In this document: piece after piece, positions 1 to 35,988 of the stretch
Numbering within the stretch: position 1 is the first letter of the stretch
How the letters are laid out: every line of letters starts with the position of its first letter
Made by a program: the position numbers and the translations under genes
Notes under the pieces: generated by a model
What the model saw: the letters and a program-made list of their open reading frames with translations, nothing else
Databases searched by the model: none
What the model was told of the DNA's origin: nothing
From: a virus
Reading direction: 5' to 3' (one strand)
IMG/VR virus record: IMGVR_UViG_3300022562_000735
Location: 1 to 35,988 of that record
Length of the DNA: 35,988 nt

Positions 1-41
1 AAACTATTGAAAAATAACTATTATTTTAATATTTTATTACT

Positions 42-70
42 TTGACCATAATTATATATATATATATTAT
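42..70 (+). promoter_or_regulatory. Candidate rightward (late) promoter in the terminal repeat
   Basis: TTGACC at 42-47, a 17-bp AT-rich spacer with alternating TA, and TATTAT at 65-70 match a sigma70 promoter. Its -35 overlaps one copy of the TTTGACCAT iteron, so an iteron-binding protein could control it. It is the only clear promoter ahead of the tightly packed terminase-to-lysis gene run. The copy at 35886-35914 is identical. Confidence 0.6.
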
Positions 71-93
71 ATAAAAAGATCAAAGGGGGAGAA

Positions 94-141
94 ATGTTAA
101 GTTTTACTACTATTAAGGGATATGAATTTTACGTATTTTAA
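94..141 (+). CDS. 15-codon leader ORF with strong ribosome site
   Basis: An ATG at 94 follows a G-rich ribosome site (GGGGGAG at 85-91) and opens 15 codons, MLSFTTIKGYEFYVF, ending at TAA 139-141. It starts about 24 bp after the promoter at 42-70 and lies wholly within the terminal repeat, so it is present at both ends. I recognise no family. It could be a leader peptide affecting downstream expression or a chance ORF. The strength of the ribosome site is the main reason to list it. Confidence 0.35.
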   Translation: MLSFTTIKGYEFYVF

Positions 142-144
142 TAG

Positions 145-412
145 AGTCGATTTTTTTGGTCAAAATGGATTTTTTGAAAAATTTCTTTTATTTTTCAAGA
201 GGTTAGGCGGGACAAAAAATGGACGCAAAAATGGTCAAAGATGGTCAAAATTACGATTTCGGGACAAACCCTTATATTTCAATGACTTAAAAATGGTTCC
301 GCCTGAATGGGGAAACCGGTATGTCTACAACGCGTAAAAAACTGATATCAAAACATGCGATGTGCGCGGCTACAATAGCTCAAGTTCACTAAAAAGTCAA
401 ACGGATTGCGAT
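145..412 (+). other. Gene-free stretch upstream of the terminase genes
   Basis: Apart from the left inverted-repeat arm I see no supported gene here. A 71-codon ORF from 122 to 337 overlaps the inverted-repeat arm, lacks a good ribosome site and has low-complexity Phe/Lys-rich translation. I treat it as chance. In-frame GTG at 362 is an alternative, less attractive start for the small terminase gene. Confidence 0.5.
186..265. repeat. Left arm of ~80-bp inverted repeat with iterons
   Basis: This arm holds, in inverted order, the same elements as 35783-35865: CGGGACA, ATGGTCAAA twice in tandem (about 231-249), and CGGGACAAA at about 259-267. Across the joined ends the two arms bracket about 165 bp containing the promoter and leader ORF. 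Further single iteron-like copies lie at about 41-49, 157-163 and 35694-35701. Confidence 0.8.
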
Positions 413-850
413 ATGATAGATGGGCAGCTAATCAGCGATGACGAACTACCATTCTTGCTGCAACAGCTAAAATCTAAACGACCACGCACACCGAAAAATC
501 TAATAGAAGCGGCTATGAGTTATTTTAAAGCTGCGCACAATACTAAAGTGCTAGACCGCTCAGGCAACGCTGTAGAACGCCCCTGGACGCTGGATGGGCT
601 ATTACTTCATATCGGACTTATACGACAAGACTGGCGTGAATTTAAAGCGCGCGATAACTTCAAGCGTGTGTGCGAGCGCATCGAGATGTTGATTTATACA
701 CAAAAATTTGAACTCGCAGCGATAGGGGTGTATAATTCAACGATCATGTGTAGAGATCTAGACTTAGTTGACAAGTCAGACGTCACGTCGAATAGCGAGA
801 CGATGCAACCTGCAACTTTCGTCAGAAAAATAGTGCATGCAGGAGAATAG
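413..850 (+). CDS. Terminase small subunit (DNA-packaging, gp3-like)
   Basis: The small terminase subunit recognises phage DNA and regulates the large subunit during packaging. The 145-residue product has the layout of this family: an N-terminal TPKNLIEAAMSYFKAAH helix, a helix-turn-helix-like segment (VERPWTLDGLLLHIGLIRQDW) and a helical IEMLIYTQKFELAAIGVYNSTIMCRDL region. It lies directly ahead of the large subunit. I prefer ATG 413 over in-frame GTG 362, since neither has a strong ribosome site and the extra 17 residues (RGYNSSSSL...) look unlike the family. The end overlaps the ribosome site of the next gene. It may bind the iteron/inverted-repeat region just upstream. Confidence 0.85.
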   Translation: MIDGQLISDDELPFLLQQLKSKRPRTPKNLIEAAMSYFKAAHNTKVLDRSGNAVERPWTLDGLLLHIGLIRQDWREFKARDNFKRVCERIEMLIYTQKFELAAIGVYNSTIMCRDLDLVDKSDVTSNSETMQPATFVRKIVHAGE

Positions 851-852
851 CA

Positions 853-2082
853 CTGCAAGAGCTTATCGTTGAAACGCCTGGCTGGGCTGTACCACTATTG
901 GAACCTGCGCACTACAAAGGCGCAGCAGGTGGCAGGGGTAGTGGCAAAAGTCACATGTTTGCGAGCTTATGCATTGAAGAGATGCTGCGCGACCCGTATC
1001 TTGATTTTGTATGTTTGCGAGAGTTTCAAAAATCGCTCAAGTACAGCGTAAAAAAATTAATCGAGGAAAAGATACGTGAATACGGCGTACAATCGCAGTT
1101 CAAAATCATGGAGCGCGAGATACGTCGATTAGGGCGCACAGGAGCCACTTCTCGCATCATTTTTGAAGGTCTTAACGATCACACTGCAGACTCGATAAAA
1201 TCGCTAGAATCGTTCGCTAGAGCCTGGTTTACAGAAGCACAACGCGCGTCAGAGCGTTCGTTACAGTTACTTAGACCGACTATACGCGCCCCAGGCAGTG
1301 AGCTCTGGTTCGATTGGAATCCTGATCAGCCCTCCGATCCTATAGAAAAGCTGTTCTCATCAAAGCGCGATGATTTAGTCTTTGTAAGAGTTAATTATTT
1401 TCAGAATCCATTTTTACCTGATATTTTAAGAAAAGAAGCAGAGCAGTGGCGGCACGACGACCCCACATCTTTCGCACATGTGTGGCTCGGTGAGTACAAC
1501 ACAAACGCAGAAGATCAAATACTGCACGGCAAATGGGAAGTGCGTGAATTCGAGATACAGAAAGACTGGAGTGTGTACTATGGTGTCGATTGGGGTTTCA
1601 GTACTGACCCAACTGCGGCAGTTGAGTGCTATGTGTCATCAGAAAATTATCTGTACATTAATCAAGAGCTCTACAAGACAAAAGTTGAAACTGAACAATT
1701 ACCCACTTTTTTATCGCAAATAGAGAACTTACCTCGGCACGTTGTACGTGCAGACAATGCAAGACCCGAGAATATCAGTCACTGCAAACGACACGGCATT
1801 ATGAGAATGTGCGCAGCTGAAAAGTGGAAAGGGTCAGTTGAAGACGGCATTAGTAAATTGCGGTCTTTTAAGAAGATAATAATATCACCATCGTGTAAAA
1901 ATTGGGAAACTGAAGCACGGCTTTACAAATACAAAAAAGATAGACATACTGACGATATATTGCCTGATGTTATCGACAAACATAATCACTTAATCGATGC
2001 TACGCGTTACGCATTAGAACCACTGACAAAACGAAGATCATCGATTATGAATGCACCCGCGAGCGCGCTACGTGTTAGATAA
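853..2082 (+). CDS. Terminase large subunit
   Basis: ATP-driven packaging motor and nuclease that fills the prohead. Walker A GGRGSGKS lies at about residues 26-33. A Walker B-like segment ending in WFTEAQ lies near residue 125. The RNase H-like nuclease begins with YYGVDWGFSTDPT around residue 240 and continues with ADNARPENISHCKRHG and a C-terminal HLIDATRYAL. The likely start is CTG 853, seven bases after AGGAG (841-845). It restores a family-typical N-terminus (LQELIVETPGWAVPLLEPA) that the next possible start, TTG 898, would remove. The 409-residue length is at the short end for the family but all motifs are present. The portal start overlaps its end by 32 bp. Confidence 0.93.
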   Translation: MQELIVETPGWAVPLLEPAHYKGAAGGRGSGKSHMFASLCIEEMLRDPYLDFVCLREFQKSLKYSVKKLIEEKIREYGVQSQFKIMEREIRRLGRTGATSRIIFEGLNDHTADSIKSLESFARAWFTEAQRASERSLQLLRPTIRAPGSELWFDWNPDQPSDPIEKLFSSKRDDLVFVRVNYFQNPFLPDILRKEAEQWRHDDPTSFAHVWLGEYNTNAEDQILHGKWEVREFEIQKDWSVYYGVDWGFSTDPTAAVECYVSSENYLYINQELYKTKVETEQLPTFLSQIENLPRHVVRADNARPENISHCKRHGIMRMCAAEKWKGSVEDGISKLRSFKKIIISPSCKNWETEARLYKYKKDRHTDDILPDVIDKHNHLIDATRYALEPLTKRRSSIMNAPASALRVR

Positions 2083-3565
2083 GCTTAAAAATCTTTTCCA
2101 AACCCAACCCCCGCGCGAGCAAATAAAAGCGCAGGAAAGCCCTAAAAATGCGCATACAGGCGGCGATTACTATGGGTATCGTGCATCAACGCACAAGCTA
2201 ACAGAAGACGCAAAATCTGTGCGTTTTACGAGCCCGCTGACTGTCGACGAAGCACAACAGTTTGGATTTGATTCTGCAGGTTACAAACAAGCGTTTGTTG
2301 CTTCTGCTAACACGATCCCGCAGCAGCTATTCAATTGGTATTCAACGCAAGGATTTATCGGCTATCAAGCATGTGCTTTGGTGTCGCAGCAGTGGCTAAT
2401 CAATAACGCGTTAGTAATCCCCGCGCGAGACGCAGCGCGGAACGGGTATAGGGTAACAAAGTCAGACGGTGAAGACTTAGATCAGACCATTTTAAGTGCT
2501 ATTGAGACAGCAGATAAAAAACGCGGCATACATGATCAGCTCGTAGAATACGGAACAAATGTTCGTCGTTTTGGCATACGACTTGCGTTGTTTTGTGTAG
2601 AGAGTGATGATCCTGATTACTATGAAAAACCGTTCAATCTCGATGCTGTAAAACCCGGGAGTTATGTGGGAATTAGTCAAATAGATCCAGCGTGGGTCGC
2701 GCCAATGCTTGACGTCGACGCTGCATCTAACCCCGCAAGCGCGTACTTTTACGAGCCGACTTGGTGGCAGATAAATGGGCGTCGATATCACAGAACACAC
2801 TTTGCAATATCGCGTTATGCTGATCTTCCAGATATTCTAAAGCCCACATACTTATACGGCGGTTTGCCTCTTACGCAGCTACTTGTTGAGCGCGTATACG
2901 CAGCAGAACGCACAGCTAACGAAGCCCCGATGCTTGCGCTTACAAGCCGCTTGAACGTGTTAAAGACTGACATGTCTGCAGTTGCAGCAGACCCCGCCGG
3001 TTTTCAAGCAAGACAAAGTGAGTTGCTCTGGAACAGAGACAACTACGGATGGTTTGCTATTGACGCAGATGAAAGTATAGAACAGCAAAAAACCGATCTC
3101 GGCGGGTTAGATGATGTGATATTTGGGCAGTATCAATTAGTTGCAGCGGTGGCTGGAGTGCCATCGACAAAACTGCTCGGCATGAGCCCCCGTGGTTTTG
3201 ATTCATCTGGCGCATACGAGCAGTCAACATACTACGATACGCTGCAAACGATACAACGACAGTATGATCGTGTACTTGATAGACATCATCAGCTGCTCAT
3301 AAAATCTGATATAGCACCACATTTTAAAGTGCCCTATTTTGAGACGTCAATTGAGTGGAACCCGCTCTATACACCAACAGCTAAAGAACGCGCAGAGATT
3401 GGTTTACTTAACAGACAAGCAGAACGTGAAGCAATGAATACTGGCAGTGTATTACCTGACGAGATTAGAGCACGCTTGATAAACGACGATTTTTCGGGCT
3501 TTGAGGGGCTAGCGATAAAACCCGACTACGACGATGATTTGTATGCCGACGCTCGAACTGACTAA
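2051..3565 (+). CDS. Portal protein, DUF1073 type
   Basis: Forms the dodecameric ring at the capsid vertex through which DNA enters and leaves. The 504-residue product matches DUF1073-type portals: LVSQQWLINNALVIPARDAARNGYRV near the N-terminus, a central SQIDPAWVAPMLDVDAASNP...HRTHFAI segment, and the C-terminal KLLGMSPRGFDSSGAYE...YYDTLQTIQ helix region followed by NPLYTPTAKERAEIGLLNRQ. It sits between large terminase and the head-morphogenesis protein, as expected. The start overlaps the terminase end by 32 bp and has no strong ribosome site, suggesting coupled translation. Confidence 0.9.
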   Translation: MHPRARYVLDKLKNLFQTQPPREQIKAQESPKNAHTGGDYYGYRASTHKLTEDAKSVRFTSPLTVDEAQQFGFDSAGYKQAFVASANTIPQQLFNWYSTQGFIGYQACALVSQQWLINNALVIPARDAARNGYRVTKSDGEDLDQTILSAIETADKKRGIHDQLVEYGTNVRRFGIRLALFCVESDDPDYYEKPFNLDAVKPGSYVGISQIDPAWVAPMLDVDAASNPASAYFYEPTWWQINGRRYHRTHFAISRYADLPDILKPTYLYGGLPLTQLLVERVYAAERTANEAPMLALTSRLNVLKTDMSAVAADPAGFQARQSELLWNRDNYGWFAIDADESIEQQKTDLGGLDDVIFGQYQLVAAVAGVPSTKLLGMSPRGFDSSGAYEQSTYYDTLQTIQRQYDRVLDRHHQLLIKSDIAPHFKVPYFETSIEWNPLYTPTAKERAEIGLLNRQAEREAMNTGSVLPDEIRARLINDDFSGFEGLAIKPDYDDDLYADARTD

Positions 3566-4427
3566 AAAAAGACAGCGCTGGGTGCAGCAGTTCAAGCCGA
3601 CTGCGGTAGTGCGCGGGCTACCAATGCACTATCCGGCGGCAGTAGGTCAGTACTATGTAAGCGCAATGTTAGCGTTACTCGATGACGTGCAAGATGAGTT
3701 TCAGAGAAAGATTATAAGATTGTTCAAGTCTCCGCTGGGGCGTGAGCACTTTGCTACTGATGATAGTATAGAATCGCAGACTAGAATACTAATAAATAAG
3801 CTGACGAAAGAACTTGATAAATTTTCTGATAAGCAAGCGAAAAAAATAGCTAAACGATTCACGCGTAATTTAGACTCAACAAACGCGTCGATGATGTATA
3901 AATCATTTGAAGAGCTGTCGGGCGGAACTCGATTAAAGACTAGCACTATAACTGAATCTATACGTGAGCAGCTTAAAAATGCGATAAATGTTAATTCAGG
4001 ATTGATAAAATCGATTATTACGAGCAGCATAGGTCAGATGAGTGATGCTGTGTATAGATCGATAATGACCGGACGCGGGCTAGCTGATCTTACGCCATTT
4101 TTTGAAAAGCATAACGAAATAAGCAAAAGACACGCACGTAACGTAGCACTTGATCAGACACGTAAAGCATATACTGCGCTAACACGCACACGCATGACGA
4201 GCGCAGGTCTTGGAAAATTTGAGTGGAGGCATTCGGGAGGGGGTCAAGAGCCAAGAAAGTATCACAAAGATAATTGGCCTTTAGGGTTAAATCGCGGCAT
4301 TTTTGACATCAACGACCCCCCTGTCATCGACAAAAAAACAGGTGAGAAAGGGCTGCCGGGGCAAGCTATTAACTGTAAATGCATTATGGTGCCCGTACTC
4401 GACTTCAGCGATGGAGTTGAGTCATAG
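3543..4427 (+). CDS. Head morphogenesis/minor capsid protein (Mu gpF/SPP1 gp7 family)
   Basis: Minor head protein that acts with the portal during prohead assembly and is often ejected with the DNA. The C-terminal third has the family signature: RHARNVALDQTRKAYTALTR, then FEWRHSGGGQEPRKYHKDNWP, and the closing GLPGQAINCKCIMVPVLDF with its paired cysteines. The N-terminal part is a long helical region. ATG 3543 gives MPTLEL; an in-frame ATG at 3534 adds three residues. Both overlap the portal stop. About 294 residues, typical for the family. Confidence 0.88.
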   Translation: MPTLELTKKRQRWVQQFKPTAVVRGLPMHYPAAVGQYYVSAMLALLDDVQDEFQRKIIRLFKSPLGREHFATDDSIESQTRILINKLTKELDKFSDKQAKKIAKRFTRNLDSTNASMMYKSFEELSGGTRLKTSTITESIREQLKNAINVNSGLIKSIITSSIGQMSDAVYRSIMTGRGLADLTPFFEKHNEISKRHARNVALDQTRKAYTALTRTRMTSAGLGKFEWRHSGGGQEPRKYHKDNWPLGLNRGIFDINDPPVIDKKTGEKGLPGQAINCKCIMVPVLDFSDGVES

Positions 4428-4457
4428 CAAGTAAAGAAGGAAAAATAAAGGTGTAAT

Positions 4458-5987
4458 ATGCCTCTTAAAACTGGTTACAGCGATAAAACAATAAGCGAGA
4501 ATATCGCGAAAGAAATTAGAGCAGGAAAGCCCGCGAATCAAGCTGCAGCTATCGCATACTCAGTTGCGCGTAAAGCGAAAAAGGCAAACGACGACAACAC
4601 TACAGCACGTAGCGTTGACACGAACGGGTGGGTTGAGATAAAAAATAACCCACTGTCAAAAGTCGGCGTGTACCCGTACTCAGGCGCAATGATAGACTCA
4701 GATGGTAAGTTAGGGCTTGACCCTCTTAAGTTGTACAATGTGTATCGTCCTGCAAGTGAGCTTTCATCAAAAGAAACGATAGAAAGCTTTAAGCTAGTGC
4801 CTTGGATCGATGAGCACGACATGCTAGACCCGTCGATGTCTGATGCGCAAAAGTGCAAAACATTTGGCGTTATTGGTGAGCAAGTGCACTTTAAAAACGG
4901 TAGACTGTATGGTAATCTTAAGATTTACGATACTGACTATTTAGATAGAACTATAGACAGCGGTAAAAAGCCGGAGGTGTCTTGTGGCTATCGCTGTAAG
5001 TACGTTCCTAAAAAAGGAACTTTTGGCGACAAACAATTTGACTTTATACAAACGAACATCAGAGGGAATCACTTAGCGAGCACAAAACAGGGACGAATGT
5101 CACCGTTTGTATCAGTGCTCGACTCGTCAGAAACAGAACAAAAAATGACTTTTTCTTTTGACTCAGCAGAGGCCTTTAACATGTCAAAAAAAATCAGAGC
5201 AGCAAAAAAAGCTGCGAAAAAATTAAGCTACGCAGCAGATGAGGATTTGTCAATACAAGAACTCGCAGCTATGATTAAAGATGTTTTGCCAAAAATCGAA
5301 GCTATCGAACATTCAGTCTTAGCACTGCAGAGCGCAAGTAAAAAGTTTGCAGAAAGCGAAGAAGAAGAGTATGAAGAGCGCGAAGAAGCTGAAGAAGCTG
5401 AAGAAGACGAATACGAAGAGATTGTAGAAGAATACGATGAAGAAGAAAGCGAGCGCAGAGAAATAGCAGAGCTCGAGCCGCGCAATAAAAAAGGTGAGTT
5501 CGATGAAACGGAAGGCGAGCGGAGGGGTGTTGCAGAGATGGAAAAACGCAACAGAAAAGGCGAATTTGATAGTAAAGACTCCCTCGGTGCGGCGCGCGGC
5601 AACACAAAAGTATCTATGTCTGAAGTTAACAGAAAAGCAAATACGGGGATGGACGCTATAGAAAGATTATCGCGTGAAGTGTCAACATTAAAGCGGGATG
5701 GCATTAAGTCGTTAATGCGAGAAGTTAGTACACGCGATAAACTGTATCGCGATGTATCGCCGCTTGTGGGAGCATTCGATCATTCAGAGATGACAGCTAG
5801 CGACGTTGCTAGATATACATGCAAAAAACTAGGTCTTTCTGGCGGCGAACCTAAGGCGTTATTAAGCGGTTTTCTTGCAGCGCGCAGATCACAGAATGCT
5901 ACAAAAACATATACAGCAGACAGTGCGAAAAATAGCGCTGCAGGAAGCTTTATTAGCGAAATTTTCAAGGCCGCGCGGAGTAAATAA
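4458..5987 (+). CDS. Prohead protease (DUF2213) fused to scaffold
   Basis: The N-terminal half resembles DUF2213-type prohead proteases. After a short basic head (MPLKTGYSDKTISENI...QAAAIAYSVARKAKK) comes NNPLSKVGVYPYSGAMI, LYNVYRPASELSS, LVPWIDEHDML, KPEVSCGYRCKYV and NHLASTKQGRM. Ser/Cys in VSCGY and His in NHLA are candidate catalytic residues. From about residue 240 the protein becomes lysine-rich and then a Glu-rich predicted coiled coil (about 299-375) with two tandem 22-residue copies ending NKKGEFD and NRKGEFD. This is typical of assembly scaffolds that are cleaved away. An AAAGGTGT-type ribosome site precedes the start. The internal start is listed separately. Confidence 0.85.
   Translation: MPLKTGYSDKTISENIAKEIRAGKPANQAAAIAYSVARKAKKANDDNTTARSVDTNGWVEIKNNPLSKVGVYPYSGAMIDSDGKLGLDPLKLYNVYRPASELSSKETIESFKLVPWIDEHDMLDPSMSDAQKCKTFGVIGEQVHFKNGRLYGNLKIYDTDYLDRTIDSGKKPEVSCGYRCKYVPKKGTFGDKQFDFIQTNIRGNHLASTKQGRMSPFVSVLDSSETEQKMTFSFDSAEAFNMSKKIRAAKKAAKKLSYAADEDLSIQELAAMIKDVLPKIEAIEHSVLALQSASKKFAESEEEEYEEREEAEEAEEDEYEEIVEEYDEEESERREIAELEPRNKKGEFDETEGERRGVAEMEKRNRKGEFDSKDSLGAARGNTKVSMSEVNRKANTGMDAIERLSREVSTLKRDGIKSLMREVSTRDKLYRDVSPLVGAFDHSEMTASDVARYTCKKLGLSGGEPKALLSGFLAARRSQNATKTYTADSAKNSAAGSFISEIFKAARSK
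5181..5987 (+). CDS. Probable internally initiated scaffolding protein
   Basis: ATG 5181 (residue 242 of the fusion) is preceded by CAGAGG at 5167-5172, eight bases upstream, a better ribosome site than many real starts here. Translation from it would give a 268-residue protein lacking the protease domain: basic head MSKKIRAAKKAAKK, the Glu-rich coil, and a C-terminal helical domain. Lambda C/Nu3 is the known precedent for nested protease and scaffold. Inference from position and ribosome site only. Confidence 0.5.
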   Translation: MSKKIRAAKKAAKKLSYAADEDLSIQELAAMIKDVLPKIEAIEHSVLALQSASKKFAESEEEEYEEREEAEEAEEDEYEEIVEEYDEEESERREIAELEPRNKKGEFDETEGERRGVAEMEKRNRKGEFDSKDSLGAARGNTKVSMSEVNRKANTGMDAIERLSREVSTLKRDGIKSLMREVSTRDKLYRDVSPLVGAFDHSEMTASDVARYTCKKLGLSGGEPKALLSGFLAARRSQNATKTYTADSAKNSAAGSFISEIFKAARSK

Positions 5988-5989
5988 AA

Positions 5990-6520
5990 ATGACATTTCA
6001 ATCTACAGTAAGACAATTTGCAACATCAGGCTTACCGGGCGAGGTTTCTAATGAGGGTCCACTCCGGGCAAAGTCTTGGACTTTGAGATCGGAGGGGCGC
6101 AATAACTCTACTAACCCGATCGGATTCGCATATACGTGGTTAGAAGAAGGCGTTGCCACGCCTGGTGGGGTGGGCACATTAACACCCCCTCTGGTTCAAT
6201 TCCTTGGTATTTTGATTCAACCAAAAGCCTACGCGCTTCAAGGAACTGCAGCAGGTACGTTAGAACCTGCATATTATCTAAACGATGAAGATACAGGCGA
6301 GTTGTTAACGACGGGAGAAATATGGGTGAATTTATACACCGTGGGAACAGTGGGTAACAGCGTGAGCTATGAAGTCGCGACGGGCGCTTTGGGTGATGCG
6401 TCGATCTGGGTGCCAGATAACAATAACACGACGTATGCAGAAGTGCCGACAGCTATAATCATAGAACAAAATAAAACTTTGGGCGTGCCCGGACTTGCTA
6501 AAATACGCATAACTTACTAA
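5990..6520 (+). CDS. Head decoration/structural cement-like protein
   Basis: A 176-residue, Gly/Thr-rich, beta-predicted protein between the scaffold and the major capsid gene, where contractile phages of this gene order place a capsid cement protein. The translation (MTFQSTVRQFATSGLPGEVSNEGPLRAKSW...) resembles phage cement proteins in its opening, where short loops alternate with beta strands (LRAKSWTL, IGFAYTWLEEG, KAYALQGTA). It has no signal peptide or membrane segment. Role assigned from context and composition. The start follows the previous stop after two bases. Confidence 0.65.
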   Translation: MTFQSTVRQFATSGLPGEVSNEGPLRAKSWTLRSEGRNNSTNPIGFAYTWLEEGVATPGGVGTLTPPLVQFLGILIQPKAYALQGTAAGTLEPAYYLNDEDTGELLTTGEIWVNLYTVGTVGNSVSYEVATGALGDASIWVPDNNNTTYAEVPTAIIIEQNKTLGVPGLAKIRITY

Positions 6521-6538
6521 AAATTTTGGAGCCTGATA

Positions 6539-7738
6539 ATGTCTAGTTTAACAGTAACGAAAGAGCGCCAGTCATACTCACCGCGGCATTTTTTAGAAGC
6601 GGGAAAAGCGAAATCAAAATTCGCTGGCGTCATGCCAGAAGCACATCAGTTAGAAGCTTGCTTGAATGATCTGCCGGCCATGGGTGCTTGGCTACATAAA
6701 AATCATATTCAAACTATGTTTGAATCTTTTGCGCAAGATAGCGCGCACGGAACGTTCGGACTTGATGATTATGTAAACCCGCTAACAACCCCATCTATAA
6801 CCACTCCTATCCAATTTTTACAACACTGGTTGCCGGGTTTTGTTCACGTCATAACGCAAGCACGTACAATTGATGTACTAGTTGGTATGTCAGTGCAGGG
6901 GGATTGGCAGACTGAAGAAGTCGTGCAAGGGGTGATGGAGTTGATCGGTTCACCTGCGCTTTACGGCGATTACACTAATACACCGCTTAGCAGCTGGAAT
7001 ACAAATTTTGAGCGCAGAACAGTCGTAAGATTTGAAGAGGGTCTGCGTGATGGCGTATTAGAAGACTTGCGCGCGGCTGCGATGAATGTTAACAACTCAG
7101 CATCGAAACGAATTGCTGCAGCTCTAGTGCTTGAAATAAAACGTAATCAGATAGGTTTTTATGGCTTCAATAACGGACTTAACAGAACTTACGGTCTGTT
7201 AAATGACCCGAATAATCCTGCATATGTAACGGTTGCTATTGGTGCAAGTGGTTTCACGCAGTGGAACACAAAAACATTTGATGAAATTACAGGTGACATA
7301 AGAAGCTGGTATGCAGCACTACGCTTAAGTACAGGCGGTAATTTGCAAGACGACGCAGACGAAGTAACTCTCGCTATTGCGCTGTCTGTTTACGATCAGC
7401 TTACAAAAACAACTTCAGCAAACGGCTACAGTGTTATGGCGTGGCTGCGTGATTCGTACCCGAACACTCGTGTCGTTAACGTGCCAGAATTTGACGGCGC
7501 AGACGGCGGTGAAAACGTAGCGTACTTATATTTAGAAAGTGCTTCAAAAACACCTGATGATATTAATAAAAATACATCTACAGACGATATGCGTACTTAC
7601 ATTCAACCAGTACCGGCAAAATTTCAGACGGTTGGCGTTCAAAAGCTAGCAAAAGGTACTGTTGAATCATACAGTAACGCAACCGCGGGCGTCATGTTGA
7701 AAAGGCCATATAATGTTTATCGCGCATCAGGAATTTAA
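6539..7738 (+). CDS. Major capsid protein, DUF2184 family
   Basis: Builds the icosahedral shell. The 399-residue product has DUF2184-type features: the central IDVLVGMSVQGDWQTEEVVQGVMELIG segment, YGDYTNTPLSSWNTNFERRTVVRFEEGLRDGVLE, AAALVLEIKRNQIGFYGFN and a C-terminal ATAGVMLKRPYNVYRASG ending. A GGAG ribosome site lies 9-10 bases before ATG 6539. It probably has the HK97 fold, and the N-terminal 60 residues could be the arm. It follows the cement protein by 18 bp and should be among the most abundant virion proteins. Confidence 0.92.
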   Translation: MSSLTVTKERQSYSPRHFLEAGKAKSKFAGVMPEAHQLEACLNDLPAMGAWLHKNHIQTMFESFAQDSAHGTFGLDDYVNPLTTPSITTPIQFLQHWLPGFVHVITQARTIDVLVGMSVQGDWQTEEVVQGVMELIGSPALYGDYTNTPLSSWNTNFERRTVVRFEEGLRDGVLEDLRAAAMNVNNSASKRIAAALVLEIKRNQIGFYGFNNGLNRTYGLLNDPNNPAYVTVAIGASGFTQWNTKTFDEITGDIRSWYAALRLSTGGNLQDDADEVTLAIALSVYDQLTKTTSANGYSVMAWLRDSYPNTRVVNVPEFDGADGGENVAYLYLESASKTPDDINKNTSTDDMRTYIQPVPAKFQTVGVQKLAKGTVESYSNATAGVMLKRPYNVYRASGI

Positions 7739-7740
7739 AA

Positions 7741-8148
7741 ATGCCTTATATTTATTCTACAAAAAGTAATTCTACAGCATATGCATTTTACGATGCTAGC
7801 GTTAAAGATAAAGATTCTCCAGAGGTTATCAAAAAAATCGTTGTAAAAGGCGGAGCGCATGTAGCAAATAAAAACTTTGTAACGCCGAAGGGTGTTGTTA
7901 CTAAAGTTACAGATGAAGAATATAAGCTACTTTTAGAACATCCTGTTTTTAAGCGTCATGTAGAGCGCGGATTTGTACTCGCAAGTACGAAAGAATACAA
8001 GTCAAAAAAAGCAATAAACGACATGAATGACGACGACAAAAGTGCACCGTTAACACCTAAAAAATTGGAAGCAGAGCAAAAAAGACTAGAGAAAGAGGCA
8101 AAAGAAAAAGCTGCTAACGACGCTAGCATTAACGACATGATAGTGTGA
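7741..8148 (+). CDS. Small head-associated protein, unknown
   Basis: A 135-residue product with a folded-looking N-terminal part (MPYIYSTKSNSTAYAFYD, IKKIVVKGGAHVANKNFVTPKGVVTKVTDEEYKLLLEHPVFKRHVERGFV) and a charged, probably disordered Lys/Asp/Glu tail from about residue 85. Similar small proteins follow DUF2184 capsid genes in related phages, and the HPVFKRHVERGFV segment resembles those. A structural or connector accessory role is likely, but I do not recognise a named function. Confidence 0.7.
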   Translation: MPYIYSTKSNSTAYAFYDASVKDKDSPEVIKKIVVKGGAHVANKNFVTPKGVVTKVTDEEYKLLLEHPVFKRHVERGFVLASTKEYKSKKAINDMNDDDKSAPLTPKKLEAEQKRLEKEAKEKAANDASINDMIV

Positions 8149-8152
8149 TAAC

Positions 8153-8626
8153 ATGTCAAACATAATAGAGTTTGATGTTGTTATTTTTCGTGCACAATTT
8201 TTCAATCAGTTTCCGGATCCGCCGTTTACTGACGCAGTGATAGAAACATACTGGAATCAAGCTGTTTGTTATGTGTCGAATATTGATACTCAGTTTTTTC
8301 TCAATACTGCGTGTCGCACTTTTGCGCTAAACTTGATGACAGCACACTTGCTTACATTGCAAGTTGCAAATAACCCGGACGGCGCGTCGGCAACGATAGG
8401 GCAAGGTGGTTTTGTTTCGTCAAGCTCTATAGATAAAATCTCAGTAAGTGTGCAAGCGTTTGATACAAAGTCCGAATTTGTGTGGTGGTTAAATCAAACA
8501 GCTTACGGACAACAGCTTGCAGCATTGCTAGCTAAGTCAAGTGTCGGCGGTGTGTATTACGGCGGCAATAATGAGCTCGGCTCATTTAGAAGATCGGGTG
8601 GTCAGTTCATACCGAGTACACAATAA
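8153..8626 (+). CDS. Head-tail connector protein, DUF4054 type
   Basis: Probably the adaptor ring beneath the portal. The 157-residue sequence has DUF4054 landmarks: F..FRAQFFNQFPDPPFTDAVIETYWNQA near the N-terminus, the helix CRTFALNLMTAHLLTL, the SSSIDKISVSVQ loop and WWLNQTAYGQQLAALLAK near the C-terminus, ending in a GG-rich tail. The position, first after the head genes, agrees. The start is four bases past the previous stop. Confidence 0.85.
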   Translation: MSNIIEFDVVIFRAQFFNQFPDPPFTDAVIETYWNQAVCYVSNIDTQFFLNTACRTFALNLMTAHLLTLQVANNPDGASATIGQGGFVSSSSIDKISVSVQAFDTKSEFVWWLNQTAYGQQLAALLAKSSVGGVYYGGNNELGSFRRSGGQFIPSTQ

Positions 8627-8628
8627 TC

Positions 8629-9123
8629 ATGCCGAAAGTTAAACGTAAAATTAATGCTAAAGCTGAAGCCGCGTTAGCAAAATTGACTAAAGATTTTTCA
8701 TCAAAAGAGTTAAACGTCGGATGGTTTTCTAATTCTCGCTACGACGATAAAAATGCAACACCAGTTGCATATGTTGCAAGCATACAAGAGTTTGGGAGCG
8801 AATCGGGTAGGATACCACCACGGCCTTTTATGCGACCGACAATAGCAGAGCAAAAAGCGACATGGCGTAAGTTTCTAAAGTCTAGTAGTAAGCAGATACT
8901 AAAGGGAAGTAAGACAGTAGAGCAAACGTTTGAGCAACTGGGCTTGCAAGCTTCTGGAAAGATAGCAGCGCAAATAGCAGACGTATATCAGCCCCCCCTA
9001 GCGAAAAGTACAATAAAAGCGCGGCTTCGTAAGCGCGCTAATAAAACAGCAGTGGGGTCGCTAGATAAGCCACTTGTCGATTTTGGCGTAATGCAAAAAA
9101 CGGTTACGTATACTGTAAGCTGA
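8629..9123 (+). CDS. Neck/tail-completion protein (HK97 gp10-like)
   Basis: A 164-residue basic protein with the pattern of tail-completion or head-closure proteins: ELNVGWFSNSRYDD, VAYVASIQEFGSESGRIPPRPFMRPTIAEQ, and the final QPPLAKSTIKARLRKRAN...KPLVDFGVMQKTVTYTV. The IPPRPFMRP core and closing LVDTG-like motif are widespread in this family. It lies between the DUF4054 connector and the collar protein. Confidence 0.8.
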   Translation: MPKVKRKINAKAEAALAKLTKDFSSKELNVGWFSNSRYDDKNATPVAYVASIQEFGSESGRIPPRPFMRPTIAEQKATWRKFLKSSSKQILKGSKTVEQTFEQLGLQASGKIAAQIADVYQPPLAKSTIKARLRKRANKTAVGSLDKPLVDFGVMQKTVTYTVS

Positions 9124-9130
9124 GCGTGTC

Positions 9131-9511
9131 ATGTCGATACCGGGCTCAAACATATATCTTAAAGCAATACAACTTATAGCGCGTCAAGTATATGTGTATT
9201 ATGCGTTTACAGGACGAACAATTGACGACCGGGGGAGACCGGTCAACACATACGCAGCGCCGGTTACGCTACGCGACAGTATACAAGCTCTACCGCGCGA
9301 ATATTATCAGCAACTCGGTCTTGATTTTAGTCGCGACGCAATTACTGTGTTTACTAACTCCGCTTTGTTTTCTGTAGATCGTGACTATTCAGGTGATCAG
9401 ATTGTATATCGTGATGCTACATTTCAGTTGTTGAGTAGCACAGATTGGAGTCAGCAAGACGGCTGGCGTGAAGTGTATGCAGTTAAACTAGCAGCGGAGA
9501 CTGCGCTGTGA
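9131..9511 (+). CDS. Collar/neck protein
   Basis: A 126-residue beta-rich protein: MSIPGSNIYLKAIQLIARQ, TIDDRGRPVNTYAAPVTLRDSIQALPREYYQQLGLDFSRD, SGDQIVYRDATFQLLS and WSQQDGWREVYAV. The PREYYQQLGLDF motif and overall layout resemble collar proteins of small contractile phages such as the Pseudomonas PB1/E217 group. The assignment is from memory of that family. It overlaps the next gene through GTGA at 9508-9511. Confidence 0.72.
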   Translation: MSIPGSNIYLKAIQLIARQVYVYYAFTGRTIDDRGRPVNTYAAPVTLRDSIQALPREYYQQLGLDFSRDAITVFTNSALFSVDRDYSGDQIVYRDATFQLLSSTDWSQQDGWREVYAVKLAAETAL

Positions 9512-10044
9512 TTACAGACGCGCTAGTGCAAACAACTTTACGATCGACAGTGCTAAACGGACTTGCAAGATACGGGCAAAGCGGCATTGCAGTGCTGCAA
9601 AACTTTGCGTCTTCAACTCAAGGAACATCGTCAGCACCAGCAATCTATTTCACAAAAATTTATGCGAGGCGATACGGTACGCAGGGACGCTCATACCTAT
9701 ACCTCGCACCCAATTTTGACAAAACAGAGCGATACTTTATAGAAGATACGTATCAATTCAACGCTACTATAAAAGAAGATGTTGCAGATATAAATGGACT
9801 AACAGCTAGCGACATAATAGACTTGGTTGCGGGAATTTTACAGTCTATAGACGCGATAAATGAGTTATCAGCTGTAGACATCGGTATAGAAAGAATACAA
9901 CAGATAAGAACACCGCGGGTGTTAAATGACAGCATGCAGTACAGAGAAGAGCCTTCATTTGATTGTGTGCTAGTTTATCAGCGAACACTAACAACTATAG
10001 TACCCCCTGCGCTGCCCGTAAGCGCAGGCGTCATCGGAGTATGA
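9508..10044 (+). CDS. Tail terminator/gateway-type protein
   Basis: GTG start overlapping the previous TGA. The 178-residue protein lies directly before the sheath gene, the usual place of the tail-terminator (gateway) protein that caps the tube and sheath and joins tail to neck. Visible segments include APAIYFTKIYARRYGTQGRSYLY, FDKTERYFIEDTYQFNATI, ITALTASDIID-like helix and EPSFDCVLVYQRTLTTIVP. The closing hydrophobic strand is common in terminator proteins. Function is mostly from position. Confidence 0.68.
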   Translation: MITDALVQTTLRSTVLNGLARYGQSGIAVLQNFASSTQGTSSAPAIYFTKIYARRYGTQGRSYLYLAPNFDKTERYFIEDTYQFNATIKEDVADINGLTASDIIDLVAGILQSIDAINELSAVDIGIERIQQIRTPRVLNDSMQYREEPSFDCVLVYQRTLTTIVPPALPVSAGVIGV

Positions 10045-10047
10045 GAA

Positions 10048-11550
10048 GTGGCTATTTCATTTACGCGATATGTTGACATAAACAGCGCGCTTTTGAGCGC
10101 AGGAAATATACCCGGGGCGGTGCTAGAGCTTCGCTTGATAACAGACAATACACTAACACCGACGCAGACAATTTTACAATTCAGTTCAGCAGCGCAGGTA
10201 GGTGAATACTACGGAACGTCTAGCGTTGAGTACTCGCAAGCGTCTTACTATTTTAGCTACCAGCGACCACTATTCAGAACGTCACCGTCTACAATAAGCT
10301 TCGCGTTTTGGCCTCAGGTCGCCACGGTACCGCTTATTTTTGGAACCAAAAGCTTTGGTAGTATTATTGATTTTAATGCGATAAATGACGGCGCATTTAA
10401 GCTTACGCTCGGTACTGACACGCTAGACGTTACAGGTCTTGACTTCACGCTAGCAGTATCACTAGCTGACGTTGCAGATATCGTAGAGACTGCAATACAA
10501 GCGGCATCAGCACTCCCGGTTTGGGCAGGGGCTGCAGTATTGTTCGGTACAGATTTTGAGCTGCTGGGGGGTATTGCCGGTGCTGCGCCGGTCAACGTTC
10601 AGTCGCCGGACTCTGGAACTGACATTACAGCTCTATTGGGCTGGACTTCAAATGCTGTATACTCTTATGGCGCCGCCGCGTTATCACTCACTGATTACTT
10701 AACGCAGCTTACTGACGTTAACGATCAATTCGGTTCGCTAGCGTTTACATTCGAGCCGACAACAGACGATAACATAACTGCAGCAGAATACTTTGCACAG
10801 AATGCATACAGATTTGCAGTACTCACTGAACGAACCGCGGCTACTGATGTCACTACATACACTACAGCGTTAAGCGGTGATGAGGGAAAAAATGCTGCGT
10901 TTACGTTACGTGATGTAAACTTAACGACTGAATATCCGTGGCTTTTACCTGCAGCGGAAGTCGCTGCAATTAATTATGATCAATCGAACAGCGTAACTAA
11001 CTTTATGTTTAAGTATAACGGATCTACGCCGCTTGTAACAAGCGACTCAGATGCTAACTACTACGATAACTTGCGAATAAACTACGTTGGACAAACGCAA
11101 AAAAACGGTGCAACAATCAACTTTTATCAGCGAGGGTATGCGATAGGTACTGATGACGGATCTATTATAGATTTAGGTGTTGCGTATAATGAAATTTGGC
11201 TAAATAAGTCACTAAGCGCAGCGCTCGGTAACGTTCTGCTCGATAACCCGTCTGTGCCTGCGCAGCAGCGCGGTATAGCGATAGTCACTGCAGCATTGCA
11301 AGGTGTTATTGATCAAGCGTTAACGAATGGTGTGATTAGTGTCGGTAACATTTTTAGTAACGCTAAAAAATTTCAAATAGCATCGTTGACCGGGGTGCCA
11401 GATGGTTGGATTACTGTACAAACAGAAGGCTATTACTTAAAAGTGTACATAACAGAGCCGAGTCCTGAAGTTTTCAATATAAATTATTTGTTAGTTTATG
11501 GCAAAAATAACTCAGTCCGTAAGATCGAAGGTTCTGACATTATAGCGTGA
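10048..11550 (+). CDS. Tail sheath protein, DUF3383 family
   Basis: Contractile sheath subunit; its presence makes this a myovirus-type phage. Start GTG 10048. The 500-residue protein shows DUF3383 traits: an N-terminal VDINSALLSAG...ELRLITDNTLTPTQTILQFSSAAQVGEYYGTSSVEYSQASYYFSYQ, the central ALSGDEGKNAAFTLRDVNLTTEYPWLLPAAEVAAINYDQSNSVTNFMFK, and the C-terminal RGIAIVTAALQGVIDQALTNGVI...GWITVQTEGYYLKVYI. It is followed immediately by the tube gene, as expected. Sheath and tube should be abundant virion proteins. Confidence 0.92.
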   Translation: MAISFTRYVDINSALLSAGNIPGAVLELRLITDNTLTPTQTILQFSSAAQVGEYYGTSSVEYSQASYYFSYQRPLFRTSPSTISFAFWPQVATVPLIFGTKSFGSIIDFNAINDGAFKLTLGTDTLDVTGLDFTLAVSLADVADIVETAIQAASALPVWAGAAVLFGTDFELLGGIAGAAPVNVQSPDSGTDITALLGWTSNAVYSYGAAALSLTDYLTQLTDVNDQFGSLAFTFEPTTDDNITAAEYFAQNAYRFAVLTERTAATDVTTYTTALSGDEGKNAAFTLRDVNLTTEYPWLLPAAEVAAINYDQSNSVTNFMFKYNGSTPLVTSDSDANYYDNLRINYVGQTQKNGATINFYQRGYAIGTDDGSIIDLGVAYNEIWLNKSLSAALGNVLLDNPSVPAQQRGIAIVTAALQGVIDQALTNGVISVGNIFSNAKKFQIASLTGVPDGWITVQTEGYYLKVYITEPSPEVFNINYLLVYGKNNSVRKIEGSDIIA

Positions 11551-11558
11551 GGTAACAC

Positions 11559-12011
11559 ATGAGTATGCGCATTGCATCGACAGGTATAGAGCTGTTAGTA
11601 CAAACGCCGGTCACTTTTCCCGTGGGGTTTACGATTACAGAATTTGCAGATGACGGCGATTCGTTAACTGGTGACCCGTTACAGATCGGTGATTCTGCGA
11701 TGAATGTGAACGGTAAAAAAGTGGAGTGGTCAACACCAACGGTCGTTAAAAAAACAGTCAATCTTATAGCAGGCTCTGACAGCGACAAAAATATGGCGTT
11801 GCTTTTTGATAGTAATCGAATCGGTCCCGGGAAAATAATTACAGGGGAAACGATCACATGGATCGTGACTTATCCCAGTGGAGACGTTTTAAGATTGACC
11901 GGCGGCTCGACACGCGAGTATGATTTTGGTCTTGATGCTATGCAAACAGGACGCATAAAGAGCAAAATGTATAGTGTTGATTTTGAAAACGCAGTTTGGA
12001 ACCCCGCATGA
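11559..12011 (+). CDS. Tail tube protein
   Basis: A 150-residue beta-rich protein right after the sheath gene, where the inner tube subunit lies in contractile phages. Features: PVTFPVGFTITEFADDGDS, DSAMNVNGKKVEWSTPTVVKKTVNLIAGSDSDKNMALLFDSNRIG and the closing RIKSKMYSVDFENAVWNPA. The pattern matches the tube proteins that accompany DUF3383 sheaths. The stop overlaps the next start as ATGA (12008-12011). Confidence 0.85.
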   Translation: MSMRIASTGIELLVQTPVTFPVGFTITEFADDGDSLTGDPLQIGDSAMNVNGKKVEWSTPTVVKKTVNLIAGSDSDKNMALLFDSNRIGPGKIITGETITWIVTYPSGDVLRLTGGSTREYDFGLDAMQTGRIKSKMYSVDFENAVWNPA

Positions 12012-12412
12012 TAGCACCTCACGAAATCACGGTAACTACAATAGATGGTGATGAAAAAAAGTATCTGTTGCATCGATTCGATTGCATAACAGCGCGTGAA
12101 GTTTTGACGCAATATCCAACGACTGGCGCACCATCTACAGGTAAGTATGAAGATAATCAAAAACTGATGCTAAAAGTTTTATCTTTTGTTTGTGCTGTTG
12201 TTGATGATAAAAAGATAAAACTTGATAGCGAGACGTTGATAAAAAATCACGTGCCTGACGGCGAAACGCTGTTGCGTATTGAGTATGAAATGTTCAAATA
12301 CAACTATAGTTTTTTTCAAAAAGGCGACGTATTCGATGTATTAACGCAATTAATATCGAAAGTGCAGAGCAACAACAATACCCAAACGTCGACGGATTTG
12401 TCGGAGCTTTGA
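12008..12412 (+). CDS. Tail assembly chaperone (0-frame product)
   Basis: A 134-residue protein between tube and tape measure, the place of the chaperone that coats the tape measure during assembly. Visible segments are HRFDCITAREVLTQYPTTG, DNQKLMLKVLSFVCAVVDDKKIKL, ETLIKNHVPDGETLLRIEYEMFKYNYSFF. I use ATG 12008, which overlaps the tube stop (ATGA); an upstream in-frame ATG at 11996 lies inside the tube gene. A second, -1 frame segment follows that should be fused to it. Confidence 0.82.
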   Translation: MIAPHEITVTTIDGDEKKYLLHRFDCITAREVLTQYPTTGAPSTGKYEDNQKLMLKVLSFVCAVVDDKKIKLDSETLIKNHVPDGETLLRIEYEMFKYNYSFFQKGDVFDVLTQLISKVQSNNNTQTSTDLSEL

Positions 12413-12555
12413 TATCAAATAACAAAGCAACATTGCACGAATTGCGAACAATATACTCTTTAGAAGACGCATACGATATGTATGAGATTATAGCAGTAGA
12501 TCGCTATAATGAATACGTCGCCGTAAAACGTCACAACGAAAAACTGAAACGCTAA
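12310..12555 (+). CDS. -1 frame extension of the tail chaperone (G-T type)
   Basis: The -1 frame is open from 12310 to TAA 12553-12555 and encodes a conserved-looking end: KATLHELRTIYSLEDAYDMYEIIAVDRYNEYVAVKRHNEKLKR, typical of the longer chaperone in G/GT pairs. It has no good start codon. In-frame TTG 12409 overlaps the upstream TGA but its GGAG is too close. A zero-frame T-TTT-TTT heptamer lies at 12310-12316, exactly where the -1 frame opens after TAG 12307. A slip there would give a fusion of about 182 residues. The first residues after this slip (SKRRRIRC) look unnatural, so the actual slip site could be further downstream. The stop overlaps the tape-measure ATG. Confidence 0.65.
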   Translation, partial: FFSKRRRIRCINAINIESAEQQQYPNVDGFVGALISNNKATLHELRTIYSLEDAYDMYEIIAVDRYNEYVAVKRHNEKLKR

Positions 12556-13955
12556 TGGATGTTCTCGATACGTTCACTATCCTCTTTAAAGGCGACACTG
12601 ACGCTTTAAAAAGAGGAAGAAAAGACGCAAAAAAAACTACTGATGATCTACAAGCGTCAATAGAAAAAACAGATAAAACGACAGCGCAGCTTGGATCGTC
12701 GTTCGCTAATGTAGCCGCGCAACTCGGTACTGCAGCAGTTAGTTTTTTATCTGTTAACGCGTTACTGTCGAATACGCAGAAATCTATAGCATACGCAGAT
12801 CAGATTGGTTTGTTCTCGAGAACTGTCGGATTGTCGACAGAAACAGTGAGCGCATGGGGTAACGCGGTCGAGAGCGCGGGCGGAAGATCTGAAGCTTTTC
12901 AATCAATAATCTCATCGTTAAATGGACAACTGCTAGAGCTTGCGCTTACAGGAAACAGCGCGCTATTACCCGTTTTGAGCCAGCTCGGCATTGCTGCTGT
13001 TGATGCTTCTGGGCGCGTTAAAACAGGCTTTCAGTTACTGCGCGATATCGGCGCGCGCTTGCAAAGCATGCCGGAGCCCACGGCTTTTGCGCTCGGGCAA
13101 AGACTTGGTATAGACCCTGCGCTAATAAGCATATTACGATCAGGCGCGCATGAGATAGATGCACTTCTTAGCAGACAACAAAAACTTGGCGTAGTTACAG
13201 AAAAACAAGCAGAGATAGTGCGGCAACTACGCGCGCAATGGAGCGATCTTACGCACGCGTGGAGACAAAATGGCGTAGATACTGTCGAGCGTTTAAGCGG
13301 TGTGCTGTCTACGTTAATGTCGGGGCTAACAAATTTTGTAATATTCTTACGCGAGCATGAAAATTTAGTAACCGGTTTTTTCATTGCGCTTGCGGGAGTA
13401 ACAGCGATAGCTGCATTGGGCGTGCTAGCATTAGCAGCGCCATTTTTACTGCTAGCAGCTGCTATGGCGCTTTTTGCGCTTGCATATGATGATATAAAAA
13501 CGTATCTTGCGGGAGGCGATAGCATTATCGGACGAGCGATAGAAAGATGGCCGCTGCTCGGCGATGCAATAAATTTCGTATCTGATGCGTTAAGTAAATT
13601 TTTCTCTTTACTTGAATCAGGGTGGGAGAAAACAAAAAATATCTCATCATTTTTGCAGTTTTTCATACGCAGAAAGTTCGGCGGCAAAAGTGATGACACG
13701 CTAGAAGATGCGTTAGCTATCGCTAACGATAGCTTGCGTGCAGCAGATGTTAATCCGCTAACAAGCATCTCAAATACAACACTACTTGAGAAAAACCTGG
13801 GTGCGGCAACACGTCAGTTCAATATTTCTATAGATAGAATAGACGTCAACACGCAAGCAACTGATGTTAGTGACATCGCAAACAACATAGCTGATGAGCT
13901 GCGACGACAAACTGAAAACGCGGTAGATAACTTTGACGACGGGCTTTTAGCATGA
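12555..13955 (+). CDS. Tape measure protein
   Basis: Sets tail length and is ejected ahead of the DNA. The N-terminal LDTFTILFKGDTDALKRGRKDAKKTTDDLQASIEKTDKT and the ADQIGLFSRTVGLSTETVSAWGNAVESAGGR segment are characteristic of phage tape measures, as is the hydrophobic stretch at about residues 270-318 (FFIALAGVTAIAALGVLALA, then AAPFLLLAAAMALFALAYDD). It is short for a myovirus at 466 residues, predicting a short tail. It begins with TAATG overlap to the chaperone extension and ends with an ATGA overlap to the next gene. Confidence 0.9.
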   Translation: MDVLDTFTILFKGDTDALKRGRKDAKKTTDDLQASIEKTDKTTAQLGSSFANVAAQLGTAAVSFLSVNALLSNTQKSIAYADQIGLFSRTVGLSTETVSAWGNAVESAGGRSEAFQSIISSLNGQLLELALTGNSALLPVLSQLGIAAVDASGRVKTGFQLLRDIGARLQSMPEPTAFALGQRLGIDPALISILRSGAHEIDALLSRQQKLGVVTEKQAEIVRQLRAQWSDLTHAWRQNGVDTVERLSGVLSTLMSGLTNFVIFLREHENLVTGFFIALAGVTAIAALGVLALAAPFLLLAAAMALFALAYDDIKTYLAGGDSIIGRAIERWPLLGDAINFVSDALSKFFSLLESGWEKTKNISSFLQFFIRRKFGGKSDDTLEDALAIANDSLRAADVNPLTSISNTTLLEKNLGAATRQFNISIDRIDVNTQATDVSDIANNIADELRRQTENAVDNFDDGLLA

Positions 13956-14593
13956 GTCTCGGTCAGCTCGGACTTCAGAGCTTTATATCAAAATTTGGTA
14001 GCGATGTCGTTGCGCTTTATGCGCAAGACGATAGTGGCATACCGGGGCAGCCGATCGTTACTAACGCGAATATAATGAAAGCGTCTATCAATACGCGCTC
14101 GCGCATTTTTAGTCACCCGCTCGCAAACGGTACTGTACTATCAGATCACGTTATCGACGAGCCTGTCGATATCGAGCTTGCGCTAATCATAACAAATAAA
14201 AATACGTCGTTTAGTGAGTTTGAAATCGGTTTCAATGCGCCATCACAGAGCGTGTTGCGTAATACATACTCAACACTGTTAGCGTATCAGCAATCAAGAC
14301 GATTACTAGCACTGCAAACGCGAGCAAATTTATTTACTAATCTGTTAATTTATGCACTGCCTCATCAAGAAACTGTAGATGTGTTTAACGGCATTGTGCT
14401 GATTGTAAAACTTCAAGAGACACGTTTTGCGATACCGATTGTCGGCGTTTTTTCACCAATAAACGAGGTGCAAGTCGATACTAAAGATAGAGGTGTGATA
14501 CAATCAACACCGCCAACACAAACACAACAATCAGCTGCCGCGGCGTTACTTGATAATTTAACAGGCAGCTTAAGTGGATATTTTAACGAATAA
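13952..14593 (+). CDS. Dit-like tail/baseplate protein
   Basis: A 213-residue protein directly after the tape measure, the usual place of the first baseplate component. The N-terminal VALYAQDDSGIPGQPIVTNANIMKASINTRSRIFSHPLANGTVLSDHVIDEPVDIELALII pattern, SDH followed by VDI, is typical of N-terminal domains of Dit-like baseplate proteins, which often start by referring to a tag sequence on the fibre. The middle is helical (TYSTLLAYQQSRRLLALQT) and is followed by beta strands. The C-terminal QTQQSAAAALLDNLTGSL tail is probably flexible. Confidence 0.72.
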   Translation: MSLGQLGLQSFISKFGSDVVALYAQDDSGIPGQPIVTNANIMKASINTRSRIFSHPLANGTVLSDHVIDEPVDIELALIITNKNTSFSEFEIGFNAPSQSVLRNTYSTLLAYQQSRRLLALQTRANLFTNLLIYALPHQETVDVFNGIVLIVKLQETRFAIPIVGVFSPINEVQVDTKDRGVIQSTPPTQTQQSAAAALLDNLTGSLSGYFNE

Positions 14594-14595
14594 AA

Positions 14596-14901
14596 ATGGC
14601 TGTCATAGTTCCGATAGAAGCAATACCCAACCAGTCTCTCGATTTTAACGCTGAGCAGCAAGTGTATAAGCTTCGTTTACATGTAGTTAACACGAACATA
14701 GCTATAGACATAGCGAGAAACGGAACGCAATTACAATCTAGTCGTGTTTGTCCCGCGGGTGCGCTATTAATAGAGTATGACTATTTGCGCGGTAGCGGCG
14801 GAGACTTTGGCATCATAACGCAAAATGATGAGATACCTGTCTATACGCAATTTGGCGTTACGCAATTTTTAGTATACTACTTTTCTGATGAGTTGTCGTA
14901 A
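14596..14901 (+). CDS. Small baseplate protein (DUF6983-like)
   Basis: A 101-residue beta-rich protein. The opening VIVPIEAIPNQSLDFNAEQQVYKLRLHVVN and the mid-segment CPAGALLIEYDYLRGSGGDFGIIT resemble the small baseplate hub-associated proteins found between the Dit-like and hub genes in this group of phages. It overlaps the next gene by one base. Family naming is tentative; structural role from position. Confidence 0.7.
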   Translation: MAVIVPIEAIPNQSLDFNAEQQVYKLRLHVVNTNIAIDIARNGTQLQSSRVCPAGALLIEYDYLRGSGGDFGIITQNDEIPVYTQFGVTQFLVYYFSDELS

Positions 14902-15743
14902 TGCCAACACTCGATCCGCGTTTGTTGAGTGTAACTATAGAGATAGAAGACAATGTATCGCGAACTTATCGCGATCTAGCTATACGCGCAACGGGAAAAA
15001 AGTTTGCATCGGCACTACATAATACGTGCGAGATACGCATAGCAAACGTAGATAAAACTACACGCGATTATCTGTTAACTGTCGGTACACCTTTTAACAG
15101 AATCGCTAACTTGCTTCTAAATAGAATCATAGTCGAAGCCGGCAGACAAAGTTACGGACTCTCGACAGTATACGCGGGCAACATCACGACAGTTACAGAG
15201 ACGCAACCACCGGATATCTGGCTTGTAATAAATGCACAGGCGTCGAGGTTTCAGCAAGGGCAGGCGATAGGCGTTCAAGCAACACCCGTAAGCTCGCTGC
15301 GCTCTGTCGCGCAGCAGCTTGCAGATGAGCTCGGGCTTGCGCTAGAGTATGCAGCACCGGAGTTCACGCTAACTAATTATCAATTTTCTGGAAGCGTTGG
15401 TAATCAGATTGATACATTAAACAAGCTATATCCGAATATCGACGTATACATAGATGACTCGGCGATAGTCGTGCAATCGATAAATAATTCACGACCATCA
15501 TCGACGCTTTTTTTCTTATCGCAGAGCACAGGGCTTATTGGAAAACCCAGCTTTGACGCTTACGGTGTAGAGTGCACAGTTCTTTACACACCAGACGTAG
15601 TTCTCGGCTCGCGTATAGAATTAAGTACTGCAGAATACCCGGCTGCGGACGGCGAGTATACGATTTACGAGCTAGACTTTGACTTAGCTAATCGAGAGCA
15701 ACCTTTTTACTACAGATTGCGTGCGCGCAGGCCGTTTACATGA
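14901..15743 (+). CDS. Baseplate hub protein
   Basis: A 280-residue protein with the pattern of gp27/D-like hub subunits: an N-terminal RLLSVTIEIEDNVSRTYRDLAIRATGKKFASALHNTCEIRIANV, a middle VYAGNITTVTETQPPDIWLVINAQ, and a C-terminal GVECTVLYTPDVVLGSRIELS, where many hub proteins have a similar beta-barrel strand. It is followed by the spike gene with an ATGA overlap (15740-15743). The hub joins tube to spike. Confidence 0.78.
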   Translation: MPTLDPRLLSVTIEIEDNVSRTYRDLAIRATGKKFASALHNTCEIRIANVDKTTRDYLLTVGTPFNRIANLLLNRIIVEAGRQSYGLSTVYAGNITTVTETQPPDIWLVINAQASRFQQGQAIGVQATPVSSLRSVAQQLADELGLALEYAAPEFTLTNYQFSGSVGNQIDTLNKLYPNIDVYIDDSAIVVQSINNSRPSSTLFFLSQSTGLIGKPSFDAYGVECTVLYTPDVVLGSRIELSTAEYPAADGEYTIYELDFDLANREQPFYYRLRARRPFT

Positions 15744-16462
15744 GCGTTACAATTAATTCAAAAAACCCTGCTAACAGCACGCTAGCTGGGACGTTTAGTG
15801 AAACATGGGATAAGTTTGTATCACAACTTGACGACTGCTTACCCGCAGTTGTAGTATCGTATGATCGTGCTACTAACACAGCAAATGTGCGACCAATAAT
15901 TCAGCGCTTGCGCACAGACGGCACAGTACTGAGTCGTCCGCAGATTAATAACGTGCACTGTTTTGCGTTCGGTTCGTCGATTGGGGTGCTTGCATTCAAT
16001 TTAAAACCAGGTGACCTCGGCTGGCTAAAAGCAAGCGATAGAGATATATCAATATTCATCGAATCGCTTGCAGAGTCGCCGCCGCAGACTTTACGCAAGC
16101 ATAACTTTTCAGACGCGTTTTTTATTCCCGATTCGTTAGCAGATTGGACAATTGACTCAAGTGATAATGCTAGTCTAGTATTGTTACAAACAACAGACGC
16201 AACGCAGCGCATCGTATTATTTGAAGATAGAATAAAACTTGCGTCAAATAATTTAGTAACAATTGACGCGCCAACGACTAACACGACCGGCGCGACGAAT
16301 CTCGGTAACACGGGCGGCTCGCCAGGCATAGCCAGGCTCGGCGATTCTGTGCAAGTGACGATTCCTATCGGCTCGATAGGAGGTTCCGAAAATTTGCCTA
16401 CCTCACCTGTAGTCGTAAGCGGTACAATAACAAGCGCAAGTTCGACTAACACAGCAAGCTAA
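15740..16462 (+). CDS. Baseplate spike protein (Gp138 N-terminal/Mu gp45-like)
   Basis: Central puncturing spike. Residues about 25-110 form the OB-fold-like Gp138 N-terminal domain: FVSQLDDCLPAVVVSYDRATNTANVRPII, GVLAFNLKPGDLGWLKASDRDISIF. The rest is a repeating beta stretch (LVLLQTTDATQRIVLFEDRIKLASNN) ending with GIARLGDSVQVTIPIGSIGGSENL and a Ser/Thr tail, typical of a beta-helix tip; I see no separate PAAR gene. The order hub, spike, wedge, J is the expected one. Confidence 0.82.
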   Translation: MSVTINSKNPANSTLAGTFSETWDKFVSQLDDCLPAVVVSYDRATNTANVRPIIQRLRTDGTVLSRPQINNVHCFAFGSSIGVLAFNLKPGDLGWLKASDRDISIFIESLAESPPQTLRKHNFSDAFFIPDSLADWTIDSSDNASLVLLQTTDATQRIVLFEDRIKLASNNLVTIDAPTTNTTGATNLGNTGGSPGIARLGDSVQVTIPIGSIGGSENLPTSPVVVSGTITSASSTNTAS

Positions 16463-16463
16463 T

Positions 16464-16823
16464 ATGATGACATTTGCAGAAAGTTCTACGAATGATTTCG
16501 TAGTCGATGATCTGAATAATCTAGCGCTAGCTAGCAATCAAGACGCACTCGTGCAATTAGCACGTAGCGTTATCGAACGACAGCGCGGAGAAATGCAGTA
16601 TCTTGCTGACGAGGGCATACCGACTGAGCCGACGCTGTGGGACGGCGTACCGAATCAATTGCAGTATCAATTTTTCTGTCGACAAGCAATACTGCAGCTC
16701 GATGGTGTGATTGATGTAGCACGTTTTGATACTGAAATAACTGAAGACAATCGTTTAATTTACGACGCGAGAATATCAACAATATACGGCCTTGTGGCAC
16801 TAAATAATGAGTTCACCCTATAA
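16464..16823 (+). CDS. Baseplate wedge protein (gp25/DUF2634-like)
   Basis: A 119-residue protein between the spike and the J-like gene, the usual site of the gp25/W-type wedge subunit. Segments LALASNQDALVQLARSVIERQRGEMQYLADEGIPTEPTLWDG and the C-terminal LIYDARISTIYGLVALNNEF follow the wedge pattern, including a poorly conserved middle. It overlaps the next gene by 17 bp. Confidence 0.75.
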   Translation: MMTFAESSTNDFVVDDLNNLALASNQDALVQLARSVIERQRGEMQYLADEGIPTEPTLWDGVPNQLQYQFFCRQAILQLDGVIDVARFDTEITEDNRLIYDARISTIYGLVALNNEFTL

Positions 16824-18024
16824 TCCTATCGACAACACCGGTATCGTTGTTGTTGACACTTCACAGATAAAATCTGAAGTTCAACAGACGTACTTGACAG
16901 CTCTGGGCGACGATTTATACCTAGGCGACGAATCGCCACAAGGGGTGTTAATTAGTGTACAAACGGCAGAGCGCGTAGGCGCGGTGTCAGCGGTCGCTAA
17001 CGCTGTTAATCAGATAAACCCCAATGTGAGCGAAGGCGTATTTTTAGACGCTATATGCGCGCTTAGCGGCATTCAACGAAGCCCTGGCACGTTCTCTACA
17101 TTCTCTGTAAACCCAACTGTGACTGGCGTGCCTGGCACACTAATACCCGCAGGATCACTTGCAGTGACACCGCAAGGAGATCGCTTTCAGACAACTGCAA
17201 GTGTAGCAATTCCCGCGCTCGGCAGTATTACTGTACCTTTTATCGCAGTCGAGCGAGGCGAAGTAGCGTGCCCTGTCGACAGTCTTTCTATAGATGTGCC
17301 GATTGCAGGCTGGGAAACTGTTACTAATACTGTCGCTGCGACGCCGGGGGAGCCGGTCGAGTCAGACCCACAATTGCGCATTACACGCAACAATACACTA
17401 GCATTCCAAGCCGCTGCGGGGCGAGAGGCGATAGTCTCAGGGGTTGCGCTGCAACCGGGCGTTTTTGACGTCGTATCGCGCGATAATGACTCTAACTCAC
17501 CGCAGATCATAGACGGTGTGCTACTCAACGCAAACAGTGTGTGGGTTTGTGTGAGTGGCGGCGATGACACTCAAATAGCAGAACAGCTAAACGCGTCGAA
17601 AAATTTTGGTGCGCCGTGGCAAGATAACATACCACCTGCAACAGGTGTGTCAATTAATGTGATAGATCCGTACAACGGTCAACCGAACACTATTTTATTT
17701 GACCGACCAGCGGCTGTGCCTGTTGCGTATCAAGTCACTATTAACAGTAATGGAGTATCGAATGCACAAAGCATAACGCGACAAGCTATTTTAGACTATG
17801 CAGTCGGAAATATACCAGCGCTCGGAAAGCTTGGTATTGGTGTCGACGTGTCGCCATTTACTGCAACATCTGCTATAAATAGTGTATCCCCGGCTATTGA
17901 AGTATTGAACGTCTTAGTTACGCTACTTAGCGTTGTGAATTTTCAACCCGTCACTATTCCAATTCCACTAACGCAGCTTGCAACAGTTTCTGCTAGCGAT
18001 ATAACAGTTGTAGACGTAGCATGA
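16807..18024 (+). CDS. Baseplate J-like protein (Mu gp47 family)
   Basis: Wedge component that transmits the contraction signal. The 405-residue product has family landmarks: GDESPQGVLISVQTAERVGAVSAVANAVNQINPNVSEGVFLDAICALSGI, AGSLAVTPQGDRFQTTASVAIPALGSI..PFIAVERGEVACP, GREAIVSGVALQPGVFDVVSRDND and the closing VGNIPALGKLGIGVDVSPFTATSAINSVSPAIEVLNV. Full-length, with ATGA overlap to the next gene. Confidence 0.9.
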   Translation: MSSPYNPIDNTGIVVVDTSQIKSEVQQTYLTALGDDLYLGDESPQGVLISVQTAERVGAVSAVANAVNQINPNVSEGVFLDAICALSGIQRSPGTFSTFSVNPTVTGVPGTLIPAGSLAVTPQGDRFQTTASVAIPALGSITVPFIAVERGEVACPVDSLSIDVPIAGWETVTNTVAATPGEPVESDPQLRITRNNTLAFQAAAGREAIVSGVALQPGVFDVVSRDNDSNSPQIIDGVLLNANSVWVCVSGGDDTQIAEQLNASKNFGAPWQDNIPPATGVSINVIDPYNGQPNTILFDRPAAVPVAYQVTINSNGVSNAQSITRQAILDYAVGNIPALGKLGIGVDVSPFTATSAINSVSPAIEVLNVLVTLLSVVNFQPVTIPIPLTQLATVSASDITVVDVA

Positions 18025-18611
18025 GTACAGTACGACAATTCGATTACAGCGCAACAATATCCAACGCGTTAATATGGAGACATAATAACGCAGCTGCGCT
18101 AGAACAGATTGTGTTAGCAGAGCAACAGTATTACGATACATACGTCGATCAATACTTACAAGACTGGTACACAAACGTCTTCAATCTAGATACAGCGAAT
18201 GAGTTCGGGCTGACAGTCTGGTCGATTATATTGAATGTTCCAATTACTATCAGCTCAGAAGAAACAGATGAAGACATTTTTGGTTTTGATGATAATGGCA
18301 CAGAAAACTTTGATCAAGCACCATTTGCGCCTGACAGTTCTGATATAGTACTGACACCGGAAGACGCAAGACTTGCGTTAAAATTGCGCTATCGTACATT
18401 GACAACTAACGCTAGTGTGTTTAATGTTAATAGAATTTTAGAAGACGTTTTTAGCGCCTTGGGAATAGTATACGTAGTCGATAATGGGGACATGACGGGG
18501 ACGTATGTATTCAGTTTTGACATAAGCTATGGACTGTTTACGTTGTTCAATACGTACAACATTTTGCCAAAGCCTGCAGGCGTTGCGATCACAATAGTTT
18601 TACCACCGTGA
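18021..18611 (+). CDS. Baseplate wedge/tail protein, DUF2612 type
   Basis: A 196-residue protein following J, the usual place of the Mu gp48/I-like or DUF2612 wedge subunit that links baseplate to fibres. Features: EQIVLAEQQYYDTYVDQYLQDWYTNVFNLDTANEFGLTVWSIILNVPI, TPEDARLALKLRYRTLTTNASVFNVNRILEDVFSALGIVYVVDN and a final FNILPKPAGVAITIVLPP-like strand. The EDARLALKLRY...NRILEDVF section is the most family-like part. Confidence 0.8.
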   Translation: MSTVRQFDYSATISNALIWRHNNAAALEQIVLAEQQYYDTYVDQYLQDWYTNVFNLDTANEFGLTVWSIILNVPITISSEETDEDIFGFDDNGTENFDQAPFAPDSSDIVLTPEDARLALKLRYRTLTTNASVFNVNRILEDVFSALGIVYVVDNGDMTGTYVFSFDISYGLFTLFNTYNILPKPAGVAITIVLPP

Positions 18612-18621
18612 GTTTTTTATT

Positions 18622-19758
18622 ATGAGTAATCCAAAGTATTTTGATCTAGCGTTTGCAGAAAACGGCGACAGAGAAGTTGTGCCAGACATCGCGGGTGACC
18701 CCGCACTTATCAGTTACGACCAAGGCTGGACGCCAAATTATTCACTGCCGAAAGGGACTATTGGCGCCGAGAATGTGGCAAGGCTACCGAGCAATGGTGT
18801 TCTCTACGACGTAACAGACGCGCTCAGACAAGTGCAGCAACAGGGTGTGCTGCCATGGCAAAATTACATCGCTTATGGTGTAGACGCTATTGTAGTTGCA
18901 TCAGATAGTCGTCTGTACAGAGCTGTCGTTGCAAATACTAATAAAGATCCTACAAATGGCAATGTAAATTTTTGGCTAGAGGCCGCGCCCGAGGCGTTTT
19001 TTGTGCGCGGTCTTGTGCAAGATACTGCTGATGCAAATGTTAAAAATTTACGACTTCCAACAAGCTCAGGTGGCACTTTAGATGTAGGTAAGTTTGAAGA
19101 AAGTGCTGTTATTTTTTTCAGAAACAGAAGCACAAACACAGGCACAGTTGTTGTAAACATTATTGGCAACCCAGGTATGCAAAATATACCACTCTGGAGC
19201 GGTATATCACAAGCACCGCTCACAGGAGGTGAACTGTTAAATGGTTATGAAGCGCAGCTAGTATTTCGCACTGATTTAAACGCCCCAACTGGCGCTTTTT
19301 TATTAACTAACCCTCGCGCATCAGGAACCGGTTTTGCTAATGCAGGTATTTGTGTATTAGAAGACAGTTTAAATAGTTCTGCAACTAATACAGCAGCGAC
19401 ATCGAACGCAGTACGACTTGCAGCGCTTAGCAATAATATTAAATATTCTGTGACTGGAGTAGGTGTGTTCAGAAATGTAGTTAAAACAGACGCAACTAAC
19501 AACATAATAGAGCAATGGATAGACGTGAGCTGCACGTTTAGCGGTACGGCAATACAAACACAGGTTATAACTTACCCGACACCTTTTCCTGTTCGCTCGC
19601 TTAATGTTCAAGTCAGTATAGTGACGACGCAGATAAACATATCACCAATAATCTGGGTTTCGTCTTTTACAGCTTCAGCGATAACTGTAAGATTTCGATT
19701 ATTGCAAAATGTAACTTCGCAGCCGGGCACAATTCTTGTGCATGCGATTGGAGAATAA
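18622..19758 (+). CDS. Tail fibre/adsorption protein
   Basis: A 378-residue protein at the fibre position. The N-terminal part (about 1-70: DREVVPDIAGDPALISYDQGWTPNYSLPKGTIGAENVARLPSNGVLYDVTDALRQVQQ) is typical of baseplate-attaching fibre N-termini. Residues about 80-115 (WQNYIAYGVDAIVVASDSRLYRAVVANTNKDPTNGNVNFWLE) resemble the carbohydrate-binding CBM5/12-like modules found in many phage fibres. The C-terminal half is Asn/Thr/Ser-rich and beta-predicted, fitting a receptor-contacting tip. Likely a host-range determinant. Confidence 0.78.
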   Translation: MSNPKYFDLAFAENGDREVVPDIAGDPALISYDQGWTPNYSLPKGTIGAENVARLPSNGVLYDVTDALRQVQQQGVLPWQNYIAYGVDAIVVASDSRLYRAVVANTNKDPTNGNVNFWLEAAPEAFFVRGLVQDTADANVKNLRLPTSSGGTLDVGKFEESAVIFFRNRSTNTGTVVVNIIGNPGMQNIPLWSGISQAPLTGGELLNGYEAQLVFRTDLNAPTGAFLLTNPRASGTGFANAGICVLEDSLNSSATNTAATSNAVRLAALSNNIKYSVTGVGVFRNVVKTDATNNIIEQWIDVSCTFSGTAIQTQVITYPTPFPVRSLNVQVSIVTTQINISPIIWVSSFTASAITVRFRLLQNVTSQPGTILVHAIGE

Positions 19759-19760
19759 AA

Positions 19761-20339
19761 ATGTCAGTACCGATTTTTACTGGATTTTACCCAGTCTATC
19801 AAGGCATTATTGGAGTCCCGCCGGACTTTACTATACCTATCGCTGCCGAGTGGACAGGCGCTACATCATTTGATATAGCAAGTTTACCGCCTGATTTGAC
19901 GTATGATTCTACTAGCTATACGATAAGTGGTCCCGTAACTACGCTAATGAAGTATACTGTATACATACGGGGTGTAAACAGCTTTGGCGCAGCAGACTGG
20001 GAACCGCTATACATAGAAGTTTTTAATCCGCCCCCAACCCCCGGTGGCATGCCTTCAAGTCTTAGAACCCTTTTTGGCCTGCCAATAGAGTGGCAACAAG
20101 TTGTAGAGATAGGTACTAAGTCAGTTATTTTCATTAAGCAAGCGACACTATACGCGCCCGGAAATTTTTCGGGTACAGGTCGTATGCTAATCAATGATGT
20201 TGCAAATGACGGAAATGCTACAATTTATCCAAGCAACAAACTGTATACGCAAATACTAACAAACGGCGGATCTTATGTATACGCGCGCGCGACAGAGCCT
20301 GGGTGGGAAATTATAGTCGACACGTCAGTGCCTGCATAG
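19761..20339 (+). CDS. Ig-like domain fibre-associated protein
   Basis: A 192-residue protein. Residues about 1-90 look like a putative Ig-type domain: PIAAEWTGATSFDIASLPPDLTYDSTSYTISGPVTTLMKYTVYIRGVNSFGAADWEPLYIEVF, with the IASLPPDL...YTISG pattern of Ig/cadherin-like modules. A Pro/Gly linker (NPPPTPGGMP) leads to a second domain containing FIKQATLYAPGNFSGTG. It lies between two fibre genes, so a surface-exposed virion protein or fibre connector is likely. Confidence 0.65.
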   Translation: MSVPIFTGFYPVYQGIIGVPPDFTIPIAAEWTGATSFDIASLPPDLTYDSTSYTISGPVTTLMKYTVYIRGVNSFGAADWEPLYIEVFNPPPTPGGMPSSLRTLFGLPIEWQQVVEIGTKSVIFIKQATLYAPGNFSGTGRMLINDVANDGNATIYPSNKLYTQILTNGGSYVYARATEPGWEIIVDTSVPA

Positions 20340-20355
20340 AAAGAGGAGATCTATT

Positions 20356-21108
20356 ATGTGCGCAGAAGTTTTTGGATACCCTGCAAGTGGATCGAGCGGC
20401 ATAGATGGCATCACAGTTACAGACGGTGTAACTACAGTTAGTACAGCAACTACGTTAGACATAAACGGCGCATCAGTTAATGTTGGCGCGTCAGCAAATA
20501 TAGCAGAGATAAATATCGGTGCGAATGTCACAGACGGTGTTAACACAGTTAACGACGTTACTACGTTTTCGTTTGAGAACGCGACAGTCGTCGGCGGTGC
20601 GCCGGGTTTTGCAAGTATAAATATTCAGCAGCCCCCCAATCCGTTCTTTTTTGGATACACGACCGGCTATCCTATTAGTGTAATTCAAGTCGTTAGCGCC
20701 GCGGGCGCAGCTGAAAATGCTACAGTAATTGATAGCTCTGTTATTGTAGACCCTCCGACATCTAATTTTATATACAATGGCACGACTAGTATTTTTTTAG
20801 TTACTGCGTCACTTCCAGAATCTGGTTTTTACGAAGTCGAATTATTCGCGTCATTTAATCAGGGCGGAAATAACGCGTTGTCGCTAGCCCTCGGATATAA
20901 AGCTGCGGGTAGCGGGACTTTTCAAACACTACCACAATCTATTTTCCCCGCCGACACGCAGGGAAATGACTTTCAAACATTTCAAAGTAAGCCTGTAATT
21001 TTAGAGCTGTCAAGTGGCGACGAGCTAGTAATGCAGCGAATAAATTTTGGCGCCGCGGCAGCTTTTGGTGCAGCTAATGTTGCTATGAAAATAACTAAAG
21101 TATCTTAA
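20356..21108 (+). CDS. Tail fibre-like protein with TDGV..V...TT repeats
   Basis: A 250-residue protein with a strong AGGAG site nine bases before its ATG. Near the N-terminus two related units, ITVTDGVTTVSTATTLDINGASV and ANVTDGVNTVNDVTTFSFENATV, form a beta-repeat common in fibre shafts. The C-terminal half (FIYNGTTSIFLVTASLPESGFYEVELFASFNQGGN...FQTFQSKPVILELSSGDELVMQRINFGAA) resembles C1q/TNF-like jelly-roll tips. It is the last structural gene before lysis, so it may be the receptor-binding tip. Confidence 0.7.
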   Translation: MCAEVFGYPASGSSGIDGITVTDGVTTVSTATTLDINGASVNVGASANIAEINIGANVTDGVNTVNDVTTFSFENATVVGGAPGFASINIQQPPNPFFFGYTTGYPISVIQVVSAAGAAENATVIDSSVIVDPPTSNFIYNGTTSIFLVTASLPESGFYEVELFASFNQGGNNALSLALGYKAAGSGTFQTLPQSIFPADTQGNDFQTFQSKPVILELSSGDELVMQRINFGAAAAFGAANVAMKITKVS

Positions 21109-21142
21109 ATCGCTTTATATTTTGTGATACTAGTATATAAAG

Positions 21143-21442
21143 ATGAGCGATAAAAAAACTCAGGGTCGGGTTTTTGAAATTATAAAAATCGTAGGTGTCA
21201 CAGCGACGCTCGTAAGTGCATTATGGAGCGCGATAGCATCTCTTACAAATAAGCTCGTTTGGCAAATAGATTATCTTGAAGATCGTGCAAATATTATAGA
21301 ATACATAAAAGAAAATGAGATACTTCGTCGTGAAGAATCTATCTGTAGACGCGTTGCTTTAAATGACGCAACTCGATACGACGAATGCAGAGAAAAATAC
21401 GAACGCGAACGCGACTTGCGGCCGCAGTCATGGCTTAAATAA
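21143..21442 (+). CDS. Small membrane protein at head of lysis cassette
   Basis: A 99-residue protein with one N-terminal hydrophobic segment (about residues 13-36, IIKIVGVTATLVSALWSAIA) followed by a charged, probably helical region rich in Glu and Arg (IIEYIKENEILRREESICRR...CREKYERERD). N-in, coil-out architecture next to holin and lysozyme is what an inner-membrane spanin would look like, but I see no partner lipoprotein gene and the coil is short. It could also be a holin regulator. Confidence 0.55.
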   Translation: MSDKKTQGRVFEIIKIVGVTATLVSALWSAIASLTNKLVWQIDYLEDRANIIEYIKENEILRREESICRRVALNDATRYDECREKYERERDLRPQSWLK

Positions 21443-21444
21443 AT

Positions 21445-21771
21445 ATGAGTACAGCACTTGAAAATAAAACAGACCTTGATCTTGCGCGTATTTGCACTCG
21501 CGTATGTCGAGCGTTAAAAAATGCAGAGTGTTTTTTTACATATGCTTCGCTAGTAGACTCAGATAAAGACAAACTATCGCTAGCAAATATGCTTTACAAT
21601 GAGTTCAAAAAAGCATACGCACAATGCGAAAAAAATGATGTTCTTATAGATTCGTTAAATTTTATAAATGAAAGAGCTACTAAAAAGTATACATCACTGA
21701 ACATAGAATTGACAGAATCTAAGAACATATCTATTAAAAAAAGTGACGCTAATACGAGTGATACATTATGA
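21445..21771 (+). CDS. Unknown small protein in lysis cassette
   Basis: A 108-residue soluble, helical-looking protein (DLDLARICTRVCRALKNAECFFTYASLVDSD..SLANMLYNEFKKAYAQCEKNDVLIDSLNFINERATKKYTSL) with no signal or membrane segment and five cysteines (at least three in the first half). It starts three bases after its upstream neighbour and its stop overlaps the holin ATG by four bases, so it is translated within the lysis operon. I do not recognise the family. Confidence 0.6.
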   Translation: MSTALENKTDLDLARICTRVCRALKNAECFFTYASLVDSDKDKLSLANMLYNEFKKAYAQCEKNDVLIDSLNFINERATKKYTSLNIELTESKNISIKKSDANTSDTL

Positions 21772-22220
21772 TACTTACACTACTAGCAAGCGCGCTGGGC
21801 TTTGTGTCGAGTCTAGTACCGCAAGCTTTAAAGTTTTTACAAAATAGACAAGACAACAAACAAGAGCTTGCTATACTTGAGCTGCAGATAAAACAGCAGC
21901 AGAATGCAAACGAGCAACGACTTGATGAGATACAAGTACAGCAAAGCGAACTCACACAACGCGCCGTATATCAGCATGACAGCTCTATAAAAAGCACGGG
22001 CTGGGTCAATAATCTACGCGCCAGTGTTCGTCCTTTTGTGACATATACGTTTTTCTCACTGTTTTGCGCTATAAAAATATGTGCGCTTTATCAGCTAATG
22101 CAAACGAATAGTGTTGTTGTATCACTGCCGCAGCTTTGGGACGAACCCACGCAAGCCATTTTTGCGGCCATAATAAGCTTCTGGTTTGGTGATCGTACGT
22201 TAGCAAAGATGAGCAACTAG
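21768..22220 (+). CDS. Holin with three predicted membrane segments
   Basis: Inner-membrane pore former that releases the endolysin. The 150-residue protein starts with a hydrophobic helix (MILTLLASALGFVSSLVPQA), has a long Gln/Glu-rich coil (about residues 25-70), and two membrane segments near the C-terminus (FVTYTFFSLFCAIKICALY, and AIFAAIISFWFGDRTL). The N-terminal segment with coil and terminal hairpin, with WFGDRTL at the end, matches the GTA-type 3TM holin family. It is adjacent to the lysozyme gene. Confidence 0.82.
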   Translation: MILTLLASALGFVSSLVPQALKFLQNRQDNKQELAILELQIKQQQNANEQRLDEIQVQQSELTQRAVYQHDSSIKSTGWVNNLRASVRPFVTYTFFSLFCAIKICALYQLMQTNSVVVSLPQLWDEPTQAIFAAIISFWFGDRTLAKMSN

Positions 22221-22221
22221 C

Positions 22222-22665
22222 ATGCGTACAAGCGATGCAGGACTTCAATTTATAGCGAATTTTGAGGGCTTTAGCGCTGTGCCATACTTGTGCCCTGCAA
22301 GCTTAAAAACAATTGGATATGGGCACGTTATACGCGCTAATGAGCACTTCACTAGCATTACTGAAGATGAAGCGCGTAAGTTGTTGCATAGCGATGTTGC
22401 AAGTAGCGAAAACGCTGTAACGCGTCTTATACAAGTGACGATGAATCAAAATCAGTTCGATGCACTTGTATCATTTACGTTCAATATTGGTGCAGGTGCG
22501 TTGCAACAAAGTACACTACGTAGAAAGCTAAATCGCGGCGAATATGTCAACGCAGCTAATGAATTGCTGCGCTGGGTCTATACGTACAAGCCCATAAAAA
22601 CTAAATTGCCGGGTCTTGTACTTCGTCGTATTGCTGAACGCAGACTGTTTTTGTGTGATATTTAG
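22222..22665 (+). CDS. Endolysin, GH24 lysozyme
   Basis: Cleaves peptidoglycan glycan strands at lysis. E15, C24 and T30 form the catalytic triad with the family spacing E-8-C-5-T (NFEGF...YLC...KTIGYGH); cysteine in place of the usual aspartate is a known variant. Downstream are NQNQFDALVSFTFNIGAGALQQSTL and the closing GLVLRRIAERRLFL, as in phage lysozymes. The length of 147 residues is normal. No signal peptide or anchor is visible, so export depends on the holin. Confidence 0.93.
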   Translation: MRTSDAGLQFIANFEGFSAVPYLCPASLKTIGYGHVIRANEHFTSITEDEARKLLHSDVASSENAVTRLIQVTMNQNQFDALVSFTFNIGAGALQQSTLRRKLNRGEYVNAANELLRWVYTYKPIKTKLPGLVLRRIAERRLFLCDI

Positions 22666-22668
22666 TAT

Positions 22669-22689
22669 CTGTAGAGCTAATGCTTACAG
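22669..22689. terminator. Hairpin between convergent genes
   Basis: CTGTA-(G)-AGC, loop TAAT, GCT-TACAG forms an eight-pair stem with one bulged G, exactly where the lysozyme gene (+) meets the first leftward accessory gene. It may stop transcription from both sides, but no strong T-run follows on either strand, so this is weak. Confidence 0.3.
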
Positions 22690-22959
22690 TATAATACAAC
22701 AGCAGCGTGAGTCATACGAGCTGTCTAGAGGAGACGCAGCTAACAGAGATAGATTAATCTGTGAGTATGTGTTTATAGTCTTGCAGTCAGACTCGTCAAA
22801 TGATATACCATTTCTTATCTCTGCAAAAGAACGCGCATGAATATCTATAGAGTTTACAGTGTCAATGTGTACGCTATTTGCATTTGTGTTTGAGTTTGTA
22901 TTTTTATTGACTAGATAGTCAGTACTTTTAGAACGCACTCTCACGTTTTTAATATTCAT
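22684..22959 (-). CDS. Unknown polar protein, end of leftward operon
   Basis: Predicted 91 residues (MNIKNVRVRSKSTDYLVNKNTNSNTNANSV...) starting at 22959, where GAGG lies four bases upstream. A start at 22971 adds four residues but has no ribosome site. The sequence is rich in Asn, Ser and Asp and ends in a Cys cluster (SRCCCIIL). No domain is recognised. It converges on the lysozyme gene and is the last leftward gene before the accessory block ends. Confidence 0.5.
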   Translation of the reverse strand: MNIKNVRVRSKSTDYLVNKNTNSNTNANSVHIDTVNSIDIHARSFAEIRNGISFDESDCKTINTYSQINLSLLAASPLDSSYDSRCCCIIL

Positions 22960-23016
22960 AAAACCTCGCATCTTTTTTTGTCATCGCGCGCAGTTAAATA
23001 GTATCGCGCGCTTGAC

Positions 23017-23388
23017 TCATACAATGCTGCTATACATTTCAGATAGTGCGCGTAAAGTTAATATTTTATCTCTGTATATGCGATAATCAGAACCCGAATC
23101 GAAAGCTATACGAAAACTAAAATCGCTATAGCCTGTACTATATATTCTCACTTTTGCAGTGTCAAGACCTCCGGCGAGTTCAAACTCTGTAATGTCATTC
23201 GATATAATAATGTAAGTATATGATCTACTATGTGTGCATTCTTTTGCGTTGAAGTCATGACGTATAATTAAGCACTCGCGGCGCGGCAGATCAATAGCAA
23301 TTTCATATATGAGCTTGTCTGCTTCTTTAGTGTCTACGTTTACATGTATTCTTGATCTGTTTCTATATGATATCGATAGTATTAGCAT
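23017..23388 (-). CDS. Unknown protein downstream of TTTTTA microsatellite
   Basis: A 123-residue protein with an AAGGAG site before its ATG, located immediately downstream of the (TTTTTA)n tract. The translation alternates beta-like strands (MLILSISYRNRSRIHVNV, LIYEIAIDLPRRECLIIRHDF, YTYIIISNDITEFELAGG, AKVRIYSTGYSDFSFRIAFDSG). I recognise no family. The tract forms its 5' leader, so changes in tract length could alter its expression. Confidence 0.55.
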   Translation of the reverse strand: MLILSISYRNRSRIHVNVDTKEADKLIYEIAIDLPRRECLIIRHDFNAKECTHSRSYTYIIISNDITEFELAGGLDTAKVRIYSTGYSDFSFRIAFDSGSDYRIYRDKILTLRALSEMYSSIV

Positions 23389-23400
23389 TTTAAAATCTCC

Positions 23401-23476
23401 TTTTATTTTTATTTTTATTTTTATTTTTATTTTTATTTTTATTTTTATTTTTATTTTTATTTTTATTTTTATTTTT
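23401..23476. repeat. (TTTTTA)n hexanucleotide microsatellite
   Basis: A perfect 6-bp repeat: 11 full units at 23406-23471 flanked by partial units, 76 bp in all. The stop codon of the upstream repeat gene (TAA on the minus strand, 23469-23471) lies inside it. The ribosome site of the following gene (AAGGAG) begins directly after it. Slippage here would change the leader length of the 123-residue protein without altering either reading frame. Confidence 0.97.
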
Positions 23477-24155
23477 GTGTTCTATACTTTAAGACTCGTA
23501 TACATACTCCGTTTTTGTACCAACATTTTGTTCCGTTGCTGTAAATAGCCGCTGGCAAATCATTCTCGCGATTGAGTTTTCCGTTTTTGTACCAGAATTT
23601 TGAGCCATCAGCATATTCGACAGATGGTAAATCATTATCACGATGACGTTTTCCGTTTTTGTACCAAAATTTTGTTCCGTTGCTGTAAATAGCAGCTGGC
23701 AAATCATTCTCGCGATTGAGTTTTCCGTCTTTGTACCAAAACTTTGTACCATCACTGTGCTCAACCGCAGGTTTATCATTGTCGCGATTACGTTTTCCGT
23801 TTTTGTAGTAATATTTTGTCCCACTTTCATATTCGACCGCGGGTAAATCGTTGTCGCGATTGAGTTTTCCGTCTTTGTAATATCGCTTTCTGATACATGA
23901 TTCAACATATTCTATAACCGCGGGTTTGTCATCGCCTCTATCAAGTTTTCCATTTTTGTACCACTTTTTTGTACCATCTTGTCTTTCAATAGCTGGCTTA
24001 TCGTTCTCTCGATGAAGTAATCCATCTCTGTACCAACGCTTTGTGCCATTTTTAAAAATAATTGCCGGCTGATCGTTGTCGTTATGTAGTAATCCGTTTT
24101 TGTAATAACGCTTTGTTCCGTATATGTCTGTTACGCATTCTATAATGTCATTCAT
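23469..24155 (-). CDS. 24-residue repeat protein A (MORN/YwqK-like)
   Basis: A 228-residue protein made almost entirely of about 8.5 copies of a 24-residue unit: G-[TS]-K-x-[WY]-Y-[KR]-[ND]-G-x-x-x-[RN]-x-[ND]-D-x-P-[AS] plus a variable tail of about five residues. Such WYxNGxxHRxxxPA units occur in MORN-variant/YwqK-type proteins of bacteria and large viruses and probably fold as a stack of beta hairpins. Their role is not known to me. Units KLNRENDLPAAIYSN occur twice identically. A 60-bp block (23525-23584) recurs 144 bp on (23669-23728) with one mismatch, showing recent unit duplication. The 5' end is near-identical to repeat protein B. Its start has only a weak ribosome site. Confidence 0.8.
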   Translation of the reverse strand: MNDIIECVTDIYGTKRYYKNGLLHNDNDQPAIIFKNGTKRWYRDGLLHRENDKPAIERQDGTKKWYKNGKLDRGDDKPAVIEYVESCIRKRYYKDGKLNRDNDLPAVEYESGTKYYYKNGKRNRDNDKPAVEHSDGTKFWYKDGKLNRENDLPAAIYSNGTKFWYKNGKRHRDNDLPSVEYADGSKFWYKNGKLNRENDLPAAIYSNGTKCWYKNGVCIRVLKYRTQK

Positions 24156-24175
24156 TTTATTATTAGTATTTCTTT

Positions 24176-24247
24176 TTATAGTAATTCATTTTCATTATGC
24201 AGCTTTCCATTTTGTAATATTTTTGTACCCCGCTTCATATGTTAATT
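24176..24247 (-). pseudogene. Decayed repeat unit of the 24-residue family
   Basis: On the minus strand this stretch reads, after restoring one missing A, as ...YYKNGKLHNENELL followed by TAA. It matches the repeat consensus. Uncorrected, the frame is lost and no start codon is in register. It lies 48-119 bp after repeat protein B's stop, suggesting that B once ended with extra units or that another paralogue has degenerated. Confidence 0.55.
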
Positions 24248-24294
24248 ATTTTATTACAGCATTCATTTTTAATGCTAAGTTTTTATTTTTATCA

Positions 24295-24885
24295 TTACAC
24301 AAATTTTACATTATATTGCTTTCCGTATTTGTACCATTCTTTTGTGCCGTCTGCGCGCTCGATTGCAGGTAAGTAATTATTGCGATGTAGTTTTCCATAT
24401 TTGTGCCAAAATTTTGAGCCGTCAGCATGTTCAATAGCATGTAGATCATTTTCTCTATGTCGAAAACTGTTTTTGTACCACTCTTTTGATCCATCGTAAT
24501 ATTCAATTGACGGTTTATCGTTCTCTCGATTGAGTTTTCCGTCTCTGTACCATTTTTTTGTACCATTATAATATTCGATCGCGGGTTTATCATCGCCGCG
24601 GTCAAGTTTTCCATCTCTGTACCACTTTTTTGCGTTGTGATTTATAACTGCGGGTTTATCATCGCCGCGATCAAGTTTTCCGTTTTTGTACCATCTTTTT
24701 ACAAAGTCTTGTCTTTCAATAGCTGGTAAGTCATTATCACGATGAAGTAATCCATCTCTGTACCAGTGCTTTGTACCATTTTTAAAAATAATTGCGGGTT
24801 TGTCATTGTCGTTATGAAGTAATCCGTTTTTGTAATAGCGTTTTGTTCCGTATTCGTCTATTACACACTCTATTTCATTAGTCAT
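24295..24885 (-). CDS. 24-residue repeat protein B (MORN/YwqK-like)
   Basis: A 196-residue paralogue of protein A, with about seven and a half 24-residue units. The first two units (IECVIDEYGTKRYYKNGL... and IIFKNGTKHWYRDGLLHRDND) are almost the same as those of A, and GKLDRGDDKPAVI occurs in both. Later units diverge (KNSFRHRENDLHAIEHADG, KYGKLHRNNYLPAIERADG). Its ATG overlaps the stop of protein C as ATGA, so the two are translated together. The leader carries GAGATTAAAAA before ATG, similar to its neighbours. Function unknown. Confidence 0.8.
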   Translation of the reverse strand: MTNEIECVIDEYGTKRYYKNGLLHNDNDKPAIIFKNGTKHWYRDGLLHRDNDLPAIERQDFVKRWYKNGKLDRGDDKPAVINHNAKKWYRDGKLDRGDDKPAIEYYNGTKKWYRDGKLNRENDKPSIEYYDGSKEWYKNSFRHRENDLHAIEHADGSKFWHKYGKLHRNNYLPAIERADGTKEWYKYGKQYNVKFV

Positions 24886-25172
24886 TTTTTAATCTCAGTT
24901 TTATAACGCACTCCATTTTCATACCACTCTTTTGTACCATCATCTCTCTCTATAGCGGGTTTATTATTGTCGCGATGAAGTAACCCATTTTTGTACCATT
25001 CTTTTGTTCCGCCAGCGTATATTATAGCCGGCAAATCATTGTCATTATTCAGTAATCCATTTTTATACCAAAATTTTGTACCGTATTCTTCGTCTATTAC
25101 GCATTTTATTTTGTCTTTCCAAAATTTTTTACAGTACTCTTCGTCTATTTTGCATTCTATTTCAGCTGACAT
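24882..25172 (-). CDS. 24-residue repeat protein C (short)
   Basis: A 96-residue member of the same family with three repeats (GTKFWYKNGLLNNDNDLPAII, GTKEWYKNGLLHRDNNKPAIE, GTKEWYENGVRY) behind an N-terminal cap containing the CKIDEEY.KKFWKDK and CVIDEEYGTKFW near-duplicates. The cap xxEIECxIDEEYGTK is shared with A and B, showing common descent. GGAGATT precedes its ATG. Follows protein D by three bases and overlaps B. Confidence 0.78.
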   Translation of the reverse strand: MSAEIECKIDEEYCKKFWKDKIKCVIDEEYGTKFWYKNGLLNNDNDLPAIIYAGGTKEWYKNGLLHRDNNKPAIERDDGTKEWYENGVRYKTEIKK

Positions 25173-25175
25173 TTT

Positions 25176-25469
25176 TTAATCTCCGTTTCTTACATACACT
25201 TTATCTTCATTTTTTCTTTGAGTCGCGATTAACTTTCCGTTTTTGTACCAATCTTTTGATCCATCATAGTATTCAATTGCACTTATTTCTGTCATCTCAA
25301 CCGCCGGCCGGTCGTTTGGGTCTCGGGTTTGAGTGATACACGCTAGTGCAAGTGCTGCGAGTCGAGCTTTTTCGTCTTTTTCTTCTTCAATCTCATGCAA
25401 ATCATCTTCTCTACAACATCTTTTTAAATCTTTTTCTAATCGTTCTAGTTTTTCTATGCTAGTAGTCAT
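25176..25469 (-). CDS. Repeat-family protein D with coiled-coil head
   Basis: A 97-residue protein. Residues 1-48 are a charged helix (MTTSIEKLERLEKDLKRCC...EIEEEKDEKARLAALALACI), then DPNDRPAVEMTEISAIEYYDGSKDWYKNGKL gives about one and a half units of the family. A helical domain joined to a single repeat could act as an adaptor for the repeat proteins, but that is speculation. It is the first gene after the promoter at 25525-25552, with GGAG before its ATG. Confidence 0.68.
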   Translation of the reverse strand: MTTSIEKLERLEKDLKRCCREDDLHEIEEEKDEKARLAALALACITQTRDPNDRPAVEMTEISAIEYYDGSKDWYKNGKLIATQRKNEDKVYVRNGD

Positions 25470-25524
25470 TTTACAATCTCCATTTTATGTTTGTTTATAT
25501 AGCCAAAGTTAACTATATAACTAA

Positions 25525-25552
25525 AGTATACACTAATAATTATGTTTGTCAA
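25525..25552 (-). promoter_or_regulatory. Candidate promoter for the repeat-protein operon
   Basis: On the minus strand TTGACA (25552-25547), 16 bp, TATACT (25530-25525). The 40 bp upstream of the -35 are A/T tracts resembling an UP element. It would drive proteins D, C, B and A, and probably the two further leftward genes. Confidence 0.65.
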
Positions 25553-25612
25553 GTATTTTTTAAAAATAATTTAAAATTTTTTAAACTTTCTGTACTATAT
25601 AGATATCTTTGA

Positions 25613-25915
25613 CTATAGTATTATTAAAATGACAACAACGATTAAAAATACTACGTTACTTGATACTAACGCTGATACAAAAGCTTTAAGCCATCTCGCT
25701 ACTCTACTTGTGTCTATTTTATTCTCTTTTACAGTACACTGATTAATAGTTACTTTGTTATCGCATACATTATACACATTGTTTTGAGCTTTTGTGCTGC
25801 GCGCAAAAACGTCGCTATCATTAACTTTATAAATACTATCTTTTGTATCAATTGCGTAACCATTTTCTGATGCTATAGAATGCGAACTAGTTAACTTCAC
25901 GTATTCATTTGACAT
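25613..25915 (-). CDS. C-terminally membrane-anchored protein
   Basis: A 100-residue protein: polar, Asn/Ser/Asp-rich N-terminal domain (about 1-70) and a single C-terminal hydrophobic helix (about 79-100, FVSALVSSNVVFLIVVVILI) with almost nothing after it, so a tail anchor with the N-terminus in the cytoplasm is likely. A good AGGAG site precedes ATG. No family recognised. In an early phage region a superinfection-exclusion or membrane-remodelling role is possible. Confidence 0.6.
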   Translation of the reverse strand: MSNEYVKLTSSHSIASENGYAIDTKDSIYKVNDSDVFARSTKAQNNVYNVCDNKVTINQCTVKENKIDTSRVARWLKAFVSALVSSNVVFLIVVVILIIL

Positions 25916-25987
25916 TATTTATTACTCCTTTTTATAGCGTTTTTTATGACAAAACACATATATCAATACTTTTTAAAGTTATTTTTA

Positions 25988-26089
25988 TTACTCTTCTTCA
26001 TCTTCTTCTATATCTATTTCATTATCTAGATAGTCTTCATAGCTATCGTCGTTATCAAATATCGCATACAGCATATCGCTATCTATCAT
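25988..26089 (-). CDS. 33-residue highly acidic peptide
   Basis: On the minus strand an ATG at 26089, nine bases after AAGGAG (26104-26099), opens a 33-codon frame ending in TAA 25990-25988. The peptide runs MIDSDMLYAIFDNDDSYEDY and then a further Asp/Glu-rich stretch ending EEDEEE. About half its residues are acidic. It directly follows a near-consensus promoter. Extreme acidity is seen in DNA-mimic proteins, but the peptide is very short and this is speculation. Confidence 0.6.
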   Translation of the reverse strand: MIDSDMLYAIFDNDDSYEDYLDNEIDIEEDEEE

Positions 26090-26135
26090 TTTTCTAGTCT
26101 CCTTTTTTACTAATGACTTCAAACTCTACATATGT

Positions 26136-26164
26136 ACTATAGACTATGATATTACACTTGTCAA
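26136..26164 (-). promoter_or_regulatory. Candidate promoter for acidic peptide/accessory genes
   Basis: On the minus strand TTGACA (26164-26159), 17 bp, TATAGT (26141-26136). Near-consensus. The transcript would start near 26129, about 40 bp before the 33-residue peptide gene. Sequence just upstream of the -35 (CTATTTTTTATAC on the plus strand) resembles that of the other leftward promoters. Confidence 0.7.
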
Positions 26165-26176
26165 CTATTTTTTATA

Positions 26177-28165
26177 CTATTTTCCAAATCTTTTTGACAC
26201 TCGCGCTTCTGCGTGCAGCGGCAGCCCAGTCGCCCACCCGCGCTCTGCGCACATCTCAGTCTCAAGCTCAGCTTTGAATACGTCTGCATGCGCTTCATCG
26301 ACTTCTAATACGATCTCGTCGTGTATGTGCAGCACTATGTACTCAGCAAATGTATAAGCTACGTCACGACATAAGATAGCGCATGTCGCTTGCACTACGT
26401 TTTCAAGCAGTAACCCGCGCCACAGGCTATGCCGAGGCCACTCTGTGTCGTCTTGCTTTTTCTTAAATGATGCTTTTAGTGACGTAATCTCTACGCGTTG
26501 TGTATCGCTGTTGTACTCAAGACGCGCGTCAGCGTATGTAAGTACTGTAGAATTGTCAGCTAGTACAACGCGCAACGCTGACGTGTCGTAAATGTACGTC
26601 ACACGTCCGCATTGCTGAGGCACGTGCGGGCGTCGCATAGCGTTCTCCGCTGCAGCTTGCAGCGCGTTTCCAAAGCTTACAATTTTTGTATGCTTAGCGC
26701 GCCACGCATGCACTAAAATTTCTAACTTTTCGTCTGCTATATCAACGCTCAAATTCGCGCTCATAGCGCGCAACGCGCCCGCACCGCCGAGAAAACCGCA
26801 AGCTAAATCTGTCACTTTACCCACTTGTCGCTCGTCAGGATTCTCCTCTTTAGTGATTTTATAACCGTAAATTTGCTCAGCGGCATAGCAATACGGGCAC
26901 TCGCCGCGGCGGAATACGTCAAGCTTGTCTTGATCGTCAGCAAGCCACGCTGTCACGCGCGACTCGATTGCTGACCAGTCTGCAGAAACCAACACTTTGC
27001 CTGGCTCGGCTATGATAGTGCTGCGCAGTAGTTTAGATAACGTTTCAGTAACAGCTAGTTTTTTACCGCTTATTGGGTCTGTAAGTGGTTGTTTATTAAT
27101 GACTTTTTCTCGAATAGTCTCTACATGTTCATCGTCGAACGTATCGCGATACATGTTATGCATCTGCACGCCGAGCGACGAATAGCGCAGCGTGCTGGGT
27201 GCGCCGAAAGCTCTGAAAACCCCGCGCACGCGCCCATCATCTTCATCACACAAGTTGAGCAATTTTTCATATTTAGCTGTAGCAGTGCCGCTAGCGATGT
27301 CATAACATTCGATAGCTTTTACTACGTTAGCGGGTATTTGCAACTCTTCAGCGTTCTCTAGTAGATTAGCGCGCGTAGTTTTATCGATTGATATTTTTTC
27401 TTTGCCGTCTTTGTAGACTTTCATAATAGCTAAAGCGCGAGTATCGTCGAGTTCGTTAATGAGCCACTTTGAAAATCTTTCTCGCTGTGTGTGCTGCGTT
27501 ACTGCATTGTTTGTCAGTGTTCGCAACAGCTGCGTGCATTCTTCTTGCTCGATAGCGCGATATTCGAGTGCTGCGACTGCAAGCTCACAATCAATGCAAA
27601 AGCCCCGATCGTTTATCTCTTCGTTTGCAACATAATCTGCTTGCAGTTCATCTGATAACTTTGTCATGCGCTGATGACACAGTGCTGTCACGATCCAGTC
27701 TCGCTCACAATAATCGAGCATCTCTTGAAGAAGTTCAGGCGTATGCTCGAACGGCGGGATAGACATTTTCTTTATTAGTGCGTGTCCGCGTGGGTTTTTG
27801 TTTATGTCTAGTTGCAGTGCATATGCACAATCTTCAAGTCGCGACGGCAGGCCATTAACGCGTGCTTCTGCTTGTGTGCAGTACCATCTCTCACGCGCCA
27901 TCGCCGGCCAGCCATATTTTTTCGTCATGACGTGTTGCCATATCAGTCTGTCGAACGTCGCGTTGCTTGCGCAGACAAGCCCAATATTGTCTTTCACCAC
28001 CTCGGGCACCGCGTCGCCCGGCGCCCATCGCACCGGCGCGGCGTCGCTGTCTATTCGCCCCACGACTGCGCAAAGCACGTCAGTCGTCGAGTGTTTAGCG
28101 TATATGTAAGCACCGCGAGTGATTAAGTTGCACTCGCTTTTTGTTTCAAAGTCTATTAGTAACAT
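26177..28165 (-). CDS. Family A DNA polymerase with 3'-5' exonuclease
   Basis: Replicates the phage genome. The N-terminal exonuclease domain starts with LLIDFETKSE (Asp5 and Glu7) and continues with CASNATFDRLIW and a later LEDCAYALQL; YCERDWIVT near residue 150 is its third motif. The palm domain shows motif A VSADWSAIESRV (about 393), motif B-like ERQVGKVTDLACGFLGGAGAL (about 445), and motif C LHIHDEIVLEVDE (about 611). The 662-residue length fits phage-type family A enzymes. An AAGGAT ribosome site and a promoter at 28238-28266 serve it. The polymerase is complete; no frame break is seen. Confidence 0.94.
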   Translation of the reverse strand: MLLIDFETKSECNLITRGAYIYAKHSTTDVLCAVVGRIDSDAAPVRWAPGDAVPEVVKDNIGLVCASNATFDRLIWQHVMTKKYGWPAMARERWYCTQAEARVNGLPSRLEDCAYALQLDINKNPRGHALIKKMSIPPFEHTPELLQEMLDYCERDWIVTALCHQRMTKLSDELQADYVANEEINDRGFCIDCELAVAALEYRAIEQEECTQLLRTLTNNAVTQHTQRERFSKWLINELDDTRALAIMKVYKDGKEKISIDKTTRANLLENAEELQIPANVVKAIECYDIASGTATAKYEKLLNLCDEDDGRVRGVFRAFGAPSTLRYSSLGVQMHNMYRDTFDDEHVETIREKVINKQPLTDPISGKKLAVTETLSKLLRSTIIAEPGKVLVSADWSAIESRVTAWLADDQDKLDVFRRGECPYCYAAEQIYGYKITKEENPDERQVGKVTDLACGFLGGAGALRAMSANLSVDIADEKLEILVHAWRAKHTKIVSFGNALQAAAENAMRRPHVPQQCGRVTYIYDTSALRVVLADNSTVLTYADARLEYNSDTQRVEITSLKASFKKKQDDTEWPRHSLWRGLLLENVVQATCAILCRDVAYTFAEYIVLHIHDEIVLEVDEAHADVFKAELETEMCAERGWATGLPLHAEARVSKRFGK

Positions 28166-28237
28166 TATTTTAATCCTTTTTTAGTATAAAAATTATTTGA
28201 TATGTCTATTGATCTAGTATCAATTCTATATAAATTA

Positions 28238-28266
28238 ATAGTATGCTAATAAATAATATTTGTCAA
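28238..28266 (-). promoter_or_regulatory. Candidate promoter for DNA polymerase
   Basis: On the minus strand TTGACA (28266-28261), 17 bp, TACTAT (28243-28238). The plus-strand block 28261-28281, covering the -35 and the 15 bp upstream, recurs exactly at 28859-28879, upstream of the next gene. That points to a shared regulator site or UP element. Confidence 0.7.
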
Positions 28267-28289
28267 CACTTTTATATAAAACTTTTAAC

Positions 28290-28784
28290 TTAATTTTTAG
28301 TGCAGTCTACTTCGTCTAGTTGTTTGTCAACGCAGTACACGATGTACACACATCCTTGCTCGTCCTCGCTCTCGCACGCGTCGTAGCCGAGTTTGTGCGC
28401 TAAAATTCCTTGAAATTGCTGCATTATCCAACTTTTTTCGCCGTCATCTTGCTCAGCATAGTCATAAATATCTTCACTCTCGTCGAGTATGTTAAAAATA
28501 GTTTCAAGACCCAGCTCGTCTGTATCTAAGTCTACCGCTGCTGCGAACTGTTCTAGTATAGCTGCGACTACTTCATCTTCGTGTGAATGTTCGTATTGAA
28601 CTCTGTGCAGTTCTAAAATGTTGTTCTCGTCGATATCGAGATTGTATTGATATCTGCAGTTGTTAGCTAGATTGTAAGTGTTGCCCTCATCAGCAAAAAA
28701 CAAACATCCAAGCTGCGTAGTGCTGTAGATGCTTCTGTTAGTAACACGTTCTATTTTTTCAGCTGATGCGTGAGTTATGATCAT
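28290..28784 (-). CDS. Acidic ADP-ribosyltransferase-like protein (tentative)
   Basis: A 164-residue acidic protein. The start (IITHASAEKIERV, then LGCLFFADEGNTYNLANNCRYQYNLDI..NNILELH) follows the pattern of ART-fold domains of polyvalent phage proteins: an H.(S/T).A opening, G..FF.(D) strand, and a YxxxLxxxNxLxLD-like strand. The C-terminus (HKLGYDACESEDEQGCVYIVYC.DKQL) resembles their closing GYDGx...(G)xVYVVFxxxQIK strand. If so, H5-like and E/D residues near SEDEQG would be the candidates for NAD binding and catalysis. Similarity judged by eye only. Alternatively a novel acidic inhibitor. GGAG before ATG; own promoter. Confidence 0.45.
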   Translation of the reverse strand: MIITHASAEKIERVTNRSIYSTTQLGCLFFADEGNTYNLANNCRYQYNLDIDENNILELHRVQYEHSHEDEVVAAILEQFAAAVDLDTDELGLETIFNILDESEDIYDYAEQDDGEKSWIMQQFQGILAHKLGYDACESEDEQGCVYIVYCVDKQLDEVDCTKN

Positions 28785-28835
28785 TTTGTAAGCTCCATTT
28801 TTAATGTTGAGTCAGTCTCAACTTTGTATAGAGCA

Positions 28836-28864
28836 ATAATATACTAATAAATAACAGTTGTCAA
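28836..28864 (-). promoter_or_regulatory. Candidate promoter for the 164-residue gene
   Basis: On the minus strand TTGACA (28864-28859), 17 bp, TATTAT (28841-28836). Shares the 21-bp block at and upstream of the -35 with the polymerase promoter. Confidence 0.7.
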
Positions 28865-28925
28865 CACTTTTATATAAAAAAGTTAAAATTTTTTTAGCCG
28901 ACATCGTTTTTATTCGACATCAGCT

Positions 28926-28945
28926 AAAAATACGCTATTTTAGCG
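28926..28945 (-). terminator. Intrinsic terminator of the nuclease operon
   Basis: On the minus strand CGCTA-AAA-TAGCG (28945-28933) forms a five-pair hairpin followed by TATTTTT. It overlaps the stop codon of the 236-residue gene. The stem is short. The position between that gene and the next leftward promoter supports it. Confidence 0.5.
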
Positions 28946-29650
28946 AGTTCGTTTATGTACTATGTCACCCGCGGCCGCGGCCGCGGCCGCGGCGGTGGGG
29001 CTAGACTCGTCAGGGGTGTCAGAACTGGACAACAGTTCATTCAAGCCGTTTATCGTAAGCCATTGAAAAATCGGCAGTTTTACAGATGAACATTGGCCAT
29101 ATTTTTTGTGCATGTACGTCTCAGATTTTAACAGAATCGCGGGGATAAAAGCTCCGCTCGAGTCACTAAGTCGAACCGCCGCGGCAGCTAGAATCGCGCA
29201 TGCTTCTCGAGTTCCGCTCAAGCTACTGATGCTGTACTCAGCCCGCACGCTCATGTAAGTATCTGAAATACCTACTAATTTTAGCTTGTATGCTGGCTTC
29301 CAGCTCGCCAAAATCTTGCCGTGCTGAGGGTGCGTGTAGTGAATGTCACAAGTTTCAGATGTTTGCACAAGCGGCTCAGATACGGGTCGGAAAATCTCCC
29401 CTAGGGGGGCACCCCCGTCACCCCAGGCTTGCAGACCCTGTTCAGAATTTAAAATATCTAATGCCCAGGGCTGGTCGTCAGCGATCGGAAGTCGATCAAT
29501 TCCGATAGTATAGCAGCCATTTTTGTCTCTTGTGATATAGCGCACGTCTGCGTCGTCTTGCGATGAATAATTTTGCGTGAGTGCTGTGAGTCTATTTTTC
29601 AGCTCACTCATAGATTTTGAATCGTTAAGTGCAGTCATTTGATAAGTCAT
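28940..29650 (-). CDS. Unknown replication-module protein with polyalanine tail
   Basis: A 236-residue protein, translated in ATGA overlap with the upstream nuclease gene. The central part looks folded and beta-rich (YITRDKNGCYTIGIDRLP, PWALDILNSEQGLQAWGDGGAPLGEIFRPVSEPLVQTSE, KLKLVGISDTYMSVRAEYSISSLSGTREACAILAAAAVRL). Its place between a nuclease and the polymerase is where some phages encode an ssDNA-binding protein, so that is a guess. Near the C-terminus is TAAAAAAAAGD, encoded by a GCGGCC repeat. No domain is recognised with confidence. Confidence 0.65.
   Translation of the reverse strand: MTYQMTALNDSKSMSELKNRLTALTQNYSSQDDADVRYITRDKNGCYTIGIDRLPIADDQPWALDILNSEQGLQAWGDGGAPLGEIFRPVSEPLVQTSETCDIHYTHPQHGKILASWKPAYKLKLVGISDTYMSVRAEYSISSLSGTREACAILAAAAVRLSDSSGAFIPAILLKSETYMHKKYGQCSSVKLPIFQWLTINGLNELLSSSDTPDESSPTAAAAAAAAGDIVHKRTR
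28971..28995. repeat. (GCGGCC)n microsatellite encoding Ala8
   Basis: Four near-perfect GCGGCC units inside an otherwise moderately AT-rich genome, giving three overlapping NotI-type GCGGCCGC palindromes and eight alanines in the protein's C-terminal tail. The repeat is palindromic and in frame, so changes by one unit add or remove two alanines. Confidence 0.9.
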
Positions 29651-30720
29651 TTATTTTCTCCAAATATTTTTTTGAGTTCGATTTTTATGTCTTCATTTAT
29701 TATTTTATTTTCTGTTTTTTCTATCACTTCTCCTGCAGCTAATTTTTTTCCGCTCGATTTTTTAACTATAGCAACGCTTAACAACTCGTCGAAAGTTTTT
29801 TTTCCGAGCACTTTTTCTAGCTGCGCTGGTGTTTTTAGTTTTTTATCATAAGCTATGTCCTCCATTTTGTTATCTATCAATATAGTTTCTACAAGCTCTT
29901 CGTCAGAATAGCAACGCATTGCGCGTGTATCACACAATGCAAAACCACTCACTTGCTCGCCGCTCGTTAGCTTTCTCATTAATTCGTTTTCATATTTGCC
30001 GATAATTTTTTTAACTAATTCGAGTTTTTCATACGTTGCAAGTTGCGTTTCGACAGCTGTAGAGTCTGTCAATTTTGAGAAATCAAAACTTGTTTTTGGG
30101 CATTTTCCCATCGCAGGACAATACTTACAGTGATCGCCCGCTTCGAAATTTAGCTGCTTCCCCTGCGCGACTTTTTCTCTCAACTCGCGTATAGAACTTA
30201 TAGTATTTTGCAGTTCGTCGATATCTGCTGTCCAAGTTTGTGCTGTATTGTGCAGAGTCGGTTGTATTATTATGAACTCTAATGTTGATATATTATAGCG
30301 TGTAGCTTGAGCGTATAGCGCAGCGTAAAAATACAACTGCGCATTATTGCACACATCGACGTGTAGCGCACCGAATTTGAAGTCTACTACAGCTAGCTTG
30401 TTGCATGATTCGTAATACACAATAGCGTCAGCAGTACCGCCGACAAAATCGCCTACACTCATCTCATGCTCTATAAATATAGAAGCACTTATCATGTCAA
30501 CAGAATCTAGAAATTGTTTATGCGCAGCTACTGCTAATGCGTCAGCGTTTTTGACTTTAATCTCGTGTCGAAGTAGTTTTTCTACTTGCTCGTGCAATTC
30601 AGTACCGCGCTGCGCAGCGGCTCCTGCGCTGCTTTCTAAGCCATTAAGCATACAAAAAACCGCCCATGCGGGGCATTTTTGCGTTCTTGACCACGTCGAG
30701 CCCCCGTATAAGTAGTGCAT
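29647..30720 (-). CDS. DUF2800-like PD-(D/E)XK nuclease with probable Fe-S cluster
   Basis: A Cas4/AddB/RecB-type exonuclease. The fold is visible from GTELHE (residues 39-44), GGTADAIV (Asp98), VVDFKFG (Asp113-x-Lys115) and NNAQLYFYAALYA (Gln128). Cys16 near the N-terminus plus Cys198, Cys201 and Cys207 (CKYCPAMGKC) give the usual four Fe-S ligands. The 357-residue length fits DUF2800 proteins, which sit beside polymerases in phage replication modules. An AGGA-type site precedes ATG. Likely role: end processing during replication or recombination, possibly also host DNA breakdown. The first of three leftward genes after the divergent promoter. Confidence 0.85.
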   Translation of the reverse strand: MHYLYGGSTWSRTQKCPAWAVFCMLNGLESSAGAAAQRGTELHEQVEKLLRHEIKVKNADALAVAAHKQFLDSVDMISASIFIEHEMSVGDFVGGTADAIVYYESCNKLAVVDFKFGALHVDVCNNAQLYFYAALYAQATRYNISTLEFIIIQPTLHNTAQTWTADIDELQNTISSIRELREKVAQGKQLNFEAGDHCKYCPAMGKCPKTSFDFSKLTDSTAVETQLATYEKLELVKKIIGKYENELMRKLTSGEQVSGFALCDTRAMRCYSDEELVETILIDNKMEDIAYDKKLKTPAQLEKVLGKKTFDELLSVAIVKKSSGKKLAAGEVIEKTENKIINEDIKIELKKIFGENK

Positions 30721-30763
30721 TTTTATTCCTCTTTTTAGTTAATGTTGTGTTGATCGTTTAGTC

Positions 30764-30791
30764 ATGATAACATAAAAAAAGCTCTTGTCAA
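30764..30791 (-). promoter_or_regulatory. Candidate leftward promoter of the nuclease operon
   Basis: On the minus strand TTGACA (30791-30786), 16 bp, TATCAT (30769-30764). It is 19 bp from the -35 of the divergent rightward promoter at 30810, so the two could be controlled by one operator. The neighbouring XRE regulator is the natural candidate. Confidence 0.6.
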
Positions 30792-30809
30792 TAAAAATAA
30801 TAACTTTAT

Positions 30810-30839
30810 TTGACATTAATCTATAATATGTGCTAGAGT
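30810..30839 (+). promoter_or_regulatory. Candidate rightward promoter for XRE/replication genes
   Basis: TTGACA at 30810-30815, 18 bp, TAGAGT at 30834-30839. The -10 is imperfect. The intervening TATAAT at 30822-30827 is too near the -35 to pair with it. It would start the transcript of 30873-35126. Confidence 0.5.
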
Positions 30840-30872
30840 ATACTTTTTCATCTACACACTGAGGACTTAAAA

Positions 30873-31103
30873 ATGGCTTATAAGATAAAAGACACGCAAA
30901 TTTGGGTTCACAATCTGAACAGACTTATAGAACGTGATGAACGTTGTCTTACACGCATCGCAGCAGACTGCGGTTTTAGTGTTACACATTTGCACAACTT
31001 AAAAAATGGCGATACGCTAAATTGCGGCGTGCAAACATTTGCATCTATAGCTAAAGCATTCAATCTTACGTTAGATGAGCTATATTACACAAAAATCAAA
31101 TGA
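30873..31103 (+). CDS. XRE/Cro-type transcription regulator
   Basis: A 76-residue helix-turn-helix protein. DERCLTRIAADCGFSVTHLHNLKNGDTLNCGVQTFASIAKAFNLTLDELYYTKI shows the usual five-helix XRE arrangement: recognition helix VTHLHNLKNG, then TFASIAKAFNLTLDELY. It is encoded first in the rightward replication transcript, next to two divergent promoters, so it probably regulates both. Only one such regulator is seen, and no CI/Cro pair. Its stop overlaps the next ATG by four bases. Confidence 0.85.
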   Translation: MAYKIKDTQIWVHNLNRLIERDERCLTRIAADCGFSVTHLHNLKNGDTLNCGVQTFASIAKAFNLTLDELYYTKIK

Positions 31104-31450
31104 AAAGATTAGAGCTCGCACTCGAGAAAAAATGCATAGCATATGCAAAAAGCTGCGGTTTTCTCGCGCATAAACTTAGATTTAGAGGCCAATCGGGGGC
31201 GCCCGACTGTCTCTTTATCTCAAAATGCGGCGAGTGCATCTTTGTCGAGTTCAAACGCGCTGCGCAATCACGATGCGCAGAAGGTCAACTAAGCGCGCTG
31301 CAAGAAGTAATCTTGCGCGACTATGCATCTCGCAACATCGCTGTAACAGTCTGCAAAGACTTTGAGCATTTCAAGACTATTATCGACGCGTGCAATAGAG
31401 TAAATGAGCATGAAATTAGAACTCACGACAGTACAGTCGAAAGCGGTTAA
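31100..31450 (+). CDS. VRR-NUC nuclease
   Basis: A stand-alone 116-residue VRR-NUC (PD-(D/E)XK) protein. The catalytic triad is visible: RGQSGAPDCLFI with Asp36, then CIFVEFKRA with Glu50 and Lys52, followed by the conserved QLSALQEVILRDYASRNIAVTVCKDFEHFKTII. In phages these small enzymes lie next to SNF2-like helicases, as here, and act on branched or nicked DNA. ATGA overlap with the XRE gene; the helicase start lies 47 bp inside its end. Confidence 0.9.
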   Translation: MKRLELALEKKCIAYAKSCGFLAHKLRFRGQSGAPDCLFISKCGECIFVEFKRAAQSRCAEGQLSALQEVILRDYASRNIAVTVCKDFEHFKTIIDACNRVNEHEIRTHDSTVESG

Positions 31451-32792
31451 TTGGCTATGTGATCGCGAAGTGGGCTATTTGATCGGACGGCCGGGCGCCG
31501 GTAAAACTGTCGTTTTTCTTTCTGTTTTGCAGCGTTTGCTAGCAAGCGATTGTGAGCGCGCAATCGTGTTCGCGCCACCGGCAGTGGTGGGGTCGGCGTG
31601 GCTTTCTGATGCTAAAAAGTGGTTGGATTTTAGAGATCTTGACTTGTGCGTATTGAGTGGCACGCCGGCGCAGCGGCTAAAGTTGCTAGAACAAGAGTAC
31701 GACATCTATATAGTATCAGATAATATCGTAGACTGGCTCATCGATACGGCAATTCAACAAAAAATAAATCTCGGCGACGTGCTCGTTATAGACGAAATAA
31801 CGAGATGGAGCGCGGCTGGCAGCGTGCGTGTTGGCGCACTGAACAAATGGCACTTAAAGCACAGTTGGAAGCATAAGTACGTCTGCACAGCAACACCCGT
31901 ATCTGAAAGTTGGTCAGCACTATACGCGCACTTTAGAGTGTTAGACGGCGGAGCGCGGCTCGGTACTAACAAAGAATCGTTTTTGCTCAATTACTTTCAG
32001 CGATTGGGCTATCAGAGCTACAAACACAGACTGCTACCCGGCACTGACGAGCTGATAATGAACAAGATACGCGATACGCTGTATGAGTTGCCATTTGACG
32101 ACGAACTGCTACCGCCGCTGCGTGTGCAGCACTACGATGTGCCGCTGCCGGTGCGTGTGTATGAAGTGATTAAAGAGCTTAAAAAAGACAAGCTCGTAGA
32201 GCTGGGGGGTGTCACTATTATAGCACAGAACAGTTGTGTGCTACTTGAAAAATGCGCACAAATCGCTTGCGGCGGGTTGTATAAAACAGAGCTAGAAGAT
32301 GGTACTGAGAAACAATTTGTCGAACTGCACAGAGAAAAAATAGCGTTTACGCAACGATTAGTGCGAGAGATGGGTGATGAAAACGTCGTTATTGTTTACA
32401 CATATCAATTTGAAGAGATGTGGCTGCAGGAAGTGTTTTCAAATGCTATAGTGCTAAAAAGCAAGCGAGGCGAGGCACTTGATAGAGCTATAAATAGGGC
32501 AGACACTCGTCAGAACGGACGTGTTGTGTTGTTGCACCCGCGTAGCGCGGGGCACGGCGTGGATGGTCTTCAAGACGCATACAGACACATGATCTGGCTC
32601 TCACCGCCATGGTCTCGCGAGTCTTGGACACAGACAGTAGGGCGGCTGTGGCGGCGCGGGCAGAAATCTGAAGTGCATGTAAATGTTCTACGTGGAACAT
32701 CAACAGTAGATGAGGTGAAATGGGGTGTCGTTGAGGGGAAAGGTAAGCTTGTCGAGCTGTTCGATAAGTACTTGAAAACACTAGACAATTAG
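31404..32792 (+). CDS. SNF2-family helicase
   Basis: ATP-dependent DNA translocase of 462 residues. Motif I GRPGAGKT (Lys34), motif Ia FAPPAVVGSAW, motif II VIDEITRW, motif III TATPVSESW, and the C-terminal lobe GHGVDGLQDAYRHMIWLSPPW...ESWTQTVGRLWRRGQ (motifs V and VI) are all present. The SPPWS...Q.VGRxWRRGQ signature is typical of SNF2-like phage helicases. Paired with VRR-NUC, it suggests a fork or junction processing unit. ATG 31404 overlaps the nuclease gene; an in-frame ATG lies at 31410. Confidence 0.9.
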   Translation: MSMKLELTTVQSKAVNWLCDREVGYLIGRPGAGKTVVFLSVLQRLLASDCERAIVFAPPAVVGSAWLSDAKKWLDFRDLDLCVLSGTPAQRLKLLEQEYDIYIVSDNIVDWLIDTAIQQKINLGDVLVIDEITRWSAAGSVRVGALNKWHLKHSWKHKYVCTATPVSESWSALYAHFRVLDGGARLGTNKESFLLNYFQRLGYQSYKHRLLPGTDELIMNKIRDTLYELPFDDELLPPLRVQHYDVPLPVRVYEVIKELKKDKLVELGGVTIIAQNSCVLLEKCAQIACGGLYKTELEDGTEKQFVELHREKIAFTQRLVREMGDENVVIVYTYQFEEMWLQEVFSNAIVLKSKRGEALDRAINRADTRQNGRVVLLHPRSAGHGVDGLQDAYRHMIWLSPPWSRESWTQTVGRLWRRGQKSEVHVNVLRGTSTVDEVKWGVVEGKGKLVELFDKYLKTLDN

Positions 32793-32807
32793 AGGGACTT
32801 ATAACGC

Positions 32808-35126
32808 ATGAATAGCGATTTCGAGCAATTTGTAACTGGCATTTTTAGAGCTGACGTTTTACTAGATAATGAACACCCACTTTTTTGGTACTCAACACGC
32901 GTCGGTATTCATTATCCGATCTCGCTAAGTGAACTGCTAGAACGCGCAAAATCAGACAGCTATTTCAGTGCGTACTACGGCACGTCAACGATGCGCGCGC
33001 AAGCGGACGGAAAGGTATTCAACAGACAGTCGCAATTCTTTCGCTATTTTGTAGTTGTTTTAGACGATGTCGGAAACGGCGAAGGTGCGAAGCTTCGCTT
33101 TAGCGATTTGCCTGCAGGGCTGCGCAGTGGGTATACATATAGTGTAGAGACGTCTCCAGGGAACTACCAACTCGGCTACGTATTAGATGAGCCCATCTCG
33201 GATTTGAGCGTTGCTAAACAGCTGCAGCGCGACGTCATTATCAGCGCAGGCGCGGATAGCGGCGGGATGCTAGTGAATAAAGCTGTGCGGTTGCCGTTCG
33301 GTTTTAACGTGAAACGCGGCTCAGATGGGAGCTATAAATACAGCACAGACGGAAGACCGTTTGAGTGTCGTTTGAAAAAATGGACGGGAAAATACTGGAG
33401 CGCAGACGCGCTACGTTTAGCGGCAGGCGTGACAGGTGAGCTTGCGGCGACGGCAAAAACATGCGGTACGACGCTACTAAAAAAAGACGACGTGCATTTT
33501 ATCGCGTCGAAGGGAATCGTAGACCCGGTTTACGAATGGTTAATCAAACAGAACTATGTGCACAGCGAGGGCGCGGATTGGGTAACGATAGAATGCCCCT
33601 GGGCGCACGAGCACACAAACAAAAACGAGAGCGCAGCGGGGTACAGTCCGCTCGGGCTTGGTGAGCAACCGCATCGCCGGGGGTTTCACTGTTTTCACGA
33701 CTCATGCTCAGGGATCGGCACACAAGATTTTTTAACCTGGGTATACCAATTAAGTGGAATTCGAGCAAGCGTTTTTGCAGGCGTTGCAGAGATGGTATCG
33801 CGCTACGCTTTTATCACTGCACAGAATAGCGCGGTCGATATGTTGAGTGGTGATTATACAATTTATCAGCATGCGGGCTTTAAAAATCAGTACTCGGGTC
33901 TGTTGCCCGTACCCGCGAAAAAAGGGAAGGGTATGGATCGTGTTAGTGAGTACACACTTTACATGACCGATGTTAATCGTATGCGATTGAATAATCTAAC
34001 TTTTTTGCCGGGTGATGATTTGTTAGTTGAACGGGGCGCGGACGGGTACCCGGATTTGAATCTATATCAAAAAGTATTCTGGCCGTCGATTGAATATGAC
34101 ATTAAACGTGTGCAACCGTTTTTAGACTTCATAAAGTACTTATGTTTTCATGAAACAGACTCGGATTGGCTACTAAAGCACATAGCAGCGAAGGCTCAGA
34201 ACCCAAAATATAGGGGCTTAGGGGTGATAATGAATACCCCTCAAGAGGGAACCGGTAGAGGGACGCTTGAGCGTGTTTTGCGAAGGCTTTGGTCGCAGAA
34301 AAATGTTAGTGTGTTGACGCTTTCAAAGTTGTTAGATGGTGTTGCAGCAGAGATTAATAACCGATTTTTGTTAGTCGACTGGATATTCGTTCCAGAAGCA
34401 AAAGACGCGCGTATGACGACACGCGAAGAATATCGAAGCTACGAGACTTTGAAAAGTTTTATCGAGCTGGGTGGTGTTGAAGTGTTGATTAAAGAAAAGT
34501 GGCTGACTGATATCAGACCTCTTTGCTACGCGTCGACTATTATTTGCAGCAATCACGATGATGTTGTGCCGAGCGACAGCGGCGACAGTCGATTAAAGCG
34601 CATTAACAATACGCGAAATGTGTGGCCAGAGGAGAGGTGGGTTGCGTTTTACGATTGGCTTAAGAAGCCGGGGTGGGAGCCTCATGTCTGGTCGTGGCTA
34701 TTACAGCACAATGTTGGTGAACACACAACGTATGTACGCTCACGACGTCGTACACTGCACGAAGAGGCTATTAATGCTATCTTATATGAAAAGCCTGTGC
34801 TCAGTGCTGTTATATTGTCTGTATTGTACGCTGACGCGCGGTGGGGCGGCGTTTTAAAGCCTGCGTGGTGTGTTTCGGGTATGTATGGTGTGGCAATGCA
34901 GCTGAAGCTAGACAATATAAATGGCTGGGAGCGAGTGCTTAAAAAAGAACTCATTAGCAAAACATATCATACTGATAGTCGTGTTAGTGTTGATGGTCGT
35001 CGTGAGCGTGTTCGTACTACTGCAGATTTTAAAGACATGGATTGTATTGAGGGCTTTAGTAAGACAGTATTCGAGACGGGGCTTCAGAAGTTTGTATTAG
35101 CTTTTATTGAAGCTGAGGGTTTGTAG
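32808..35126 (+). CDS. Primase-helicase (D5/RepB-type) for replication
   Basis: A 772-residue replication protein. Residues about 60-190 resemble an archaeo-eukaryotic-type primase (FRYFVVVLDDVGNGEG, VETSPGNYQLGYVLDEP, KAVRLPFGFNV). Next is a zinc-ribbon-like stretch, CPWAHEH (Cys263) and FHCFHDSC (Cys295, Cys300). The helicase domain follows: Walker A-like NTPQEGTGRGTL with Arg484 in place of lysine, then RFLLVDWIFVPEAKD (Walker B-like) and the sensor region YASTIICSNHDDVVPSDSGDSRLKRINN. This architecture matches bifunctional phage primase-helicases. No separate DnaB is seen, so it is likely the replicative helicase-primase. Confidence 0.86.
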   Translation: MNSDFEQFVTGIFRADVLLDNEHPLFWYSTRVGIHYPISLSELLERAKSDSYFSAYYGTSTMRAQADGKVFNRQSQFFRYFVVVLDDVGNGEGAKLRFSDLPAGLRSGYTYSVETSPGNYQLGYVLDEPISDLSVAKQLQRDVIISAGADSGGMLVNKAVRLPFGFNVKRGSDGSYKYSTDGRPFECRLKKWTGKYWSADALRLAAGVTGELAATAKTCGTTLLKKDDVHFIASKGIVDPVYEWLIKQNYVHSEGADWVTIECPWAHEHTNKNESAAGYSPLGLGEQPHRRGFHCFHDSCSGIGTQDFLTWVYQLSGIRASVFAGVAEMVSRYAFITAQNSAVDMLSGDYTIYQHAGFKNQYSGLLPVPAKKGKGMDRVSEYTLYMTDVNRMRLNNLTFLPGDDLLVERGADGYPDLNLYQKVFWPSIEYDIKRVQPFLDFIKYLCFHETDSDWLLKHIAAKAQNPKYRGLGVIMNTPQEGTGRGTLERVLRRLWSQKNVSVLTLSKLLDGVAAEINNRFLLVDWIFVPEAKDARMTTREEYRSYETLKSFIELGGVEVLIKEKWLTDIRPLCYASTIICSNHDDVVPSDSGDSRLKRINNTRNVWPEERWVAFYDWLKKPGWEPHVWSWLLQHNVGEHTTYVRSRRRTLHEEAINAILYEKPVLSAVILSVLYADARWGGVLKPAWCVSGMYGVAMQLKLDNINGWERVLKKELISKTYHTDSRVSVDGRRERVRTTADFKDMDCIEGFSKTVFETGLQKFVLAFIEAEGL

Positions 35127-35140
35127 TAGTATGTTTTTAA

Positions 35141-35166
35141 TAGCCGCAGGCTTGCGCTTGCGGCTA
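35141..35166 (+). terminator. Hairpin after the primase-helicase gene
   Basis: TAGCCGCA (35141-35148) and TGCGGCTA (35159-35166) form a perfect eight-pair stem with a 10-nt loop, 15 bp after the stop. No T-run follows, so it may be a weak terminator or a 3' stabiliser. Confidence 0.45.
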
Positions 35167-35629
35167 GGGGCTTGCATTATCGATGACAAGCTTTAGTCGA
35201 TGAAGTAGAAACATTCGACATCGACATCTTATATATTACGTCACATAGTTGATCAGCTCAAGTTTTTTCACATCTATAAGTCCGTAGTTTTCTATATCCC
35301 CCGCGTATTAACCTTTCCGGCATGTTCTCTGCAGCTAAAATGCGCGTAGCAGACTCAATACATCTGCAAAACTAAAATCCCCTTTTACGTTACCCAATTC
35401 GTCGATTTTGGTTAAAAAATGTACAAATTCCCCCTTTTTCTATGAACGTAGGATAAGTATGTTAGTAAACACTCACAAAAAAAGTACTATAAAACAACGT
35501 ACTAAAACTCCCTTTAGGGAATTTGGCCAAAAAGGGGCGTTATATAAGGGGGATTTGGGGGGTAAAAAACACATTATGGGGAATTAGTAAAAAAAGTGTA
35601 AGTTATTGTATTTTAACGGAAAATAGGTG

Positions 35630-35658
35630 TTGACCGTCGTAGCCGCCTATGTTATCTT
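35630..35658 (+). promoter_or_regulatory. Candidate promoter in right-end region
   Basis: TTGACC (35630-35635), 17 bp, TATCTT (35653-35658). It is upstream of the iteron-bearing inverted repeat and of the 28-codon ORF. A transcript from here would run toward the joined ends and could add to terminase transcription. Confidence 0.5.
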
Positions 35659-35692
35659 GCGGTCGTAAATAGGGGGGTTTTGAGGGGGAAAA

Positions 35693-35779
35693 GTGGTCAA
35701 AAAAACCACAGCGACTCAAGAAAATCTAAGTGATGGTCAGGTGAAAATTCCCCCCTTGCTGTGGCGGGGCGGTTTTTAA
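35693..35779 (+). CDS. Possible 28-residue peptide
   Basis: GTG 35693 follows the G-rich site GAGGGGG (35682-35688) and opens 28 codons, translation MVKKTTATQENLSDGQ and then a proline/tryptophan-containing end, stop TAA 35777-35779. The start lies in the hairpin GTGGT-CAAAAAA-ACCAC (35693-35709), which could hide it. No family recognised; may be chance. Confidence 0.3.
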   Translation: MVKKTTATQENLSDGQVKIPPLLWRGGF

Positions 35780-35782
35780 AAA

Positions 35783-35865
35783 TGTCCCGAAAACGGAATT
35801 TTGACCATCTTTGACCATTTTTTAAAAAATATTTTGTCCCGTCTAAACTATTGAAAAATAACTAT
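35783..35865. repeat. Right arm of ~80-bp inverted repeat with iterons
   Basis: Read on the plus strand this arm matches the reverse complement of about 186-265 at most positions. It contains, in order, TGTCCCGAAA, two tandem TTTGACCAT iterons separated by one base (about 35801-35818), TTTTGTCCCG, and CTAA.CT.TTGAAAAATAA, which runs into the terminal repeat. Paired TGTCCCG boxes around tandem iterons suggest a protein-binding array such as an origin, a regulatory site or a packaging site. Confidence 0.8.
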
Positions 35866-35988
35866 TATTTTAATATTTTATTACTTTGACCATAATTATA
35901 TATATATATATTATATAAAAAGATCAAAGGGGGAGAAATGTTAAGTTTTACTACTATTAAGGGATATGAATTTTACGTATTTTAATAG
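35845..35988. repeat. Direct terminal repeat, right copy (144 bp)
   Basis: Exact copy of bases 1-144. It follows directly on the right arm of the large inverted repeat, so the junction reads continuously if the molecule is circularised. It carries the second copy of the TTGACC/TATTAT promoter and of the short leader ORF. Confidence 0.95.
35886..35914 (+). promoter_or_regulatory. Second copy of terminal-repeat promoter
   Basis: Same TTGACC/TATTAT promoter as at 42-70 within the repeated terminal 144 bp. It is one and the same site if the genome is circular. Confidence 0.55.

Follow-up and report, generated by a model that had tools for sequence, protein, structure and literature searches.

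The noncoding region between the primase-helicase and terminase genes

The window, meaning the whole stretch of 35,988 nucleotides analysed here, is a circular phage contig that measures 35,844 bp once closed. Its ends share 144 bp, such that positions 1-144 are identical to 35845-35988 and each feature within them is printed twice. Because of this identity, the two arms of the inverted repeat described below face each other across positions 18-187 of the closed circle. The 144-bp end repeat itself lies inside the element and shares its first 17 bp with the left arm; it may be either an assembly overlap or a genuine terminal repeat.

The gene content is that of a contractile-tailed phage with a complete phage gene set. 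Packaging and structural genes (terS, terL, portal, capsid and tail) lie to the right of the joined ends, and genes for Pol A, a DUF2800 exonuclease, an XRE-like protein, a VRR-NUC protein, an SNF2-type helicase and a primase-helicase lie to the left. Between the primase-helicase stop at 35126 and the terS start at 362 there are 1,079 bp that hold no convincing gene; a 71-aa ORF at 122-337, which runs across the right arm, has no match in PHROGs. The features are as follows.

30873-31103: XRE-like protein gene
32808-35126, plus strand: primase-helicase (772 aa), the proposed initiator, assigned from Pfam, a profile match, an AlphaFold model and structure matches
35127-35844: noncoding region, left part, continuing at 1-361
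35694-35701, minus strand: outlying single iteron TTTGACCA, the seventh copy
35783-35861, plus strand: left arm of the inverted repeat
35783-35789, plus strand: TGTCCCG box, outer left
35800-35808, plus strand: iteron L1, TTTGACCAT
35810-35818, plus strand: iteron L2, TTTGACCAT
35835-35841, plus strand: TGTCCCG box, inner left
1-361: noncoding region, right part, extending to terS
41-49 (also printed as 35885-35893), plus strand: inner iteron L3, TTTGACCAT, overlapping a -35-like TTGACC
42-70, plus strand: promoter-like TTGACC-17-TATTAT (consensus match only)
50-156: AT-rich core, about 80% AT, the proposed unwinding region
95-142, plus strand: putative 15-codon leader ORF, after a purine-rich stretch resembling a ribosome site
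135-163, minus strand: inward-facing promoter-like TTGACC-17-TAAAAT (consensus match only)
157-164, minus strand: inner iteron R3, TTTGACCA, overlapping a minus-strand -35-like TTGACC
188-266, minus strand: right arm of the inverted repeat
208-214, minus strand: TGTCCCG box, inner right
231-239, minus strand: iteron R2, TTTGACCAT
241-249, minus strand: iteron R1, TTTGACCAT
260-266, minus strand: TGTCCCG box, outer right
362-850, plus strand: terS, P22 gp3-like (PHROGs/Pfam)
898-2082, plus strand: terL (PHROGs/Pfam)

An earlier sequence-only reading of this DNA had described inverted arms of about 80 bp at the joined ends, each with two tandem iterons between two TGTCCCG boxes. The observation is confirmed, with arms of 79 nt each and 85% complementarity; no longer inverted pair occurs in the window. 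Specifically, each arm carries a TGTCCCG box, two TTTGACCAT iterons at 10-bp spacing, and a second TGTCCCG that follows 52 bp after the first. When the noncoding region is aligned with its own reverse complement it scores 98, compared with 17.7 ± 3.0 (maximum 32) for 200 shuffles, and the self-alignment continues inwards as far as the lone iterons L3 (41) and R3 (157). Three iterons are thus found on each side, all facing inwards around the AT-rich core. That reading had also noted single iterons nearby, one of them in a promoter -35 element; this holds for L3, but L3 is not the only such copy, as R3 also covers a -35-like hexamer.

The array is the strongest iteron cluster of the genome, with five copies of TTTGACCAT observed versus zero to two in dinucleotide shuffles of the genome. 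TGTCCCG occurs elsewhere as one unrelated copy at 14749. All 12 mismatches between the arms fall outside the 32 box positions (P = 0.001, with the boxes defined after inspection), a distribution that would fit sites for a protein better than a need for base pairing.

The arms do enclose an AT-rich core, as had been proposed. Of all 60-bp segments in the genome, the least stable starts at 14, inside this core, with an ATTTTT-repeat stretch at 23404 a very close second. The two promoter-like sites both face inwards, and autoregulation through iterons over their -35-like hexamers is plausible; such matches are weak evidence in AT-rich DNA, where shuffles give about 2 to 3 per region. The GC-skew check that had been suggested was run on the overall sequence and on fourfold sites; the skew keeps its sign at the repeat, a result confounded by gene orientation.

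The primase-helicase and known origin systems

The product of the upstream gene is an AEP primase joined to an SF3 helicase, homologous to NrS-1 polymerase. Its domains are an AEP domain (RepB_primase) and an SF3 or NrS-1-type helicase (DUF5906). The profile match to the NrS-1 C-terminal region has E=1.3e-17 (profile positions 404-678), whereas direct BLASTP against NrS-1 polymerase gives E=1e-4 only. An AlphaFold model has a mean pLDDT of 75.6 and a pTM of 0.41, such that domain placement is uncertain. In this model, the N-terminal part matches the AEP domains of S-2L PrimPol (Z 16.1) and RSF1010 RepB' (Z 14.1). The helicase part matches the NrS-1 C-terminal region best (Z 20.8); further matches are poxvirus D5 and, at Z 16.4, the primase-helicase of SaPI5. 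Modelled residues 650-738, comprising helices and a beta-hairpin, look like a winged helix by the order of their secondary structures.

RSF1010 is relevant for its AEP fold. Its oriV combines iterons with inverted priming sites, and it encodes separate helicase (RepA) and iteron-binding (RepC) proteins. Other phage origins include those of Streptococcus thermophilus Sfi21 and lactococcal ori31.

Phage NrS-1, a deep-sea Nitratiruptor phage (L219), offers a closer comparison. Its genome holds 11 copies of AGTGTAAC at 17062-17377, beginning 11 bp after the polymerase gene and forming a cluster that outranks all others in that genome by a wide margin. As in the present phage, the gene order is polymerase, array, terS and terL, with the iterons in mixed orientations, an AT-rich stretch and a homologous helicase domain. 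The NrS-1 array differs in its iteron and copy number, in its proximity to the gene, in having no long inverted arms, and in carrying an annotated hypothetical ORF. This ORF, NRS1_29 (17055-17456), overlies all 11 copies and is possibly not a true gene. The sequence that NrS-1 polymerase recognises when priming is TTTGGTTA (PMC8718748), and the recognition sites of the enzyme, counted as two copies, have been suggested as the origin (PMC7102993). The deposited genome contains one copy only, at 17198, inside the AGTGTAAC array. A single copy of TTTGGTTA also occurs in our window at 35407 (plus strand), in the same noncoding region, where it may lie by chance (about 3% by region size).

The sequence-only reading knew of no exact precedent for this arrangement, but the layout has already been described for phage-inducible chromosomal islands (PICI), in which the origin lies 3' of the primase/initiator gene and has an AT-rich region flanked by two sets of iterons (PMC6092414). 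In SaPI Rep, the C-terminal domain recognises iterons directly downstream of its own gene, and SCCmec Cch2 is alike (PMC7581432). The present locus has the same elements, namely an AEP and SF3-type protein with a fold match to that of SaPI5, an array in the noncoding 3' stretch, and inward iteron sets around an AT-rich core. Unlike in these islands, the iterons lie within long 85% inverted arms with a second type of box, 657 bp from the gene, and the genome is that of a complete tailed phage with terminase, portal, capsid and tail genes rather than a phage-dependent island. By analogy, then, the element would work like a PICI origin, and with its complete phage gene set the genome is not a PICI. 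pRN1 and phage BIP-1 also carry an origin just downstream of an AEP-SF3 replication protein; theirs is recognised as a stem-loop and has no iterons (PMC4234260).

Arrays beside primase-helicase genes in other phages

Relatives were gathered as 80 loci by portal alignment and 80 more by terminase alignment, and were scanned for 8-mers with four or more copies on both strands within 600 bp. Selection through portal and terminase biases these loci (L027-L190) towards adjacency of array and terS. In many of them the best clusters lie 1 to 3 kb upstream of terL, and each locus has its own word, for example GTGCCAAA in L029, GCGTGACA in L027, GGGCGCGA in L113, CGGGTCCA in L031, CTGTAGCA in L033 and AAGGTTAC in L087. 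The gene ending beside the array encodes a primase-helicase in L029, L113, L054, L087, L189, L164 and L017, with domain types that include RepB_primase, PriCT_2 with DUF5906, VapE, Prim-Pol with AAA_25, and AAA_25 alone.

One parallel is the syntenic locus G003/L029, whose primase is 39% identical and is followed, from 3 bp past its stop, by seven copies of GTGCCAAA. The array starts in L113, L054, L087, L189 and L164 range from 49 bp upstream to 51 bp downstream of the primase-helicase stop, and that in L017, found through its terminase, is 1 bp from it. The left arm of the present phage, which begins 657 bp after the stop, is further away than in most phages compared, and the array of L019 lies 3.4 kb from its primase. 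L027, L031 and L033 also have arrays, but their contigs end before a primase becomes visible upstream. Arrays in L164, L189 and L017 have little or no AT-rich core and are weaker analogues. Strict dyad statistics on the relatives gave mixed orientations that are not significant one by one, and we therefore speak of a dyad only for the present phage and a few others.

The arrays of L148 and L004 fall within ORFs and were excluded as coding repeats; in L004 (7874-8246), CTTGTCCC repeats fall in an ORF with KLGDK-type repeats and are possibly coding iterons. Separately, GGGACA/TGTCCC, which recalls the TGTCCCG boxes of our window, is the iteron word after primase-helicase genes in the otherwise distant phages of L164 (5031-5150), L189 (2869-3004), L017 (14432-14572) and L208.

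An independent set of 12 named phages was picked by primase-helicase homology only. In eight of these (PB15, CGphi29, 1N2-2, SS2019XI, Vibrio 1.017.O, LP.1, BcepNazgul and phiAxp-2), no other stretch of the record scores as high as the 450 bp that follow the stop (combined P = 3e-6). In PCA1 the cluster at this place is weaker and is outscored elsewhere in the record, and this phage fails the rank test along with ct76p945, CRP-831 and Rostov 43. Across phages with divergent primase-helicases, the arrays are mostly of mixed orientation, built from unrelated iterons and usually placed right after the gene. Among RepB-type relatives with full-length primases, by contrast, nine of twelve have no clear cluster after the primase (L196-L203, L205 and L206, with L203 cut at the gene end); only G003 and L195 have an array, and L204 has a weak one. 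Thus, the layout of an array after a primase gene is common but is not a rule.

Other searches returned little. Single-protein searches with the primase or the terminase found few or remote relatives, the VapE-helicase search returned near copies of the query only, and the exact iteron-pair pattern had seven chance matches in viral contigs, none of them with the architecture. Conservation of the iterons among relatives had been proposed as a check, and the outcome is divided: the array architecture recurs, but the iteron sequence differs by phage. What relatives preserve is the architecture rather than the sequence, so that absence of the arms from close relatives, which had been named as a refutation, is not literally applicable.

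A predicted origin and competing explanations

We consider it likely that the array and its core form the replication origin of this phage, organised like the pri-rep-ori arrangement of PICI. The proposal builds on what was observed of the anatomy of the element, of the domains of the candidate initiator, and of arrays recurring downstream of primase-helicase genes. The primase-helicase, probably through its C-terminal domain, would bind the TTTGACCAT iterons. Since the left iterons point right and the right iterons point left, the core would be flanked by a pair of complexes in opposite orientation, which may be two helicase rings. These complexes could then melt the AT-rich DNA and start forks, and replication may be bidirectional. 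A second class of site, for the same or another protein, would be provided by the TGTCCCG boxes, which may be regulatory, and binding of iterons over the inward-facing promoter-like sites could repress or time transcription. Our confidence in these mechanistic details is lower than in the assignment as an origin.

The recurrence of arrays suggests a broader hypothesis, for which we regard the case as evenly balanced. Tailed phages may share a widespread and mostly unannotated class of origin, in which a gene for an AEP primase-helicase, or for a RepA/VapE-type helicase, is followed immediately 3' by a fast-changing array of mixed orientation with its own iteron in each phage, PICI being one branch. 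Origins are unknown for most tailed phages, and if this class is real they could be predicted from sequence alone. If an array after a primase-helicase gene marks the origin, a simple scan would predict origins in many phages. NrS-1 would be one of them; its polymerase serves as a model enzyme in structural work and has no proven origin.

The sequence-only reading had left the choice between an origin and a terminase recognition site. The first part is strengthened by the recurrence of arrays after primase-helicase genes, and the second has become less likely. In a packaging site, TerS would bind the iterons and TerL would cut nearby, at a cos or pac site. The array is indeed directly upstream of terS here, in most terminase-selected relatives and in NrS-1, although for L027-L190 this adjacency is partly due to how the loci were selected. 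Moreover, the cos overhang annotated in BcepNazgul (L217, 4911-4922) lies at the far end of the gap that holds the array, about 600 bp from the primase stop, indicating that an origin and a cos site can share such a gap. In the present phage, too, a cos or pac site may lie elsewhere in the gap. The arrays nonetheless track the primase-helicase gene: in Luteibacter phage Pluto, found by its primase, CGTACTAA repeats follow the helicase gene at a distance of 90 bp, with terL lying 14 kb off. In Alteromonas phage PB15 and phage SS2019XI the array follows the primase, and the 2.5 kb retrieved past the match carry no terminase annotation. TerS of the present phage belongs to the P22 gp3 family, and the pac site of P22 lies inside its terS gene. 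Together, these points make a packaging site unlikely.

An operator is a very unlikely alternative, in which a repressor such as the XRE-like protein would join the iteron sets in a loop and thereby govern the promoters in the core as well as the late operon. The inner iterons overlap the -35-like hexamers and the genes to the right encode packaging and structural proteins, as such a model would have it. However, TTTGACCA has no copy in the genome outside the array region, including the upstream gap of the XRE gene itself, promoter-like matches are expected in AT-rich sequence, and such a model would leave unexplained why arrays accompany primase-helicase genes in different phages.

The origin might instead be of the pRN1 type, with the primase-helicase reading the inverted repeat as a cruciform or hairpin. 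The position of the pRN1 and BIP-1 stem-loops and the 40-nt perfect arms of L027 are in keeping with this idea, which we judge highly improbable: the arm mismatches, all in spacers, spare the boxes rather than keep pairing throughout, and the arrays of L113, L031 and NrS-1 have no long continuous palindromes. Inverted arms around a short core could also suggest an RNA element (an attenuator or structured leader), a transposon relic or an attachment site, and tandem TTTGACCAT does occur by chance near some tRNA/integrase loci, but these readings are scarcely credible, given the lack of an Rfam match, transcript folding (left part only) little better than in shuffles (z -1.8), a phage collection without DNA similar to the left part, and a phage genome in which neither an integrase nor a tRNA was identified.

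Two further repeats were observed elsewhere in the window. On the minus strand at 23469-25469, 72-bp tandem units encode proteins with repeated 'DGTKxWYKNGKLHRxNDxPA' motifs, which had no convincing PHROGs match for those tested. Near minus-strand genes, two 89-nt stretches (28209-28297 and 28807-28895) are 76% alike, carry TTGTCAACACTTTTATATAA and are possibly paired phage promoters.
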